Below the pieces are notes generated by a model that was given only the letters and a program-made list of their open reading frames with translations, was not told the DNA's origin and did no database searches. From Ignavibacteriota bacterium (GTDB lineage: Bacteria; Bacteroidota; Ignavibacteria; Tepidaquicellales; Tepidaquicellaceae), in the NCBI GenBank assembly GCA_026390735.1, contig JAPLFJ010000037.1, positions 62,001 through 126,000 on the forward strand: a stretch of 64,000 nt of DNA, read 5' to 3'. This document shows positions 1-64,000 of the stretch, one piece after another. The translations under genes and the position numbers were made by a program. Positions within the stretch are counted from its first letter, which is position 1, and each line of letters begins with the position of its first letter.

Positions 1-459
1 GGTTATGCAAAAGAAGCTGAATTCACTCCGCTGACAGCAACGTATTCATACGAATACAAGATAACAAAGGAATTTAATTTTGAAGTAAGCAATCCCCAGA
101 ATAAGAGTTTTGAAGTAATATTAAAGAATAAAAATATAGTTTCCCAGTCAACAGGAATCTCATCGTTTGACTCTTTGTTTTCCTTCTTAGGTGACCTAAG
201 GATCCCTGATGAGTATCTTGAGTACTTCGGGACGATGGGGTGGATGAACCTGAAGTTGAGCGGAAATGTTTTAAAGTTTACTGATTCATTCTTTGAGGAT
301 ACTATGGCAACGAAGGGAACGATGATAGCGATAGGTGCAATTAATCCTGTCTGGAAATGTTCAGCAAGGAGTTTTAATATAGATTATGATAATGTCATAA
401 GCTTTGTGAATAAGCTGGTTGATCTGATAGAAGTTCTTAACATAAAAAAGCAGCAGTGA
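1..459 (+). CDS. C-terminal part of an unrecognised protein (5' truncated by window edge)
   Basis: The reading frame is open from the first base of the window and ends at a TGA at 457-459, so at least 152 residues of a longer protein are present. A TTG at 175 lies inside this open frame and is unlikely to be the real start. The visible part begins with alternating polar and hydrophobic beta-rich sequence (SYEYKITKEFNFEVSN) and ends in a helical, hydrophobic segment. I recognise no domain. The stop overlaps the GTG start of the next gene by 4 bases, so the two are probably co-translated. Confidence 0.75.
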   Translation, partial: GYAKEAEFTPLTATYSYEYKITKEFNFEVSNPQNKSFEVILKNKNIVSQSTGISSFDSLFSFLGDLRIPDEYLEYFGTMGWMNLKLSGNVLKFTDSFFEDTMATKGTMIAIGAINPVWKCSARSFNIDYDNVISFVNKLVDLIEVLNIKKQQ

Positions 460-680
460 ATTTATTAATTACCATATTAAACGGTATTGGATTTTTATCA
501 CTTGCCGTTGCATTAATGGCTGTAATTAACACTATGTTTGATTTACATATGAAGTTTAAAGGGAGTTATCTGCCTAAAGACTATGTTTCGGCAATAATGA
601 TAGGGGTTTTCGGGATTCTGGTTCTTGGTATAAATCTTATTATAACCAGATTCGGGAAAAAAAGCAAGACAGGCGGATAG
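456..680 (+). CDS. Small two-helix membrane protein of unknown function
   Basis: A 74-residue protein starting at GTG, which overlaps the upstream stop codon (GTGA). Two hydrophobic segments at about residues 3-26 and 45-65 flank a short polar loop, followed by a basic tail (RFGKKSKTGG), so the tail is probably cytoplasmic. I do not recognise a family. The 4-base overlap suggests that it works with, or depends on the translation of, the truncated gene before it. The frame fills its interval well and no competing gene overlaps it. Confidence 0.6.
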   Translation: MNLLITILNGIGFLSLAVALMAVINTMFDLHMKFKGSYLPKDYVSAIMIGVFGILVLGINLIITRFGKKSKTGG

Positions 681-791
681 GGAAGTGCTTTTTAAAAATT
701 TAAATTTAGGACTTGAATTAATAGATTATTTCAATTAGTTTTATGCTAATGTTCTTTTAAATAGTTAGTTTAATTAAAAAGGGAGTTAAAA

Positions 792-1433
792 ATGCTCAAA
801 AACGGAAATTTACTGTTTTTATCATTGATTCTATTAGGGATTACGATGATTACAGGTTGTTCCGCAACGCGAGAACTCACCGATAATGACTCGGAATTAT
901 CTTTAAAGATGAAGGGTGCCAATGTTTACAAAAATTCTAATGAATTAGTAGCCACCAGCACCTTAGTAAAGAAGTCTACCATCTCAAAGAGTAGTCTCGA
1001 ATCAATATCAAGTTCTCTTATCGGTTATACCCCTTCGTCAAACAACAAATCAGAAATGATTAGTGATGAAGTAATGTTTAAAGTAATCGAATATTTAAAC
1101 ACACCATATTTATGGGGTGGAACTTCGAAAAGAGGTATTGATTGTTCAGCATTCGTTCAAACAGTGATGTATCAATCAATCGGAGTTATGTTACCAAGAA
1201 CTTCATATGAACAGTCAAACGTTGGCGTTGACGTTTTAAGAAGCGAATTAAAGTTTGGTGACTTACTCTTTTTTGACACGATGAATAAAGGCAGAACCAC
1301 ACACGTTGGCATCTACTTAAGCGATGGATACTTTGTCCATTCCGGTTCAAGTACCGGTGTAGCAGTTGCATCATTGGATTCTGATTTTTATACAAGAGTG
1401 TTCTTAAAAGCAAAAAGAGTAATCTCTGAATAA
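792..1433 (+). CDS. NlpC/P60-family peptidoglycan endopeptidase, lipoprotein
   Basis: A 213-residue predicted cell-wall hydrolase of the NlpC/P60 cysteine-peptidase family, whose members cut peptide bonds in peptidoglycan stems. The N-terminus is a lipoprotein signal with a lipobox ending at Cys23 (ITGC), so the enzyme is probably membrane-anchored in the periplasm. After a Ser-rich linker (about 30-90) comes the catalytic domain (about 92-213): YLWGG, then Cys118 in GIDCSAF, His171 in THVGIYL and His183 in FVHSG. This is the expected Cys-His-His arrangement. A GGGAG sequence about 8 bases before the ATG supports the start. It is followed by its own strong terminator, so it is a single-gene unit. 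Confidence 0.9.
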   Translation: MLKNGNLLFLSLILLGITMITGCSATRELTDNDSELSLKMKGANVYKNSNELVATSTLVKKSTISKSSLESISSSLIGYTPSSNNKSEMISDEVMFKVIEYLNTPYLWGGTSKRGIDCSAFVQTVMYQSIGVMLPRTSYEQSNVGVDVLRSELKFGDLLFFDTMNKGRTTHVGIYLSDGYFVHSGSSTGVAVASLDSDFYTRVFLKAKRVISE

Positions 1434-1452
1434 TTGCTGAGGTTCAAAGTTT

Positions 1453-1494
1453 AAAAAGTCTCATTTCCATTTATGGATTTGAGACTTTTTTGTT
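1453..1494 (+). terminator. Rho-independent terminator after the NlpC/P60 gene
   Basis: AAAAAGTCTCA (1453-1463) pairs with TGAGACTTTTT (1480-1490). The hairpin continues inward with TCCA/TGGA, and a T-rich tract follows. It separates the lipoprotein gene from the permease genes that start at 1501. Confidence 0.85.
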
Positions 1495-1500
1495 TTTATT

Positions 1501-2427
1501 ATGTTAAAGTTCATACTAAAAAATCTTGTCAATTCAGTGCTGATAATATTTGGTGTATTATCGGTCTCCTTTGTATTAACTTTTTTGATCCCGGGTGATC
1601 CTGCAAAAATGATACTTGGTCAACGTGCAGATGAAGAATCAGTGAACTCTATCAGGGTGGAATTAGGTTTAGACAAGCCATTTGCTATCCAGTACATTAA
1701 TTTTATAGGACGAACAGCCAGAGGGAATTTGGGAAAATCGTACCTGACTGACAGAGATGTATCGCAGACAATTCTTGAGAAAATCCCTGCTACTGCTTTG
1801 TTGTCGTTTCTATCAATCCTGTTATCTGCTTTCTTCGGAATAATGGCTGGTGTTGTTTCATCTAAAAAACCTTATTCATTTAAAGACTACTTTTTTATAC
1901 TTATTTCATTATTAGGAATCTCAATTCCACAGTTTGTACTGGCGTTATTGCTGATATATATTTTTGGGGCAAAGTTAAACATCTTACCCATTGCAGGGTA
2001 TGTGGATAACGGCTGGTATTACATTGTATTGCCGGCGATTGCACTCGCATTCAGGCCATTGGCTATTATAACAAGAATCACTAGAACTTCAATGCTTGAT
2101 GAACTGAACAAAGATTACGTAAGAACGGCAAGAGCAAAAGGGTTGAGTGAATCAAAAATAATTATCAAGCATGCATTAAGAAACGCTTTGAATCCTGTAA
2201 TAACCACACTGAGTTCTTCATTAGCTGCAACACTGGGAGGTGTATTCTTTATAGAGTATATATTCAACTGGCCCGGCATAGGTTCGCTGGCTATGGATTC
2301 TATAATGAAACTTGACTTTCCGATGATACAGGGGACAATACTATTCAGTGCCATAGTTTTTGTTGTAATTAATTTCTTTGTTGACATATTGTATGCTTTA
2401 ATTAATCCAAAGGTTAAACTCGGATGA
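1501..2427 (+). CDS. Dipeptide/oligopeptide ABC transporter permease, DppB/OppB type
   Basis: A 308-residue inner-membrane permease, the usual length for DppB/OppB. It has an N-terminal membrane helix (about 10-30) followed by PGDPA, a periplasmic loop with the family LGLDKP and GNLGKSY segments, and five further helices. The cytoplasmic EAA loop that docks on the ATPase is visible at about 206-232 (YVRTARAKGLSESKI). The stop overlaps the start of the partner permease by 4 bases (ATGA). No substrate-binding protein or ATPase gene lies in the window, so the partners must be encoded elsewhere and the substrate (peptide, nickel or other) cannot be assigned. Confidence 0.9.
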   Translation: MLKFILKNLVNSVLIIFGVLSVSFVLTFLIPGDPAKMILGQRADEESVNSIRVELGLDKPFAIQYINFIGRTARGNLGKSYLTDRDVSQTILEKIPATALLSFLSILLSAFFGIMAGVVSSKKPYSFKDYFFILISLLGISIPQFVLALLLIYIFGAKLNILPIAGYVDNGWYYIVLPAIALAFRPLAIITRITRTSMLDELNKDYVRTARAKGLSESKIIIKHALRNALNPVITTLSSSLAATLGGVFFIEYIFNWPGIGSLAMDSIMKLDFPMIQGTILFSAIVFVVINFFVDILYALINPKVKLG

Positions 2428-3479
2428 AAAGAGAAACAAATACTGCGATTGTGAACAAGCGTAAAAGTTTATGGCATTATTCTTATATCAGATTTAAAAG
2501 ACACAAACTTGCATTTATTTCATCAATATATTTATTGCTACTGATAGCAGTATCTTTATTCGCAGAAATAATATCTCCACATAATCCTGACAGGCAGATA
2601 CTTGAGTTTACATCAAAACCTTCTTTTTATTCCTGTGAAGTAATGCAGAAGAAAGGAAAAGGTGCCGAAAAGATTATCCCAATTAAGAAATTGATTAAAG
2701 AAACTAATAGCGAGATATATTATATAGATTTTCTTGACAAGGAAAAGTCGGAAGTTAAGGCAAGTCTTGTTTCTAAAAACAATAATTATATATTTAAAGA
2801 AACCTTTATATTAGGCACAGATAAATTCGGGAGGGACCTGCTGAGTAGGCTTATATACGGAGCACGAATAAGTCTTTCCGTTGGATTAATCTCACAGACG
2901 ATAGCCGTATTAATAGGAATAATATTAGGTTCACTTAGCGGATACTTTAGAGGGGGAACGGACAGGATTATAATGTGGTTTATCAATGTAGTGTGGGCAT
3001 TTCCCTCAATACTGCTGGTAATATCGATTTCAGTCGTTCTGGGTAAAGGTTACTGGCAGGCATTTGTTGCTATTGGATTAACAAGTTGGGTAGAAATTGC
3101 ACGGATTGTGAGAGGACAATTTATTACATTAAAGGAGTCGGAGTATGTAGAATCTGCAAGGGCATTAGGATTCGGGCATACTAGGATTATATTCAGGCAC
3201 ATATTGCCGAATGCAATGTCACCTGTTATTGTTACTTCGACAGTTGGTCTGGCAAACGCAATAATATTTGAAGCAAGTTTAAGTTTTCTCGGATTGGGAG
3301 TCCAGCCGCCAATGGCAAGCTGGGGGCAGATGATATTTGACGGTTATAAATATCTGATAACCGGAACAAACTTTGGAATGGTTTTATATCCTGCATTGGC
3401 AATTATGTTAATTGTTTTTGCAGTTAATCTGATAGGGGATGGGTTAAGAGATTCGTTAGACCCTAAACTTAAAAAATAA
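2424..3479 (+). CDS. Dipeptide/oligopeptide ABC transporter permease, DppC/OppC type, with enlarged periplasmic loop
   Basis: A 351-residue partner of the upstream DppB-type permease. Residues 20-50 are the OppC N-terminal helix ending in SPHNP. The typical GTDKFGRDLLSRLIYGARIS segment follows at about 131-150, and the EAA loop (YVESARALGFGHTRIIFRH) lies near 235-255. Between SPHNP and GTDKFGRD there are about 75 residues, whereas usual family members have about 25. The extra Lys/Glu-rich stretch (about 60-125) lies on the periplasmic side and may contact an unusual binding protein. Translation is coupled to dppB by the ATGA overlap, and dprA follows 4 bases after the stop. Confidence 0.9.
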   Translation: MKRETNTAIVNKRKSLWHYSYIRFKRHKLAFISSIYLLLLIAVSLFAEIISPHNPDRQILEFTSKPSFYSCEVMQKKGKGAEKIIPIKKLIKETNSEIYYIDFLDKEKSEVKASLVSKNNNYIFKETFILGTDKFGRDLLSRLIYGARISLSVGLISQTIAVLIGIILGSLSGYFRGGTDRIIMWFINVVWAFPSILLVISISVVLGKGYWQAFVAIGLTSWVEIARIVRGQFITLKESEYVESARALGFGHTRIIFRHILPNAMSPVIVTSTVGLANAIIFEASLSFLGLGVQPPMASWGQMIFDGYKYLITGTNFGMVLYPALAIMLIVFAVNLIGDGLRDSLDPKLKK

Positions 3480-3483
3480 AGTT

Positions 3484-4620
3484 ATGAATGATTCAGTCTA
3501 TGAAAATTTCAGTTTAGTTTATTTTCTGAAGAATATAACTAACCTTGGAGATGTAAGAATACGGAAAATAGTTGAAAAGTATCATTCCCTGGATAGTTTA
3601 TTGAAAGTTAATAAAGATCATTTGATGAGAATCGAAGGTTTAAATGAGAAGGTATGTCAGGAAATATACTATCAGTTTGATAAGATAACTGAAGTCCGTA
3701 AAGCCATTGGAACTCTGCTATCCAAATGCAGTGATAAGAAAATAAGTTATACTACAATACTCGATGATGACTATCCTTTCAACCTCAGGAATATTTATGA
3801 TGCTCCTGTATTACTTTATTATATGGGAAAGTTGAGTGAAAAGGACAGATATTCAATCAGTATTGTCGGAACAAGGACACCTTCCGATTATGGGAGAAGA
3901 GTGTGCGTTGATATAACAAAGGAGTTAAGCCGTAAAGGCATACCTGTAATAAGCGGGCTTGCAATCGGAATAGATTCAATTGCACACAATACGTGTGTTG
4001 ATAATGAAAACCTTACTTATGCAGTGCTCGGAAGCGGTGTTGATAATCTATACCCGCCCGACAACAGATTACTTTACAACAGAATAATTGAAACAGGTGC
4101 AGTTGTTTCAGAATTTGATGTGGGAACAAAAGCCGAAAAAGTGAATTTCCCGAGACGAAACAGAGTTGTAAGTGGTATATCACTTGGTACAATTATAGTT
4201 GAATCGGGAGCGAAAGGAGGTTCGCTTATCACTGCCGAATTTGCACTTGACCAGAACAAAGAGTTATTTGCAATACCCGGAAATATTAATGCAAGAAATT
4301 CCGAAGGGTGTAATAATCTGATTAAAAAGGGTTACGCAAAGTTGGTGATGAATGTAGATGATGTACTTTCTGAACTGAGTTATAAGATTGGAGACCTGGT
4401 TGAAAACAAAGTTGAAAGAGCATTTAAGAAAGAGAATCCGGCTTTAAATATTTTTGAAACAAAGATATACAATGTTTTGAACGAAACTGAGCCAATAAAT
4501 GTTGACAGAATTTGTGAATTAACGGAATTAAATGTTTCGGATTGTTTAGTTAACTTGTTAACGATGGAATTTAAAGGGCTGGTTTCGCAATTGCCCGGCA
4601 AATACTTTATCAGAATATAA
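3484..4620 (+). CDS. dprA: DNA-processing protein DprA (Smf)
   Basis: A 378-residue DprA, the protein that loads RecA on incoming single-stranded DNA during natural transformation. An N-terminal helix-hairpin-helix-like region (about 15-65) precedes the Rossmann core (about 90-300). Family motifs are present: GTRTPSDYGRR (129-139), SGLAIGIDSIAH (157-168), LGSGVDNLYP (182-191), NFPRRNRVVSG (221-231) and KGGSLITAEFA (245-255). The C-terminal 60 residues look like the DprA winged-helix domain. It sits 4 bases after the permease gene and 9 bases before the DUF3109 gene, so it is likely in the same transcript. Competence genes are not seen nearby, and DprA also occurs in non-transformable bacteria. 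Confidence 0.95.
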   Translation: MNDSVYENFSLVYFLKNITNLGDVRIRKIVEKYHSLDSLLKVNKDHLMRIEGLNEKVCQEIYYQFDKITEVRKAIGTLLSKCSDKKISYTTILDDDYPFNLRNIYDAPVLLYYMGKLSEKDRYSISIVGTRTPSDYGRRVCVDITKELSRKGIPVISGLAIGIDSIAHNTCVDNENLTYAVLGSGVDNLYPPDNRLLYNRIIETGAVVSEFDVGTKAEKVNFPRRNRVVSGISLGTIIVESGAKGGSLITAEFALDQNKELFAIPGNINARNSEGCNNLIKKGYAKLVMNVDDVLSELSYKIGDLVENKVERAFKKENPALNIFETKIYNVLNETEPINVDRICELTELNVSDCLVNLLTMEFKGLVSQLPGKYFIRI

Positions 4621-4629
4621 ACTATATAA

Positions 4630-5163
4630 ATGAACATAGACGAAAGAATATTTGAAGTAAAATTCAGTTGTGATTTATCAGCTTGCAAAGGTGCCTGTTG
4701 CACGGTAGAAGGGACGCTAGGAGCACCATTGAAGAAAGAAGAATTACCTTATATTGAAAAGAATATTGATGCGGCAAAGAAATATCTGACTGTTGAGAAC
4801 AAAGAAGTGATAGAAAAAGAAGGATATTATGTGGAATACGAAGGAAAGTTGTGGATGAATAATGTTAATGATAATGATTGCGTTTTTTCCTATTATGAAG
4901 AGGCTATTGCAAAGTGCAGTTTTCAGAAAGCATACAATAACGGGGAAATTAGTTTCAAAAAACCAATTTCCTGTGAACTTTTTCCGGTCAGAGTATACGG
5001 AGAAAATTGCAATGATTTAAGGTATGAAAAATCTTATTTTTGTGATGAAGCATTAGAGAATGGAAAAGTTAATAATACAACAATATTTGAATTTGTCAAA
5101 GATGCAATCGTCAGGGCATTCGGTGTTGACTTTTATAATGAAAATATTAAAAAGATAAAATAA
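4630..5163 (+). CDS. DUF3109 family cysteine-rich protein
   Basis: A 177-residue protein that matches the Bacteroidota family DUF3109. The N-terminal cysteine cluster (Cys14, Cys19, Cys23, Cys24 in CDLSACKGACC), with further Cys in NDCVF, KCSF, ISCELFP and YFCDEA, suggests binding of a metal or iron-sulfur cluster. This resembles YkgJ-type CxxxCxxCC proteins. No signal peptide is seen, so it is probably cytoplasmic. It lies between dprA (9 bases upstream) and rpoN (10 bases downstream). The family has no established function that I know of. Confidence 0.8.
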   Translation: MNIDERIFEVKFSCDLSACKGACCTVEGTLGAPLKKEELPYIEKNIDAAKKYLTVENKEVIEKEGYYVEYEGKLWMNNVNDNDCVFSYYEEAIAKCSFQKAYNNGEISFKKPISCELFPVRVYGENCNDLRYEKSYFCDEALENGKVNNTTIFEFVKDAIVRAFGVDFYNENIKKIK

Positions 5164-5173
5164 AGTTTTAATT

Positions 5174-6646
5174 ATGTTTAAACAGACACAAACGCAGAAA
5201 CAATTACAGAGGCTTATGCCTCAGATAATTCAGAAGCAGAACCTGCTTGCGATTCCTACTATGGCATTAGAGCAAATGGTAAAGCAGGAAATGGAATTAA
5301 ACCCATTCCTGGAAGAAGCTGAAGACATTGTTGAGGAGATAGAAATTGATGATGGTGATGCCTTAGAGGATATAGGGAAAACCGAAGTGGGAGATGAGCA
5401 GCTTGAAAAAGTAAAAAAAGAAGATGAAGAATATGATACAGATGACTATGTAAATTCTGAATACGAAGGTTACAAGACTACTGAAGATTATGATAACAGT
5501 GAGAGACCTAATTATGAAAATATGTGGTCAACGAAAGTTACTCTTAAAGATAATCTTCTTACTCAATTACATCTGAATGATTTAACCGAAAAGGAAATGT
5601 TCATAGGTGAAGAAATAATATGGTCAATTGACGACGAAGGTTATTTCAGGGATAATATTCAAGACGTCATTACTGACCTGAATAAACAAAAGATCGGAAC
5701 AGCTTTTGAAGAAGAAACTTTCACAGAAGAAGAGCTCCTAAAAGTTCTTGAAATGATACAGACATTTGAACCTATTGGAATAGGTTCAAGAAACCTCGAA
5801 GAATGTCTTATAACACAGTTAAAGGAACATGATGTAGAGGATAGTTTCAAGGAACTCTGCATTAAGATACTTAATAACAATTTTGAAGAGTTCAGACTCA
5901 AGAACTATGAAAAGTTAATGCGTGAGTATAACATCACGATTGATGAAATTAATAACCTTTTCAATTTCATATCTCATCTGAACCCTAAACCGGGCTATGT
6001 GTATGAAGCTTCAGACAGTATATACATTTATCCTGATATACTGATTACGAGTGAGAATGGAGAATACAAGGTTGAACTGAATGATAAATCAATCCCATCA
6101 TTGCGTTTAAATGAGATGTATTCCCATCTTATGAAAAGCGGTGACAAGGAAGCAAAAGACTTTGTAAAGAATAATTTTGAAAGGGCAAAGTGGTTTCTTG
6201 AATCACTCAGGTCAAGAAAAGAAACTCTGCTTAAGGTTATGTATTCAATACTGCACAGGCAAAAAGACTTTTTCGATTCTATGGGCAAAACGATAAGACC
6301 GTTACTTGAAAAGGAAATTGCAGAAGATATATCAATGGATATATCGACTGTCAGCAGAACAGTGAGAGGTAAGTATGTGCAGACAATATTCGGGATATAT
6401 GAACTTAAGCACTTCTTCAGTTATCATATAACGAATGAATCGGGTGACGATATTTCAACCAAAGAAGTGAAGAAAAGAATTGAAGAAATAATAATTGCGG
6501 AAGAAGCAACTAAACCATACACTGATGATGATTTGGTAGTTGAATTACATAAGCACGGTTACAAACTTGCAAGAAGAACAGTGGCTAAATACAGGGAATC
6601 TCTTAAAATACCTGTAGCAAGAATGAGAAGAAAACTATCAAATTAA
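5174..6646 (+). CDS. rpoN: RNA polymerase sigma-54 factor RpoN
   Basis: A 490-residue sigma-54, which directs RNA polymerase to -24/-12 promoters and needs AAA+ activators. The Gln/Leu-rich region I is visible at residues 1-45 (TQTQKQLQRLMPQI), then a long acidic region II (about 55-115), the core-binding region (about 120-310), a helix-turn-helix region (SMDISTVSRTVRGKYVQ) and the C-terminal RpoN box ARRTVAKYR (466-474). It is complete and has the normal domain order. It is followed 3 bases later by hslV. No sigma-54 activator gene is in the window. Confidence 0.95.
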   Translation: MFKQTQTQKQLQRLMPQIIQKQNLLAIPTMALEQMVKQEMELNPFLEEAEDIVEEIEIDDGDALEDIGKTEVGDEQLEKVKKEDEEYDTDDYVNSEYEGYKTTEDYDNSERPNYENMWSTKVTLKDNLLTQLHLNDLTEKEMFIGEEIIWSIDDEGYFRDNIQDVITDLNKQKIGTAFEEETFTEEELLKVLEMIQTFEPIGIGSRNLEECLITQLKEHDVEDSFKELCIKILNNNFEEFRLKNYEKLMREYNITIDEINNLFNFISHLNPKPGYVYEASDSIYIYPDILITSENGEYKVELNDKSIPSLRLNEMYSHLMKSGDKEAKDFVKNNFERAKWFLESLRSRKETLLKVMYSILHRQKDFFDSMGKTIRPLLEKEIAEDISMDISTVSRTVRGKYVQTIFGIYELKHFFSYHITNESGDDISTKEVKKRIEEIIIAEEATKPYTDDDLVVELHKHGYKLARRTVAKYRESLKIPVARMRRKLSN

Positions 6647-6649
6647 AAA

Positions 6650-7192
6650 ATGGGAAAAACAAACATACGTTCCACTACTGTAGTAGGATTAATAAGAAAC
6701 GGTAAAGCTGTTATAGGAAGCGACGGGCAGGTAACGATGGGTAATACAGTACTGAAGCATACAGCAAAGAAAGTAAGAAAAATATTCAACAACACAGTGC
6801 TCGTAGGGTTTGCGGGTGCAACATCCGATGCATTCACATTGTTTGAAAGGTTCGAAGGAAAACTTGAACAGTATAAAGGAAATCTTCTGAGAGCAGCCAC
6901 GGAACTTGCTAAAGAGTGGAGAACAGATAAATATCTCAGAAAGTTAGAGGCGCTGCTTGCAGTTGTAGGTAAGGACAAGACACTCATAATATCGGGTACA
7001 GGCGACGTTATTGAGCCTGATGACGGAATCGTAGCAATCGGTTCCGGAGGGCAATATGCTTATGTTTCTGCAAGAGTAATGATGAAGTATACTAAACTAT
7101 CCGCTAAAGAAATCGTTGAAGAATCTTTAAGGCAGGCCGCTGATGTCTGTATATACACAAACAGCAATATTACAATTGAAGAATTAGACTAA
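6650..7192 (+). CDS. hslV: ATP-dependent protease subunit HslV (ClpQ)
   Basis: A 180-residue peptidase subunit of the HslVU (ClpYQ) cytoplasmic protease. The family core is clear: [25 protein letters not shown], cut here into STTVVGL and GSDGQVTMG, then [15 protein letters not shown] and [11 protein letters not shown]. The first residue of the TTVVG motif is Thr9, so eight residues (MGKTNIRS) would have to be removed to expose the N-terminal catalytic Thr. Enterobacterial HslV has only the initiator Met before this Thr. The gene sits between rpoN (3 bases) and hslU (15 bases), and hslVU is a standard operon. Confidence 0.95.
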
Positions 7193-7207
7193 TCAAATTA
7201 TAAGCTG

Positions 7208-8662
7208 ATGAATTTTGAACTTAAAAATACGGTGAATACTGATAAAGAAATGAAGAGTAAAGCAAAAACAAACATTACAATAAATCAATTAACACCTTCA
7301 CAAATAGTAGATGAGCTGAATAAGTATATAATTGGTCAGGAGAATGCTAAGAAATCAGTTGCAATAGCATTGCGCAACAGATGGAGACGCCAGCAGGTAC
7401 GTGAAGAAATGCGAGACGAAATAATGCCGAATAATATAATAATGATAGGCCCAACCGGAGTAGGGAAGACAGAGATAGCCCGCAGAATTTCCAAACTTGC
7501 CAATGCACCTTTTGTAAAAGTTGAAGCTTCAAAGTTTACAGAAGTCGGTTATGTGGGTAGGGACGTAGAGTCGATGATAAGGGAACTCACAGATTTGTCA
7601 GTCAACATTGTTAAGACTGACAAGCAGAATGAAGTGAAACAAAAAGCAGAAGATAATACGATTGAAAGAATATTGGATATAATATTACCTCAGGTAAAAA
7701 AGAAATCTGATAAACCATCTGATAATTCAGAGGCTGCAATTGCTGATGAGAACAATACTTCTGAAGAATTAAATTCAAAAACACGTGACAAGTTAAGAAA
7801 ACAGATTAAAGACGGGAAACTTGATGACAGGATAATTGAACTTGACCTTGCGGGTGACAATATGCCAATGATGCAGGTACTTGGTCCGATAGGTCTGGAA
7901 GAAATGGGGTTAAACCTTCAGGATTTATTCGGTAATATAATGCCTAAGAAGTCACGCAAAAGAAAACTCAGCATTGCAGAAGCAAAGAAAGTATTATCAC
8001 AGGAAGAAGCGCAAAAGTTGATAGACATGGACAGTGTTATGAAAGAAGCGATTGAAAAGGTACAAAACTCAGGAATTGTTTTCATCGATGAAATTGATAA
8101 AATAGCAGGCAGTAACAGCAAGAGTTCATCAGGTGCCGATGTGTCCAGAGAAGGGGTGCAGAGGGATTTATTGCCGATCGTTGAAGGCTCTACTGTTATA
8201 ACCAAATACGGTCCTGTTAAAACAGATCACATACTTTTTATCGCATCGGGTGCATTTCATATATCAAAACCAAGCGATTTAATCCCTGAACTGCAGGGAA
8301 GGTTCCCGATAAGAGTTGAGCTTAACAGTCTGAACGAAGAAGATTTTTACAAGATATTAACGCAGCCTGAAAATGCTTTGATTAAGCAATATTCAGCATT
8401 ACTGGAAACAGAAGGCGTAAAATTAACATTTAAAGATACATCAATAAAAGAAATTGCAAGAGTTGCTGCCGAAGTTAACGAACAGGTTGAAAACATAGGT
8501 GCAAGAAGATTGCACACAATCCTTACTATTTTGCTGGAAGATATATTGTTTGATATCCCTGACAAGAATAAAAGGAAAACAATTGACATAGACAAGGAAC
8601 TTGTTGCGGCTAAGTTGAGTAAAATAGTCAAGAACCGGGATTTAAGCAGATACATTTTATAA
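7208..8662 (+). CDS. hslU: HslU (ClpY) AAA+ unfoldase of the HslVU protease
   Basis: A 484-residue AAA+ ATPase that unfolds substrates and feeds them to HslV. Visible features are the family start [20 protein letters not shown] (39-58), Walker A GPTGVGKT (81-88), the pore loop GYVG (114-117), an intermediate I-domain (about 125-265) rich in charge, Walker B IVFIDEID (about 290-297), and sensor/C-terminal parts ([10 protein letters not shown], then the ending RDLSRYIL). It is about 40 residues longer than the E. coli protein: a 28-residue N-terminal extension (an alternative ATG is at 7250) plus a larger I-domain. It lies 15 bases after hslV. Confidence 0.95.
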
Positions 8663-8680
8663 TTTAATTTATCTTAGAGA

Positions 8681-9391
8681 ATGAAAAAGTATTTATTGTT
8701 TATTTTATTAGTTTGTTTAGCGGCAAATCTTGTTACAGCACAAACAAAGGTCGCCAAGCGGTCAGGCGCTTATGCAGGGCTTGGATATTCGTTTTTAATT
8801 TACACAAATTCGGATGTATCAAGTATCTACCCGTCATTTGATTTCAGAACGGGTTCGTTCAACACAGAGATAAATCCTTATATAGGGATGAAACTATCCG
8901 ATGCAGTATCTCTGGAGTTTTCACCATCGATTATATATTCAAAATCAGGTGGAAGTAAAGGTTTCTATTATCAGAGTGTTCCAACTGTAAATTATTATTA
9001 TCTCCCGTCACCCGCATATATCTTTGCGATACCTTTGAACTTAAAAATGAAATTATTTCCTTTCACTAAATCAGGTTCGGTCATTTCTAAAGGGCTGTTT
9101 CTCGGAGTATCCGCAGGCGCAATGTTTATAAGAGAAGAATACGATAATCAGATATACACGAATGAAAACATGAATGTTTTATTAAACATCAAAAATGTTA
9201 GTAATACACTCTGGGCCCCGAACACTTTAATCTCTATAGGTTACTCTTCTGACCAGCAGTTTAGTTATGGTTTTGAACTTGGGTACAGATTTGTTCCGCT
9301 TTCAATAAAGCGTGATTATCCTTTAGCTACATCTCTGGCCAGCAATATGAATGCAGTTATTTTGAATTTAAGAATAGGCATAAACTTTTAA
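8681..9391 (+). CDS. Outer-membrane beta-barrel protein
   Basis: A 236-residue secreted protein with a clear signal peptide (MKKYLLFILLVCLAANLVTAQ, cut after about residue 20). The mature part has alternating aromatic/polar strands and ends in a strand with a terminal Phe (LNLRIGINF). This is typical of small outer-membrane barrels of the OmpA/PorT-like beta-barrel group found in Bacteroidota. No substrate or partner can be named. It starts 18 bases after hslU and may be transcribed with it, although the roles are unrelated. Confidence 0.75.
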   Translation: MKKYLLFILLVCLAANLVTAQTKVAKRSGAYAGLGYSFLIYTNSDVSSIYPSFDFRTGSFNTEINPYIGMKLSDAVSLEFSPSIIYSKSGGSKGFYYQSVPTVNYYYLPSPAYIFAIPLNLKMKLFPFTKSGSVISKGLFLGVSAGAMFIREEYDNQIYTNENMNVLLNIKNVSNTLWAPNTLISIGYSSDQQFSYGFELGYRFVPLSIKRDYPLATSLASNMNAVILNLRIGINF

Positions 9392-9725
9392 TTGCAGACC
9401 TATTATCGGTGTTTGTTAACTGTCTGAAGGGTTAATACATTCTATTCTTGTACTTTCTTGGTTATACCTTGTCAAACTTTCCGGACCAGGAAAGCAAAGA
9501 ATCTTATTTCTGAGGGGTGAAACAAGACATTAATGAATATTGTATGTCAGTTATAATTTATATTTTCTTAATATAATTCAAGTCGTTCCTGATTTGTCTG
9601 AAGTATTATTACAAAAAAATGCTATATATTATTCCTGAAAAATGTCTCCTGGTAAGTGGTTTATAACTTGAAAATAGCGTTTAAATCAAGTAATTTTTGC
9701 AGTTTATTAAATTTTAATTATAAAA
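9392..9725. other. 334-base intergenic region before the glycosylation locus
   Basis: I see no gene or RNA here. A short perfect hairpin, CTTTCC (9477-9482) with GGAAAG (9489-9494), is not followed by a T-run on either strand, so it is a poor terminator candidate. The last 70 bases are very AT-rich and probably contain the promoter of the DUF2723 gene, but no convincing element could be fixed. Confidence 0.5.
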
Positions 9726-12428
9726 ATGGATTTCAAATTAATCAACCGAATTTCTGGTGCATTCGTATTCCTGTTTTCTTTTATAGTCTATATGATAACA
9801 GTCCAGCCGACTTTGTCATTCTGGGATTGTGGTGAGTTTCTTGCATGTGCATTTACTCTCTCAACTCCGCATCCACCGGGTGCCCCTTTGCATATTTTAG
9901 TGGGGAAAATATTTACAATGTTCCCTACGGCAGCTGATGTTGGTTTAAGAATGAATTATCTGTCAGTTCTGTCAAGCGCATTGACAGTATTATTACTTTA
10001 TTTGGTAATTACTAAAGTAATAAAAAACTGGAGAGGAAATCCGATTAATTTAACTGATTCATTAGTAGTTGCAATTCCATCAGCTATTGGTGCATTATCA
10101 CTTGCTTTTGCAGACAGTTTCTGGTTTAATGCTATGGAAGCCGAGGTTTATGCTTTTGGAACTATGCTTGTTGCTTTATGTATCTATATAATGATGGTTT
10201 GGTGGGAAAGAGCTGATGAGAAGGGAAGTGATAAGTATATACTGCTTTTTGCTTATGTAGTAGGACTATCATTAGGTATTCATCTTATCGTTGTCCAGTG
10301 TATATTCCTTCTTGGACTTGCGTTCTATTTCAAGAGATTTGATTATACTTTAAAAGGATTTTTTATTGCTTCGGGTGTATCTATGTTATCTTTCTTTATA
10401 GTCTATCCGTTTTTAGTAAAGAAAATGCCTGAATTAATTAAATCATCTCCTGCTGTTGGGTTTGCAGTTATTATAATCGCATTGGTTATAGGTATTGTAT
10501 ATTCGATTCAGAAGAAATCTAAGACATTGAATCTTGTTCTGTTATCTTTATTCTTAATAATTCTTGGTTATACTACATACATCACTGTATTGCAGAGATC
10601 AGCAGTCTCTAACATTGCTTTAGATGAGAATAATCCTGATAATATGGAAAGATTGTTATCATATTTAAATCGTGAACAATATGGTGATCAGCCATTACTT
10701 CTTCCAAGAAGATATTCTCAGGAACCTCAGCACTGGAAAACATGGCAGAACTATACAAGCGATATGGACTTTATGTTTAAATATCAGATTAATGAGATGT
10801 TCAACAGGTATTTATTCTGGCAGTACATCGGCAGGGCCGGTTATGAACAGGGAGATGGTGTTGATTTTAAAAAGCTGTTTGCAATTCCGTTTATACTGGG
10901 GCTAATAGGTGTCTTTCATCATTTCAGGAAGGACTGGAAACTTGCTATGGTATTTCTTGCGATGTTTGTGCTTATGGGTGTAATAACTGCTTTGTACCAA
11001 AATCAGCAGGATCCTCAGCCGAGAGAAAGGGACTACTTCTATGAAGGGGCGTTCTTTGTGTTCTCGCTCTGGATAGCTTTAGGAATAGTAGGAATAATTG
11101 AACTTATTGCAGAAATGGGTAAAAAGCAAATCAGTCTGGGTGTGGCAGGCTTAGTTATGGCCGTTTCATTTGTTTTTGTCCCTTTGAATATGCTGAGAGT
11201 GGTATATCCGTTTCAAACACGTGAAGGAAATTTCTTCCCTTATGATTATGCATACAATATTCTTCAGAGTTGTGAGAAAGATGCGATTTTAGTAACAAAT
11301 GGTGATAACGATACTTTCCCGCTCTGGTGCTTACAGGCAGCTTACGGTGTTAGACAGGATGTCAGAATTATAAACTTATCACTGGCTCAGACAGACTGGT
11401 ATAATCTGCAATTAAAGAATGAAAGACCTTATGGTTCTTTAACTGTGCCTATGACAATAACAGATGCTCAGTTGTCAAATCCTGAATTCGTAAGACCAAG
11501 AGAATGGGATGAAAAGAAAATTCAGGTTCTTGAAACACCGCCTGAAGTTTATCCAGATACTATGAAAGTCAAACCGGATAAGATAGTCTTTACTGTTCCT
11601 GCAACAATAAGACAAAAATCTGGTAACAAAACAATTACCGGGATTAAGTTTAACGATATTTTATTACTCGATATATTAAAAGCCAATAAATGGAAACGCC
11701 CTATTTATTTCTCTGCAACAGTATCACCTGAGAATTTTGTAGGGTTGGGTGATTATCTGCTATTAAAGGGTATGGCTCATAAATTATTACCTTATAAAGT
11801 TGGTAACGGTATGGAAGTTCCCGTCGATGTTGAAACCACAAGGAAATGCTTATTCGAACCTCCTTCGACACCGAGCAAGACACCGCAATATGGTTTCCTG
11901 TTTAGGAGTCTGAATAACGATAAATTGTTCTTCGACCAGACTCAGCAAAGAATGATAGAAATGTACAGGACAATATTTGTCTGGCTTGCAAATACTTATG
12001 CGGCTGATTCTACAAAGATGGACCTTACTAAGAGTACGCTGAAACGTATGGAAGAAGTTGTTCCTAACTCACATTTCAGGATGGATTACAGACAAGGCTA
12101 CCAGATTGCAATGTTGTACAGTATGTTAAATGATAAGGTCAAGTTTGAAGAGTATGCAAAGATTGCCGAGGATGGTGCTTTGATTGATAAACGCGCTTCA
12201 AATCAGAATACTCAGAGTTTCTACAATCCGTACAGAATATTACTCGATATTTATGAGGCAAGAGGCGATTACCAGAAAGCACTGAACTTACTTAATGAAC
12301 TCGACCAGAGAGACCCTTCTGTAAATCAAAAACGTGAAAGCCTGAAATTAAAGATGTCTGGTGGAACCGAGAAAAAGGGTACACAAAACACAAATAAGGA
12401 TGATGAAAAGGTTCGTAACGAGCCATAA
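9726..12428 (+). CDS. DUF2723 (TMEM260-like) integral membrane protein, putative GT-C protein O-mannosyltransferase
   Basis: A 900-residue polytopic protein. The N-terminal part matches DUF2723: FWDCGEFLACAF (32-43) and STPHPPGAPL (46-55) form the first extracytoplasmic loop with the conserved Asp34 and Glu37, as in GT-C glycosyltransferases. At least ten hydrophobic segments follow up to about residue 490, then a soluble C-terminal region that ends with TPR-like helices (about 790-870) and a charged tail. Human TMEM260, in the same family, is a protein O-mannosyltransferase, so glycan transfer from a polyprenyl-phosphate sugar to secreted proteins is a reasonable inference. The next gene starts 5 bases downstream, and the four genes form one locus. 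Confidence 0.85.
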   Translation: MDFKLINRISGAFVFLFSFIVYMITVQPTLSFWDCGEFLACAFTLSTPHPPGAPLHILVGKIFTMFPTAADVGLRMNYLSVLSSALTVLLLYLVITKVIKNWRGNPINLTDSLVVAIPSAIGALSLAFADSFWFNAMEAEVYAFGTMLVALCIYIMMVWWERADEKGSDKYILLFAYVVGLSLGIHLIVVQCIFLLGLAFYFKRFDYTLKGFFIASGVSMLSFFIVYPFLVKKMPELIKSSPAVGFAVIIIALVIGIVYSIQKKSKTLNLVLLSLFLIILGYTTYITVLQRSAVSNIALDENNPDNMERLLSYLNREQYGDQPLLLPRRYSQEPQHWKTWQNYTSDMDFMFKYQINEMFNRYLFWQYIGRAGYEQGDGVDFKKLFAIPFILGLIGVFHHFRKDWKLAMVFLAMFVLMGVITALYQNQQDPQPRERDYFYEGAFFVFSLWIALGIVGIIELIAEMGKKQISLGVAGLVMAVSFVFVPLNMLRVVYPFQTREGNFFPYDYAYNILQSCEKDAILVTNGDNDTFPLWCLQAAYGVRQDVRIINLSLAQTDWYNLQLKNERPYGSLTVPMTITDAQLSNPEFVRPREWDEKKIQVLETPPEVYPDTMKVKPDKIVFTVPATIRQKSGNKTITGIKFNDILLLDILKANKWKRPIYFSATVSPENFVGLGDYLLLKGMAHKLLPYKVGNGMEVPVDVETTRKCLFEPPSTPSKTPQYGFLFRSLNNDKLFFDQTQQRMIEMYRTIFVWLANTYAADSTKMDLTKSTLKRMEEVVPNSHFRMDYRQGYQIAMLYSMLNDKVKFEEYAKIAEDGALIDKRASNQNTQSFYNPYRILLDIYEARGDYQKALNLLNELDQRDPSVNQKRESLKLKMSGGTEKKGTQNTNKDDEKVRNEP

Positions 12429-12433
12429 TTTAT

Positions 12434-13879
12434 ATGAGAAATAATAAGAAAATTGGTATCCTTATTGTTGCTTACAATGCGGCTACGACTTTAAATAAGG
12501 TTCTTGACAGGATACCACAAAATGTTTACGAAGAAATAGATGAGATTGCAGTATTTGACGATGCCAGTAAGGATAATACTTACATGGTGTCGGTCGGATA
12601 CAAGGAACTTAAGCAACTCGATAAACTTCATTTGTACCTCAACGATAAAAACTTAGGTTACGGAGGTAATCAGAAAAAGGGTTTTAAATATTTTGCGGAT
12701 AAAGGTTTTGATGCCGTAGTGTTGCTTCATGGTGACGGTCAATATGCTCCTGAAATTCTTCAGGATATGTATAAACCTATTACCGATGGTGAGGCAGATG
12801 TTGTTCTCGGTTCAAGAATGATGACTAAATATGGCGGTGCCTTAAAGGGTGGTATGCCTTTTTATAAGTATCTGGGAAACAGAGTCCTTTCTGCTTTTCA
12901 GAACAGGAAACTTAAAATGAACCTTACCGAATTCCATTCCGGTTACAGGGCCTATTCCATACAGGGACTTTCAAAGTTGAACTTAACTAACACAACTGAT
13001 GATTTCCATTTTGATACACAGATAATTATAAAGGCTCATCATAATAATCTTAGGATTACTGAAATTCCTATCCCAACGTATTACGGAGATGAAATTTGTT
13101 ACGTGAATGGTATGAAATATGCCCAGAATATTTTTGGGACTACGAATGAATACATTAAAACGATAAAAGGAAAGCAGAAATCCGAAGTTTATTCAGAATA
13201 CTACACTCCGTATCCGTTAAAACTTTATCCGTACTCAAGTCACAAGTTTATTATTGATATTCTTAATGTAAAAGATAATCAGAGAATTCTCGATGTAGGA
13301 TGCGGTGATGGTTTGTTCGCCGAACATATTTCTGATAAGAATTTTAAAGTCGGTGTTGATTTCATTGCTGAATCTGAAAATACTAAAAAGAATTTCAAAA
13401 AGTTTTATCAGTATGACCTGAACAGGGGACTTCCCGATGAACTGAATACGGAAGAGAAGTTTGACTATATTTTATTCCTCGATATTCTTGAGCATCTGCT
13501 TGATTACGAAAAATTACTTGCTGATGCAAAAAAATACCTGAAGAAAGACGGAAAGATTATTGTTTCACTGCCTAACTTTGTTAATATATACGTCAGGCTG
13601 AACATACTTATAGGAAGAGTACCATTGGCCGATAAAGGAATACTTGACAGGACACACCTGCATTTATTCAATTACAGGATAATTAAGCAATTACTGAAAA
13701 AATATAAGTACAGCATATCAGGACTGAAAGTTACACCTATTCCAGTTATAGAAGTTATGCCCGATATGCTCAAAAAGAATGTTGGGTTTGTTATGAATTT
13801 TCTACTTTATACCGTAACAGTCTTGTTTAAGAGATTGTTTGGTTACCAGTTTATATTTATTTGTAAATCTGAAGAATAA
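12434..13879 (+). CDS. Fusion of GT2-family glycosyltransferase and class I SAM-dependent methyltransferase
   Basis: A 481-residue two-domain protein. Residues 5-230 are a GT-A fold family 2 glycosyltransferase of the dolichyl-phosphate-sugar synthase type: ILIVAYNAATTL, FDDASKDNT (41-49), NLGYGGNQKKG, LHGDGQYAPE (98-107) and GSRMM. Residues 255-440 are a class I methyltransferase with motif I ILDVGCGDGLFAEH (285-298) and FDYILFLDILEHL. A short hydrophobic stretch lies near the C-terminus (FVMNFLLYTVTVLFKRLFG). It may make the polyprenyl-linked donor sugar used by the membrane enzymes on either side and methylate a sugar. It is tightly packed with both neighbours (5 bases each side). Confidence 0.88.
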   Translation: MRNNKKIGILIVAYNAATTLNKVLDRIPQNVYEEIDEIAVFDDASKDNTYMVSVGYKELKQLDKLHLYLNDKNLGYGGNQKKGFKYFADKGFDAVVLLHGDGQYAPEILQDMYKPITDGEADVVLGSRMMTKYGGALKGGMPFYKYLGNRVLSAFQNRKLKMNLTEFHSGYRAYSIQGLSKLNLTNTTDDFHFDTQIIIKAHHNNLRITEIPIPTYYGDEICYVNGMKYAQNIFGTTNEYIKTIKGKQKSEVYSEYYTPYPLKLYPYSSHKFIIDILNVKDNQRILDVGCGDGLFAEHISDKNFKVGVDFIAESENTKKNFKKFYQYDLNRGLPDELNTEEKFDYILFLDILEHLLDYEKLLADAKKYLKKDGKIIVSLPNFVNIYVRLNILIGRVPLADKGILDRTHLHLFNYRIIKQLLKKYKYSISGLKVTPIPVIEVMPDMLKKNVGFVMNFLLYTVTVLFKRLFGYQFIFICKSEE

Positions 13880-13884
13880 TTAAT

Positions 13885-16257
13885 TTGACTAAACAGCAAA
13901 ACAAGACGGTTCAAACCGATATAAAGATTCCTGAAAAGAGTATCTTTAATAATGATTATATACTTCTGGGTATCCTTGCAATATTCTGGCTGGTATTCTT
14001 CAGGGAATTGCTAACGGGAAGTGCATACCTTTTCGATGATTTTATAGAACAGTATTATCCCGGAAAGTTTATGTCATCGGTTATGTTAAGCAAAGGTATT
14101 GTGCCGTTCTGGAATCCTTTTGTATTCAGTGGTATGCCGTTTATGGCAGATTTGCAGGTTGCCGTTTTTTATCCGTTTAATTTTGCATTAACGTTATTCG
14201 TTAAGAATGATAAACTTTCTGCTCTTGCAATACAGAACTCCATAATCATTCATTATTTACTTACTTCAGTATTCACTTTCTATCTTGCAAAACATTTTAA
14301 ACTATCGGGTCTGTTTTCTTTATTGTTTGCTTTAATGTTCACGTATTCGAGTTATATGATGGTGCATATGATACATATGCCGCTCATTGAAGCTGCTACC
14401 TGGTTTCCTTTGTTTTTTCTGTTGTGGCTGAAGTTCATTAAGACTAATAAATACTACTATCCGCTTCTGGCAGGTCTTGTAATGGCTGTCTGTATACTTG
14501 CCGGTTATCCGCAGGTACCGTTTTTTAATTTTTTCTTTATCGGAATATATACATTATTCGTAAGTTATGATTTATATAAGTCTAAGAATGTAAAAAGTAT
14601 AGTTACGCTTTTTCTGGGATTAGCAGTAACTGTTTTACTGACTTTTGGTTTGTCAGCGTTCCAGTTATTACCAACGCTTGAATTTATCAGTCTCTCAAAC
14701 CGTTCTTCATTCGACTATAATTTTGCAAAGCAGGGTTCAATGCATATATACGATTACATTACTTTGATTATACCAAAGTTCTTTGGTGTATGGTCCGGGA
14801 ATGATAAAATTTCAGATTTGAAGTACTGGTCTACTCACCAGGAAGGCCCATGGATGTTCTCAGTTGCGAATGTATTCGTATCATCGCTTGTTATAATACT
14901 TTTTTACCCTTCGGTAAAGTATTTCTTTAAGGAAAAGAAGCATTTAACCTTAGCATACTTCTCGCTTTTCATTATCGGATTTTCTTTCCTGTTCTCTTTA
15001 GGCGGAAATTTCTTCTTCCATAAACTGATGTATGACTTTGTTCCATTCTTCAACAGGTTCAGAAATCCTGCTCACGTAGTTTATATTCTTATGATGGCTC
15101 TATTGCTGATTACAATGGTTGGTACAGACGGCATTATAAAAGACAATAAACTTAAAGATTATTTCTCAAAGAAGTATATTATTGCTCTAAGCGGTGTAAC
15201 ATTGGTGTTATTTTTCATAACATACTCAGGTATGCTTTTACCTTCTAATATTCAACAGGCGGCTCAGGTTTCCGTTTATGTTAAAAGTCAGTCTTTATCC
15301 TTCTTTGCAATAAGTGCTCTCTTTATATTGTTTTTCTATCTTCATTCTACAGATAAAATTAATTTTAATATCTTCGGCTACTTAGTGCTTATATTATTAG
15401 TGTTCGAAATATATTATATCTGGTTTGATCAGAATAATGGTACTAAAAATCCTGAACAGATATACACACAAAGGGCACAACTTTCGGATAAATTCAAACA
15501 GGAAATGAAGACCGAGAATTTCAGGGTAAATGCACGCGATGGGGGATATATGCTTTTTCAGAGAAATCAGGGTTTTGTCGATAACATAGAATTTCTTGAA
15601 GGATACGGAGCGTTAATGCTCAAGAACTTTATTCCTCCTAACGGTAAAGATCCGAAAAGTTCACAGACTCACGATTTGATGAACGTCAAATATAAGATAT
15701 TTAATGATTCAACAGGTAAAGGCAAAGCATTAGGTTTAAGCAGTACATATCTGCCACGTGTGATGATGTTTTACGATGCAGTAAGATTATCGTCCGACTC
15801 TTTAGTAAAGGAATTTATGTCCCAAAAAGAATTTAATTACAGAAAAACCCTGGCAATTGAAAGTAATGATGACATTAAACTTCCAAAACTGACCCCTTAT
15901 GATACAGTACCTGTTAATAATACATCTAAAATTTCAGAATATTCTTTAAATAATATTAAAGTTGAAGTAGATACTCCGCAGGATGGGATTTTATACTTCA
16001 GTGAGGTATGGTATCCTGCCTGGAAAGCATATGTTGACGGCAAACCTGCAAAGATTCTTAAGGCAGATTATTGTATGAGATCAGTTCCTGTTGAAAAAGG
16101 GAAACACACTGTGGAAATGAAATATGAATCGGATTCTTTTAAATCAGGTTTGACTTTCTTACTTGTCTCTTTTGGGTTATTCGTGTTTTTATTCCCGGTA
16201 CTGATGTTCGTATCCAAAAGACAAAAATCAGATAAAGGAAATGCGAATATTAATTAA
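13885..16257 (+). CDS. YfhO family polytopic membrane protein, putative glycosyltransferase
   Basis: A 790-residue membrane protein of the YfhO family (GT-C-like; Gram-positive YfhO is linked to glycosylation of teichoic acids). It starts at TTG 5 bases after the upstream stop. There are about 13 hydrophobic segments between residues 25 and 515. The first outer loop is typical (LFDDFIEQYYPGKFM, then PFWNPFVFSGMPFMADLQ). A soluble beta-rich domain (about 530-755) contains the family YFSEVWYPAWKAYVDGK element, and a last helix precedes the basic C-terminus. The 3' end overlaps the GT9 gene by 17 bases. The acceptor is unknown; the neighbours suggest cell-surface glycan or glycoprotein assembly. 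Confidence 0.85.
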   Translation: MTKQQNKTVQTDIKIPEKSIFNNDYILLGILAIFWLVFFRELLTGSAYLFDDFIEQYYPGKFMSSVMLSKGIVPFWNPFVFSGMPFMADLQVAVFYPFNFALTLFVKNDKLSALAIQNSIIIHYLLTSVFTFYLAKHFKLSGLFSLLFALMFTYSSYMMVHMIHMPLIEAATWFPLFFLLWLKFIKTNKYYYPLLAGLVMAVCILAGYPQVPFFNFFFIGIYTLFVSYDLYKSKNVKSIVTLFLGLAVTVLLTFGLSAFQLLPTLEFISLSNRSSFDYNFAKQGSMHIYDYITLIIPKFFGVWSGNDKISDLKYWSTHQEGPWMFSVANVFVSSLVIILFYPSVKYFFKEKKHLTLAYFSLFIIGFSFLFSLGGNFFFHKLMYDFVPFFNRFRNPAHVVYILMMALLLITMVGTDGIIKDNKLKDYFSKKYIIALSGVTLVLFFITYSGMLLPSNIQQAAQVSVYVKSQSLSFFAISALFILFFYLHSTDKINFNIFGYLVLILLVFEIYYIWFDQNNGTKNPEQIYTQRAQLSDKFKQEMKTENFRVNARDGGYMLFQRNQGFVDNIEFLEGYGALMLKNFIPPNGKDPKSSQTHDLMNVKYKIFNDSTGKGKALGLSSTYLPRVMMFYDAVRLSSDSLVKEFMSQKEFNYRKTLAIESNDDIKLPKLTPYDTVPVNNTSKISEYSLNNIKVEVDTPQDGILYFSEVWYPAWKAYVDGKPAKILKADYCMRSVPVEKGKHTVEMKYESDSFKSGLTFLLVSFGLFVFLFPVLMFVSKRQKSDKGNANIN

Positions 16258-17320
16258 TGCACTATCAGGTATCGGCGATGCATTAATGTTTACACCTTCG
16301 TTGAAGCTGCTTTATGACAAAATGCCTAACTATCAGATTGACATGATGGTTATGTTTAAACCTGTACAGGATTTGTTTCAGTCTTCTCCTTACGTTAAGA
16401 ACGTTTACTTCGTAGATTTTCTTAACCAGTCTAAGTATAAATCTTACAAACAACTGAAGGAAATACGTTCAAATGATTACTTTATTTCCATAAATGTTTA
16501 TCCTTCTAACCGGTATGAGTATAATCTGGTGAATTATTTTATTGGTGCTAATAAAAGATTGGGACAGAAGTACTTAAATTCAGGTTTTCTAAGCCTTGAA
16601 TTTCTTAACAATGTATCCGTAAAAGAGGTAAAGGACATTCATAATGTGACCCAAAATGTTAATTTAATACGGGAGTTGTTTCAAATTGAAGATAATGAAA
16701 TTGGCGGACTGGATGTGCATCTCTCAGAGGATAATGAAAATTGTGCAGTTATATGGCTTAAAAAGCAGGGTGTGGATATGCAAAAACCAATTGTAGGCTT
16801 CCATCCTGGCTCATCCACGCTTAAAAATCATATAAATAAACGCTGGGATAAGGAAAAATATGCTGCATTGGGTAAAAAATTGATTGAAGAATTCGGTGCA
16901 ACTATTCTGCTTTTTGGTTCCGAGAAAGAACTTAATGATGAAATCAATAACTCTTTTAATAATAAAGGAGTTATCGCTTCCACTTCAGACTATATGGACT
17001 CAATGTCAAGACTCAGGCAATGCAATCTTTTTATCTCAAATGACACTGCATTCCTCCATTCTGCTTCAGCATTCAAAATTCCTGTCGTTGCAATTTTTGG
17101 CTATACAAATTATAAGGAACTGTACCCCTGGCAAACTGATAATGCTGTTATAAGAAAGGATTACAAATGCAGTCCCTGTTTCTTCAATTCTCCTAAACCT
17201 GCAAGTTGCAAATGGAAGGGCAAGGATGAATTTAAGTGTATTAAAGATATTAAATTTGAAGAGGTGTACGAATCCTGCAGAAAATTTCTGCTTAATTCAA
17301 AAAGTCCCAGGTTATTGTAA
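16241..17320 (+). CDS. Glycosyltransferase family 9 (heptosyltransferase-like)
   Basis: A 359-residue GT-B fold enzyme of the family that includes LPS heptosyltransferases WaaC/WaaF. Seen are the N-terminal ILINALSGIGDALMFTPSL (2-20), the donor-binding region GFHPGSSTLKNHINKRW and the late motif CNLFISNDTAFLHSASAFKIP, which carries the family S/N-D-T/S sugar-nucleotide site. A Cys-rich C-terminal part (KCSPCFFNSPKPASCKW) is also common in this family. It overlaps the yfhO-like gene by 17 bases and converges tail-to-tail with the next gene, overlapping it by 29 bases. The sugar transferred cannot be told from sequence alone. Confidence 0.88.
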   Translation: MRILINALSGIGDALMFTPSLKLLYDKMPNYQIDMMVMFKPVQDLFQSSPYVKNVYFVDFLNQSKYKSYKQLKEIRSNDYFISINVYPSNRYEYNLVNYFIGANKRLGQKYLNSGFLSLEFLNNVSVKEVKDIHNVTQNVNLIRELFQIEDNEIGGLDVHLSEDNENCAVIWLKKQGVDMQKPIVGFHPGSSTLKNHINKRWDKEKYAALGKKLIEEFGATILLFGSEKELNDEINNSFNNKGVIASTSDYMDSMSRLRQCNLFISNDTAFLHSASAFKIPVVAIFGYTNYKELYPWQTDNAVIRKDYKCSPCFFNSPKPASCKWKGKDEFKCIKDIKFEEVYESCRKFLLNSKSPRLL

Positions 17321-19283
17321 ATCTCGATATGGTTCTCAGCAACCCGTTTCTGTCATCAAACGGATAAATTGAGGTGTTATAAAAAAGACTGTTTAATATA
17401 TTCGCCAGAGTAATATTAATGTTAGCTTTTCCGATTCTTGCTCCAAAGTACAAATCCAGATCAAAATTATCAAAACCTGCATAGTTCGGATTGTATTCCA
17501 TCATATTCGATAACTGGTTGTATGTTACTTCAGGTTTATCTGATATATACTTCGCAAGGAACCCTGTTCTTAGCTTAAGCTTATTCTTAAAAAGCACATC
17601 TTTATAAGATACATCAAGTGTAATGTATGAAGACGGATATAATCTTACAGGATTATTATTACCGAAAGACAATGTACTTACGTTAATGTAATTACTTTTA
17701 TCTGATGTATTCACGTTTAAGTCGAACTGGTAATTCTCTAAGTTTATGCCTGCAGAATAGTTTGCATTAATCATTGAAAACTGACTGAACTGACTGCTGT
17801 AATAGTTAAGATAATTGAAATAAACATTCCTGTAATTAAAACTGAATCCACCCTCATAATACTGCTGTCTGGATGAGTTATAATTATTCTCATACCTGCC
17901 ATAATACTCATTATAAAACAGTGACTCAAAATCATAACCTACAGTCGTATTATTTGTCCCGCCTTTCAGCACAAGCCGGGTTTCTTTATTAAAATCTATG
18001 TTATATTTGATGTCAGCACCAAACATAAAATTGTAAGAATTGTTAAACCTTTGTGACTTTATTGCGCCCGATATCAGCACATCTTTAAGCATCAGGTCCA
18101 GCCTGGAATATATATCAACAGAATTAAAGTCAAAGTACCGTTGCCCCATTACGGAATCCTGTTCGTAGATAGTAGTTTTGTCATAATTGTAAAGGTTATA
18201 CAAACCTTTTAATCCTGCAATTAATTTTATCTGTGAAAGTTTAAAAGGTACTATATTCAGTGATTGATTAACATCAAACCCGTATTGTATAGAATGAAAA
18301 TCCTTTCCTATGAATATTCCGTTTTTTGTAGTTCTATTTTCTTCGTCCCTGTACAATCTAAACGAGTTTTGTGTAAAAACAGTAATATTTGTAAGTGAAA
18401 GACTGTCCCTCAGAAACTTACCTGTTATCTTAAAGTCGCTGTATTGATTAAGAACTTTTTCATATGAATCAGGATTGTTCGGAGTCGCAAGGTTAATGTT
18501 CATAAGAGTGTCCTTGGTAGTGCTTACTAATCCTTCGTTCAATCCTCTTTGAAGTTTATTGATGTAATAACTAAGTTTGAAGTTGATTCTGTCTGTAGGA
18601 TAATAGTTAAACTGAAAACGTCCTCTCCATAAAGCAAAATCTGAATTCTGGTAATGTCCTTCTGTACCGTGATTGTTAATACCGAGTATGAAATTAAACT
18701 TTCTTGACACAGGGAAATTCATGTAAACATCTGCAAAAAGAGCACCGTCCCTGTCCTGCGAATACCTGAACTGAGTGAAAAGGTTTGGTTGAAAGTAATC
18801 CTTGTCTAATACGTTTATTGCTTTGCCTTGTGTGTTCAATCCATACATAAACGAAAGGGAAGTCGATACTTCTTCTACTTCATCAATCTCATTTATCGAG
18901 AGATTTTCGACATCAAAAGTCCCTGTGAATAAATCATTAATTTGCATACCGTTCCTGAATACACCTACTCCAGAACTGCCGTTATAATTTATAAGCGAAC
19001 GCCCTCCTGTCCCGAATGTGTGTACAAAATAACCTGATTTCGTGTTCAGGAGTTCAGCCAGATTTCTTTTGTCACTCCAGATATGGAAATCTATACCTGT
19101 AGTATCGGAAAAAGATGACAGAGTTTGTTTCTTTAGAATTTTATTATGGTTAAAAGGAATTTTGACAGTATCTTTTATGGAAATGGTTTTGCTTAGAGTA
19201 TCTTTATCCTGAGAATATCCGTTCGCACAGAATACCAGCAGTAGTATGATTGAAATGGCAAACCTTTTCATACCAATCTGCAT
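17292..19283 (-). CDS. Outer-membrane beta-barrel protein with TonB-receptor-type plug domain
   Basis: A 663-residue outer-membrane protein. The signal peptide is clear from the second Met (19271: MKRFAISIILLLVFCANGYSQ); the ATG at 19283 is inside the TAATG overlap with phoU and adds only four residues. Residues about 70-165 look like a TonB-dependent receptor plug (FGTGGRSLINYNG, VFRNGMQIND, EIDEVEEVSTSLSF), and the rest is a long strand-rich barrel ending in RFTITWDFLN. I could not identify a TonB box. Its coupling to phoU and pstB suggests a link to phosphate or phosphorylated-nutrient uptake, but that is context only. Confidence 0.75.
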   Translation of the reverse strand: MQIGMKRFAISIILLLVFCANGYSQDKDTLSKTISIKDTVKIPFNHNKILKKQTLSSFSDTTGIDFHIWSDKRNLAELLNTKSGYFVHTFGTGGRSLINYNGSSGVGVFRNGMQINDLFTGTFDVENLSINEIDEVEEVSTSLSFMYGLNTQGKAINVLDKDYFQPNLFTQFRYSQDRDGALFADVYMNFPVSRKFNFILGINNHGTEGHYQNSDFALWRGRFQFNYYPTDRINFKLSYYINKLQRGLNEGLVSTTKDTLMNINLATPNNPDSYEKVLNQYSDFKITGKFLRDSLSLTNITVFTQNSFRLYRDEENRTTKNGIFIGKDFHSIQYGFDVNQSLNIVPFKLSQIKLIAGLKGLYNLYNYDKTTIYEQDSVMGQRYFDFNSVDIYSRLDLMLKDVLISGAIKSQRFNNSYNFMFGADIKYNIDFNKETRLVLKGGTNNTTVGYDFESLFYNEYYGRYENNYNSSRQQYYEGGFSFNYRNVYFNYLNYYSSQFSQFSMINANYSAGINLENYQFDLNVNTSDKSNYINVSTLSFGNNNPVRLYPSSYITLDVSYKDVLFKNKLKLRTGFLAKYISDKPEVTYNQLSNMMEYNPNYAGFDNFDLDLYFGARIGKANINITLANILNSLFYNTSIYPFDDRNGLLRTISRFTITWDFLN

Positions 19284-19975
19284 TAAATTATTTCTTCAGG
19301 ATTAATATCCGGATTATCGAGTATCTTTTTGTGCTTTATAATCTTCGAATCTACAAGAAATACAACTTCTTCTGCAATGTTTGTAGCATGGTCTGCCAGC
19401 CTCTCAATATGTCTTAACAGTGAGATGCAATGCGCGCAAGGTCTAATAACGGCTGAATCCTTTTCCATCATTTCTACGAGCCTTTTGAAAATATCCCTTT
19501 CCATATTATCGATTACATCATCTGATTTTATAACACTGAATGCTAAGTCATGGTCGTTATTGACAATTGAATCAATAGTTTTTCTCATTATTATCTTTAC
19601 CTTTTCTGCCATCGAATCAAGTCCAACTTCCTTAAGTATATAAAGGTGGTCTTTCAGAGTTTCTGCCCTTTCAGCTATGTTCACAGCTATATCACCGATT
19701 CTTTCGAGGTCATTATTGATTTTTAAAGCTGATAGTATTACTCTCAGGTCAACGGCTACAGGCTGAGTCAGTGCAAATATTCTCTGGCAAAGTTTGTCAA
19801 TCTTAACGTCATATTTGTCAACTTTCGAATCTCTTTCGATTACTATTTTTGCCAGTTCCAGATTACTCTCAAATAATGCACGGATTGAGAAATCAAGTTG
19901 CTCTTCAACAAGACTTCCCATCTTTATTACTTTCGTCTTTAATAAGTCTAATTCTTCTTCTAAATAATGATACAT
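19283..19975 (-). CDS. phoU: Phosphate transport system regulatory protein PhoU
   Basis: A PhoU protein that dampens the Pst transporter and the PhoR/PhoB response. The frame extends upstream into pstB, but the Met at 19975 (MYHYLEEELDLLKTKVIKMG) gives 230 residues, the usual PhoU length, and leaves a 19-base gap after pstB, so I chose it. Two PhoU repeats are visible, each with the helical metal-site pattern (IERDSKVDKYDVKIDKLC in the first; IKSDDVIDNMERDIFKRL in the second) and the NDLERIGDIAVNIAE and RHIERLADHATNIAEE motifs. It overlaps the outer-membrane protein gene by one base (TAATG). No phoR/phoB genes are in the window. Confidence 0.93.
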   Translation of the reverse strand: MYHYLEEELDLLKTKVIKMGSLVEEQLDFSIRALFESNLELAKIVIERDSKVDKYDVKIDKLCQRIFALTQPVAVDLRVILSALKINNDLERIGDIAVNIAERAETLKDHLYILKEVGLDSMAEKVKIIMRKTIDSIVNNDHDLAFSVIKSDDVIDNMERDIFKRLVEMMEKDSAVIRPCAHCISLLRHIERLADHATNIAEEVVFLVDSKIIKHKKILDNPDINPEEII

Positions 19976-19994
19976 TTCTTGTATATTGTTTAAA

Positions 19995-20759
19995 TTAACC
20001 GAATTTACCGGTAATGTAATTCTGTGTTCGTTCTTCTTTGGGGCTTGTAAATATCTTTCTTGTTGAATCAAATTCAATCAATTCTCCTTCAAAGAAAAAT
20101 CCTGTCGCATCGCTGACTCTTGAAGCCTGCTGCATATTATGTGTGACAATAACTATTGTAATGCTTTTTTTCAGTGTAAAAATTAATTCTTCAATCTTTC
20201 CCGTTGAAATAGGGTCAAGCGCACTCGCCGGTTCATCCATTAAAATTACACTCGGGTTAACTGCAAGAGCTCTTGCAATACATACTCTCTGCTGTTGCCC
20301 GCCTGAGAGTCCGATTGCATTGTCGTTTAATCTGTCCTTGACCTCGTCCCAGATAGCTGCTCTTTCAAGGCTCGTTTGCACAATGTCGTCCAGCCATTCC
20401 TTTTTTCTGATTCCGTTAATCTTCGCTCCGTAAGCAACGTTTTCATATATACTCTTAGGGAATGCATTCGATTTCTGAAATACCATTCCTACTTTTCTTC
20501 TTAACGCAACTATATCCGTGTTCTTTGCATATATATCCTCATCATCTATTGTAACTTCTCCAGTTATCTTAACTCCGCCAATAAGGTCGTTCATTCGGTT
20601 AAGTGTGCGGAGATATGTCGATTTTCCGCATCCTGAAGGACCGATTAAAGCCGTTATTTTATTAGCCTCGATATCAATGCTTATATCCTTTAAAGCCTGC
20701 GTCTTACCGTAATATAAATCCAGATTCCTGGTACTTATTTTTATGCTTTTCAATTTCAT
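19995..20759 (-). CDS. pstB: Phosphate ABC transporter ATP-binding protein PstB
   Basis: A 254-residue ATPase that powers high-affinity phosphate uptake through PstA/PstC. It contains [15 protein letters not shown] (the PstB-typical start), Walker [10 protein letters not shown] (40-48), the [20 protein letters not shown] region typical of PstB, signature LSGGQQQR (151-158), Walker B VILMDEP (171-177) and His207. The usual upstream pstS, pstC and pstA are absent: the gene begins an operon pstB-phoU-outer-membrane protein, with a 71-base spacer to lolD upstream. The transporter membrane subunits are presumably encoded elsewhere. Confidence 0.95.
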
Positions 20760-20830
20760 CTCAGATTACGGAAATATATACATTTGTACTCATTTATTGT
20801 TTAATATAACATTATCAAATTATTAAATAT

Positions 20831-21499
20831 TTATACTATTTTTCCGTCAACCATTTTAATAATCCTGTCGCACTTCGCCGCAAATTCTTCATTGTGTGTA
20901 ACTATCACGAATGTCTGTTTGAACTTTTCCCTTAACTTAAAAATTAAATCTATTACTGCATCAGCATTTTCAGAGTCAAGGTTTCCTGTCGGTTCATCTG
21001 CTAAAATTATCTTTGGTGAATTCACAAGTGCACGTGCTATCGCAACCCTTTGCGCTTCTCCGCCTGAAAGTTCCGATGGTTTATGGTGAATCCTGTCCGA
21101 CAGACCTACTTCATTAAGTAAATCCTTTGCCTTTGTCTCGTCATAATTACCCGCGATACGGGAAGCAATAGTTACGTTCTCAAGTGCAGTGAATTCAGGC
21201 AGCAGATGATGAAACTGAAATATAAAACCGATATCGTTTGCCCTGAAATTAGCAACCTGTTTGTCATTCATCAAAAGCACATCAGTACCTTCAAACATCA
21301 TCGTACCCTCATCAGGTATGTCAAGTGTCCCGAGTATGTGCAGAAGCGTGCTTTTACCTGCGCCTGACTTACCTACGATTGCTGCTATCTCGCTTTTGTG
21401 TATGTTTAGGTCAAAGCCTTTTAAAACGTTAAGCCTGTTGGTCTTTGTTATATGATAACCTTTTTTTATTCCTTTTAATTCTATTAATACATTATTCAT
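20831..21499 (-). CDS. lolD: Lipoprotein-releasing/LolD-type ABC transporter ATPase
   Basis: A 222-residue ATPase of the LolD/MacB group. Walker A is GKSGAGKST (43-51), followed by the Q-loop FIFQFHHLLPEFTALENV typical of LolD, signature LSGGEAQR (144-151), Walker B IILADEPTGNLDSE (164-177) and the His of the VTHNEEFA switch. It follows the permease gene by 7 bases, so the two form one transporter. In Gram-negative bacteria this system extracts lipoproteins from the inner membrane and hands them to LolA. A MacB-like role cannot be fully excluded. Confidence 0.92.
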   Translation of the reverse strand: MNNVLIELKGIKKGYHITKTNRLNVLKGFDLNIHKSEIAAIVGKSGAGKSTLLHILGTLDIPDEGTMMFEGTDVLLMNDKQVANFRANDIGFIFQFHHLLPEFTALENVTIASRIAGNYDETKAKDLLNEVGLSDRIHHKPSELSGGEAQRVAIARALVNSPKIILADEPTGNLDSENADAVIDLIFKLREKFKQTFVIVTHNEEFAAKCDRIIKMVDGKIV

Positions 21500-21506
21500 A
21501 TTCCTT

Positions 21507-22736
21507 TTACTCCCATCTTATTGAATCTACCGGTTTTTGTTTTGCCGCTCTCATTGAAGGATAAAGCGATGCAAGAAAGCACAGTACCAATGCGGCTAAT
21601 GGTATGTATATAAAATCTGTTACTCTTAAATCCATCGGAAGTGCTTCCAGTTTGTAAACAGTCGTGTCAAGTTTGTATATTTTAAAATATATCTGTCCCA
21701 AACTGATTATTAATCCTAATAAAGAACCTGTTATCATTCCTACCAGCCCGACAACAATTCCTTCAAACATGAATATTCTTGTAATCATTGCATCACTTGC
21801 TCCCATTGCTTTTAAAATCCCAATGTCTCTTTTCTTCTCAATCACTGTCATAGTTAATGAACCTAAAATGTTAAACGAGGCAACTGCTATTATCAGACTA
21901 AGTATTATGAATGCAACCCATCTTTCAACTTTTAGTATTGAATAAAAATCCTTGTGCAGATCATACCAGGTCATTATGTTGTATTTCGAAGTATCAATCT
22001 GTGACTGAAGACGCATTTTCACTTCATCGGACTGGTTTATGTCCTTTAGGCGCATCTCAATCCCGTTTACATTATCATTCAGCTTGAACAATTCCTGTGC
22101 ACTTCCAATGGATATGTAAGCATACTTTGAATCGTAGTCCCTGTTGTCGGAATCGAATATTCCTGAAATAATAAACTGTTTTGTTATTGGTTCAACAAAC
22201 TGAGTCAGTGAATATTCCAGACCTACAGGACTCATAATGGTTATCGTATCACCGATAAATGATTTTAAACTGTTTGCAAGAGAGAACCCGATTATTATAC
22301 TTCCGTAACTTCCTTTGTTTTTTAAAGTGAATTTTCCGTAACTTGTGTAATTCTTTATCCCTGATACTTTTTCAATCTTATCCTCGTCAACACCCTTTAT
22401 AAAAAGCACTTTGTTAACGTCTTTAGTCGCAAGCATACCTTTATTTTGTGTATAGGGCGCAGCATCGGGTATGTCGTTTGCGTATATTATCTGAAGCAAT
22501 GATTCGTAATTGTTTATCTTTGCGTTATTAACAGCTTCAATTCTTATATGCGGGTCAAAACCGATTAAAATAGTTGTTACTTTTTTGCTGAATCCGTTGA
22601 ATACAGAAAGAACAATAATCATCGCAGCAACGCCTATGGAAACTCCAAGTATGGAAATTGTGGATATGACAGTAATAAAACTTATCTTCTTCCTTGAGAA
22701 CAGGTACCGTTTCGCTATGAAAAATTCTGTCCTCAT
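21507..22736 (-). CDS. LolC/LolE family ABC transporter permease
   Basis: A 409-residue inner-membrane permease with the four-helix FtsX/MacB topology: helix 1 (about 20-45, in ISILGVSIGVAAMIIVLSVFNGFS), a large periplasmic domain (about 50-265), then three helices at about 270-293, 320-345 and 370-393. The loop IEKKRDIGILKAMGAS after helix 2 is a family hallmark. Its start codon directly follows the stop of the ParB-fold gene (TAG then ATG), and lolD follows 7 bases later. Because there is one permease, LolC and LolE are probably combined in a homodimer, as in many non-proteobacteria. Confidence 0.9.
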   Translation of the reverse strand: MRTEFFIAKRYLFSRKKISFITVISTISILGVSIGVAAMIIVLSVFNGFSKKVTTILIGFDPHIRIEAVNNAKINNYESLLQIIYANDIPDAAPYTQNKGMLATKDVNKVLFIKGVDEDKIEKVSGIKNYTSYGKFTLKNKGSYGSIIIGFSLANSLKSFIGDTITIMSPVGLEYSLTQFVEPITKQFIISGIFDSDNRDYDSKYAYISIGSAQELFKLNDNVNGIEMRLKDINQSDEVKMRLQSQIDTSKYNIMTWYDLHKDFYSILKVERWVAFIILSLIIAVASFNILGSLTMTVIEKKRDIGILKAMGASDAMITRIFMFEGIVVGLVGMITGSLLGLIISLGQIYFKIYKLDTTVYKLEALPMDLRVTDFIYIPLAALVLCFLASLYPSMRAAKQKPVDSIRWE

Positions 22737-23573
22737 CTATTCGTCGAATACAATTACAGATTCCCTGTACTGCCGTACCTTGTTCGAATCTATTTTGCCT
22801 AAAAGGTATTTGTTTAATTCATCTCTTTTCAACTCTATATCCTTATCGCTCTTTAATTTTGATATTTCATACTTAACGTGTAAAACTCTGTTATCGAGTA
22901 TATGTCTGGAAATACCCGCCGGTAACTTTGCTTTGCTTCTTGCAATTTTCACTATCTGTTCTTTCCTGAACTTAAAGAATTCAACAAGTACACCTTTCCT
23001 TCTTGAGTATCTGCATAAGTCACTGAAAGTGATTTCTTCCTCTGACCTGTCAAAATTGTGAACATTAAAATAAAACTTTGTAAAATCATTCAGTCTATTT
23101 ATAGTATCATCGAATTTCTTAGGAAGGCTTATCAGTAACGGCTTGCCACTGCTGATGTCCGAAACCAGAACACAGTTATGATTGTTCTTCAGGAAGTCCT
23201 TGCCTTCTTTGTAAGTTATTTCCTTATACCTGAATTTATTCGCATCACAGAACTCTTTAATGTCGTTAATCCCTACGTCGTATATCAGATGATTCCAGTT
23301 TCTTAATTTTATTTTCCTGTTCTTATAATCAGTCAACTGTGCAATGATTAACCTGCACCCGATTTCCTTAAGCGTACTTAACCTGTTCGCACCGTCAATC
23401 AGTATAAGCTCATCATCATACTTACCCACGATAACAGGGTTCATAAGATGCTTGCTGGTGGATATTCTGTCAAAAATATTCCTAAGCCTGTTCGTCTCAG
23501 TCGTTTCGTGCATCATTATGTCTTTAATCTTAAATATATTAAGGTTAAAGAACTTATTTGTATAATTAATCAA
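22737..23573 (-). CDS. ParB/sulfiredoxin-fold protein resembling free serine kinases SbnI/SerK
   Basis: A 278-residue protein. Residues 20-80 have the ParB N-terminal pattern: MHETTETNRL (21-30), NPVIVGKYDD and LIDGANRLSTLKEIG (58-72). The C-terminal part has LPAGISRHIL (217-226). These blocks line up, from memory, with staphylococcal SbnI and archaeal SerK, which are ParB-fold kinases that phosphorylate free L-serine; their HET-E-RL, DG-HR and PAGxxR elements appear at the same relative places. There is no DNA-binding HTH of chromosomal ParB type and no parA nearby. The gene abuts the lolC/E permease without a gap. A role in making O-phosphoserine is an inference; another ParB-fold activity is possible. 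Confidence 0.65.
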   Translation of the reverse strand: MINYTNKFFNLNIFKIKDIMMHETTETNRLRNIFDRISTSKHLMNPVIVGKYDDELILIDGANRLSTLKEIGCRLIIAQLTDYKNRKIKLRNWNHLIYDVGINDIKEFCDANKFRYKEITYKEGKDFLKNNHNCVLVSDISSGKPLLISLPKKFDDTINRLNDFTKFYFNVHNFDRSEEEITFSDLCRYSRRKGVLVEFFKFRKEQIVKIARSKAKLPAGISRHILDNRVLHVKYEISKLKSDKDIELKRDELNKYLLGKIDSNKVRQYRESVIVFDE

Positions 23574-23594
23574 TCTTTGATATTCTAAGAATGT

Positions 23595-24677
23595 TTATAT
23601 GTTTAATATCTTATCGTCAATACCCATTAAATAAGCTATTAATGCAGTTCTTACCCACATTCCGTTTCTTTCCTGTCTCCAGTATTTTGCTCTTGGGTCG
23701 TTATCTACTTCTATATCTATTTCTTTTCTTCTTGGCAAGGGATGCATGATAATTGCAGTCTTCTTCATTAATTTAAGATGCTTTTTTGTTAAATGGAATT
23801 TTGAATAGTCTATGTCTTTCGATTCTCCGCTGACATCATATTCGTCCTGGATTCTTGTCATGTAAATTGCATCAGCTTCCCTGAGTGTTTTTTCAAGGTC
23901 AGTAGTTTCCTTGTAAGGCATTTTATGTTTCTTTAAAAACGCTTTTATGTCATCGCCTACTTTTAAGTAATCGGGTGATACATAAATTATCTTAACACCT
24001 TTGTAATGTTTCAGCAAATATGTCAATGAACGTACAGTTCTTCCTCTTTTTAAATCACCAACCATCGCAATTGTCTTTCCGTTTATCCCGCCTTTATCGA
24101 GGAATGACTGGTGTATGGTATAAAGGTCAAGCAATGCCTGTGTAGGGTGCTGGTCTTTACCTGAACCGCCGTTTACTATGCTGATAGGTCTTTTTGTTTT
24201 ATTGAGCATCCACGCTGCTTTCTCTGCCATACCTTCTTCGAAGTGGCGCATTATAATCATATCTGCGTATGAACTGAATGTTCTGATTGTATCTTCCGGT
24301 GTCTCTCCCTTTAATTCCGACGATGTAGATGTGGAACGTATTTCACTAACCTGCATTCCGAGAATGTAACATGCACTCTGGAATGATACAAAAGTTCTTG
24401 TGGAAGGTTGTACGAAATAAAGCATAGCCCTCTTGTGAGAAAGCAATGTTCTTAAATAATCAAGACCTTCTTTTGACTTCGCTATCTTTCTGATTTTATT
24501 CGCAACATCGAATAACTCCTGCAATAACTTAGGTGTAAACTGCTGGGCAAAAAGACAGTCAAACATTCTGTCGTTCCTGTCAAAATACGGCATCTTATTC
24601 TCAAGCTTTGTCTTGTAAAAGTTTTCCCATGAAAGACTTTTTAAACTTTCAATCTTTTTTAATTCTGCTTTTGTCAT
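23595..24677 (-). CDS. pyrB: Aspartate carbamoyltransferase catalytic subunit
   Basis: A 360-residue transcarbamylase that joins carbamoyl phosphate and aspartate in pyrimidine synthesis. Carbamoyl-phosphate binding motifs are PSTRTFVSFQSA (91-102), LKGE (122-125) and HPTQALLDLYT (177-187). GDLKRGRTVRSL and MHPLPRRKEID agree with ATCase rather than ornithine carbamoyltransferase, which would show HPCQ. It carries about 40 more N-terminal residues than the E. coli chain. No pyrI regulatory subunit is seen. It starts 30 bases after the carbamate kinase gene, on the same strand, so both are likely transcribed together. Confidence 0.9.
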   Translation of the reverse strand: MTKAELKKIESLKSLSWENFYKTKLENKMPYFDRNDRMFDCLFAQQFTPKLLQELFDVANKIRKIAKSKEGLDYLRTLLSHKRAMLYFVQPSTRTFVSFQSACYILGMQVSEIRSTSTSSELKGETPEDTIRTFSSYADMIIMRHFEEGMAEKAAWMLNKTKRPISIVNGGSGKDQHPTQALLDLYTIHQSFLDKGGINGKTIAMVGDLKRGRTVRSLTYLLKHYKGVKIIYVSPDYLKVGDDIKAFLKKHKMPYKETTDLEKTLREADAIYMTRIQDEYDVSGESKDIDYSKFHLTKKHLKLMKKTAIIMHPLPRRKEIDIEVDNDPRAKYWRQERNGMWVRTALIAYLMGIDDKILNI

Positions 24678-24707
24678 AATATAGTTTATTATTTAATTAT
24701 TATTCTT

Positions 24708-25664
24708 TTATTGATGTATTATTGTACCTGCTTTTTCTTCAAGTGCTTCTGTTAGTTTATTTATATGGGTAATAATAGCCTTATTCCCGGTGTTCTGTAC
24801 AAATTCAATTACTGCCTGTACTTTGGGTCCCATACTTCCTGCGGTAAAATGTCCCTGATCAAAATAAGTAGTCGCCTCATCAAGGTTCAAATCTGTGAGT
24901 TTAATCTCATTGGGTTTCTTGAAGTTTATATAACATTGTTCCACGTTTGTAAGTATCACAAGTAGGTCAGCTTTTAAATCAATGGCAAGCTGTGCAGATG
25001 CCAGGTCTTTGTCGATAACTGCTTCAACTCCTGCCAGTTCACCCTTTTCATTGTAGTAAACAGGTATTCCGCCTCCGCCGACTGATATTACGATGTATCC
25101 TTTGCTCGTTAAATCTCTTATTATACTCGTTTGCACCACCGATTTCGGTTTAGGAGACGCAACAACTCTTCTGTATCCTTTGCCCGCAGGGTCTTCCTTA
25201 AATACCCATTTCTTTGTCTTTAATATTTCTCTGGTATGCTCTAATGTATAATATGGCCCTACAGGTTTTGATAGTTTTTCGAAAGCAGGGTCGTTTTCAT
25301 CAACTAATACTTCCGTAAGCAGGGCAAGAGTCTGTTTCTTCACCCCGTGCTTATCAAATGCATTCTGTAATGCTTTCTGAAGTACGTAACCAATTTCTCC
25401 CTGTGTCTCTGCCACGCAAACGTCCAGTGGCATAGGAGGAACTTTTGCTGAGCCTTCTTCCTGTTGTATTAATAAATTTCCTACCTGTGGCCCGTTACCG
25501 TGTGTTAAAATAACATCAAATTCGGATGACTGGAAAAGGGGAACAAGCTGTTCGGCAGTAGTTGCTGCTGCTGCTTCTCTTTCTTCGATTGTTCCTTTTG
25601 ATTTTGAATCGAGTAATGCATTACCACCAAGCGCAATTACAAGTAATTTCTTTTTCTCTGACAT
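24708..25664 (-). CDS. arcC: Carbamate kinase
   Basis: A 318-residue amino-acid-kinase-fold enzyme that interconverts carbamoyl phosphate + ADP with carbamate + ATP. Family features are LVIALGGNALLD at the start, LTHGNGPQVGNLL, the Pro-rich MPLDVCVAETQGEIGY, VISVGGGGIPVYY and EAVIDKDLASAQLA, and the late TAGSMGPKVQA. Length is normal. It precedes pyrB by 30 bases. Usual arginine-deiminase partners (arcA, arcB) are absent from the window, so it may either supply or drain carbamoyl phosphate in connection with the neighbouring ATCase. Confidence 0.93.
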   Translation of the reverse strand: MSEKKKLLVIALGGNALLDSKSKGTIEEREAAAATTAEQLVPLFQSSEFDVILTHGNGPQVGNLLIQQEEGSAKVPPMPLDVCVAETQGEIGYVLQKALQNAFDKHGVKKQTLALLTEVLVDENDPAFEKLSKPVGPYYTLEHTREILKTKKWVFKEDPAGKGYRRVVASPKPKSVVQTSIIRDLTSKGYIVISVGGGGIPVYYNEKGELAGVEAVIDKDLASAQLAIDLKADLLVILTNVEQCYINFKKPNEIKLTDLNLDEATTYFDQGHFTAGSMGPKVQAVIEFVQNTGNKAIITHINKLTEALEEKAGTIIHQ

Positions 25665-25893
25665 ATAACTTAGAATCCTGAAATAATTTATAAAACATTC
25701 AAATTATCAATAATAAAAGCAATACTCAATTCAATTACATCTCATATTTCTTTCTGAATATTTACTGAAGATTGAACAAATAGCAGATTAGTTTTGAACT
25801 TAAAAATTGCAGGTATAATATAAGTATTAGTAATGGATATTAACTTATGAGGCAATAAGGAATTAAGTGGAACGCGGAGTATTCTAATCCCAC

Positions 25894-26055
25894 TTAAAAA
25901 AACTTGAGTGTAATCACTCTTAAAAATTTATTGTAAAAATTCCTGACAAATATTGAAAACTTGTTATGAACCCTCACTTCCTCATACACAGGATCTGTAT
26001 AATCCCCGTCAGAAGGGTTCCATCCGTAATATTTATACACATCTTCGTTATTCAT
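25894..26055 (-). CDS. Possible small protein of 53 residues
   Basis: An ATG at 26055 opens a 53-codon frame ending in TAA at 25894. It begins MNNEDVYKYYGWNPSDGDY, with an acidic, aromatic first half (YTDPVYEEV), and ends in a basic, hydrophobic second half (FSIFVRNFYNKFLRVITLKFF), which could be an amphipathic or membrane-touching helix. It is the only sizeable frame in a 541-base gap between carbamate kinase and the next gene. No family is recognised, and the frame could be spurious. Confidence 0.35.
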   Translation of the reverse strand: MNNEDVYKYYGWNPSDGDYTDPVYEEVRVHNKFSIFVRNFYNKFLRVITLKFF

Positions 26056-26146
26056 TTTTCTTTCAATTGTTTATCTTTAATCAGCAATATTCGTGCCACA
26101 GATAAACGCTAAAAATAGACTATAAACGACATTCGATGAATAAAAA

Positions 26147-26183
26147 AGTCTCAAATTGAGACTAATATTCTCATTTTGAGACT
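26147..26183. repeat. Nested inverted repeats with the core GTCTCAA/TTGAGAC
   Basis: GTCTCAA (26148-26154) and TTGAGAC (26156-26162) form a perfect 7-base inverted repeat around a single base. A second TTTGAGACT (26175-26183) can pair with AGTCTCAAA (26147-26155) instead, so two mutually exclusive hairpins are possible. It lies just past the stop of the 26206-27054 gene on the minus strand, so it may be a terminator, but no long T-run follows either arrangement apart from TTTTTT on the far side (minus strand, 26146-26141). Confidence 0.55.
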
Positions 26184-26205
26184 AAATTGTCAATATATTA
26201 CTCTA

Positions 26206-27054
26206 TTATGAATGGCTCAAAGTTACTTTGCTTTTGTCATTTGGGTCATATTTCACCCATATCTGCTTCCCGGGTTGAAATTTTGAAGTGGAAGCCACAG
26301 ATATCAGTCCGTAGCAAGTTGCTTCAAAAGCAGGTTGATTGTCCGGCAGAACCTCCAGTTCAAAAAAGTTGAACGGATTTTCACCGTTAAGATAAATATT
26401 AGTAAACTGGGAGGTTTTTATTATCGCTTTACTCTCCATACCGATGGAAATTATTCTCTTTGTCTCAGCATCTATTCCTTTTATAATCTCTTCAATCTGA
26501 GAAGGTGACTTACCAGGGAAGAACGGGCTCCCTGTTGATGCCTGCTGTTGAACAGCGGAAAACTGGTCAGTGTAATTTGAATAATTATTTGAAGAATTTG
26601 ATGTACTCCCTAAAGAACTTCCAAGACTTTCAATCGCAACCGTTTTAGTATCTGCCGGGTCGTATTTTACAATGCATCGAACACCAACCTGATAATAGGC
26701 TGTCTGCAGCCTTGAAACAACCATGATAACTTCTGAAGTAAAAGGAGGTCCTGTCTGTGGTGTAACCTGTATCTTCATTCCTATCTGGGGCTGATTATTA
26801 ATCGTTACTCCCGTATCCCACATTTCTGTGATCAGTCCGTCTGCCTGTCTTCCGGTTTCAAGTAGTTGTTTTCTCTTCCTGCTCCTTAGGTACGGTAAGC
26901 CAAACGCCAGACCGAAAACCACTATAAAGAATAAAGCAAAAATACTACCGTACAACGGTGCGGCAGCAATAGCAACCGCCATACCTAATCCTCCTCCTAA
27001 TGTCCCAACGATAATACCTATGTATTGTGCGATTTTTTGTCCTTCAGGTCTCAT
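26206..27054 (-). CDS. Membrane protein with duplicated extracytoplasmic/soluble domain
   Basis: A 282-residue protein with two N-terminal hydrophobic segments (about 8-30 and 32-53), a basic turn (YLRSRKRKQ), then two related domains of about 75 residues. The first (about 64-145) ends with VGVRCIVKYDPADTKTVAI; the second (about 210-282) ends with PGKQIWVKYDPNDKSKVTL. Each starts with an ADGLI/ESKAII-type strand, the pattern of DUF3592-like proteins. A Ser/Asn/Gln-rich linker (about 148-180) joins them. An AAGGAGA Shine-Dalgarno 6 bases before the ATG supports the start. The function is unknown, and it appears to be monocistronic. Confidence 0.65.
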   Translation of the reverse strand: MRPEGQKIAQYIGIIVGTLGGGLGMAVAIAAAPLYGSIFALFFIVVFGLAFGLPYLRSRKRKQLLETGRQADGLITEMWDTGVTINNQPQIGMKIQVTPQTGPPFTSEVIMVVSRLQTAYYQVGVRCIVKYDPADTKTVAIESLGSSLGSTSNSSNNYSNYTDQFSAVQQQASTGSPFFPGKSPSQIEEIIKGIDAETKRIISIGMESKAIIKTSQFTNIYLNGENPFNFFELEVLPDNQPAFEATCYGLISVASTSKFQPGKQIWVKYDPNDKSKVTLSHS

Positions 27055-27193
27055 TATGTTTCTCCTTATTTAAAAAATTTAAACAATGTAAACATTCACA
27101 AAATATATTGCAAGTTATTCCTGTAATCTTCTAAAAGTGCAACATAAACTCCCGGCTAGGAGAACTATAATAGTAAAATAACTGGCTAATCAC

Positions 27194-27511
27194 TTATGAA
27201 TAATTGTATATAAACAACCCCTGTCCTCCTGTTGAAATCCATAGCTCATTACTGTTGTTTCCCTTTAAGTCAAGTTTTCTCACAGAAGGTATAACACCAA
27301 AACCTTTCAGGTATATATGTTCCCAGCTGTTACCGCCGTCTCTTGATAAGTAAATCTTGTTGTATGTGTCGCCGTTCTGTCTTCCGAACAAGGCTATAGT
27401 GTTACCTGAACAGTCAACTGTTGAAACAGATATCCATTCAGATTTTTTGGAAAAGCTATCTCCTCTGTCATCCGACTTATACAATCCGTAATTCTCTATC
27501 CCAACCCACAA
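27194..27511 (-). pseudogene. C-terminal fragment of the frameshifted BNR-repeat secreted protein
   Basis: This frame encodes WVGIENYGLYKSDDRGDSF, NKIYLSRDGGNSWEHIYL and a final ELWISTGGQGLFIYNYS, which continue the BNR/Asp-box repeats of the upstream gene. The frame is readable further upstream (to about 27565) as LDYRNRGAIDIDPTGTGVLW, which joins naturally to VVDNPN of the other frame. The TTG at 27511 is therefore probably not a true start. Together, 29472 down to 27194 make one protein of about 759 residues interrupted by a single -1 shift. No T9SS sorting domain is present at this end. Confidence 0.75.
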
Positions 27512-27531
27512 TACACCTGTACCTGTCGGGT

Positions 27532-29472
27532 CTATGTCAATTGCTCCTCTGTTCCTGTAGTCAAGTTCGGATTATCCACAACGTAGTTCTTAAAGTTAAA
27601 AGTCCTTCCATAATTCGTACTCACAAACAGTCCACCTGCCATAACACCTCCATCATTACCGCCTTCCAGATACAAATAAACTCTAGACTTGTCAACAGGG
27701 TCAACATCTATGTAATCTGTCGGACTGAACAATCCGCCTACAATCGAATTCCTGTATATCTCATCCGAACTTCCTTCAAATACAGACTTCTCAAAACTTG
27801 CTCCGCCGTTCGGACTGTAATACACTCCGTACCAGTATGCTCCGGAATTGTTCACATCGTAAACTTTCCTCTTGTACTGTCCGCCGCCAATCAGCACTAT
27901 AAGGTTGTCGTTCACTCCGTCTGTAGTAATGTCACCATCCGAAATTATTGCATCGTATCCCGGTCCGAATTTCGGATAGGCAAGCAAACCTTCAGGACTC
28001 ATTATCTGATAAGTGTTTGGTTCTCCTCTGCTTTCCGATTTTGCTATCACAGGATAGTACGTAAAAACACTTCCGCCTATTAAATAAATCCTGTTCGGAT
28101 TATTCGGTGAAATTAAAACTCTGCAAACATTAGGAATGTACGAATCCCCGTTATTCTCCGGCGGGGGAGGGTCGAGTGTGTATTTCCTCGAATAATCCAG
28201 CACCTTCGGCAAAGTAGCATCGTTTGTTCTTGCCATTCCCCAGTCAGAAATCGGAATATAAATATCTCCTGTAGGCGAAAATGCCACGTCATAGACTACA
28301 GTCATATCTAATCCTGCTCCGTTGTACCTCCACGACTTTCCGTTATTAGTTGTTATAAACGGTCCCGCACCGCCGCTTACGTACCACGTATTAAAATCCT
28401 TTGGATTCTGAAACCCTATAATGTTTGAAGTATAAATCTTATCCTGTGTAAACAGAGTATGCTTCGGATTGTATTCTTTCTCGAGTATGTATTCGTACCT
28501 TGGGCTCCACGTTTCTCCGTCATCCGAAGAATATTTCGAGTCATTTCCCATCCTGCTCACAACTATTCTGTCCTCTCTGTAATCAACAAACTGTAATCCC
28601 ATTATCTCACTGCCGTAACCTGAGTAACTTCCGAATTTATAAGTTAAATCTGTAATACTATTACAGTCATTCTCAATCCTGTATAAATTTCCTGTCGAAA
28701 CTATCGCCATTAAATTCCCATTCCTGTCTTTTTTGAAAAGCATCTGATAAACACCGTTTATCTGCGAAGGAAACAACTGCTCCGACCAGCTTACACCATT
28801 GTCTTTAGTTCTCCACAATCCTTTATCAGTCCCAACCCACACCTCATCTGGAAAAGCAGGATGTACCTGTATACAAACTATATTTCCCTGAATGTTGCTG
28901 TTACTGCTGATTAGGGTCCAGGTACCTGCATCACCGTTTGAATTGCTCATATACACATACGGTCTTCCTGTTGACGGATAGACCAGTTTACCTGCATACA
29001 TTCTTCCCTGAACAGACGGATGCCATCTTAATGCAGGACCTCCAAGTTTCACTCTGAAAACATTACCACCAAAATTAACTTCATTGTTTCCTGTCTCGGG
29101 ACCAAGTACTTGTTTCCAGGTTGAACCATCGTCATTGCTTTTCCATACACCTCTTCCTGCATCATCAGGCAGGTAATCCATACCGCAGGCAATAACCAGC
29201 TCATTCTGATTAAAGGGATTCAGATCAATGCTTTGCACCATAAGAGAAGCAGGGGTTTTAGAATATTCACCTATAAATTCCCAGTTTGCATTTCCTGTCT
29301 TTTTATAGACACCGCCCACGTCAGTTCTTGCATAAACCTTGGAACCGTCTTTTGATGGAATTTGTGCAAGCACAAACCCGCCGGCTTCAAAATCTACCTG
29401 TCTGATACTCTGTGAATAGCTGTTACTGTTTAATGTACAGCAAAGCAATAAAAGGAATAATGTTCTTTTCAT
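27532..29472 (-). CDS. Secreted BNR/Asp-box beta-propeller protein, N-terminal part (frameshifted)
   Basis: A 646-residue frame with a signal peptide (MKRTLFLLLLCCTLNSNSYSQ) and repeated Asp-box motifs (SNDDGSTWKQV, TKDNGVSWSEQL, SSDDGETWSPR, TTNNGKSWRYN, STNYGRTFNFK), the multi-bladed propeller pattern of sortilin/VPS10-like, xyloglucanase-like (GH74) or sialidase-like proteins. It ends prematurely: after VVDNPN (27567) the native sequence continues one frame over and runs to 27194. It probably acts outside the cell, perhaps on polysaccharide. A TATATTTG element (minus strand, 29496-29489) may be the -7 promoter box, 17 bases before the ATG. Confidence 0.8.
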   Translation of the reverse strand: MKRTLFLLLLCCTLNSNSYSQSIRQVDFEAGGFVLAQIPSKDGSKVYARTDVGGVYKKTGNANWEFIGEYSKTPASLMVQSIDLNPFNQNELVIACGMDYLPDDAGRGVWKSNDDGSTWKQVLGPETGNNEVNFGGNVFRVKLGGPALRWHPSVQGRMYAGKLVYPSTGRPYVYMSNSNGDAGTWTLISSNSNIQGNIVCIQVHPAFPDEVWVGTDKGLWRTKDNGVSWSEQLFPSQINGVYQMLFKKDRNGNLMAIVSTGNLYRIENDCNSITDLTYKFGSYSGYGSEIMGLQFVDYREDRIVVSRMGNDSKYSSDDGETWSPRYEYILEKEYNPKHTLFTQDKIYTSNIIGFQNPKDFNTWYVSGGAGPFITTNNGKSWRYNGAGLDMTVVYDVAFSPTGDIYIPISDWGMARTNDATLPKVLDYSRKYTLDPPPPENNGDSYIPNVCRVLISPNNPNRIYLIGGSVFTYYPVIAKSESRGEPNTYQIMSPEGLLAYPKFGPGYDAIISDGDITTDGVNDNLIVLIGGGQYKRKVYDVNNSGAYWYGVYYSPNGGASFEKSVFEGSSDEIYRNSIVGGLFSPTDYIDVDPVDKSRVYLYLEGGNDGGVMAGGLFVSTNYGRTFNFKNYVVDNPNLTTGTEEQLT

Positions 29473-29488
29473 AGTATTAGTTTATTCT

Positions 29489-29496
29489 CAAATATA
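29489..29496 (-). promoter_or_regulatory. Candidate TAnnTTTG promoter element of the BNR-protein gene
   Basis: The minus strand reads TATATTTG here, matching the Bacteroidota -7 consensus TAnnTTTG, and the ATG lies 17 bases downstream at 29472. No clear TTG box is seen at the expected distance upstream. It may be a chance match in AT-rich DNA. Confidence 0.3.
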
Positions 29497-29639
29497 TATA
29501 ACTTTATGAAAATTTAAACTGTCATTTTTCGTTAAAAGTTTTACATATTTGTGTTCTACTGCCTGAAATGCCTAATCCCTGTTTTTAAATTATAATTTAA
29601 CTTATTTTTCACATAATCTAAAATTAAAGACTCAGGTTT

Positions 29640-32039
29640 ATGCTTAAGAAATCACTTATAGCTGTTTTATTTATTCTGATGCTGGGAATGAATTATTCCT
29701 TTGCACAAATACTTTTACCGGCACCAGAAAAGAAGGAAAAAGCTGATAAAAAATCTGATACTACCGAAAGCAAGAAAGATAAACCTATTGATTTTGGTAT
29801 AAGCGATGTAAAAACTCCAGCAGAATGGATTCAAAAGGCGAGTTTTATCATTAATGATTTGTTCGTCAAGTCTGTCCAGAAAGTCGATAGTGTAAAATGG
29901 TCTGCTGATTTTGATTATCTCGATAAACAGATTCAGGATATCACAAGTGAAATAGTTAAAGTGAAGAATGTTGACCTTAGCATTAAAGAAATAAAAGACC
30001 TGAATTCAAGGGCACATGGCCTGAAGAGTAAACTTGATTTATACAGCGAAGACATAAAATCAGTTTCAACACTTCTTATCACACGATATAATCTTGCTTC
30101 ACTTATTAATGAAGAATCATTCTTAAAAGTCATTAACAAAGATACTTCACTAAAAACAGTTTTTAACGACGAGTTCGCTTCTTTAAAAGAAAGTGCAGAT
30201 ACTATTAAGGCGAAGAACCTGAGAATGATAAAAAATCTCACAGTCAGGGAAAACAGGAAAAACGAACTTTCAATCACATTGGCAGTCGTTCTTGAGATTA
30301 TCAAGCAAAAGTCTGTGAAATGGCAATCGAAGATTCTTACTCAGGATGAACCTGCTATCTGGAATATGTTTGGAAAAGAATACACACCGCCCGGAACTAT
30401 ACTCTCTAATTCTTTTAACTTTGTTTATAACTCATTTACTACGTATTTCAGGAATCAATGGTCGAAAGTACTGCTGTTAAAAATATTGTTGGTATTACTT
30501 TCTGTCATTATACTATTCTATATCAGAAACTTCAGGTTAAAGAATAAGTATAATGACTTTCAGGATTTAAATCTGGAATACATAAATAGATTCCCCTGGA
30601 TAATACCGTTCCTTGCAATATTGTTCTTCATTCAGTTTGTATTTCCTTACCCACCTTTAATCTTGTCGCAGTTTATACTTCTTATGATTATGATACTGGT
30701 TAGTTATATCAGTTATAAGAAATTTAATAATCGCAATTACGTCATACCATACATTGTGATTTTTACTTACTACATTCTTGTTAAGATAAATGATTTCATA
30801 CTTGAAATATCAATATACGAAAGGATATTCTATTTCCTAAGTCTGATACCGGTTTTCTACCTTATTATAATGGTAAAAGACATTCACAAAAATCCGTTTG
30901 GCAATAAAAGATTTGTCATTTCGCTTCTCGTTTTTCTGATACTCCATCTCCTTTTAGGATTCATCCTGAATCTTATAGGTATGGTCGCGCTTTGTAAGGT
31001 TGTAATCTCAGGTGGTATAAGGGGATTCTATATGGCAATTTTCATAAATATTGTCCTTTATACTTTTATGGACTACCTAAACCTTGCATTCTATACTTAT
31101 GGCAATAGAAAGTCATCTGTTGAAATTGATTTAAGTAAAATCAGACAGAAAATAATCCGGCTCCTTTTCTTCTTTGCATTCGCAACCTGGCTTTATATGT
31201 ATTTCAACTATATTAATATTCTGGATTCGGTTTTAGATTTTGCGGATACTTTATTAACTGAAGAGAGAACCATCGGGTCCTCATCTTTTAATATTGGTAC
31301 TTTTGCAATATTCTTCTTTATTCTATTCTTGTCTTTCTACATTTCAGGAATGATAAAGCAGATTGTTGAGGTCAATGATATCAAACAGGATAAAATAAAA
31401 CGAAGTAATGCAGGCGGTATTATGCTGGTGATGCGTTTAATCGTGATTAGTCTCGGTTTCCTTCTCGCAATTACAGCATCAGGTTTACCGCTCGATAAAC
31501 TTACCATCTTAATCAGTGCTCTCGGTGTTGGTATCGGTTTCGGACTACAGAATATAATTAATAACCTTGTCTCTGGTGTTATAATTGCTGTCGAAAGACC
31601 ATTCCGTGTCGGAGACCTCGTAAACTTCGGAGGAGTTGAGGGTACCGTGAAAATGATAGGTATCAGGTCTTCAGTAGTTACTTCTCAGGACGGGTCTGAA
31701 TTAATCATTCCAAATGGTGACTTAATCTCAAAGAATTTAATAAACTGGACTTCTAACAATAAGTTCAGAAAAGACAGTCTGAACGTTGAAATTAATTCCT
31801 CCATTGATGACAGTGATTTCATTAAACTTATAAACAGTACAATTGAAAATTCTGAAATTAATAAATTTATTACAGGACATCAGTTTAGTATCATATCATA
31901 CATAAAAGGAATTCAGAAATGGGAATTAAGTTTCTGGGTAACTGATATAGGCAGATTTTCTTATATCAGAAGTAAAACAATCCAGGTTATTTATGAAAAA
32001 CTGAAGGAAAATAATATTGAAGTGGTAACATTCCAGTAA
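29640..32039 (+). CDS. Mechanosensitive ion channel, MscS family, large multi-helix type
   Basis: A 799-residue channel that relieves osmotic pressure. It has a signal peptide (MLKKSLIAVLFILMLGMNYSFAQ), a long periplasmic helical region (about 50-235), and about ten membrane helices between 275 and 640. The MscS pore helix and beta domain follow: ITASGLPLDKLTILISALGVG, GFGLQNIINNLVSGVIIA and VERPFRVGDLVNFGGVEGTV, then IIPNGDLISKNLINW. This layout resembles the larger MscK/YbiO-like channels rather than minimal MscS. A 16-base AT palindrome (TTAAATTATAATTTAA, 29585-29600) lies 40 bases before the start and may be part of the promoter. It is transcribed alone and ends at a two-way terminator. 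Confidence 0.92.
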   Translation: MLKKSLIAVLFILMLGMNYSFAQILLPAPEKKEKADKKSDTTESKKDKPIDFGISDVKTPAEWIQKASFIINDLFVKSVQKVDSVKWSADFDYLDKQIQDITSEIVKVKNVDLSIKEIKDLNSRAHGLKSKLDLYSEDIKSVSTLLITRYNLASLINEESFLKVINKDTSLKTVFNDEFASLKESADTIKAKNLRMIKNLTVRENRKNELSITLAVVLEIIKQKSVKWQSKILTQDEPAIWNMFGKEYTPPGTILSNSFNFVYNSFTTYFRNQWSKVLLLKILLVLLSVIILFYIRNFRLKNKYNDFQDLNLEYINRFPWIIPFLAILFFIQFVFPYPPLILSQFILLMIMILVSYISYKKFNNRNYVIPYIVIFTYYILVKINDFILEISIYERIFYFLSLIPVFYLIIMVKDIHKNPFGNKRFVISLLVFLILHLLLGFILNLIGMVALCKVVISGGIRGFYMAIFINIVLYTFMDYLNLAFYTYGNRKSSVEIDLSKIRQKIIRLLFFFAFATWLYMYFNYINILDSVLDFADTLLTEERTIGSSSFNIGTFAIFFFILFLSFYISGMIKQIVEVNDIKQDKIKRSNAGGIMLVMRLIVISLGFLLAITASGLPLDKLTILISALGVGIGFGLQNIINNLVSGVIIAVERPFRVGDLVNFGGVEGTVKMIGIRSSVVTSQDGSELIIPNGDLISKNLINWTSNNKFRKDSLNVEINSSIDDSDFIKLINSTIENSEINKFITGHQFSIISYIKGIQKWELSFWVTDIGRFSYIRSKTIQVIYEKLKENNIEVVTFQ

Positions 32040-32061
32040 TAATAAATCTCAAATGATATAC

Positions 32062-32099
32062 AAATGCCCTCTCATTAAAAATGAAAGGGCATTTTTATT
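32062..32099. terminator. Bidirectional terminator between mscS-like gene and small barrel gene
   Basis: AAATGCCCT (32062-32070) pairs with AGGGCATTT (32086-32094), and the inner TCATT/AATGA arms extend the stem. T-runs lie on both sides. The flanking genes converge here (stops at 32039 and 32114). Confidence 0.85.
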
Positions 32100-32113
32100 A
32101 TATCAAAATTAAT

Positions 32114-32563
32114 TTACTTATTAAAATAATATCTTACACCTGCAGCTGCATTCCAGTTGAATTCCGATGAAGGTATTATGTCAAGCATCGGAACTGTTTC
32201 AATAAATAAATCAAATGGTTTTGAAGACGGCTGATAAACTACGCCTATCGGAATTCTCACGCCGAGCCTTGAATCGTCCGTCCCGCTGCTTAGTTTTAAT
32301 CTGCCGCCGACACCTACGTAAAGAGGGAAGTCCTGACCTATTTTCACTACATTGTATAAATAATCTGCATGTAAGTGTATTGCACCGTATTTAATGAACG
32401 ACCAGCCGACTGCACCGTCAAACGCATTCTCTTCAGATATTTTCATCTTACCCGATATACCCGTCGGTTCTCCAACGATTAAACCTATACCTAATTTACC
32501 CTGTGCATTTGTGAGGCCTGCAAATGCGAGTAAAACAAATAACAATAATATTAACTTTTTCAT
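32114..32563 (-). CDS. Small outer-membrane beta-barrel protein
   Basis: A 149-residue protein when started at the ATG at 32563, where the signal peptide MKKLILLLFVLLAFAGLTNAQ begins. The frame extends 19 codons further upstream, but an AAAGGGA Shine-Dalgarno directly before 32563 supports the shorter form. The mature protein has short amphipathic strands (VVKIGQDFPLYVGVGGRLKL, SRLGVRIPIGVVYQP) and ends in AAAGVRYYFNK, typical of an eight-stranded outer-membrane barrel. Function is unknown. It is read alone and stops at the shared terminator. Confidence 0.75.
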   Translation of the reverse strand: MKKLILLLFVLLAFAGLTNAQGKLGIGLIVGEPTGISGKMKISEENAFDGAVGWSFIKYGAIHLHADYLYNVVKIGQDFPLYVGVGGRLKLSSGTDDSRLGVRIPIGVVYQPSSKPFDLFIETVPMLDIIPSSEFNWNAAAGVRYYFNK

Positions 32564-32941
32564 ATTCCCTTTAAATAATTTATGATTATAATTTATAATA
32601 ATTAATTTCAATAACTGCATTCAAAACAATAAAGTTCTCAAACTATTAATAACATCTTAAAGAACAATGCTTTGAATACAGTTTTTAGTTATAATAATTT
32701 CCGAATTATTATAAACAAATAAAATACAATAATATGAGGATTATTATTAGAAATCCTACCGGTTAAAGCAAAAAAATATATCTCTCTATAATACCTGTGG
32801 TTGATAACTTAGTTTTACATAAAATAGATGGAAAATTCAAAAATTAACAAAGCCCTGTGAACCTTAGTTTAAAGGGCTTTTACATATAAAATATCTCTGT
32901 GGGACCAAATTATTCAGTTATGAGTAATTTTATCGTTAATC
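32564..32941. other. Intergenic region with AT-rich palindrome and a terminator
   Basis: This 378-base gap lies between the small barrel gene and the HdeD-like gene, both on the minus strand. It contains the hairpin at 32849-32880 and a perfect AT-rich inverted repeat, ATAATAATT (32691-32699) with AATTATTAT (32704-32712). The palindrome could be an operator for the barrel gene. No reading frame longer than a few codons looks real. Confidence 0.5.
32849..32880 (-). terminator. Terminator of the HdeD-like gene
   Basis: AAAGCCCT (32849-32856) pairs with AGGGCTTT (32873-32880) across a 16-base loop. On the minus strand a weak T-rich tail (TTAATTTTT) follows. It lies about 60 bases after the stop of the gene at 32942. 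Confidence 0.6.
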
Positions 32942-33469
32942 TTACTTCAATCCTCTTATCCTGAAAGAAAGCATCACCATAAATAATCCGCTCAGCAATG
33001 CAAATATTCCGAATAAATTTGTAACTGCCATAGCACCGCCAAGCAGGTTAGTCGAAATCAATATACCAAATATCACAGATAAAGCTCCGTTCAGAATCAT
33101 CAGCCATTCGTTCGCAATCGCTTTCCTTAGTTTGATAGCATTAACAATATTTATTGCACCACTCATAATAGCCCAGGCAGCGATGAACAGCATTATCCCG
33201 CCGACTGCAAATGCAGGGTTGAAAATTACAAATGCACCTGTGAATATAAACAGAAGTCCTTCCACAACTCTCAACAATTTGCTTTCGGTTTCTCCAAGAA
33301 ATGCAAGCGTAACAATCGCAAATCCCGATAGTATTAAGAAGAAACTAAAAATTGTAAGCAGTGAAAATATCACCGTTAAAGGCGAAAACAATGCCGCCAG
33401 TCCGAACAGTATTGCAAGTGCTCCTCTTAATGCTACGAGCCACCAGTTTTTTTGCAGGTTCTCTGTCAT
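32942..33469 (-). CDS. HdeD family (DUF308) membrane protein
   Basis: A 175-residue inner-membrane protein with six short hydrophobic helices in three hairpins, the HdeD/DUF308 layout: WWLVALRGALAILFGLAALF at 10-29, FSPLTVIFSLLTIFSFF, a middle pair (VVEGLLFIFTGAFVIFNP) and a last pair (LSVIFGILISTNLLGGA). Enterobacterial HdeD is linked to acid resistance, but the molecular activity is not established. The amidohydrolase gene lies 25 bases upstream on the same strand, so co-transcription is possible. Confidence 0.85.
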   Translation of the reverse strand: MTENLQKNWWLVALRGALAILFGLAALFSPLTVIFSLLTIFSFFLILSGFAIVTLAFLGETESKLLRVVEGLLFIFTGAFVIFNPAFAVGGIMLFIAAWAIMSGAINIVNAIKLRKAIANEWLMILNGALSVIFGILISTNLLGGAMAVTNLFGIFALLSGLFMVMLSFRIRGLK

Positions 33470-33494
33470 CTTGTTTTATAGTTAAGTTTATAAA

Positions 33495-35222
33495 TTATTT
33501 ATTCAATGTGTAAACTGTCTTGCCTTCCTTTATAGTCTCAAGTATTTTTATATCTTTAATATTCTTTACATCAATTTTCAAAGGGTTCTGGTCAAGCATT
33601 ACAAAGTCTGCCATCTTGCCTTCTTTAATACTTCCTTTAATCTTTTCTTCAAAATACTGATGGGCTGCACTGATTGTGAAAGCCTTCAATCCTTCATAAG
33701 GAGTTATGCATTCTGAAGGTCCGATTACTTTCCCGGTCCTTGATAATCTGTTTACAGAAGTCCACAGAACAAACATCTGGTCAATCGGTGTTACAGTATA
33801 GTCAGTATGGTTTGTACATTCTATTCCCAGATTAAGCGCTGATTTCATCGGACTCAGGTATGATGCTCTTTCTTCTCCGAGGTTTGCAACGTGTACATCG
33901 CCCCAGTAGAAAGTATGATTCGTGAAGAAGGATGGTATCAGTCCGTATTTCTTGTAAGAATTCAGCTGGTCAGGACGAATAATCTGCGAATGGACTATTA
34001 CAGTTCTTCTGTCTTTGTTATTGTCACCTGTCTTTGAAATAGCATACTCGTGTCCTTTAATCATCATGTCAATTGAAGCGTCCCCGTTACAATGCGAGTA
34101 CAACTGAACATTGTTCTTGTAGCATAACTCAAATAGCTCATTCACCATATCCTGTGTCAGATTTGAAAATCCTTTACAGTCGTGTGTACATCCCGGAACA
34201 GGTGTCTGGTATGCTTTTGTTAAATATGCTGTCTTACCCTGCGGAGAGCCGTCCACTGTCATCTTCAATCCTGCATATTTCAAACGGTTATCGTATTGTG
34301 CCCATTTGATTTTATTCGTTCCCACTACTTCTTTAGCCATTGTGTACATTGGGAATGCTATTACATCAATCTTCAGTTTTTTATCTTTTGCAGCAGCTTC
34401 AAGGATTTTCATTTTTATATCTGAAGTCATGGCGTCGTTTGCCGTTGTTATTCCGCAGCTCGTGTAGTATTCCTGGATTTTTACAATTTTCTCGATTTCC
34501 TGATCCATTGGTAATGGTACCGAAAGGAAGGTCTCGAAAGGTAATAATGCAACTTCCTGTATTAACCCCTCAGGTTCGGTTGTTCCTTTTTTCCTGACAA
34601 TAGTACCGCCTGTTGGGTCCTTGGTCTCAGAAGTATAGTTTACTTTTTTCAGAGCAGCGCTGTTTGCTACAACCATATGGCCTGAAGTATGTAAAAGCAG
34701 AACAGGATTTGTCGGGAAAGCAGCATCAAGGTCTTCCTTTGTAGGATGTCTTTTCTCCTTCAGGAAATCCTGGTCATATCCCGAACCCACTAACCAGGTT
34801 GTATCAGTAGCTTTCAGTCTTGTCTTTAATTCCTGCATTGCTTTCACAATGTCGCTGATGCTTTCAATCTTACCAACAGGTTCAGGATTAAGGTTTGCCT
34901 GATTCAGAGCATCCGCACCCATAGTTATATGGCTGTGTGCATCAACGAATCCCGGCAGAAGTGTTTTGCCTTTAAGGTCAACCTGTGCGGCATCCTTGTA
35001 TTTATCTGAAGCCTCTTTCTTACTTCCGACAAAAACAATCTTGCCGTCAACCTGTACTATTGCTTCTGCGTATTGAGGCTTATCGCCTTCCATTGTTAAA
35101 ATATCGCCTCCAAAGTATAGAGTACCTGATGCGGTTTTCATTTCTTTCTTCCCACAGGCTGAAAATAATGTAGCTGTAAGAATGAGTAATAAAATGAAAT
35201 TGATTTTTTTCATTTGCGTCAT
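33495..35222 (-). CDS. Amidohydrolase (YtcJ/amidohydrolase-3 type), lipoprotein
   Basis: A 575-residue metal-dependent hydrolase. A lipoprotein signal ends at Cys23 (ATLFSACGKK), so it is exported and membrane-anchored. A second ATG, at 35213, fits the signal peptide equally well. The amidohydrolase fold is shown by GFVDAHSHI (91-99; metal ligands His96 and His98), SGHMVVANSAAL, a middle YSHCNGDASIDM (His plus Asp) and a late ECTNHTDYTVTP. The C-terminal GKMADFVMLDQNPL is typical of the superfamily. Substrates of this subfamily are mostly unknown N-acyl or amide compounds. It may share a transcript with the HdeD-like gene 25 bases downstream. Confidence 0.88.
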   Translation of the reverse strand: MTQMKKINFILLLILTATLFSACGKKEMKTASGTLYFGGDILTMEGDKPQYAEAIVQVDGKIVFVGSKKEASDKYKDAAQVDLKGKTLLPGFVDAHSHITMGADALNQANLNPEPVGKIESISDIVKAMQELKTRLKATDTTWLVGSGYDQDFLKEKRHPTKEDLDAAFPTNPVLLLHTSGHMVVANSAALKKVNYTSETKDPTGGTIVRKKGTTEPEGLIQEVALLPFETFLSVPLPMDQEIEKIVKIQEYYTSCGITTANDAMTSDIKMKILEAAAKDKKLKIDVIAFPMYTMAKEVVGTNKIKWAQYDNRLKYAGLKMTVDGSPQGKTAYLTKAYQTPVPGCTHDCKGFSNLTQDMVNELFELCYKNNVQLYSHCNGDASIDMMIKGHEYAISKTGDNNKDRRTVIVHSQIIRPDQLNSYKKYGLIPSFFTNHTFYWGDVHVANLGEERASYLSPMKSALNLGIECTNHTDYTVTPIDQMFVLWTSVNRLSRTGKVIGPSECITPYEGLKAFTISAAHQYFEEKIKGSIKEGKMADFVMLDQNPLKIDVKNIKDIKILETIKEGKTVYTLNK

Positions 35223-35462
35223 AGATTAATTAATAATTAGTTTGAAGTTTGACTGTGCCTTTAGCTGCACATAAATAATCAAATAGTTTTTGATTGAGAT
35301 TATCATTACATAGATTTATATTAATAAATGTCCCCACATTTACCCTTGTAACCACAAATCTCTTATACTTATATCTGTAAGAAAAATTAATATACTATTT
35401 TTTAATGATATATTCACCGATGATATAGTAACTGACATATTTGTCACAGAAAACAGGGGATA

Positions 35463-35506
35463 TAGAGAAGACCAAGGAGAGACTAATCATAGACTAATTA
35501 CAGGCC
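35463..35506 (-). repeat. 11-bp tandem repeat, locus B (four units)
   Basis: Read on the minus strand from 35506, the units are GGCCTGTAATT, AGTCTATGATT, AGTCTCTCCTT and GGTCTTCTCTA. They match the repeat at 62556-62632: including the preceding ATCTT, 25 of the first 27 bases agree. The unit consensus is roughly RGTCTNTGATT. Confidence 0.75.
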
Positions 35507-35608
35507 AAGATAAATTTTAGGGTTTTGTGACAAATATGTCAAAATAATGATACCAGATATGGCCATTTTCTTACTTGGCTCATATATTATCTCAAGCCTT
35601 TAAATAGA

Positions 35609-35640
35609 AAGAGGGATAAATATTCATTTATCCCTCTAAA
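35609..35640 (-). terminator. Terminator of the frameshifted T9SS-cargo gene
   Basis: GAGGGATAAAT (35611-35621) and ATTTATCCCTC (35626-35636) form a perfect 11-base stem with a 4-base loop. On the minus strand it is followed by TTTCTATTT. It lies 23 bases after the stop at 35663. Confidence 0.8.
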
Positions 35641-35662
35641 TAAATAGTTATAAAATAATAAC

Positions 35663-36958
35663 TTATTTCTTAAGTATCATTCTTTTTGTTACTGTGAAAC
35701 TTTCTGTTTCTATTTTATAGAAATAAACTCCACTAGCTAACTCATTTGCATTCCAGACTATCTGATAACTTCCTGCACTTAAGTTCTGTTTTAAAGGCTC
35801 ATCGACAAGACGTCCGTTTATATCATACACAGATATTTTTACGTTTGAATTTTTTGGAATATCGAATGTGATTTTTGTTGATGGATTAAACGGATTCGGA
35901 TAATTTTGTTTTAACTCAAATTTTGAAGGTGTTTGAGTTGTGATATTTTCAGTCCCGACTAAAGTTCCAAGCACTGCGGTAAATACTTCCTGATTTGGAG
36001 TACCAAGTCTGTCATCAGTCCATACGGGTATTATTTTTCCGTTATAAACATCGATTCCGATATAATCTCCAATTCTTACATCTGTGTTAACAACTGTCAG
36101 CGGAAAAGTCTGGTCACTTAATCTCTGGTTTACCCAGGTACTGCCGTTATTAGTAGAATAAGCAATATAAGTATTCGTAGTTCCCGCACCTGTTCGTTCA
36201 TCGTAGTACATTGTGTATAAATAACCGTTAGTGTCACATTGTATTACGGGCCAGTACTGATCATTAGTTGTAACATCATTAATCCTGATTGGTGCAGCAA
36301 GCCAGTTAGCACCGCTGTTCGTTGAGCATTGAAACCATACATCATCTCCTGTCCCTTGTCTGTTGTCAGCCCAGACAACATAAACATTGCCTCGACTGCT
36401 ACGGTTTGAATAATCAACGCAGATAAACGGGAAAGTTGTATTCGGCTGACTGATAGTAGTGCTGAGACTAAAGTCTGTTCCGAAAGTCGACCCTCCGTCA
36501 GTAGAACGGTCGAACTTTATTCCATTGGAAGCCCATACTGCATAAATGTATGAATTGGTACCTACAGCAATATTAGAACCCTGCCCTGAAGTATTATCAC
36601 CTATGTTAACAGCATTGCTCCAGTTCAAACCTGCATTGGTTGATTTTGTAAATCTTATACCGAGGCCAATTCTTGTCCAGGAAATGTATAGCGAATTATA
36701 ATTCGGGCTACCGGGAACAAGGTCACAGGTTATCCATTCTTTATCTTCAAATGATGTACTTGCTGCTGCAACAGAAAACTTTACAAAAGTAGCACCGTTA
36801 TTCGTTGATTTGTATATTACAGTTTCACCTGTTGTATTAGTAGCTTCTCTTGAGGTTGTAGCAATATAGAAATCACCATTGGCATCTGTAGTTAAGACAG
36901 GGTCGCTCTGAGTCGCATGGCCGGGCAGCGGGTCGGGCAACAGCTGAGAAGCAGCCAT
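35663..36958 (-). CDS. Secreted sialidase-like protein with T9SS C-terminal sorting domain (main part, frameshifted)
   Basis: A 431-residue frame that continues the protein begun at 37278 after a -1 shift near 36955. It contains Asp-box-like repeats (KSTNNGATFVKF, KSTNAGLNWSNAV, RSTDGGSTFGTDF, CSTNSGANWLAAP, YSTNNGSTWVNQR), the six-bladed propeller pattern of exo-sialidases and related proteins. The last 80 residues are a type A T9SS sorting domain: NYPNPFNPSTKI, VYDINGRLV, SGVYFYKIETES and the closing KRMILKK. The mature protein is expected to be secreted or fixed to the cell surface. The ATG at 36958 may be only an accidental start, because the signal peptide is in the other frame. Confidence 0.8.
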   Translation of the reverse strand: MAASQLLPDPLPGHATQSDPVLTTDANGDFYIATTSREATNTTGETVIYKSTNNGATFVKFSVAAASTSFEDKEWITCDLVPGSPNYNSLYISWTRIGLGIRFTKSTNAGLNWSNAVNIGDNTSGQGSNIAVGTNSYIYAVWASNGIKFDRSTDGGSTFGTDFSLSTTISQPNTTFPFICVDYSNRSSRGNVYVVWADNRQGTGDDVWFQCSTNSGANWLAAPIRINDVTTNDQYWPVIQCDTNGYLYTMYYDERTGAGTTNTYIAYSTNNGSTWVNQRLSDQTFPLTVVNTDVRIGDYIGIDVYNGKIIPVWTDDRLGTPNQEVFTAVLGTLVGTENITTQTPSKFELKQNYPNPFNPSTKITFDIPKNSNVKISVYDINGRLVDEPLKQNLSAGSYQIVWNANELASGVYFYKIETESFTVTKRMILKK

Positions 36959-37278
36959 GTAAAGCCGCCGTCAGTTGAATAAGTATATCCTATTCTCCTT
37001 ATTGCGGGATTGTATCCAAGTCCGAAATCACGCCAGGCAGCAACAACATAGTTAGGGTCGGTTCTGCTTATCCTTACAGATGGTTCATTCTGTGGAAAGG
37101 GTTGATTAGTTAAATTAACATTTGTGAAAATCGGATTTATCATACGATCAGAAATGAAGTTTGTCTTGTTATAACTCTTGTTTCTGTAAATCGCGTGAGG
37201 TTCATTTGTAGTGTTCTGAGCAAATGAAATGTTAAATGTTAATATTAAAACTGCTGCTGGTAAAATTTTTTTAAGCAT
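36892..37278 (-). pseudogene. N-terminal part (signal peptide) of the same frameshifted T9SS cargo
   Basis: This frame begins with a signal peptide (MLKKILPAAVLILTFNISFAQ) and the propeller start SVRISRTDPNYVVAAWRDFG and YTYSTDGGFTW, then runs into 20 unrelated residues (LLLSCCPTRCPAMRLRATLS) and stops. At TGG (36957-36955) a slip back by one base gives FTW-AASQLLPDPLPG, which continues in the frame of 35663-36958. The intact gene would be 35663-37278, about 538 residues. A missing G in a GG(G) run is the simplest cause. Confidence 0.75.
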
Positions 37279-37295
37279 ATTATAATTATTTCATT

Positions 37296-37333
37296 TATTT
37301 GTATACAAATATAATTTATTATAAAATAACAAA
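37296..37333 (-). promoter_or_regulatory. Candidate Bacteroidota-type promoter and 16-base palindrome
   Basis: On the minus strand TTTG (37333-37330) and TATATTTG (37313-37306) are 16 bases apart, close to the TTG/TAnnTTTG promoter pattern of Bacteroidota. The -7 element overlaps a perfect palindrome, TATTTGTATACAAATA (37296-37311), that could be an operator. The ATG at 37278 follows. Confidence 0.4.
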
Positions 37334-37450
37334 ATATGAAATAACAGTACAGAAGATTTGATATTTAGAGAAAATATATTAGTCATCGATAAAACGGAAC
37401 ATTTCACTGTTTAATATTGTATAATAACTAAGAATTGAATATTTTTAAGT

Positions 37451-38287
37451 ATGATAAAAATAAATAGATACATACCAATAACTGCTATAGGATTTATTGT
37501 CCTGTTATTTTCCATTTCTGTATTCTACAGTTGTGGTGCTAATCTATTTTCTACGGCGGATGACGTGAAACTCGGCGAAGACCTCGATAAAGAAATTCAC
37601 AGTAAACCAAGGGAGTATCCGCTTTTGACGAACCGTCCCGAGATTACAAACTATGTTACCAACATCGGGAAGTATATTCTTAATTCTTCTCCTAAGATTG
37701 AGTACAAAAATGTCTTCCCCTATAAGTTTCAGGTTATTAACGATACTATTGTTAATGCTTTCTGTACTCCTGGAGGATTTATTTATGTTTATACAGGTCT
37801 GATGAAATTTATTGACAATGAAGCAACTCTCGCAGGCGTTATTGCACACGAGATTGCACACGCCGAAAGACGACATATGACACAGCGCCTGACTTCGTAC
37901 TACGGTATCAGCACTGTTTTAAGTCTGGTCCTTGGGAATAATCCGAACGCTGCAGTGGAAATAGCTGCAAACCTTTTTGTCGGGCTTGGCTTCCTTGCAA
38001 ACAGCCGTTCAGATGAAGAGGAAGCTGACAATTATTCTATTAAGTATTTAATGACTTCAAAATATTATCCGGGCGGAATACAGTATTTCTTCGATAAGAT
38101 ACTTGCAGACCAGAGGAAAAGGGGGACTGAAGGCGGGGGACTCGACAGACTCCTCTCTACCCATCCGTTGCCGCAGGACAGGATTGACAATGCCAAAGAA
38201 CAGATGAAAATAAACAAGATTGTTCCCGATTCAACTAAAGGTATTTATCGCGATGAATACCAGATTTTTAAATCTAAACTCAGATAA
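37451..38287 (+). CDS. M48 family zinc metalloprotease
   Basis: A 278-residue exported peptidase of the M48/BepA-like group. The N-terminal hydrophobic segment (about 8-27) ends at FYSCG, a weak lipobox around Cys28. The catalytic domain has the family strand NAFCTPGGFIYVYTGL (102-117), the zinc site HEIAHAERRH (133-142, His133, Glu134, His137) and the third ligand region SDEEEADNYSIKYL. The late LLSTHPLPQDRI is also standard. BepA-type enzymes control the quality of outer-membrane proteins; a similar periplasmic role is likely. A small secreted-protein gene follows after 4 bases. Confidence 0.92.
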   Translation: MIKINRYIPITAIGFIVLLFSISVFYSCGANLFSTADDVKLGEDLDKEIHSKPREYPLLTNRPEITNYVTNIGKYILNSSPKIEYKNVFPYKFQVINDTIVNAFCTPGGFIYVYTGLMKFIDNEATLAGVIAHEIAHAERRHMTQRLTSYYGISTVLSLVLGNNPNAAVEIAANLFVGLGFLANSRSDEEEADNYSIKYLMTSKYYPGGIQYFFDKILADQRKRGTEGGGLDRLLSTHPLPQDRIDNAKEQMKINKIVPDSTKGIYRDEYQIFKSKLR

Positions 38288-38291
38288 GAAA

Positions 38292-38801
38292 ATGAAAAAT
38301 TTAATATTACTTTTATCCATTCTGTTCTTAACATCATTTTTATCAGCTCAGGTAAAGATTGATAACGACACTTATAAGTTCCGCGTTGAATTCACTAAAG
38401 GATGGAAAACTGTCAGTAAGGTAGAGACTGATAAGAAAGATGTTATTAATTACAGTTTAAGCAGGAACGATAAATTCACAGCCGCTATTATTGCATTTAA
38501 GTTTCCTGCAGTAAGAAACATCGACGACTTCGTTTATACTCTTGAAAAAGATTTCAACTTAAATATTCCGGAAAAAACAAACAGTTTTAATGCAATTACA
38601 GGTGATGTTTATGTGGGTAAGTCTGCTGATTATAAAGATAATGATAACATCGAAAAGATATATTACTTCACTACGACCAAGGACAGTTCGGGTGACTACT
38701 TCTGCTTTATGCTAAGGTTTATCGCAGATGTAAAATACAAGAAGACCGATTTTGATTCAGAAGTAACAAACATAGTAAATACGTTCAAAGTCATTCTCTG
38801 A
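38292..38801 (+). CDS. Secreted protein of unknown function
   Basis: A 169-residue protein started at the ATG at 38292, where a signal peptide (MKNLILLLSILFLTSFLSAQ) begins 4 bases after the M48 stop. The frame is open further upstream, inside the protease gene, but that part cannot be a signal. The mature domain (VKIDNDTYKFRVEFTKGWK, FPAVRNIDDFVYTLEKDF, and the closing FDSEVTNIVNTFKVIL) has the alpha/beta pattern of PsbP/DUF1795-like domains. The tight spacing suggests that it serves the same envelope process as the protease. Confidence 0.7.
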   Translation: MKNLILLLSILFLTSFLSAQVKIDNDTYKFRVEFTKGWKTVSKVETDKKDVINYSLSRNDKFTAAIIAFKFPAVRNIDDFVYTLEKDFNLNIPEKTNSFNAITGDVYVGKSADYKDNDNIEKIYYFTTTKDSSGDYFCFMLRFIADVKYKKTDFDSEVTNIVNTFKVIL

Positions 38802-38838
38802 TAGTTCTATCTTTAAACAAACATCAATCCTCCTTCCT

Positions 38839-38915
38839 AAATCTCCGGCTTGGGAATGCGAAACAATAAGAATGAATCAATCAGACTCTTGTTCTTAAAC
38901 CCAGCTCGCGGATTT
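38839..38915. repeat. Imperfect inverted repeat between convergent genes
   Basis: The outer arms AAATCTCCGGCTTGGG (38839-38854) and CCCAGCTCGCGGATTT (38900-38915) pair at 11 of 16 positions. An inner TAAGAA/TTCTTA pair (38867-38872, 38892-38897) is perfect. It lies in the only gap between two convergent genes and may act as a weak two-way terminator or be a remnant of a repeat element. Confidence 0.35.
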
Positions 38916-38932
38916 ATCTTGGAATTTAGTTT

Positions 38933-39574
38933 TTATCTCAAATACGGATTACTCTTTTTCTCTTCACCAACCGTCGTACTGTCCATATGCCCGGGGTAAA
39001 GTTTATATTCATCACTGCATTTGCTGAATAAATTAACATTAATCGAACTTATCAATGTTTCGTAATCTCCTCCAGGCAAATCTGTTCTTCCTATCGATGA
39101 CTGAAAGACTACGTCTCCGCAGAACACTACACGTTCCGAATGGTCCACGATACACACTCCGCCTGGTGAATGCCCGGGTGTATGAATGAAGTTTAGTTCG
39201 TTGTTACCTACTTTTATTTTCAGTCTTTCGTCAATAAAATCCTTTATCTCAGGTAAAGGAGGAATCTGGACTCCGTACAAAACTGCCTGCTCAACTCCTC
39301 TTTCATAGAGGAATAGATCATCCTTGTGTAAATAAGAAGGGACTGCAAAATTGTCAACAGCAAATCCGTTTCCGAGTATGTGGTCAATGTGGCCGTGAGT
39401 CATCAGTATATAATTTATCCTGATGTTATTCCCGTTTATATGCTCAAGCAGATCATCCTGCTCATACTTTGTGTCATATCCCGGGTCTATGATTACGCCT
39501 TCTTTGGTATTCTCACAGTAATAAAGGTAAGAGTTCATCTGAAAAGGGTTAACCGTAAATGTTTTAATTTTCAT
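38933..39574 (-). CDS. Metallo-beta-lactamase fold hydrolase, glyoxalase II-like
   Basis: A 213-residue cytoplasmic metal hydrolase. The two-metal site is complete: THGHIDHILG (59-68: His60, His62, Asp64, His65), HTPGHSPGG (third His), VVFCGDVVF (bridging Asp) and LYPGHMDST (last His). The size fits the glyoxalase II/YcbL-type thioesterase group that lacks the C-terminal glutathione-binding domain, so the natural substrate is uncertain. It stands alone on the minus strand; smpB starts divergently 60 bases away. Confidence 0.9.
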   Translation of the reverse strand: MKIKTFTVNPFQMNSYLYYCENTKEGVIIDPGYDTKYEQDDLLEHINGNNIRINYILMTHGHIDHILGNGFAVDNFAVPSYLHKDDLFLYERGVEQAVLYGVQIPPLPEIKDFIDERLKIKVGNNELNFIHTPGHSPGGVCIVDHSERVVFCGDVVFQSSIGRTDLPGGDYETLISSINVNLFSKCSDEYKLYPGHMDSTTVGEEKKSNPYLR

Positions 39575-39633
39575 TTCTTATTAAATTGATTTTGCTGTCA
39601 GTATTAAATAATTTAAAAGTTTGACATACGATA

Positions 39634-40083
39634 TTGATAGATACAGACAAAATTAAAATAATTGGAACTAATCGGAAAGCTAATTTTGAGTACGAGATTT
39701 TAAATCGTTTCGAAGCCGGGATTGTTCTGCTGGGAACGGAAGTTAAATCTCTGAGGGAAGGGAAGGTTAACCTGACTGATGCCTATGGCAAATATCTGAA
39801 CAATGAACTGTGGCTTTTTAATGCTCACATTAATGAGTATAAATTCGGTAACTTGAATAACCACGACCCTCTCAGGAAAAGAAAGCTTTTGATGAATAAG
39901 AAAGAGTTGAGAAAGATAAAGGCTCAGCTCGAGGAAAAAGGTCTAACACTCGTAGTTACAAAGATATATTTCAAGAACTCAAAGATTAAAGTTGAAATTG
40001 CTCTTGGAAGAGGTAAGAAACTTTATGACAAGAGAGAAACAATTAAATCACGCGATACAGAAAGAAAACTAAAAGACTATTGA
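39634..40083 (+). CDS. smpB: SsrA-binding protein SmpB
   Basis: A 149-residue tmRNA partner that rescues stalled ribosomes. It starts at TTG. Clear family blocks are NRKANFEYEILNRFEAGIVLLGTEVKSLR (shown in part as FEAGIVLLGTEVKSLREG), NLTDAYGKY, ELWLFNAHINEY, HDPLRKRKLLM and the C-terminal ALGRGKKLYDKRETIKSRD. The length is normal. It is followed 1 base later by tyrS. No tmRNA gene (ssrA) is visible in the window. Confidence 0.96.
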   Translation: MIDTDKIKIIGTNRKANFEYEILNRFEAGIVLLGTEVKSLREGKVNLTDAYGKYLNNELWLFNAHINEYKFGNLNNHDPLRKRKLLMNKKELRKIKAQLEEKGLTLVVTKIYFKNSKIKVEIALGRGKKLYDKRETIKSRDTERKLKDY

Positions 40084-40084
40084 T

Positions 40085-41296
40085 ATGTTTGCAGCATTAA
40101 ATGAACAAATGGATATCCTCAAAAAGGGAACTGTGGAAATCATTCCCGGGGATGAACTCGAAAAGAAGATAGAAAAATCTATAGCGACGAATAAACCGCT
40201 GAACATTAAACTCGGCTGCGACCCGTCCGTTCCTGATTTACACATCGGGCATTCGGTCGTTCTCAATAAGCTCCGTGAGTTTCAGGACCTGGGACATACG
40301 GCCATACTTATAGTAGGAGACTTTACAGGTATGATTGGCGACCCGTCGGGAAAGAAGAAAACACGTCCGCAGCTTACTTTCGAGGAAACACGTGAAAACG
40401 GAAAGTCATACTTCGAACAGGCCTCAAGAATACTCAACAAAGATAAGACAAAGATTGTCTATAATTCCGAATGGCTGAGTAAGATATCACTTCATGATTT
40501 AATAGGACTGCTTGGAAAGTTTACTGTGCAGAGAATTCTCGAACGTGATGATTTTACAAAACGTATGAAGGAACAGGTTGAAGTAGGTATGCATGAACTG
40601 CTTTATCCGATAATGCAGGGATACGATTCCTACGCAATTGATGCTGACGTCGAACTCGGAGGTACAGACCAGAAGTTTAATAATCTGGTAGGACGCGATA
40701 TGCAGAAGCGTTTCGGTAAGGAACCGCAGATAGTTATGCTTATGCCTTTGCTCGAAGGTACGGACGGTTCAGAGAAAATGAGTAAGTCACTGAATAACTA
40801 CATAGGAATTGCCGATGACCCGAAAGATATTTTCGGTAAGACGATGAGCATTCCCGATATTCTTATCTTTAAATACTTTACACTGGCTACAAGATTAACC
40901 CCAAAGGAACTCCACGACATTAAGTATGAAATGGAAGACCCCGAAACTAACCCACGCAACATGAAACGAAGACTGGGGTTTGAACTTGTTAAACTTTATT
41001 ACAATGAAGATGTAGCAAATCAGGCAATTGAGGAATTTGACAAGATTTTTATAAAGAAAGAAATCCCTGATGATATACCTGAAATAACATTGAACGAAAA
41101 AGACGTAAAATTGATTAACCTTATTGTGAATAATAAGCTCGCTGATTCAAACGGTTCGGCCAGAAGACTGATAGAACAGGGCGGAGTTACAATAAACGGT
41201 GTTAAAGTGTCGGATGTTAACTATATTATTGAACAAAGGAAGGAATTTGTGCTAAAAGTGGGGAAAAGAAAATTTCTGAAAGTAAAGATTAGTTAA
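40085..41296 (+). CDS. tyrS: Tyrosyl-tRNA synthetase
   Basis: A 403-residue class I aminoacyl-tRNA synthetase that charges tRNA-Tyr. The HIGH motif is intact (CDPSVPDLHIGHS, His53 to His56), GTDQKFNNLVGRD is the tyrosine/ATP region, and KMSKSLNNYIG holds the KMSKS loop near residue 230. The last 65 residues form an S4 RNA-binding domain (NGSARRLIEQGGVTINGVKV). The size fits the TyrZ/TyrS type 2 group. It is packed 1 base after smpB and probably shares its transcript. Confidence 0.96.
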   Translation: MFAALNEQMDILKKGTVEIIPGDELEKKIEKSIATNKPLNIKLGCDPSVPDLHIGHSVVLNKLREFQDLGHTAILIVGDFTGMIGDPSGKKKTRPQLTFEETRENGKSYFEQASRILNKDKTKIVYNSEWLSKISLHDLIGLLGKFTVQRILERDDFTKRMKEQVEVGMHELLYPIMQGYDSYAIDADVELGGTDQKFNNLVGRDMQKRFGKEPQIVMLMPLLEGTDGSEKMSKSLNNYIGIADDPKDIFGKTMSIPDILIFKYFTLATRLTPKELHDIKYEMEDPETNPRNMKRRLGFELVKLYYNEDVANQAIEEFDKIFIKKEIPDDIPEITLNEKDVKLINLIVNNKLADSNGSARRLIEQGGVTINGVKVSDVNYIIEQRKEFVLKVGKRKFLKVKIS

Positions 41297-41319
41297 TATT
41301 ATTTTAATAAAATATTTTA

Positions 41320-41362
41320 TAAGTTTGTACATTGATTAATTTAAAACCAAGAGGAGGGTGAT
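41320..41362 (+). promoter_or_regulatory. Candidate -7 element and strong Shine-Dalgarno of the arginine decarboxylase gene
   Basis: TAAGTTTG (41320-41327) matches the TAnnTTTG consensus. GAGGAGGGTGAT (41351-41362) directly before the ATG is the strongest ribosome-binding site I saw in the window, where most genes have none. The combination suggests independent transcription and efficient translation. Confidence 0.5.
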
Positions 41363-41908
41363 ATGTTTCAGCCAACAAAGATGTTTTTCACAAAAGGTGT
41401 TGGAAGACACAAAGATTATTTACAGTCATTTGAATTATCTCTGCGTCATGCAGGTATAGAAAGATTAAACCTCGTGATGGTATCCAGTATTTATCCTCCA
41501 GGATGTAAACGCATTACCCGTGAACAGGGTATGGATATCCTTGTACCGGGACAGATTACATATTGCGTTATGGCACGTAACTTTACAAATGAACCTAACA
41601 GACTTATCGCCACTTCTATCGGGGTTGCACTTCCTTCTGATGACAGTCATTATGGTTACATTTCAGAACACCATCCGTTCGGTGAGACTGAAAAACTATC
41701 AGGTGAATATGCCGAAGACCTTGCTGCAACAATGCTCGCAACTACACTCGGTGTGGAATTTGATTCGGAAACAGCCTGGAATGAACGTGAACAGGTATAC
41801 AAGCAAAGCGGAAAGATATTCAAAACATTCAACATCACACAATCTGCGGAAGGTGACAAAAACGGTCTCTGGACTACAGTAGTCTCCTGCGCAGTATTTC
41901 TTCCATAA
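41363..41908 (+). CDS. pdaD: Pyruvoyl-dependent arginine decarboxylase
   Basis: A 181-residue proenzyme that cleaves itself and converts arginine to agmatine, the first step of one polyamine route. The self-cleavage site is visible as [13 protein letters not shown]: by comparison with the archaeal enzyme, the break falls between Ser41 and Ser42, and Ser42 becomes the pyruvoyl group. Other family features are [36 protein letters not shown] and a C-terminal [12 protein letters not shown]. It has its own promoter-like element and a strong terminator, so it is a single-gene unit. Agmatine-processing genes are not in the window. Confidence 0.93.
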
Positions 41909-41932
41909 GATATAAAGATTTATAAATAACAA

Positions 41933-41970
41933 AACGCCTCTCATAGTTCAATGAGAGGCGTTCTTTCTTT
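41933..41970 (+). terminator. Terminator of the arginine decarboxylase gene
   Basis: AACGCCTCTCAT (41933-41944) and ATGAGAGGCGTT (41951-41962) form a perfect 12-base stem with a 6-base loop, followed by CTTTCTTT. Confidence 0.88.
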
Positions 41971-41984
41971 ACATACCCACCAAC

Positions 41985-42054
41985 TGTCATTCCTACTCGC
42001 GAAGCAGATACGCGAAGCGTTTTTTAGCAGGAAACGCTCTTTGTTCAGCGAAGC
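41985..42054. repeat. Intergenic palindromic element with GCGAAGC motifs
   Basis: GCGAAGC occurs three times in 60 bases (CGCGAAGCAG, CGCGAAGCGT, AGCGAAGCTA). AAGCGTTT and AAACGCT can pair, and outer TTCCTA/AGCAGGAA-type arms resemble the degenerate ends of a REP-like repeat. No reading frame is present. Only one copy was noticed in the window, so its status as an interspersed repeat is untested. Confidence 0.35.
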
Positions 42055-42182
42055 TAATCTCTACTCTTATATATCCATTTCTAAATCTTTAACCCTAATT
42101 TAATATCAGTGAAAATCTTTTTTAATCAGTACAATCAGTGTGCCATTTCTTCTTTTCATTTGTCGGTAGTCTTTCTTCCTTC

Positions 42183-42920
42183 CTATCCCGCCCATGGAAT
42201 CCCTTCTACTTTATCCTGGAATTCCTTCAGCATTATCCATCCTTCAGTCCCGTCCTTACTTCTTATAAAATACCAGTAACAACTTTCCTGCCATTCGTCT
42301 TCGCCTTTGCATTTTTCCCGTATGTCAGCCTTTTGTATAAATATCTGTGTGTTTGGTTTAATCTCGTATAAACCCTTTGAATTTACCATCTTACCCGAGT
42401 GGAGATATATCTTCTCAGTAGTCTTAATCACATTCTCTTTTAAATGTTCTGATAAATTGTATTCGTCTTTGTATTTCGCTTCTAACTTATTGTTGATTAA
42501 ATGGTATTCATAATCCGCACTCCAGAATCCCATCCAGTTGTTAACTTTCAGTATTCCACTGTTTGTTATTTCAGGTTTGTCAAGCGACCAGATTGAACCG
42601 ATGCTGTCAATCTTTTTGTCAAAACTGAAAAGCGATGACTCAAAGCCGTAATAGTCTACATTCGACACAAGTAAATAGGCTTTATCTTTTATCCATACAA
42701 CTTTCACTTCAGTGTAAGCTGCAGACGATGGCATGTATGTGAACTTTGACTTGTTTACCTCAAGAACCATTGTGCCTTCTTCTTCATTCGCTGTCAGTTT
42801 AATGGTTTCTTTTTTATCATCACCATTTAAATCATAAACAAAAGTTGTATCGGCTCTGTCATAAGCGAACAACGATTTTGATAACAGCACAAATACAACA
42901 AACAGAAATAATATTTTCAT
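42183..42920 (-). CDS. Secreted protein of unknown function with a calcium-binding-like motif
   Basis: A 245-residue exported protein with a signal peptide (MKILFLFVVFVLLSKSLFAYD). The mature N-terminus has VYDLNGDDKKETIKL, the DxNxDxxxE pattern seen in FG-GAP/EF-hand-like calcium loops of secreted proteins. The C-terminal 90 residues (LYEIKPNTQIFIQKADI, then DGTEGWIMLKE) look like an SH3b-like domain, with two close cysteines (KCKGEDEWQESCYW is split across it). I know no family with this combination. It is transcribed alone, opposite to the flanking genes. Confidence 0.65.
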   Translation of the reverse strand: MKILFLFVVFVLLSKSLFAYDRADTTFVYDLNGDDKKETIKLTANEEEGTMVLEVNKSKFTYMPSSAAYTEVKVVWIKDKAYLLVSNVDYYGFESSLFSFDKKIDSIGSIWSLDKPEITNSGILKVNNWMGFWSADYEYHLINNKLEAKYKDEYNLSEHLKENVIKTTEKIYLHSGKMVNSKGLYEIKPNTQIFIQKADIREKCKGEDEWQESCYWYFIRSKDGTEGWIMLKEFQDKVEGIPWAG

Positions 42921-43005
42921 AGGATTATTCTTAATTTTAAAGTTTTAAATTGTTTATTTTTGCTAATGTATACAATTGATTTTTTAACAGAATAATTCCG
43001 TCGTA

Positions 43006-43923
43006 TTGAAAAAAGTTTACGTGTTACTCGGCCCGACTGCTTCAGGAAAAACTGCATTGAGTATATCTCTTGCAGGAAAACTAAATGCAGAAATTATTTC
43101 CGCAGACTCAAGGCAGATTTATAAGCATATTCAGATTGCTACATGTGCTCCAACCGCTTACGAACTCGGCAAGGCAAAACATTATTTTGTTAATGAACTT
43201 GAACCCGATGAAGACTTTAACGCAGGTACATTCGCTAAGTTATCCAGGGAAATAATCTCAGGTATCCATTCCAGAGATAAAAACGTTCTGATAGTCGGTG
43301 GCAGCGGTCTGTACATTAAATCACTTATTGACGGATTCTTTGAAGAAGAAATAAAGGACTTAAGTATCAGAGAGAAATTAAACCTGAGGCTTGAGTCTGA
43401 GGGAAGGGAAGTGCTTTATAACGAATTAATGTCAGTTGATCCCGACACGGCTAATAAGATGGACGCAGGCAAGTTCCGCAGGGTCATTCGTGCCCTTGAA
43501 GTCTTTTATGCTACAGGAAATAAAATGTCGGAGCAGCAGGAGAATACAATTAAACCGGATTTTGAAACTAAACAGGCAGGATTGACTTTTGAGCGTGATA
43601 TTCTATATGACAGAATAAACAGCAGAGTCGATGGATTGATTTCTGGCGGTTTAGTCGATGAAATAGAGTCGTTACTTAAAAAAGGTTATACACCCGAAAC
43701 ACACAATTCGCTGAATACTGTTGGTGTAAAAGAGGTTTTCCGTTATCTGAAAAATGAAATCTTAAAAGAAGAAATGGTCGAGCAGATAAAGCAGAATACA
43801 CGCAGATATGCAAAACGTCAGATGACATGGTTCAATGCTGATAAACGTATTCAATGGGTAAATGTAAGTGAGTACGGTAATTCAGAATTGTGTTCAGAAC
43901 ATATTTTAACACTTCTTAAATGA
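43006..43923 (+). CDS. miaA: tRNA dimethylallyltransferase MiaA
   Basis: A 305-residue enzyme that adds the isopentenyl group to A37 of tRNAs that read UNN codons. The P-loop GPTASGKT (9-16), SADSRQIYKHI, VGGSGLYIKSL and the C-terminal NTRRYAKRQMTWF are diagnostic. It starts at TTG; a TATTTTTG promoter-like box lies at 42955-42962. The stop overlaps the start of the next gene by 4 bases (ATGA), so translation is coupled. Confidence 0.96.
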   Translation: MKKVYVLLGPTASGKTALSISLAGKLNAEIISADSRQIYKHIQIATCAPTAYELGKAKHYFVNELEPDEDFNAGTFAKLSREIISGIHSRDKNVLIVGGSGLYIKSLIDGFFEEEIKDLSIREKLNLRLESEGREVLYNELMSVDPDTANKMDAGKFRRVIRALEVFYATGNKMSEQQENTIKPDFETKQAGLTFERDILYDRINSRVDGLISGGLVDEIESLLKKGYTPETHNSLNTVGVKEVFRYLKNEILKEEMVEQIKQNTRRYAKRQMTWFNADKRIQWVNVSEYGNSELCSEHILTLLK

Positions 43924-44702
43924 ACGTCAAACGTCTTTTAGATTCATATTACCACAAATACAATAATCACTTAAGTTCAAAAGACCCGGTCTGGAACCTG
44001 CAGTTTGCGAATTCGGATTCTGATAAAGAACTTCTCGCCTTCTTTGTTTCCTGCTATGCTTATGGAAACATAATTCAGATTAATAAACACATAAAGAAAT
44101 TCATTGACCTGACATCAGGCAATATCTACAGTTTTATCAGAGAGTTTGAGAGTGTTGCGTTTGCATCTTTGCTTAAGAACAAGTATCAAAAAGAATCTTA
44201 CTGCTACCGTTTTAATACGGAACAGGATTTTATTGATTTACTATATTCTCTCAAAATCATTATCATGGAATACGGAAGTCTTAAGTCCTTATTCCTGAAG
44301 CATTACAATAAAACCGATGAAAATATACTGCCTGCTTTAAACAAATTCGCTTCGGAGATTAGAAATGCAGGACAACACTCAAAATCATTCGATTATTTAA
44401 TCCCAGATGTTTCGAAAAACTCTGCCTGTAAAAGATTAAATCTGTTCCTGAGATGGATGGTCAGAAAGGATTCCATCGATACAGGTCTCTGGAGCAGGGA
44501 AGTGGATAAATCCAAATTAATTATTCCCGTTGATACACACGTATTCAAAGTTTCGCAGAAACTCGGACTTGCTAAACGCAAATCCTGTGACATTAAGTAT
44601 GCAATCGAACTTACTGAAAGACTACAGAAATATGATGCACAGGACCCTGTTAAATATGACTTTGCGCTTTGCCATATCGGCGTGGATAAGATTCTCATAT
44701 AA
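43920..44702 (+). CDS. TIGR02757 family protein
   Basis: A 260-residue cytoplasmic protein of the uncharacterised TIGR02757/DUF2400 family, recognised from VWNLQFANSDSDKELLAFFVSCYAYGNI (shown in part: DKELLAFFVSCYAYGN), RLNLFLRWMVRKDSIDTG, LIIPVDTHVFKV and the closing DFALCHIGVD. The mostly helical pattern and the DTHV element resemble HhH-GPD DNA-glycosylase-like folds, but no activity is known to me. Coupled to miaA by the ATGA overlap. Confidence 0.82.
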   Translation: MNVKRLLDSYYHKYNNHLSSKDPVWNLQFANSDSDKELLAFFVSCYAYGNIIQINKHIKKFIDLTSGNIYSFIREFESVAFASLLKNKYQKESYCYRFNTEQDFIDLLYSLKIIIMEYGSLKSLFLKHYNKTDENILPALNKFASEIRNAGQHSKSFDYLIPDVSKNSACKRLNLFLRWMVRKDSIDTGLWSREVDKSKLIIPVDTHVFKVSQKLGLAKRKSCDIKYAIELTERLQKYDAQDPVKYDFALCHIGVDKILI

Positions 44703-44894
44703 AGACCTGCTTAATCTTTTAAACAAGTTCCCATTCTGCATCAAAAATCCATCTTCTTTCCGTAAATTGCTCTTATATTACGAAATTGTGAATTATCATT
44801 ATTAACTCACTTTTGAATAGTTTTTAAAGTATAATATTCATAAATTTCAAATCCTATTATTGTGGAAAACATTTTTAAATTAAAAATATATATC

Positions 44895-45935
44895 ATGAAA
44901 GCAAAATTATTTACCTTAGTATTAACACTTATGTTTGTTGCAGGTTTAAATGCACAAGTAAAATTACTCGATAATTTCAATTATACAGCAGGCGATACCA
45001 TCGGTGGTCAGGGCTGGACTTCATTCAGTGGTGGTCCTGTAAATCCGATTACTGTTACAGCACCCGGATTAACATTCACAAATTATGTCAATTCAGGTAT
45101 CGGAAATGCTGCAAGAATGAGAAACTCTGGTCAGGACTATTACAAACAATTTACAGGTGACAGTGTTGCATCTGGTTCACTTTATGTATCTTTTATGTTA
45201 AAAGTTGACTCTGCAAAAACAGGTGATTATTTTATGGCATTATTACCACCGACTTCAACAACATTATACACATCAAGATTCTATGTTAAAGATTCTTCAG
45301 GCCTTGGATTCTTATTAGGAGTCAGCAAAGGTGCAGCATCAGGTGGCCCTATCGTTTATGGAACAACTATTTATTCTTTAAATACCACTTATATGGTAGT
45401 ATTAAAGTATAAATTCAATACTGCATCAACTACAGATGACGAAATGAGTTTCTACGTATTTAATACATCGCTATCCTCAACTGAGCCTGGAACACCTACA
45501 GTAGGACCAGTCGTTGGAACAGTCTCTGATGCGACAAGTTTTGGTCGTGTTGGTTTAAGACAGGGTTCGGCAGCATCTTCACCAACTCTTACAATTGATG
45601 GTCTTCAGGTTGCAACTGCTTGGACAAATTTAGTTGGTGTCAGAAACATCAGCACTGTCGCAGATAATTTCAATCTTGCACAAAACTATCCAAACCCGTT
45701 CAATCCATCAACAACGATCAATTTCAGCATTGCAAAAGCCGGATTTGTTACATTGAAGATCTATGATATAACAGGTAAAGAAGTTAAGAGTTTAGTCAAT
45801 AACAATATGACAGCCGGTAAATATGAAGTCAGTGCAAACCTTTCTTCATTAAACAGTGGTGTGTATTTTTATACAATCAATGTTACAGGTGACGCAAACT
45901 ATTCTGCAACAAAGAAATTAATGTTAGTAAAATAA
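44895..45935 (+). CDS. Secreted T9SS cargo protein
   Basis: A 346-residue secreted protein started at the ATG at 44895, where the signal peptide MKAKLFTLVLTLMFVAGLNAQ begins (a GTG 11 codons earlier extends the frame without a signal). The central part (about 20-260) is a Gly/Ser/Thr-rich beta domain (LLDNFNYTAGDTIGGQGWTS, FTNYVNSGIGNAARM), a lectin/concanavalin-like pattern with no catalytic motif that I recognise. The C-terminal 80 residues are a T9SS type A sorting domain: NYPNPFNPSTTI, KIYDITGKEVKSLVN, SGVYFYTINVTG, and the end KKLMLVK. Single-gene unit with its own terminator. Confidence 0.85.
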   Translation: MKAKLFTLVLTLMFVAGLNAQVKLLDNFNYTAGDTIGGQGWTSFSGGPVNPITVTAPGLTFTNYVNSGIGNAARMRNSGQDYYKQFTGDSVASGSLYVSFMLKVDSAKTGDYFMALLPPTSTTLYTSRFYVKDSSGLGFLLGVSKGAASGGPIVYGTTIYSLNTTYMVVLKYKFNTASTTDDEMSFYVFNTSLSSTEPGTPTVGPVVGTVSDATSFGRVGLRQGSAASSPTLTIDGLQVATAWTNLVGVRNISTVADNFNLAQNYPNPFNPSTTINFSIAKAGFVTLKIYDITGKEVKSLVNNNMTAGKYEVSANLSSLNSGVYFYTINVTGDANYSATKKLMLVK

Positions 45936-45951
45936 TTTTTAAATCTTTTAA

Positions 45952-45992
45952 AAATCCGGATTTGTATACTTATGAATCCGGATTTTTTATTA
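45952..45992 (+). terminator. Terminator of the T9SS cargo gene
   Basis: AAATCCGGATT (45952-45962) pairs with AATCCGGATTT (45975-45985), followed by TTTTATTAT. Confidence 0.85.
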
Positions 45993-46007
45993 TAATGTGC
46001 AGTTCCT

Positions 46008-47537
46008 ATGAAAAAATTTGTTCTCAACGGGAAAAACCTTAATATTCTTAATTCCATTTCTATCGTTAACGATAATCTTTCTCTTTCTGTTTCAAAATCC
46101 GCAATTAAGAAAGTTGTACAGTCCCGGAAACTGGTGGATAAATGGATTGCCAGGGAAGAAATTGTCTACGGAATCAATACAGGTTTTGGTGAGTTTAAAG
46201 ATGTGGTGATATCAAAAGAGCAAACTGAAACTCTCCAGAGAAACCTTATACTGTCTCATTCGTCTGGTGTAGGTGATTGTATTCCGGATAAAGTGGTCAG
46301 GCTGATGTTACTCTTCAGGATTAACTCTTTAATCCAGGGTCATTCAGGGGTCAGAATCGAGTTGATTAATTTTCTTGTGTCGTTCTTTAACGTTGGTTTA
46401 ATACCCCAGATTCCCCAGCAGGGCTCAGTCGGCTGTTCTGGCGACCTTGCACCTCTTGCGCATCTTGCTTCGACATTCTTGGGAGAAGGGAAAATAAAGT
46501 TTAAAGGTAATATACTTAAAAGCAAAGATGCATTAAAGAAAGTGGGTCTGAAACCGTTTGTTCTTCATTCGAAGGAAGGTCTTGCACTTATTAACGGAAC
46601 ACAGATGATGAGTAGTTTTCTTTGTGTATCACTCTTCGATGCTATGCAACTCTCCAGACTTGCCGATATAGCAGGGGCTGTAACAGTTGAGGCAACAAAG
46701 AGTACAAATGCTGCCTATGATGACAGAATTCAGAAAATCAGACCACACAAAGGACAGATTGCCACTGCAGATAATCTTCGTTCACTTTTAAGACACAGCG
46801 AAGTTTTAAAATCACATGCAGACTGCGGCAAGGTTCAGGACGCATATTCGATCAGATGTATTCCACAGGTTCACGGAGCGGTAAAAGATGCAATAAATTA
46901 CTGTCTCAATGTTATTAATGTTGAAATTAATTCTGTAACTGATAATCCTCTTATCTTTGCTAAAGAAGGTGAACATCTTGAAGGTGGTAATTTTCACGGA
47001 GAACCTCTGGCACTGGCTTCCGATTTCCTTAAGATTGCAATTGCCGAACTCGGCAGTATCTCTGAAAGAAGAACTGCAAGGCTGGTTGACGGAAGTTTAA
47101 GTGGTTTGCCGCGTTTTTTAATCAAAGACGGTGGATTGAACTCGGGGTTTATGATTGCACAGTATACTGCTGCTGCTTTAGTCAGTGAAAATAAAGTGTT
47201 GTCACATCCTGCTTCTGTTGATTCAATCCCAACAAGCGCAAATCAGGAAGACCATAATTCTATGGGTTCAATAGCATCACGCAAATGTTATGAGGTGATT
47301 AACAATGTGAAAAACATTATTGCTATCGAAATGTTATGCGGTTCGCAGGCACTGGAATTCCTTAAACCATTAAAAGCAGGCAGGGGAGTCGAAAAAGCGA
47401 AACAATTAATACGTAAGAAAGTTAAATATCTTACTAAGGATGTTATGATGTCGGAATTAATTGAAAATACCAAAGAAATATTATATTATACTGATTTCAT
47501 AAGTCAGGTAGAGAAAGTTACAGGTAAATTAAAATAA
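46008..47537 (+). CDS. hutH: Histidine ammonia-lyase with Cys-Ser-Gly MIO triad
   Basis: A 509-residue enzyme that removes ammonia from L-histidine to give urocanate. YGINTGFG (54-61), SHSSGVG with His84, NGTQMMSS, and YTAAALVSENK followed by SIPTSANQEDHNSMG match the family. The Ser-His pair before SGVG and the Glu in SENK agree with histidine rather than tyrosine or phenylalanine lyases. The electrophilic MIO group normally forms from Ala-Ser-Gly; here the triad reads Cys143-Ser144-Gly145 (GSVGCSGDLAPLAHL). hutU, hutI and hutG are not in the window. It is followed 1 base later by the yihY-like gene. Confidence 0.92.
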   Translation: MKKFVLNGKNLNILNSISIVNDNLSLSVSKSAIKKVVQSRKLVDKWIAREEIVYGINTGFGEFKDVVISKEQTETLQRNLILSHSSGVGDCIPDKVVRLMLLFRINSLIQGHSGVRIELINFLVSFFNVGLIPQIPQQGSVGCSGDLAPLAHLASTFLGEGKIKFKGNILKSKDALKKVGLKPFVLHSKEGLALINGTQMMSSFLCVSLFDAMQLSRLADIAGAVTVEATKSTNAAYDDRIQKIRPHKGQIATADNLRSLLRHSEVLKSHADCGKVQDAYSIRCIPQVHGAVKDAINYCLNVINVEINSVTDNPLIFAKEGEHLEGGNFHGEPLALASDFLKIAIAELGSISERRTARLVDGSLSGLPRFLIKDGGLNSGFMIAQYTAAALVSENKVLSHPASVDSIPTSANQEDHNSMGSIASRKCYEVINNVKNIIAIEMLCGSQALEFLKPLKAGRGVEKAKQLIRKKVKYLTKDVMMSELIENTKEILYYTDFISQVEKVTGKLK

Positions 47538-47538
47538 T

Positions 47539-48450
47539 TTGAAAAAGAGATTCAATAACCTGTTATTCTATGTAAAGAGATTATACCAGAAGTTTGACAC
47601 TGACCAGATTTGGTTTATGTCTTCCGGTGTTTCTTTTAGTATTCTCTGGGTTATTATCCCTACTATGCTGGTATTGCTTGGAATACTAGGGCTTTATTTT
47701 GATAAGTATAATGCTCTTCAGAAAATCAACGAATACATAAATCAGGCACTTCCGGTCGACTTCGAAGCAAAAGAAATATTTCTTGAAACAATTTCCAATA
47801 AAGCATTTGAACTTTCAAACAATGCATGGATAACAGTAACTATAGGTCTGTTCGGTATTTTCTGGGCTATGAGCAGTATGTTCAGTTATATGCGCGATGC
47901 TCTTAACAGAATATTCGAAGTGAAGGAATCTTTGAATTTCTTCAAAGGTAAACTTAGGGATTTTATTCTTTTGCTGATGATAATGGTACTGTTTTCGTTA
48001 ACAACAATTTTTACGTCATTACAGCAGATTGATAATCAGATAATTAAATTTGTTTTTGCATCCCTGAGCAGTGTTGTGACATCTCATAGTGTTTTTCTCG
48101 TGCTTCTTCCTTTTATGATTTCTTATGTAATGTTTTTCTTCCTCTACAGGTTTGTACCGCATTATAAGATTCCTACAAGGGCTATTCTGTTCGGTTCATT
48201 TGTATCAGCTGTTTTGTATGAAATACTGAAGTATTTATTTGCATATTATATACTGAACATCTCAAATTATAACATGATTTATGGTGCTTACGGCGCATTG
48301 GTAATCTTTATGCTGTGGGTTTATGTCATATCACTTATTTTCTGTATCGGTGCCGCTATCGGCAAGATTTATATGGAGTTACACAAATTAGAATTAAAAT
48401 TTTATAATAAAGAAAAGTATGGAACAACGGAAATTATCAAGAACGATTGA
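47539..48450 (+). CDS. YihY/virulence factor BrkB family membrane protein
   Basis: A 303-residue inner-membrane protein with about six helices. It starts at TTG. Family sequence is seen in WFMSSGVSFSILWVIIPTML, WAMSSMFSYMRDALNRIFEV (residues near 115-135) and the closing FAYYILNISNYNMIYGAYGA, with LVIFMLWVYVISLIFCIGA. The family has sometimes been called ribonuclease BN, which is now considered a mis-assignment; its function is unclear. Its 3' end overlaps the next gene by 32 bases. Confidence 0.9.
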   Translation: MKKRFNNLLFYVKRLYQKFDTDQIWFMSSGVSFSILWVIIPTMLVLLGILGLYFDKYNALQKINEYINQALPVDFEAKEIFLETISNKAFELSNNAWITVTIGLFGIFWAMSSMFSYMRDALNRIFEVKESLNFFKGKLRDFILLLMIMVLFSLTTIFTSLQQIDNQIIKFVFASLSSVVTSHSVFLVLLPFMISYVMFFFLYRFVPHYKIPTRAILFGSFVSAVLYEILKYLFAYYILNISNYNMIYGAYGALVIFMLWVYVISLIFCIGAAIGKIYMELHKLELKFYNKEKYGTTEIIKND

Positions 48451-49666
48451 AAAATTCCTGAATGAAGCACCTAATTTTAAAAAGGTTGATGATTTATTGC
48501 AGTATGTTCTGCACCAGATTATCGGTGATGAGCATATCGGAATAAGCGGTGGAAGGATATGGAAACTTAATTTAGAAAAAGACGGATATTTACTCTTAGA
48601 CCAGATAGGTGATGTTACAAAAATAGATAAAGGTTTTGAACTGCACGTGGATAAATTCCCGATACTCTTCGAAATATCCAAAAGAAGAACTGTCACTTCT
48701 ACAGAAACGAATAAATATTTCAAGAAGAAGGGAATCCTCAGTTATTCCGTAACCGGCATCGGGGACAGACATAAAGTATTATATAAGGGTAAAACTATTT
48801 TTCTTTACCAGTATATGCTTGCTTTTAACGGTAATATGATTGATGATGAATTCCTTTACACTCTGAACATTATTGGTGTTACAATTAATTCTATCATCAG
48901 GTCAAAGAAGATTGAAAAGAAAGCTAAAGATAACATATCTGAACTTCAGAAAGCAAGTGAGATTCAAAAGAGCATACTTCCTGAACACGCTTATAAATTC
49001 GGTAACTATGAGTTGTTTGGGATATCGATTCCTGACAAGATTGTCGGAGGTGATTTTTTCGATTATATAAGTATCGCTGAAAACAATAAACTGTGTGTTG
49101 CTATCGGAGATGCTGCTTCTAAGGGCATTTCAGCTGCAGCACAGGCTTTATACATATCCGGTGCTTTGAAGATGGGTGTTACTTATGACGTTGGTTTTAC
49201 TACTCTGTTCAAAAAAATCGGAACGCTGGTAAATGAAACATTTCCGGACGAAAGGTTTGTTACATTGTTCCTTTGCGAACTTTATCTCGACAGAAAAGGT
49301 CTTTGTGTCTATGTAAATGCAGGGCATAATTCTCCGTTCGTAATAAGATCTGTAACGAATGAAATAATCAGCCTTAATTCTACAGGTTCGGTTCTGGGAC
49401 CTACTCCTAACCAGGATTACTATCTTGATAGTCTTTACATAGAAAAAGGGGATACACTGATTCTTTACACAGATGGAATCGTTGAAGCTACAAACGAGAA
49501 GTTTGAGTTTTACGGAGAAGATAAACTTAAAGAAATTATTATAAAGTACAAGAACTGTACTCCTGAAATACTCTGTCAGAAAATAATCGAGGATGTACAG
49601 AAGTATTCCGCTAACGGAAAATACTCCGATGACAGAACACTCGTGGTCGTTAAAAGGGTTAGTTAA
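48419..49666 (+). CDS. PP2C-type serine phosphatase of the SpoIIE/RsbU group
   Basis: A 415-residue cytoplasmic signalling phosphatase. Residues 1-160 form a GAF-like sensor region, and a short coiled coil (about 160-185, KIEKKAKDNISELQKASEIQKS) leads to the SpoIIE domain: LPEHAYKFGNYELFG, IVGGDFFDYI (209-218), AIGDAASKGISAA (228-240, metal-binding Asp residues), YVNAGHNSPFV and DTLILYTDGIVEATN. Such enzymes usually dephosphorylate an anti-sigma-factor antagonist. No anti-sigma or antagonist gene lies nearby. It overlaps the yihY-like gene by 32 bases and is followed 3 bases later by a TPR gene. Confidence 0.92.
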   Translation: MEQRKLSRTIEKFLNEAPNFKKVDDLLQYVLHQIIGDEHIGISGGRIWKLNLEKDGYLLLDQIGDVTKIDKGFELHVDKFPILFEISKRRTVTSTETNKYFKKKGILSYSVTGIGDRHKVLYKGKTIFLYQYMLAFNGNMIDDEFLYTLNIIGVTINSIIRSKKIEKKAKDNISELQKASEIQKSILPEHAYKFGNYELFGISIPDKIVGGDFFDYISIAENNKLCVAIGDAASKGISAAAQALYISGALKMGVTYDVGFTTLFKKIGTLVNETFPDERFVTLFLCELYLDRKGLCVYVNAGHNSPFVIRSVTNEIISLNSTGSVLGPTPNQDYYLDSLYIEKGDTLILYTDGIVEATNEKFEFYGEDKLKEIIIKYKNCTPEILCQKIIEDVQKYSANGKYSDDRTLVVVKRVS

Positions 49667-49669
49667 AAA

Positions 49670-50815
49670 ATGCACAGGTTTAAGTATTTATATTCACTCC
49701 TTTTCTTATTCGTTATGGTTCTGAATTTACATTCTCAAACCAAAGATGAAAAAAGAATGCTTATACTTAAGAATATTTATTCCTGCAATTTTGATTCTGC
49801 TGATATCAGGATTTCTGATTATATCAACACTTATCCTAAAGAACCTCAGGGCTGTTTCCTTAATGTATTATCTGAATGGTGGAAAATTAACATTGACAGA
49901 AAGAATGTTTCTCTTGATGCTAAACTTGAGGAGAAAGTTAATAAAACAGTTGACCTCTGCGATGATTTGCTGGATAAGAACCCTAAAGATGTCGATGCTT
50001 TGATCTATAAGGGGGCATCACTTGGTTATAAAGGTCTTGCAAAAAGTCTTCGTGAGAACTGGCTTTCAGCTGCTGATGACGGCAGACAGGCATTAAACCT
50101 TCTCGATGAAGCACTTGAACTTGCACCTAAAAATAAGGAAGCACTTCTTGGCATTGGAATATATAACTATTTCGCCGAGTACATACCCGAAAGGTATCAG
50201 TTCCTGAAACCACTAATGATTATATTCCCAAAAGGTGACAAGTTGAAAGGTGTTGCGCAGATAAAAGATGCAGCAGAGAACTCAAAAATTGCAGGGTATG
50301 AAGCAAAATACATTATTGCATATTTCAACCTTCAGTACGAAAGAAATTTTATTGAGTCAGAACTTTACAGCAGGATTCTGTATGATGAGTTTCCCGCGAA
50401 CCCTGTATTCGAAAAGATGCTTTATAATTGTTATTCAGGTTTTGGAAAATTTGCTGAAGCTTTAGATGGATGGACTAAGGTCAGGAATAAGTACCTTAAT
50501 AAAGTACGCGGATACGAATTTGAAGCGGTCTTAAGAGAAGCAGATTATTATATTTCGCTGAGTTTACTCAAACTTAACAGACTGGATGAGATGGAACTGT
50601 ACATTAATGAGTGCGAGAATGTCAGCAGCAAAATCGATACTGATGACACTTCTTTCAAGGTATTTACTATACTTATGCAGGGAATGAGGAACGATGCAAC
50701 CGGTAACAGGGGAAAGGCAGTGGAATATTACAGGAAAGTTCTTGAAATGAAAGAGTATTCAGGCAGCAAAACTGAGGCAAACAGGTTTATTAAGGGTCGG
50801 TACACGGGAAAGTAA
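49670..50815 (+). CDS. Secreted/periplasmic TPR-repeat protein
   Basis: A 381-residue exported protein. The signal peptide (MHRFKYLYSLLFLFVMVLNLHSQ) is followed by TPR-type helices (KNPKDVDALIYKGASLGYKG, ELAPKNKEALLGIGIYNYFA, and a late GNRGKAVEYYRKVLEM). The middle part contains YIPERYQFLKPLMIIFPKGD, a segment conserved in a group of Bacteroidota/Chlorobiota TPR proteins. Its partner is unknown. It starts 3 bases after the phosphatase gene, in the same operon. Confidence 0.75.
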   Translation: MHRFKYLYSLLFLFVMVLNLHSQTKDEKRMLILKNIYSCNFDSADIRISDYINTYPKEPQGCFLNVLSEWWKINIDRKNVSLDAKLEEKVNKTVDLCDDLLDKNPKDVDALIYKGASLGYKGLAKSLRENWLSAADDGRQALNLLDEALELAPKNKEALLGIGIYNYFAEYIPERYQFLKPLMIIFPKGDKLKGVAQIKDAAENSKIAGYEAKYIIAYFNLQYERNFIESELYSRILYDEFPANPVFEKMLYNCYSGFGKFAEALDGWTKVRNKYLNKVRGYEFEAVLREADYYISLSLLKLNRLDEMELYINECENVSSKIDTDDTSFKVFTILMQGMRNDATGNRGKAVEYYRKVLEMKEYSGSKTEANRFIKGRYTGK

Positions 50816-50895
50816 TATATTAATTAAGGAATTGATTAATTATAGAATAAATAGTATTTTTATCTTTTATAAATATTAAAAAATAGGGGTTTCAT

Positions 50896-51093
50896 TTGAT
50901 TAAAGTTATAATTCAAGATAGTGAATCTTTAGATAAAGCTTTAAAGAGATTTAAGAAGAAATATGAAAAAGCAGGTATATTAAAGGAATTCAGAAGAAGA
51001 CAGTTCTTTGTAAAGCCTTCTGTAGATAAAAAGATGAATAAGGAACGTTCTATAAGAAAATCCAAAAGAATCGCAGAAGAAGAAAACAATTAA
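50896..51093 (+). CDS. rpsU: 30S ribosomal protein S21
   Basis: A 65-residue basic protein that matches S21: MIKVIIQDSESLDKALKRFK, then FRRRQFFVKPSVDKK and an Arg/Lys-rich tail. It starts at TTG in TTTCATTTG and has no strong Shine-Dalgarno. It stands alone, ends at a strong terminator and has a TATCTTTT sequence upstream (50859-50866) that may be part of its promoter. Confidence 0.95.
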   Translation: MIKVIIQDSESLDKALKRFKKKYEKAGILKEFRRRQFFVKPSVDKKMNKERSIRKSKRIAEEENN

Positions 51094-51117
51094 TTCATAG
51101 TTACAGAGATTTTATTT

Positions 51118-51155
51118 CCCACATACTAATTTCAGGTATGTGGGTTTTCTTTTTT
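51118..51155 (+). terminator. Terminator of rpsU
   Basis: CCCACATAC (51118-51126) pairs with GTATGTGGG (51136-51144), followed by TTTTCTTTTTT. Confidence 0.88.
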
Positions 51156-51214
51156 AAAATACCTTTATTATTATTATAAAAAACAATAATTTATAGTATA
51201 ATTCAATATAATTT

Positions 51215-51733
51215 ATGGAAAAGACTAAACTTCATATTTACATAAAACCTACGCAGATCTCCAGACGTATCAAACAGTTAGCAGGTAAAATTAATAAGGA
51301 TTATGAAAATAAAGTGCCGATTTTTATCGGTGTCTTAAACGGTGCATTTATCTTTATGTCTGATTTAATCAGAGAAATTAAAGTTAACTGCGAAATAGAT
51401 TTCCTGAAACTTTCAAGCTATGGAGACAGTAAAATATCTTCAGGACAGGTTAAAACCCTTAAAGAATTAAACTGCGAATTAAAAGGGAGAGACGTTATTA
51501 TTGTTGAAGATATCATTGATTCAGGATTATCTATGGATTTTATTCTAAAGACTATCAAAAAACAGAAACCGGCTTCAGTAAAAATCGCAAGTCTTTTAAT
51601 CAAGAAAGATACACCTAAGTTTAACTTTAAAATAGACTATTTAGGGTTTGAAATTGAGAACAAATTTGTTGTAGGATATGGTCTCGATTTTGCGCAAAAA
51701 TATAGGAATTTAAAAGGAATTTATGTGTTATAA
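51215..51733 (+). CDS. hpt: Hypoxanthine phosphoribosyltransferase
   Basis: A 172-residue purine-salvage enzyme. The PRPP-binding loop is VIIVEDIIDSGLSMDFIL, and other family segments are FIGVLNGAFIFMSDLIRE, CEIDFLKLSSYGD and FEIENKFVVGYGLD near the end. The length is normal. It lies 18 bases before ftsH; hpt-ftsH (often with tilS, which is absent here) is a widely conserved pair. Confidence 0.94.
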   Translation: MEKTKLHIYIKPTQISRRIKQLAGKINKDYENKVPIFIGVLNGAFIFMSDLIREIKVNCEIDFLKLSSYGDSKISSGQVKTLKELNCELKGRDVIIVEDIIDSGLSMDFILKTIKKQKPASVKIASLLIKKDTPKFNFKIDYLGFEIENKFVVGYGLDFAQKYRNLKGIYVL

Positions 51734-51751
51734 TTATTAAATTTTTCAAGT

Positions 51752-53749
51752 ATGGCACAAACGAATAAAGATAAAAAACCCGAAGATTTCAACTGGAACA
51801 GAGTATTTAAGATAGTATTAGGTTGGTCCGCTATTTTAGTCGGATTCTTCCTTATTATAATTTATACAAAAAGTAATGACCCGAAAACCAATGAGGTCAC
51901 TTTCGATCAGTATCAGAAATTATTAACAGAGAAAAAAATTGAATCGGCAACCATTAAGAAAGCTGAAACTAATTATGAATTTATTGGTAAACTTAAAGCA
52001 CCCGAAACATTAACTATCGGAGGCAGACAGGTCACTATCGATAAAATTTCTGTATACCTCCCTTATACAAATGCAGATTCTGCTTTACTGAAATCATGGA
52101 GTGATAATATTTCTACATATACATTCGAAAAGGATGATGGGGGCTGGGTTACTCCGCTTTTAAGCGCGTTACCCTGGATTCTTATTATTGCATTCTGGAT
52201 TATTATTATGAGGAGAATGCAGAATGGTGGCGGTGGTGGTACAAAAGGAATATTCTCGTTTGGAAAGTCGAAAGCAAAGATGATGTCAGGTTCACAGATT
52301 AAAGTTACGTTTGCAGACGTTGCAGGTGCTGATGAAGCAAAACAGGAGTTATCGGAAATTATTGAGTTCCTGAAAAGCCCGGCTAAATTTCAGAAACTCG
52401 GCGGCAGAATACCGCGCGGGGTTCTTTTGTTAGGCCCTCCTGGAACAGGCAAAACATTGCTCGCACGTGCTGTTGCAGGTGAAGCAGGCGTACCGTTCTT
52501 TTCTATCAGTGGTGCTGACTTCGTTGAAATGTTCGTCGGTGTTGGTGCATCACGTGTCAGAGACCTCTTCGACCAGGGAAAGAAAAGTGCTCCATGTATA
52601 ATATTTATCGATGAAATCGATGCCGTTGGACGACACAGAGGTGCAGGAGTTGGCGGTGGACATGACGAAAGAGAACAGACATTGAATCAGCTTCTTATTG
52701 AAATGGATGGCTTTGAACAGAACAGTGGTGTAATTATCATTGCTGCTACTAACAGACCTGATATTCTTGACCCTGCATTGTTAAGGCCTGGAAGGTTTGA
52801 CAGACAGGTAGTCGTTGACAGACCTGACGTTAAAGGCAGAGAAGGAATCCTGAAAGTTCATACAAGAAAGATTCCACTTGCTAACGATATTAAAATTGAT
52901 ACTATCGCAAAAGGTACACCTGGATTCTCAGGCGCTGACCTTGCTAACCTTGTGAATGAAGCAGCATTGCTTGCGGCCAGAAGGAATTCTGATTCTGTTA
53001 CAATGAAAGATCTGGAAAATGCGAAGGATAAAGTTATGATGGGAACTGAAAGACGAAGTCTTATAATTTCTGAAAAAGAAAAGAAAACCACTTCGTACCA
53101 CGAAGCAGGCCATGTACTTGTTGCTAAGTATACTCCTGAAGCAGATCCGGTTCATAAAGTTACAATCATTCCCCGCGGAAGAGCACTTGGCGTAACAACA
53201 TATCTGCCAATGGATGAAAAGCATACGTATTCGAAAGAATATCTTGAAGCAATGATTGCTTATGCTATGGGTGGACGTGCAGCAGAGAAACTGGTCTTTA
53301 ATGAATATACTACAGGTGCAAGTAATGATATCGAAAGAGCTACCTCTCTTGCACGTAAAATGGTCTGTGAATTCGGGATGAGTGAAAAACTCGGACCTAT
53401 AACATACGGTAACAAGCAGGAAGAAGTTTTTCTCGGGAAAGAATTGCATGAGCATAAAAACTACAGCGATTCGACACAGATTCTCATCGATGATGAAGTT
53501 AAAAAAATTGTAATTGCCGGTATGGACAGGGCCACAAAAGTCCTGACTGATAATATACATATACTTCACAGACTTTCATTGGTTTTACTCGAAAGAGAAA
53601 TTCTTGATTCGGATGAAATTGATAAAGTTATGAGAGATGAAAAGTTACCACCTGTTGAAAAAGAACAGGACAATGGACATAACGTTGAAGAAACTCAACC
53701 TGTGCAGGAATCAAATGTAAAACCTGAAACAACTGTTTCACAAAATTGA
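51752..53749 (+). CDS. ftsH: ATP-dependent zinc metalloprotease FtsH
   Basis: A 665-residue membrane-anchored AAA+ protease that degrades membrane and short-lived regulatory proteins. Two membrane helices (about 20-38 and 137-153) enclose a periplasmic domain. A Gly-rich linker is followed by the AAA domain ([14 protein letters not shown], Walker A GPPGTGKT at 228-235, [15 protein letters not shown], second region of homology [19 protein letters not shown]) and the zinc site HEAGH (450-454). The acidic C-terminal tail is Gln/Glu-rich. Complete, and closed by a terminator. Confidence 0.97.
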
Positions 53750-53771
53750 ATAGTTTAGTTTTTGTTTAAAT

Positions 53772-53800
53772 AAAAAGCGAGTTTACCCTCGCTTTTTATG
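53772..53800 (+). terminator. Terminator of ftsH
   Basis: AAAAAGCGAG (53772-53781) pairs with CTCGCTTTTT (53788-53797) across a 6-base loop (TTTACC). Confidence 0.85.
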
Positions 53801-53821
53801 TAATGTATAATTTAGAATAGG

Positions 53822-54442
53822 TTGAAGCCAGACTCAGAATATAAATATGAACTGTACAGAAAGTTGATTCATCTTTTTTCAACTGTCATTCCTGTTATCT
53901 ATTGTTTTACTTCCCGTGATTTCATGCTGTTGTTTATAGGTGCAGGTACTGTTCTGATGATAGTGCTCGATTTACTGAAAGCATATACATTTATTTTTGA
54001 AAATCTGTATAAAAAAGTATTCAGCGGTATTCTTAGAGAAGATGAAAAGGATTTCAAAAGAAATTTGTTTACTGGCGGTACATACTATGCAGTCGGGATA
54101 TTCCTATCTGTACTGTTGTTTCAGAAAGAAGTAGCTGTCTTCTCTATCCTGATAATGATATGGTGTGATACCATGGCAGCATTGGTAGGAAAGAAATACG
54201 GTACCAGGAAACTGATAGGAAGTAAGACAATAGTGGGAAGTGTTGCATTTATAATTACAGGCTTTCTGCTGGTTTTTACCCTGCAGTATTTATTCCCTGG
54301 ATTTAATTTCTACAAAGCAGGATTTATAACTGTGTTATTTGCAGCTGGTTTTGAGCAACTGAGCTTTATCAGAATAAACGATAATTTAAGTATACCCGTA
54401 TTCTCGGGTTATGTTTTTATAATAATAAATAATTTTATATAA
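53822..54442 (+). CDS. Dolichol/phytol-kinase-like membrane protein (CTP-dependent lipid kinase family)
   Basis: A 206-residue polytopic protein, starting at TTG, that resembles the SEC59/DGK1/VTE5 group of CTP-dependent kinases acting on dolichol, diacylglycerol or phytol. The family markers are ELYRKLIHLFSTVIPVIY at the start and WCDTMAALVGKKYGTRKLIG with SKTIVGSVAF (about 118-148), where the Asp, the Lys/Arg residues and KT-GS form the expected site. About six helices are seen. A lipid-recycling or isoprenoid-phosphate role is inferred. It ends 1 base before ychF. Confidence 0.8.
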   Translation: MKPDSEYKYELYRKLIHLFSTVIPVIYCFTSRDFMLLFIGAGTVLMIVLDLLKAYTFIFENLYKKVFSGILREDEKDFKRNLFTGGTYYAVGIFLSVLLFQKEVAVFSILIMIWCDTMAALVGKKYGTRKLIGSKTIVGSVAFIITGFLLVFTLQYLFPGFNFYKAGFITVLFAAGFEQLSFIRINDNLSIPVFSGYVFIIINNFI

Positions 54443-54443
54443 T

Positions 54444-55547
54444 ATGGCATTAAGATGTGGAATAGTCGGTCTCCCGAATGTAGGTAAGTCAACTTTGTTT
54501 AACGCTTTAACTGAATCGCAGAATGCTGAGGCATCAAATTATCCTTTCTGCACTATTGAACCGAACGTAGGTACAATTATCGTTCCTGACGAAAGAGTAG
54601 ATGAACTCGTAAAGATTTTTGTCCCTAAAAAAATTGTCCCGAGTACCATTGAGTTTGTTGATATTGCAGGACTCGTCAAAGGGGCATCCAAAGGAGAAGG
54701 GCTTGGTAACCAGTTCTTGTCTCATATCAGGGAAGTTGAAGTAATAATACACATCGTCAGATGCTTTGAAGATGAAAACATTATCCACGTGAGCAATAAA
54801 GTCGATCCTGCTGATGATATCGATACGATTGAAACCGAACTAATACTGAAAGACCTAGATACTATAGAGAAAAGATTTGAGAAGTCCGGTAAAAGTTTAA
54901 GAGTAGGGGATAAAAGAGTACAGAGAGAAGTTGAACTTCTTAACGGACTAAAAGAACATTTTACAACTGGCAGACTCGCAAAGTATTATACTGAAAAACT
55001 TGCATCTGAAGATCAGCAGATAATGAGGGAAATGCAGTTACTAACTGATAAGCCGATAATATATGTTGCAAACGTAAATGAAGATCAGGTTCTTGGCAAT
55101 CAGTACACAAAAATCGTGGAGGATATTGCAACTAAAGAAGGTGCAAAATTCATGGTCCTATCTGTAAAAATTGAATCTGAAATTGCTGCTCTGGAAACTA
55201 TCGAAGAAAGAAATGAATTCCTTACTGATCTGGGGCTTAAAGAATCAGGTTTGTACAGACTTATAAAAGAAAGTTATGCACAACTTGGGCTGATTACTTT
55301 TTTTACCGCAGGTGAGAAGGAAGTGCATGCCTGGACTCTCGATAAAGGACTTAAAGCTCCGCAATCTGCAGGGAAAATACATACCGATTTTGAAAAAGGA
55401 TTTATACGTGCTGAAGTGATTAAGTATAAGGATATGATTGAATATAAGTCTGAGGCCGCTGTTAAGGAAAAAGGACTTATGCGTGTTGAAGGGAAAGACT
55501 ATTTTGTAGAAGACGGTGATATTATGCTGTTCAGGTTTAACGTATAA
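54444..55547 (+). CDS. ychF: Ribosome-binding ATPase YchF (OLA1 family)
   Basis: A 367-residue Obg-like P-loop protein that binds ribosomes and prefers ATP over GTP. G1 is GLPNVGKST (9-17), G3 is DIAGLVKGASKGEGLGNQFL and the G4-like NVNEDQVLG is present. A helical coiled-coil insert (about 130-200) and a C-terminal TGS domain (about 280-367) with FFTAGEKEVHAWTL follow. Complete and typical in size. It follows the lipid-kinase gene by 1 base. Confidence 0.96.
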   Translation: MALRCGIVGLPNVGKSTLFNALTESQNAEASNYPFCTIEPNVGTIIVPDERVDELVKIFVPKKIVPSTIEFVDIAGLVKGASKGEGLGNQFLSHIREVEVIIHIVRCFEDENIIHVSNKVDPADDIDTIETELILKDLDTIEKRFEKSGKSLRVGDKRVQREVELLNGLKEHFTTGRLAKYYTEKLASEDQQIMREMQLLTDKPIIYVANVNEDQVLGNQYTKIVEDIATKEGAKFMVLSVKIESEIAALETIEERNEFLTDLGLKESGLYRLIKESYAQLGLITFFTAGEKEVHAWTLDKGLKAPQSAGKIHTDFEKGFIRAEVIKYKDMIEYKSEAAVKEKGLMRVEGKDYFVEDGDIMLFRFNV

Positions 55548-55601
55548 AACAAATATATTAACTATTGATTCTTTGTCCAATTAAAGATAAATTGTGATTG
55601 C

Positions 55602-57536
55602 ATGCGATTATCAATACACCATATAACTATATTATTATTTATCTCGGCGTCTTTCATTTGCAGGTCTGATAAATCTGATTTATCAGCTCAGACAAACCTT
55701 GAAGTTTTTAATAAATCTATAAATAATTTACCTTCACAGAATAAAATAGATGTAATCCTCGATTCCGCCAAAAAATATTTCAATACTGATATTGTCAGAT
55801 GTATTGCATTCAGTGAACTTGCAATCTCCAACCTTGACGATAAAATCACTGATGAATACAAGGCTGATGTTTACAGTAAGGTATCAGGTTATTATTTTAC
55901 TTCTGGAAATTATTCCAAAGCATTGGAGTATATTCTAATCGATTTAAGGATTCTTGAAAACAATCCGGGTGTTAACGTTCTGAAGATAGGTAGATGTTAT
56001 GTGAATATAGGAGAGATTTACAGAGCTACAACTGACTATGATAATGCACTTTTAAACCTTAATAAATCTGTATCAATTTTCACTGACTTGAAAAACGATG
56101 AAGGTGAAAAAGGTTTGTCAAATTCTTATGAGAGAATAGCGGCGGTATATTTTGAACTTAGTTATAAGATAGATTCCGCACTTGTTATTAAATCTATGGA
56201 CTATGCAAATAAGTCACTGGGATTGTCTGAGAAATATAAAATAAACAGCCGTAAAATAAGCTGCTGGAATATCCTCGGGGCTTGCCAGATTATGAATGAG
56301 AATTATGACAAGGCACTGGAATTATTCAATATGGCGCTAAATGAATCATACAGGGATTCTGCTTATTCGGACAGAAGTAACATTCTGAATAATATTGCAA
56401 GTTGTTACATTAAAATTGAAGATTATAATAAAGCAATTGAGTATGCTCAGATGAGTTATGATGAATCGAAGAAGCGTGGAGTGCTCATCTATGTCAGGGA
56501 AGCTTCATTTTTCCTGTATAAATCCTATCTTGAGTTAAGACAATTCGAGAAGGTCATTTTTTATCTTGATGAGTACAATAAAGTATCTTTGGAACTGTTT
56601 AGTAATGACAAGAACAGGGCAGTTGAATCACTTGAGCAGAAATACAGGAAAGAAAAAATTGATGAGGAACACAGGGATGAGAAAAATAATTTAATTTTCC
56701 TGTCTGTAGGCCTGTTTATAGTCTTTGTTTTTTTAATGGTCATCTTTTTCATGAGACATAAAGCCCTGAAGTTTATCAATAAGGAACTTGAACATAAGAA
56801 TAAGACTATTACTGCTCAGAAAGCTGAACTTGAAGAAGTTAATGCAATGAAAAATAAATTCTTTTCAATCCTTGCTCATGACTTAAGAAATCCGTTTAAT
56901 GGAATCCTTGGATTCCTGGATATCCTTCACAACAGCTATGATACATTAAGTTATGAAGAAAAAAAGCAGTTCATAGGTTATATTCATACATCGGCAAATC
57001 AGGTTTTTAAACTTCTCGACAGATTATTGCAGCTTTCAAGGTTACAGGAAGGGAGATATCAGTTTAATAATGAACTGGTTGATGTTAAAGATCTCACAGA
57101 GCAGATAATCAAACTTCAGGATACAAATGCACGTTCCAAAAGGGTTAGTCTGAAACTGCGTATTTTTGAAAATGTCTTCGTTAATGCTGATAAAACTTCA
57201 CTGGATATAATCTTAAGAAATTTAATCGATAATGCGATAAAATTTACTTCTGCAGGCGGTGAAGTTGTAATATCCTCGGGTTCTAATAATGGAAATGTTG
57301 AGATAATTGTATCTGATACGGGAGTCGGAATGGATCAGAAGGATTCTGATTCTATTTTCAGGCTTGATAAAAAAACAGTCTCAATCGGTACTAACAATGA
57401 AAAGGGGACAGGACTGGGGCTTGCCGTTTGCAAGGAACTGATTGATAAAATGAACGGGAAGATTAATGTCGAAAGCATAATCGGTAAAGGAAGTAAGTTT
57501 ATTCTTACTTTCCCATCCGTTGAGAAAAAATCTTAG
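55602..57536 (+). CDS. Sensor histidine kinase with periplasmic TPR domain
   Basis: A 644-residue membrane kinase. An N-terminal hydrophobic segment (about 6-20) exports a TPR-rich sensor region (about 45-350; e.g. YSKALEYILIDLRILENN, YDKALELFNMALNES, YNKAIEYAQMSYDES), followed by one transmembrane helix (about 364-386), a coiled coil, the H-box FFSILAHDLRNPFNGILGF with His426, and the ATP-binding N, G1 and G2 boxes (NLIDNAIKFTS, VSDTGVGMD, GTGLGLAVC). No response regulator gene is adjacent, so it is an orphan. It converges with feoB, and the two overlap by 4 bases. Confidence 0.92.
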   Translation: MRLSIHHITILLFISASFICRSDKSDLSAQTNLEVFNKSINNLPSQNKIDVILDSAKKYFNTDIVRCIAFSELAISNLDDKITDEYKADVYSKVSGYYFTSGNYSKALEYILIDLRILENNPGVNVLKIGRCYVNIGEIYRATTDYDNALLNLNKSVSIFTDLKNDEGEKGLSNSYERIAAVYFELSYKIDSALVIKSMDYANKSLGLSEKYKINSRKISCWNILGACQIMNENYDKALELFNMALNESYRDSAYSDRSNILNNIASCYIKIEDYNKAIEYAQMSYDESKKRGVLIYVREASFFLYKSYLELRQFEKVIFYLDEYNKVSLELFSNDKNRAVESLEQKYRKEKIDEEHRDEKNNLIFLSVGLFIVFVFLMVIFFMRHKALKFINKELEHKNKTITAQKAELEEVNAMKNKFFSILAHDLRNPFNGILGFLDILHNSYDTLSYEEKKQFIGYIHTSANQVFKLLDRLLQLSRLQEGRYQFNNELVDVKDLTEQIIKLQDTNARSKRVSLKLRIFENVFVNADKTSLDIILRNLIDNAIKFTSAGGEVVISSGSNNGNVEIIVSDTGVGMDQKDSDSIFRLDKKTVSIGTNNEKGTGLGLAVCKELIDKMNGKINVESIIGKGSKFILTFPSVEKKS

Positions 57537-59542
57537 TTCACTCCAAGAAACTGCAATCCGTTAACAACAACGAATGCAAAGAAGTATGCAAGTCCGGAAT
57601 AAATAAATAACTGCAGTATGGGGATTCTCCATCCTCCCGTCTCTTTTTTCGTTATCGCAATAGTGGAAATACACTGAAGTGCAAACACAAAGAAAATAAT
57701 AAGACCTGCTATCGTTGAAGTTGTAAACATGGGCTTATTTGATTCTCCTATCCGTGCCTGACGCATCGCGCTTATGAGCGATTCATTAAGGTTGTCATCT
57801 GTATCCGTAATTTTAAAAATCAATGCCATCGAACTTACAAATATTTCTCGTGCCGCAAATGTGGCTATCAGTGAAACACCCACTCTCCAGTCTAATCCAA
57901 GAGGCTTCATAACAGGTTCAATGAATTTACCTAATTCTGAAGCGTATGAACCCGAAATCCTTTCTGCATCTATTAATTTTGTAATCTGTTCGGTTGTCAT
58001 TTTATCTGAATTCTTTATCTCAGGATTGTTGTTGGGAAAATATGTTAATGCCCAGAGTATTACAGAGAATATCAGTATGGTTGGCCCTGCCTTCCTTATG
58101 TACTGGTAAGCATTATCGTAAGTATTCTTGAAAACGTTTCCTATCTTTGGTATCCTGTACACTGGCAGTTCCATTATGAAAGAAGAATTATCCTCTACTT
58201 TGATAAATGTCTTCTGGTATTTATTAATTACACTCGAAACTACAAATGAAGTTAATATCCCGAATAAATATATTAATGATAGTATTATTCCGCTGATAAG
58301 AAATTTACCCGGTAGTAAGAACGTAAGCAATAATCCGTAAACAGGAAGCCTTGCACTGCAGCTCATTAAAGGAATTATAAATATTGTCAGTATTCTTTCT
58401 TTCTTATTGGTTATCGTTCTGGCTGCCATTATTGCAGGTATGGCACATGCAAACCCTGACAGCATTGGTACAAAAGACCTGCCGTTCAATCCTAATTTGG
58501 ATAATGGCTTGTCTATAAGCATTGCCCCTCTTGCAAGATATCCTGAATCCTCAAGCAGACCTAAAATGAAAAATAATATTAGGATTTGTGGCAAAAATAC
58601 CATAACCGCTCCTGCCCCGCCTATTATTCCGCTCGACAATAAATCCGAAAACCAGTGGTGATTGTGTCCTGAGACTATTAAATCCGACAAGTATCTGAAT
58701 CCTGAATCAACAAGCTCCATTAACGGTGATGCTATCCAGAATATTGACGCAAATAAAACACCCATCACGGAAGCAAAAATGAATATACCCCAGTATTTGT
58801 GAAGCAGTATGCTGTCTATCTTCATCGTCAGATTATCGGGTCTGTTCAGACTCTTTGTTTCACCCTTTATGAATAAACCCATATTTGCATTCTCTAAATC
58901 AGATTTTTTTACGTTTGTATGATGCAGAACGGTATTCTCTATTTCTTCAATATCCTTGTATATCGATATTATATCTGCCTCTTCAAAAGCAATATGATTA
59001 ATATTACTTCCTCTTTCCTGCTTAAGTGTATATTTAATTTCGCTGATTAATTCAAGAATTCCTGTTCCAGTTCTCGGGTCAACCTTGATTACTTTGCATT
59101 TTAATTTATCGGACAATGTGTCAGTATTGATTGTCAGATTCTTATCTTCAAGTATGTCGTTCATAGTAAGCGCAACTATAACATTAAAGCCGCAGTTAAT
59201 AATCTGTTTGGCTAGTAATAAGTGTCTGGAAAACTGTGACGCATCAATCGTAACTACTAAAACAGATGGCTTTCCGTATTCAGGATGCTCAATCAGGTTC
59301 TCAACTGTTACTTTCTCGTCAGGTGAATTAGGCACCATGCTTACAATACCAGGAGAATCCATAAGGTTTCCGGTAATATCAAAATGGTTCAGGAATTTAG
59401 TAATGGAGTATTCTATTGTCGCACCTGGATAATTTACTGTCTTGTACTTCTTTCCGCTGAGGAAATTAAAGAGTGTTGTCTTACCTGAATTAGGCGGTCC
59501 TACTAATATTATTAATGGTTCTTGTGGTTTTTTAATTGACAT
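57533..59542 (-). CDS. feoB: Ferrous iron transporter FeoB
   Basis: A 669-residue Fe(II) transporter. The N-terminal G domain has G1 GPPNSGKTT (15-23), YPGATIEYS (G2, Thr42) and DSPG (62-65, G3). The G4 position reads TMND (126-129) instead of the usual NxxD. A helical insert (about 170-240) leads to the membrane part with the two gate motifs (SFVPMLSGFACAIPAIMAARTI and WRVGVSLIATFAAREIFVSSMA, each shown by position near 355 and 560) and about ten helices. It follows feoA with a 5-base gap. Iron control is suggested by the palindrome before feoA. Confidence 0.94.
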   Translation of the reverse strand: MSIKKPQEPLIILVGPPNSGKTTLFNFLSGKKYKTVNYPGATIEYSITKFLNHFDITGNLMDSPGIVSMVPNSPDEKVTVENLIEHPEYGKPSVLVVTIDASQFSRHLLLAKQIINCGFNVIVALTMNDILEDKNLTINTDTLSDKLKCKVIKVDPRTGTGILELISEIKYTLKQERGSNINHIAFEEADIISIYKDIEEIENTVLHHTNVKKSDLENANMGLFIKGETKSLNRPDNLTMKIDSILLHKYWGIFIFASVMGVLFASIFWIASPLMELVDSGFRYLSDLIVSGHNHHWFSDLLSSGIIGGAGAVMVFLPQILILFFILGLLEDSGYLARGAMLIDKPLSKLGLNGRSFVPMLSGFACAIPAIMAARTITNKKERILTIFIIPLMSCSARLPVYGLLLTFLLPGKFLISGIILSLIYLFGILTSFVVSSVINKYQKTFIKVEDNSSFIMELPVYRIPKIGNVFKNTYDNAYQYIRKAGPTILIFSVILWALTYFPNNNPEIKNSDKMTTEQITKLIDAERISGSYASELGKFIEPVMKPLGLDWRVGVSLIATFAAREIFVSSMALIFKITDTDDNLNESLISAMRQARIGESNKPMFTTSTIAGLIIFFVFALQCISTIAITKKETGGWRIPILQLFIYSGLAYFFAFVVVNGLQFLGVN

Positions 59543-59547
59543 ACAAT

Positions 59548-59769
59548 TTATAACATAACTTCAATACATCTGGCATCATTTCTGCGGATAGCAATAAGAG
59601 CCCCTCTCAGTGAAACTGCAAGAGGATCGTTAAAGATTGATTTATTGATTATCTCAATTTCCTGCCCCGGAGTGAATCCGTATTCGATTACTCTGAATGA
59701 AGATGGATGTGATAAATCAATTCTCTTTATTGTTGCTCTTTGTCCGGAATCTAAGTCTGCTATTGTCAT
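59548..59769 (-). CDS. feoA: FeoA, SH3-like partner of the FeoB transporter
   Basis: A 73-residue cytoplasmic protein with the FeoA pattern: MTIADLDSGQRATIKRID at the start, a middle YGFTPGQEIEIINKS and the closing RRNDARCIEVML. The frame contains TTG-ATG at its start; the ATG at 59769 fits better and gives the usual length. It ends 5 bases before feoB. A 27-base palindrome ends 5 bases upstream of the start codon. Confidence 0.9.
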   Translation of the reverse strand: MTIADLDSGQRATIKRIDLSHPSSFRVIEYGFTPGQEIEIINKSIFNDPLAVSLRGALIAIRRNDARCIEVML

Positions 59770-59774
59770 CAAAT

Positions 59775-59801
59775 TCTTATTTAGATTAAATCTAAATAAG
59801 A
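59775..59801 (-). promoter_or_regulatory. Palindromic operator before feoA, probable iron-dependent repressor site
   Basis: TCTTATTTAGATT and AATCTAAATAAGA (13 bases each, perfect) are separated by a single base, forming an odd-length palindrome. The inner TTAGATTAAATCTAA resembles operators of DtxR/IdeR/MntR-type metalloregulators (TTAG...CTAA). On the minus strand a TTGACT (59822-59817) is 18 bases before a TATTTA (59798-59793) that lies inside the palindrome, so a repressor bound here would cover the -10 box. Factor identity is inferred; no fur or dtxR gene is in the window. Confidence 0.8.
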
Positions 59802-59837
59802 TTCAATCCATTTTCAAGTCAAACTAACACATGTATA

Positions 59838-59866
59838 CTAAAAATCCCGCTGTTTAGACGGGATTT
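59838..59866 (-). terminator. Terminator of the hisS-lgt operon
   Basis: AAATCCCG (59842-59849) pairs with CGGGATTT (59859-59866). On the minus strand a T-run (TTTTTAG) follows, 25 to 50 bases past the lgt stop. Confidence 0.75.
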
Positions 59867-59890
59867 GTTTATAATATTATGTATTAATAT

Positions 59891-60706
59891 CTATTTCTTC
59901 GTTGTATTTATACTAATCAGGTTCTCATCAGTTTTATTCCTGAAGAGCATTAAAAATGCCAGACCAATAACAATCATCCCAATGGATATTAACTGTGCCT
60001 GTGTGAATATAAATATTACTTTCGGATTTAATCTGATAAATTCAACTATTAACCTTTCCGTTCCACTGAATATTAAATATATGAAGAATAACTGTCCGTA
60101 ATATTTCATTTTCTTCCTCATTGACATAAGTATAAAGAAGATAATCACTGATGCAACTAGTTCGTACAAAGGTGTAGGGTGAACCAGAACCCCTGCATGT
60201 GTCGGCACTATTCCTTTTACGTAACTGTAACCTAAAAATTCAAACGGGGTATTGTTAACAGGTAATCCGTAACAACCGTCACCCGATAAATGACAGCCAA
60301 CTCTTGCAATACCGTAGCACAGCATTGTTGCAGGTGCCATTGCATCTATAATCTGTAAAATACTTAATTTCTTGTACTTGCAATAAATGTATATCATTAA
60401 GAATGCAACTATTAAACCACCGTAGAAAGTCAGACCAGAAGGTGAGAACAATGTATCAGTGGTAAAAAAGGAAAGGAATGCTCCTCCCTGACCGAAATTC
60501 CATTCTTCTATTATATAAAATAATTTTGAACCAACCAATCCGCCGATTATTGCCAGAAATGTGATTGCAACTCCTATATTTTCGTCGAGTTTAAATCTTT
60601 TCAGCTCACGTGAAAATAAAGTACTGCCAATCAGGAACGCTATTCCAAGCATCAGGCCATAACTGTGAACTGTCACAGGGCCAATTTTAAATAAATCAGG
60701 ATACAT
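59891..60706 (-). CDS. lgt: Prolipoprotein diacylglyceryl transferase Lgt
   Basis: A 271-residue inner-membrane enzyme that attaches diacylglycerol to the lipobox cysteine of prolipoproteins, such as the three or more predicted in this window. The signature region reads GIARVGCHLSGDGCYGLPV, the Bacteroidota form of the Lgt motif; HSYGLMLGIAFLIGSTLFSR at the start and HPTPLYELVASVIIFFI are also typical. About seven helices are present. Its ATG overlaps the upstream stop by one base (TAATG), so it is translated with the 134-residue protein. Confidence 0.93.
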   Translation of the reverse strand: MYPDLFKIGPVTVHSYGLMLGIAFLIGSTLFSRELKRFKLDENIGVAITFLAIIGGLVGSKLFYIIEEWNFGQGGAFLSFFTTDTLFSPSGLTFYGGLIVAFLMIYIYCKYKKLSILQIIDAMAPATMLCYGIARVGCHLSGDGCYGLPVNNTPFEFLGYSYVKGIVPTHAGVLVHPTPLYELVASVIIFFILMSMRKKMKYYGQLFFIYLIFSGTERLIVEFIRLNPKVIFIFTQAQLISIGMIVIGLAFLMLFRNKTDENLISINTTKK

Positions 60707-61110
60707 TATACCTCTACTTTTAAGAATTTTTTAGCAGGCTCTTTTGTAAGTTTAATGCCTGCTTTAGTAATTTTCATTTTAAACATGTTTTTATCAACAT
60801 CAAGTTTCACTAACTTTAAATCATATTCTGTGTTCTTGTAACCGTATAACTTGTACTCATAAAGCGCATTACCCGATTTTGCTATAGAGATTACAGGTGC
60901 GGATAAACCTTCAATCACAAACTCAATCATTTTATTGTCCAGGTCTATCTTTGGTGTAACGTTTATCTGGTAAATAAAACTCCTGAATATTTTTGTTGTG
61001 ATTAAAGTGAACTGTAAGAAATCAGATTCCTTTATCCTGTCATATCCTTTTGATACATGAAGTTCGTACTCATATTTCAGTTTTTCGGGTCTTACTTGTT
61101 TTGTTCTCAT
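60706..61110 (-). CDS. Conserved-looking hypothetical protein between hisS and lgt
   Basis: A 134-residue basic cytoplasmic protein with no signal or membrane segment. It begins MRTKQVRPEKLKYEYELHV and is a mixed beta/alpha sequence (FLQFTLITTKIFRSFIYQINV, MIEFVIEGLSAPVISIAKSG) with a Lys-rich end (AKKFLKVEV). I do not recognise the family. It starts 2 bases after hisS and overlaps lgt by one base, so it is firmly inside this operon. Confidence 0.7.
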   Translation of the reverse strand: MRTKQVRPEKLKYEYELHVSKGYDRIKESDFLQFTLITTKIFRSFIYQINVTPKIDLDNKMIEFVIEGLSAPVISIAKSGNALYEYKLYGYKNTEYDLKLVKLDVDKNMFKMKITKAGIKLTKEPAKKFLKVEV

Positions 61111-61112
61111 TA

Positions 61113-62354
61113 TCAGTTAAAGTTGTAAGTTGTTATCTCATCAAGATTGATACCGCTTTCAGATCCGTCATTCATCCTTTTTATCTTCACTTCATTCGTC
61201 TTTATCTCGTCTTCACCGATTACAGCAACGTACTTTGCTTTATATTTGTTTGCTTCTTTCATCTGAGATTTTACGCTTCTGTTAAGTAAATCAATCTCAC
61301 AGAAGATTCCGTTTTTTCTTAACTTATTAGAAATTACCAGTGCTTTCTTTTTCGCTTCTTCGCCGGATGTTACTATGTATAAATGCGGATATTCCTCTTC
61401 CGGAAAAACATATCCGCTTGCTTCCAGGACTAATGTCAATCTCTCAAGCCCGCATGCAAAACCAATCGCAGAAGTCGGCTTTCCGTCAAGCTGTTCTATC
61501 AGTTTGTCGTACCTTCCTCCGCCAAGAACTGCATTCTGTGCACCAAGTGAATCCGAAACTATTTCAAACGTTGTAGATGTATAGTAATCCAGTCCTCTGA
61601 CCAGTTTGTAATCTACTGCATATTCTATGCCGAGTGATTTAAGACCGTCCAGCACATTCTCAAAGTGTACTTTGTTCTCATTGCCAAGGTATTCATTTAT
61701 TGTCGGGGCATTTTCGAGAATCTGAATATCTTTTGGACTCTTTGAGTCCAGTATACGTAATGGATTCTTCTCAAGCCTTCGCTTGCTGTCTTCAGATAAA
61801 TCATCTGAATATTTTAATAAGTATTCTCTTAAGTCTTTTATGTATTCTGCTCTTTCTTCAAGGTTACCTATATTATTAATCTTTATCTTTAATTCATTAA
61901 GCCCGAAACTCTTAAGGAAAAATACACCAAGAGATATTAATTCAATGTCTGCAACGTATTCACTGCTTCCTATTACTTCAGCACCGAACTGCGAAAACTC
62001 TCTGTACCTTCCTGCCTGTGGTCTCTCGTGTCTGTACATATTGGATATGTAGTAAAGCTTTGTGACAGGGGATATATTATATAAACTGTTCTCAATGTAT
62101 GAACGTATAACGGGCGCTGTCATTTCTGGTTTTAACGTAAATTCAGCGTCATGAAACGAGTACATCTCCTTCGAGACTATATCAGTCTCTTCACCGATGC
62201 CTCTTTTGAATAGTTCTGTCTTCTCAAAGGTTGGTGTTCTTATTTCCTTGTAATTAAACAAGGTTGCAATTTCCCGTAGTTTCTTTTCTATGTGCTGACG
62301 TTTAAACGCATCATCAGGTAAAAAATCAAGTGTTCCTTTTGGTTTCGATATCAT
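61113..62354 (-). CDS. hisS: Histidyl-tRNA synthetase
   Basis: A 413-residue class II aminoacyl-tRNA synthetase. It has KPGTLDFLPDDAFKR-like motif 1 at the start (KGTLDFLPDDAFKRQ), motif 2 YISNMYRHERPQAGRYREF, the histidine-specific GLDYYTSTTFEIV, GGGRYDKLI and motif 3 IGFACGLERL. The anticodon-binding domain (about 320-413) includes VTSGEEAKKKAL. The length is typical. It is the first gene of hisS-unknown-lgt; the upstream region holds the 11-bp repeats. Confidence 0.95.
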   Translation of the reverse strand: MISKPKGTLDFLPDDAFKRQHIEKKLREIATLFNYKEIRTPTFEKTELFKRGIGEETDIVSKEMYSFHDAEFTLKPEMTAPVIRSYIENSLYNISPVTKLYYISNMYRHERPQAGRYREFSQFGAEVIGSSEYVADIELISLGVFFLKSFGLNELKIKINNIGNLEERAEYIKDLREYLLKYSDDLSEDSKRRLEKNPLRILDSKSPKDIQILENAPTINEYLGNENKVHFENVLDGLKSLGIEYAVDYKLVRGLDYYTSTTFEIVSDSLGAQNAVLGGGRYDKLIEQLDGKPTSAIGFACGLERLTLVLEASGYVFPEEEYPHLYIVTSGEEAKKKALVISNKLRKNGIFCEIDLLNRSVKSQMKEANKYKAKYVAVIGEDEIKTNEVKIKRMNDGSESGINLDEITTYNFN

Positions 62355-62555
62355 ATTAATTTTATATAAAAGAAAATTTACTCAATTGACTAAATATTTA
62401 AAAGGTAAAAGCAATTTGCAGTTTATTCCTATAACCTGAATTATCTGCTCTGATAATACCCACTCACTATATCTACTATTTCCTTTCCCGTTTTTGCCGT
62501 CTGATATAAATTATAATACATATAGATGAGCATGTTTTTTTAAATTTCTTATCTT

Positions 62556-62632
62556 GGTCTGTGATTAGTCTATGATTGGTCTGTGATTAGTCTATGATTG
62601 GTCTGGAATTAGTCTCTGAGAAGTCTTGAATA
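62556..62632 (+). repeat. 11-bp tandem repeat, locus A (seven units, 22-bp higher order)
   Basis: The units in order are GGTCTGTGATT, AGTCTATGATT, GGTCTGTGATT, AGTCTATGATT, GGTCTGGAATT, AGTCTCTGAGA and AGTCTTGAATA. Two alternating unit types make an exact 22-base repeat in the first four, and later units decay. The same repeat, preceded by the same ATCTT, occurs on the other strand at 35463-35506. Confidence 0.9.
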
Positions 62633-62693
62633 AGTAGCCAAAAAAATGTGCTTATTTAATTACTTTTTTCTCGTATTCTGATTTGGTTTAATA

Positions 62694-62718
62694 AAAAAGC
62701 CCTTATTCAGGGCTTTTT
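62694..62718 (-). terminator. Terminator of the T9SS-cargo gene at the window end
   Basis: AAAAAGCCCT (62694-62703) and AGGGCTTTTT (62709-62718) form a perfect 10-base stem. On the minus strand TTTTTTATT follows. It lies 16 bases past the stop at 62734. Confidence 0.85.
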
Positions 62719-62733
62719 AAAATCACTCTTAAC

Positions 62734-64000
62734 TTATTTTATTAGCAGCATTTTTCTGGTCTCAGAAATATCATTTACTGTAATTTTGTAAAAATAAACC
62801 CCGCTTGTCAGTTTCGAGCCATCGAATGACTTTTCATACACTCCTGGCTGTAATTTCTCATTCACTACAGTCTGAACTTCGCGTCCGGTAATGTCATATA
62901 TTTTTAACGTAGTATTACTGACAACTGACAACTGAAAACGAATAACCGTGTTAGGATTAAAAGGATTCGGATAGTTCTGTGCTAAATTAAAGTCCCTTGG
63001 CGTCTGAGATACAATCTCCCCGTTACCGGTTAATAAATCACTCGTTTTTACTATCATACCGCCCTGTCCCATTACCCATCCTGTCATGGAGTTTATAAAA
63101 CTCATTGTTGTTATACCGTTTTGTGAAACAAATGGAATACTCGTGAAACTGACACCACCGTCAGTCGATTTCTTTAACTCCCCATATACACTTCCCAGTA
63201 ATATTGTAGTTGAATCAATTAATTCCATTGTCTGAACACTTAATCCTGTGTTTCCTGACTGTGTCCAGTTATTGCCTCCGTTTGATGTTGTATACATATA
63301 ACCTGCGGCTACTGCATAACCGGTGCTACTATTACGAAATTTATACGCTACTACATATGCATTTGATAATGATCCGGGAAGCAATGACCAGTTTAAACCA
63401 CCGTTCGTTGTCTTTCTGAAAAAAGTATTTGGTGAATTGTAGTATGAAGTATATCCTGTTAAAGAATTTACAAATTGTAATCCGTTTAATGTGAAATTCA
63501 CTGAATCAATAAACGTCCAGTTAGTTCCTCCGTTTGTTGTTCGGAAAGTACTATAATACGTAAGTAATATTCCTGTATTAGCATTCAGGAAATTTAAACT
63601 GTTAACATAATTATTTATACCCGGAACTGATATAGCCCAGTTAGTCCCTGCATTGGTTGTTTTTAATAACTGGTCATATCCAGATACTGGTACTGCATAT
63701 CCTGTATTTGCATCAACGAATTGTAGTCCCACAATATTATTACCGCTCGTCGGAGTTAAATACTCTGTCCAGTTCGTCCCTCCGTTAGTAGTCTTAAGAA
63801 TGTATCCTGAACTCATCGAAGCAAAACCGGTGTTGGCATTTATAAAATAAGAACTGAATATGTATGTATTAATGCCAGCCAAAAGACTCGTCCAGGTTGT
63901 GCCCGCATCAGTTGATTTCATATTGTTACCATATACACCTGATGCATAAACAGTCCCGGTGTTGAAATACTTCACTATGTTCAAAGCATTATAATTTGAC
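62734..64000 (-). CDS. Ycf48/BNR-like surface protein with T9SS sorting domain (5' truncated)
   Basis: The frame is open to the window edge (SNYNALNIVKYFN precedes the TTG at 63984), so the start lies outside. At least 422 residues are present. The visible part is a series of about 45-residue repeats, each with a KTTNGGTNW-type motif (KSTDAGTTWTSL, KTTNAGTNWAIS, RTTNGGTNWTFI, KTTNGGLNWSLL) and a NANTGFA/STGYA element: Ycf48-like propeller blades. The C-terminus is a T9SS sorting domain with NYPNPFNPNTVI, KIYDITGREVQTVVN, SGVYFYKITVND and the end RKMLLIK. Probably secreted or attached to the cell surface; the ligand or substrate is unknown. Confidence 0.88.
   Translation of the reverse strand, partial: SNYNALNIVKYFNTGTVYASGVYGNNMKSTDAGTTWTSLLAGINTYIFSSYFINANTGFASMSSGYILKTTNGGTNWTEYLTPTSGNNIVGLQFVDANTGYAVPVSGYDQLLKTTNAGTNWAISVPGINNYVNSLNFLNANTGILLTYYSTFRTTNGGTNWTFIDSVNFTLNGLQFVNSLTGYTSYYNSPNTFFRKTTNGGLNWSLLPGSLSNAYVVAYKFRNSSTGYAVAAGYMYTTSNGGNNWTQSGNTGLSVQTMELIDSTTILLGSVYGELKKSTDGGVSFTSIPFVSQNGITTMSFINSMTGWVMGQGGMIVKTSDLLTGNGEIVSQTPRDFNLAQNYPNPFNPNTVIRFQLSVVSNTTLKIYDITGREVQTVVNEKLQPGVYEKSFDGSKLTSGVYFYKITVNDISETRKMLLIK

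Follow-up and report, generated by a model that had tools for sequence, protein, structure and literature searches.

A perfect palindrome before feoAB in an Ignavibacteriota genome, probably a Fur operator of the Bacteroidota type

Which regulator, if any, reads the long palindrome that lies directly ahead of the ferrous iron uptake genes feoAB in this Ignavibacteriota genome? The window (the whole 64 kb stretch of DNA that was analysed) carries the following features around it.

59775..59801, strand not applicable: 27-bp perfect palindrome, predicted Fur operator (Fur box) of feoAB, from the sequence and its conservation in relatives
59777..59799, strand not applicable: 23-bp core TTATTTAGATTTAATCTAAATAA, fitting the consensus TTATTwAGAyTnArTCTwAATAA
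59779..59797, strand not applicable: 19-bp stretch ATTTAGATTTAATCTAAAT, identical at 17/19 positions to the Riemerella anatipestifer Fur box ATTTAGAATTATTCTAAAT (PMC5609570)
59548..59769, minus strand: feoA, 73 aa, FeoA domain
57533..59542, minus strand: feoB, 669 aa, ferrous iron permease (TIGR00437 over its cut-off)
59843..59865, minus strand: inverted repeat AATCCCG...CGGGATT with a T-run after lgt, from the sequence (the terminator scan did not list it)
59812..59817, minus strand: predicted -35 (-33) element TTGAAA, its TTG and its distance to the -10 box invariant in seven genomes
59789..59794, minus strand: predicted -10 element TAGATT (TAGATTTA in the Bacteroidota -7 form), within the palindrome
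59781..59784, minus strand: transcription start region expected from promoter spacing, about 7 nt past the -10 box, within the palindrome

Positions 59775-59801 read TCTTATTTAGATTaAATCTAAATAAGA, with two perfect 13-base arms around one centre base, and the palindrome ends 5 bases ahead of the feoA ATG at 59769 (minus strand), exactly as an earlier sequence-only reading had described it. The half-sites are two 7-bp elements, TTAGATT and AATCTAA, around one base (7-1-7), with the AT-rich extensions TCTTAT and ATAAGA. No other perfect palindrome in the window is as long (the runner-up has arms of 10). Base composition predicts about 0.003 of this kind per 64 kb, and arms of 11 or more never arose in third-order Markov simulations. 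The 4.02-Mb genome (97% complete) was searched by pattern. TTTAGATTNAATCTAAA matched exactly once, five further places differed from it at two positions and none at one; with TTATTWAGANNNNNTCTWAATAA, the palindrome was the sole match with fewer than two mismatches. In these searches the weaker matches formed a background no richer than that of the reversed control. The single exact match is the one at feoA, and a mobile or repeated element is ruled out by the single copy.

The feoA start is correctly assigned, as the ATG and the residues that follow are conserved in seven genomes. The upstream neighbour of feoAB is lgt, on the same strand, and the inverted repeat after lgt is a probable terminator dividing it from the feoAB promoter. 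Comparison of the seven genomes shows an invariant CTTG, then a constant spacing, then the palindrome. TTGAAA-17-TAGATT is the sole promoter call on the minus strand at the site, although promoter scans are weak evidence (4 found versus 2.7 expected by chance); its TTG, spacing and TAGATT are held in 7/7 genomes, and it loosely fits the Bacteroidota -33/-7 layout. It is thus the most consistent predicted promoter. The sequence-only reading had proposed TTGACT 18 bases upstream of TATTTA. That pair is present as described and would imply a leader of about 17 nt, but is less consistent, because TTGAC is not kept in G009 and G019 whereas the inner TTG is invariant. The same reading had placed the start at or just before the coding region, giving a nearly leaderless message; this was overstated, as the spacing of the better conserved promoter points to a leader some 12-15 nt long, which is short without being absent.

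A start within the palindrome bears on whether the element could act as RNA, with a transcribed hairpin controlling feoA translation or mRNA stability. A transcribed palindrome would fold into a stem of 12 bp (-11 kcal/mol, z = -3.0). However, a transcript beginning at the predicted start is shorter and folds weakly. Changes at the centre (AATC to AGTC) break the symmetry while the outer sequence stays fixed, and sites of this type lie 0-250 nt from varied genes, often between divergent pairs, which fits a DNA site. An RNA hairpin is therefore highly improbable.

To follow the site through the family, feoA upstream regions were collected across it. Each of the genus's other four genomes, like G019 and G009, has the palindrome near letter-for-letter; with the present genome these make seven, across which the operator is invariant while its flanks drift. 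In many other genera the gene order is fur-feoA-feoB, with the frame TTATTwAGA-5-TCTwAATAA upstream of fur. The consensus motif stands before feoA or fur in 22/22 family genomes with a Fur ortholog; that is, site presence tracks Fur in all Fur-bearing family genomes examined. In G020, the one genome with DtxR and FeoAB of this type but without a Fur ortholog, no site was found. A weight matrix built from feoA sites only scores the sites upstream of fur at 18.9-26.7 bits, against a 95th percentile of 6.2 bits for random 200-nt stretches (the 99th percentile is inflated, as some stretches hold the sites themselves).

Relatives have fur, feoA and feoB together, and in the present genome (G000) fur and feoAB are apart; here feoAB lies beside lgt and retains its own Fur box. 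The genes are apparently separate in G005 too, where fur is on another contig. At the fur gene itself no site was found in the window's genus. A different structure is seen at the fur gene of L016 (1438-1905, minus strand), where a strong GC hairpin with a T-run lies directly before the start codon (CCCCGGATGATAATTTATCCGGGGTATTTTTT followed by ATG; -17.7 kcal/mol, z = -3.4), with a TATATTAT-like box just ahead. Five genomes from two genera (L016, L020-L023) have such an intrinsic-terminator-like structure right against the fur start codon; it may end transcription of the aminotransferase gene upstream, act as a fur attenuator, or do both.

The genome encodes two FUR-family proteins, P0003 (Fur) and P0004. 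P0003 (the Fur ortholog, at G000:C9) matches PF01475 with 104.6 bits and has Fur proteins as its nearest solved structures, though it falls below the NCBIfam Fur equivalog cut-offs (79 vs 146 bits). When aligned to solved structures, the position of PerR D104 is Glu in P0003 and Asp in P0004, a difference that separates Fur from PerR (PMC8638851). P0004 lies in a peroxide setting, beside a ferritin-like gene and a peroxiredoxin gene, and is therefore PerR-like.

The second protein raises the possibility of a PerR operator, with peroxide-responsive control of feoAB by P0004. PerR boxes have the 7-1-7 form and begin with TTA, so their form is like that of the palindrome, and P0004 is present in the genome. 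The peroxide setting of P0004 points away from feoAB, however, and PerR orthologs occur in only 6/29 genomes, the site persisting without PerR in most. Wherever a FUR gene is linked to the site, it is the Fur ortholog. As site presence does not track PerR, this is rejected as the primary function and is very unlikely.

The sequence-only reading had favoured a DtxR-family site over a Fur site. An operator of a DtxR/IdeR/MntR-family protein is suggested by the resemblance of the TTAGATT half-site to the TTAGGTT of DtxR boxes, and a DtxR-family protein also occurs in 16/22 site-bearing family genomes. The other six, including this one, have the site without a DtxR above the cut-off. No DtxR-family protein (PF01325) was found in this 97% complete genome by a search that works, as it recovers DtxR in 19/29 relatives in the family survey, and G020 has DtxR with FeoAB of this type and lacks the site. 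In addition, 8/8 dtxR genes examined carry a different upstream box, TTA[AG]G-N4-C[CT]TAA, a box with 0 matches in a further 206 kb of DNA from the family; therefore the DtxR of this family reads another sequence. With no PF01325 protein in the genome, a different box at the dtxR genes of relatives and a site that tracks Fur, a DtxR operator is rejected as extremely unlikely, and a plausible misreading is corrected. Typically a conserved TTAGGyATrCCTAA, the box upstream of the family dtxR genes (L165-L172) probably serves autoregulation. The gene after dtxR in L166 resembles one for a metal-binding ABC transporter protein.

The site type recurs well beyond the family. Public genomes contain the exact 23-mer consensus in at least 117 stretches; among the matches listed, 76/80 are Bacteroidota, Ignavibacteriota or Balneola-type by record titles. 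In 395 genomes of the same phylum it occurs as 19 sites in 18 genomes, against 0 for the reversed pattern. The sites across the phylum are 0-250 nt away from a wide variety of genes, which often form divergent pairs. In the 117 or more stretches, the 147 adjacent proteins include 30 TonB plug, 11 SufB, 8 FUR, 6 FeoB and 3 imelysin proteins; TonB plug, SufB, FUR and FeoB are enriched against rough genome frequencies (P 1e-11 to 1e-36, values that are indicative only because of non-independence among related genomes). The eight FUR proteins in this set have 37-46% identity to P0003 and 22-28% to PerR, and by these values are orthologs of P0003, not PerR. Thus, across genomes, the site occupies promoters of iron-uptake, Fe-S and fur genes, as a Fur box does. 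A frequent position of the 23-mer in flavobacteria (L050, L066, L077 and similar loci) is the gap that separates a TonB receptor gene from a divergent gene for a probable AraC-type regulator, which suggests Fur control of both.

Very probably, then, the palindrome is the operator through which Fur P0003 would control feoAB, a Fur box of the Bacteroidota type, whose frame ATTTAGA-5-TCTAAAT (7-1-7 core) is contained in the exact palindrome. The observations behind this are the sequence, its conservation, the link to Fur, the lack of a link to DtxR or PerR, and the recurrence at iron genes across the phylum. The earlier proposal of an iron-dependent operator overlapping the feoAB promoter is in this respect very probably right, given the conservation and the Fur link. 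From these we infer metal-dependent Fur binding, repression and the start site, as follows. With iron plentiful, an iron-loaded Fur dimer would sit on the palindrome; as the -10 box and the predicted start lie within the operator, bound Fur would cover both and exclude RNA polymerase. When iron falls, Fur would leave the site and FeoAB would be made. The feoAB palindrome is well supported as a Fur operator and is very probably an ordinary iron switch, with a site type already known, in a new lineage, and of low surprise. Its consensus is precise enough for locating Fur regulons across a large phylum in which few have been tested.

For a Fur, the regulon in this genome appears narrow. No strong site was found elsewhere in it, leaving feoAB alone, and the top secondary sites are inside genes or at gene 3' ends (L175, L176). 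Among 21 TonB receptor upstream regions of this genome there was one weak candidate only, the Fur-box-like TAATCTGGTATAAGTCTTAATAA at L206:909-931 (10.4 vs 31.9 bits), about 230 nt upstream of a TonB receptor gene (1157-2784) whose frame is split into several ORFs.

A further lead concerns how Fur and its operator change together. In B. subtilis, R61 of Fur and N61 of PerR are the residue that distinguishes Fur from PerR targets (PMC8638851). The equivalent residue is Thr in this Fur and Asn or Lys in relatives, never Arg. TTTAGA/TCTAAA is present on both arms in 8/8 genomes with an Asn or Thr Fur and in 0/14 with Lys. G010 has an Asn Fur nested in a Lys clade together with perfect arms, an apparent return to Asn. 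Tentatively, and with the odds somewhat against it, the Fur of Bacteroidota and Ignavibacteriota might read a distinct code, TTAGAyT-n-ArTCTAA, without the R61 arginine, operator and protein coevolving. The pattern comes from about two evolutionary changes, the placement of G010 is moderately supported (92/71), and the gene that follows the site is a partial confounder of the covariation; it is therefore a lead rather than a result. Possibly a new point of the locus, this covariation offers a natural setting in which to test how the DNA specificity of Fur-family proteins changes.

Of the known systems, the DtxR/IdeR/MntR box (TTAGGnTAnnCTnACCTAA type) is likewise an AT-rich palindrome with TTAG half-sites, but differs in spacing and core; the relatives' dtxR promoters have TTAGGyATrCCTAA. 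The classical Fur box TGATAATnATTATCA of E. coli and B. subtilis is likewise a 7-1-7 inverted repeat over an iron-uptake promoter bound by a PF01475 protein (here a predicted binder). Its heptamer is TGATAAT, whereas TTAGATT is found here and does not match it, and the Arg of B. subtilis Fur at position 61 is replaced. A search of the open-access literature for other Fur boxes in Bacteroidota found only Riemerella papers. In R. anatipestifer, regulated promoters served to predict the box ATTTAGAATTATTCTAAAT, and promoter fragments bearing it bind Fur in EMSA (PMC5609570; PMC10986502); feoAB is regulated by Fur and iron and has a Fur box (PMC10434265), and mutation of a Fur box derepresses its target (PMC11967795). 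One Riemerella paper gives the E. coli consensus instead (PMC7976709). The inner bases are ATTAT there and TTTAA here, and the present site differs in being a perfect 27-bp palindrome, in a distant lineage, and predicted. However, the two have in common the ATTTAGA-5-TCTAAAT frame, 17/19 bases, the regulator family, and a position near the start codon upstream of iron-uptake genes, feoAB among them.
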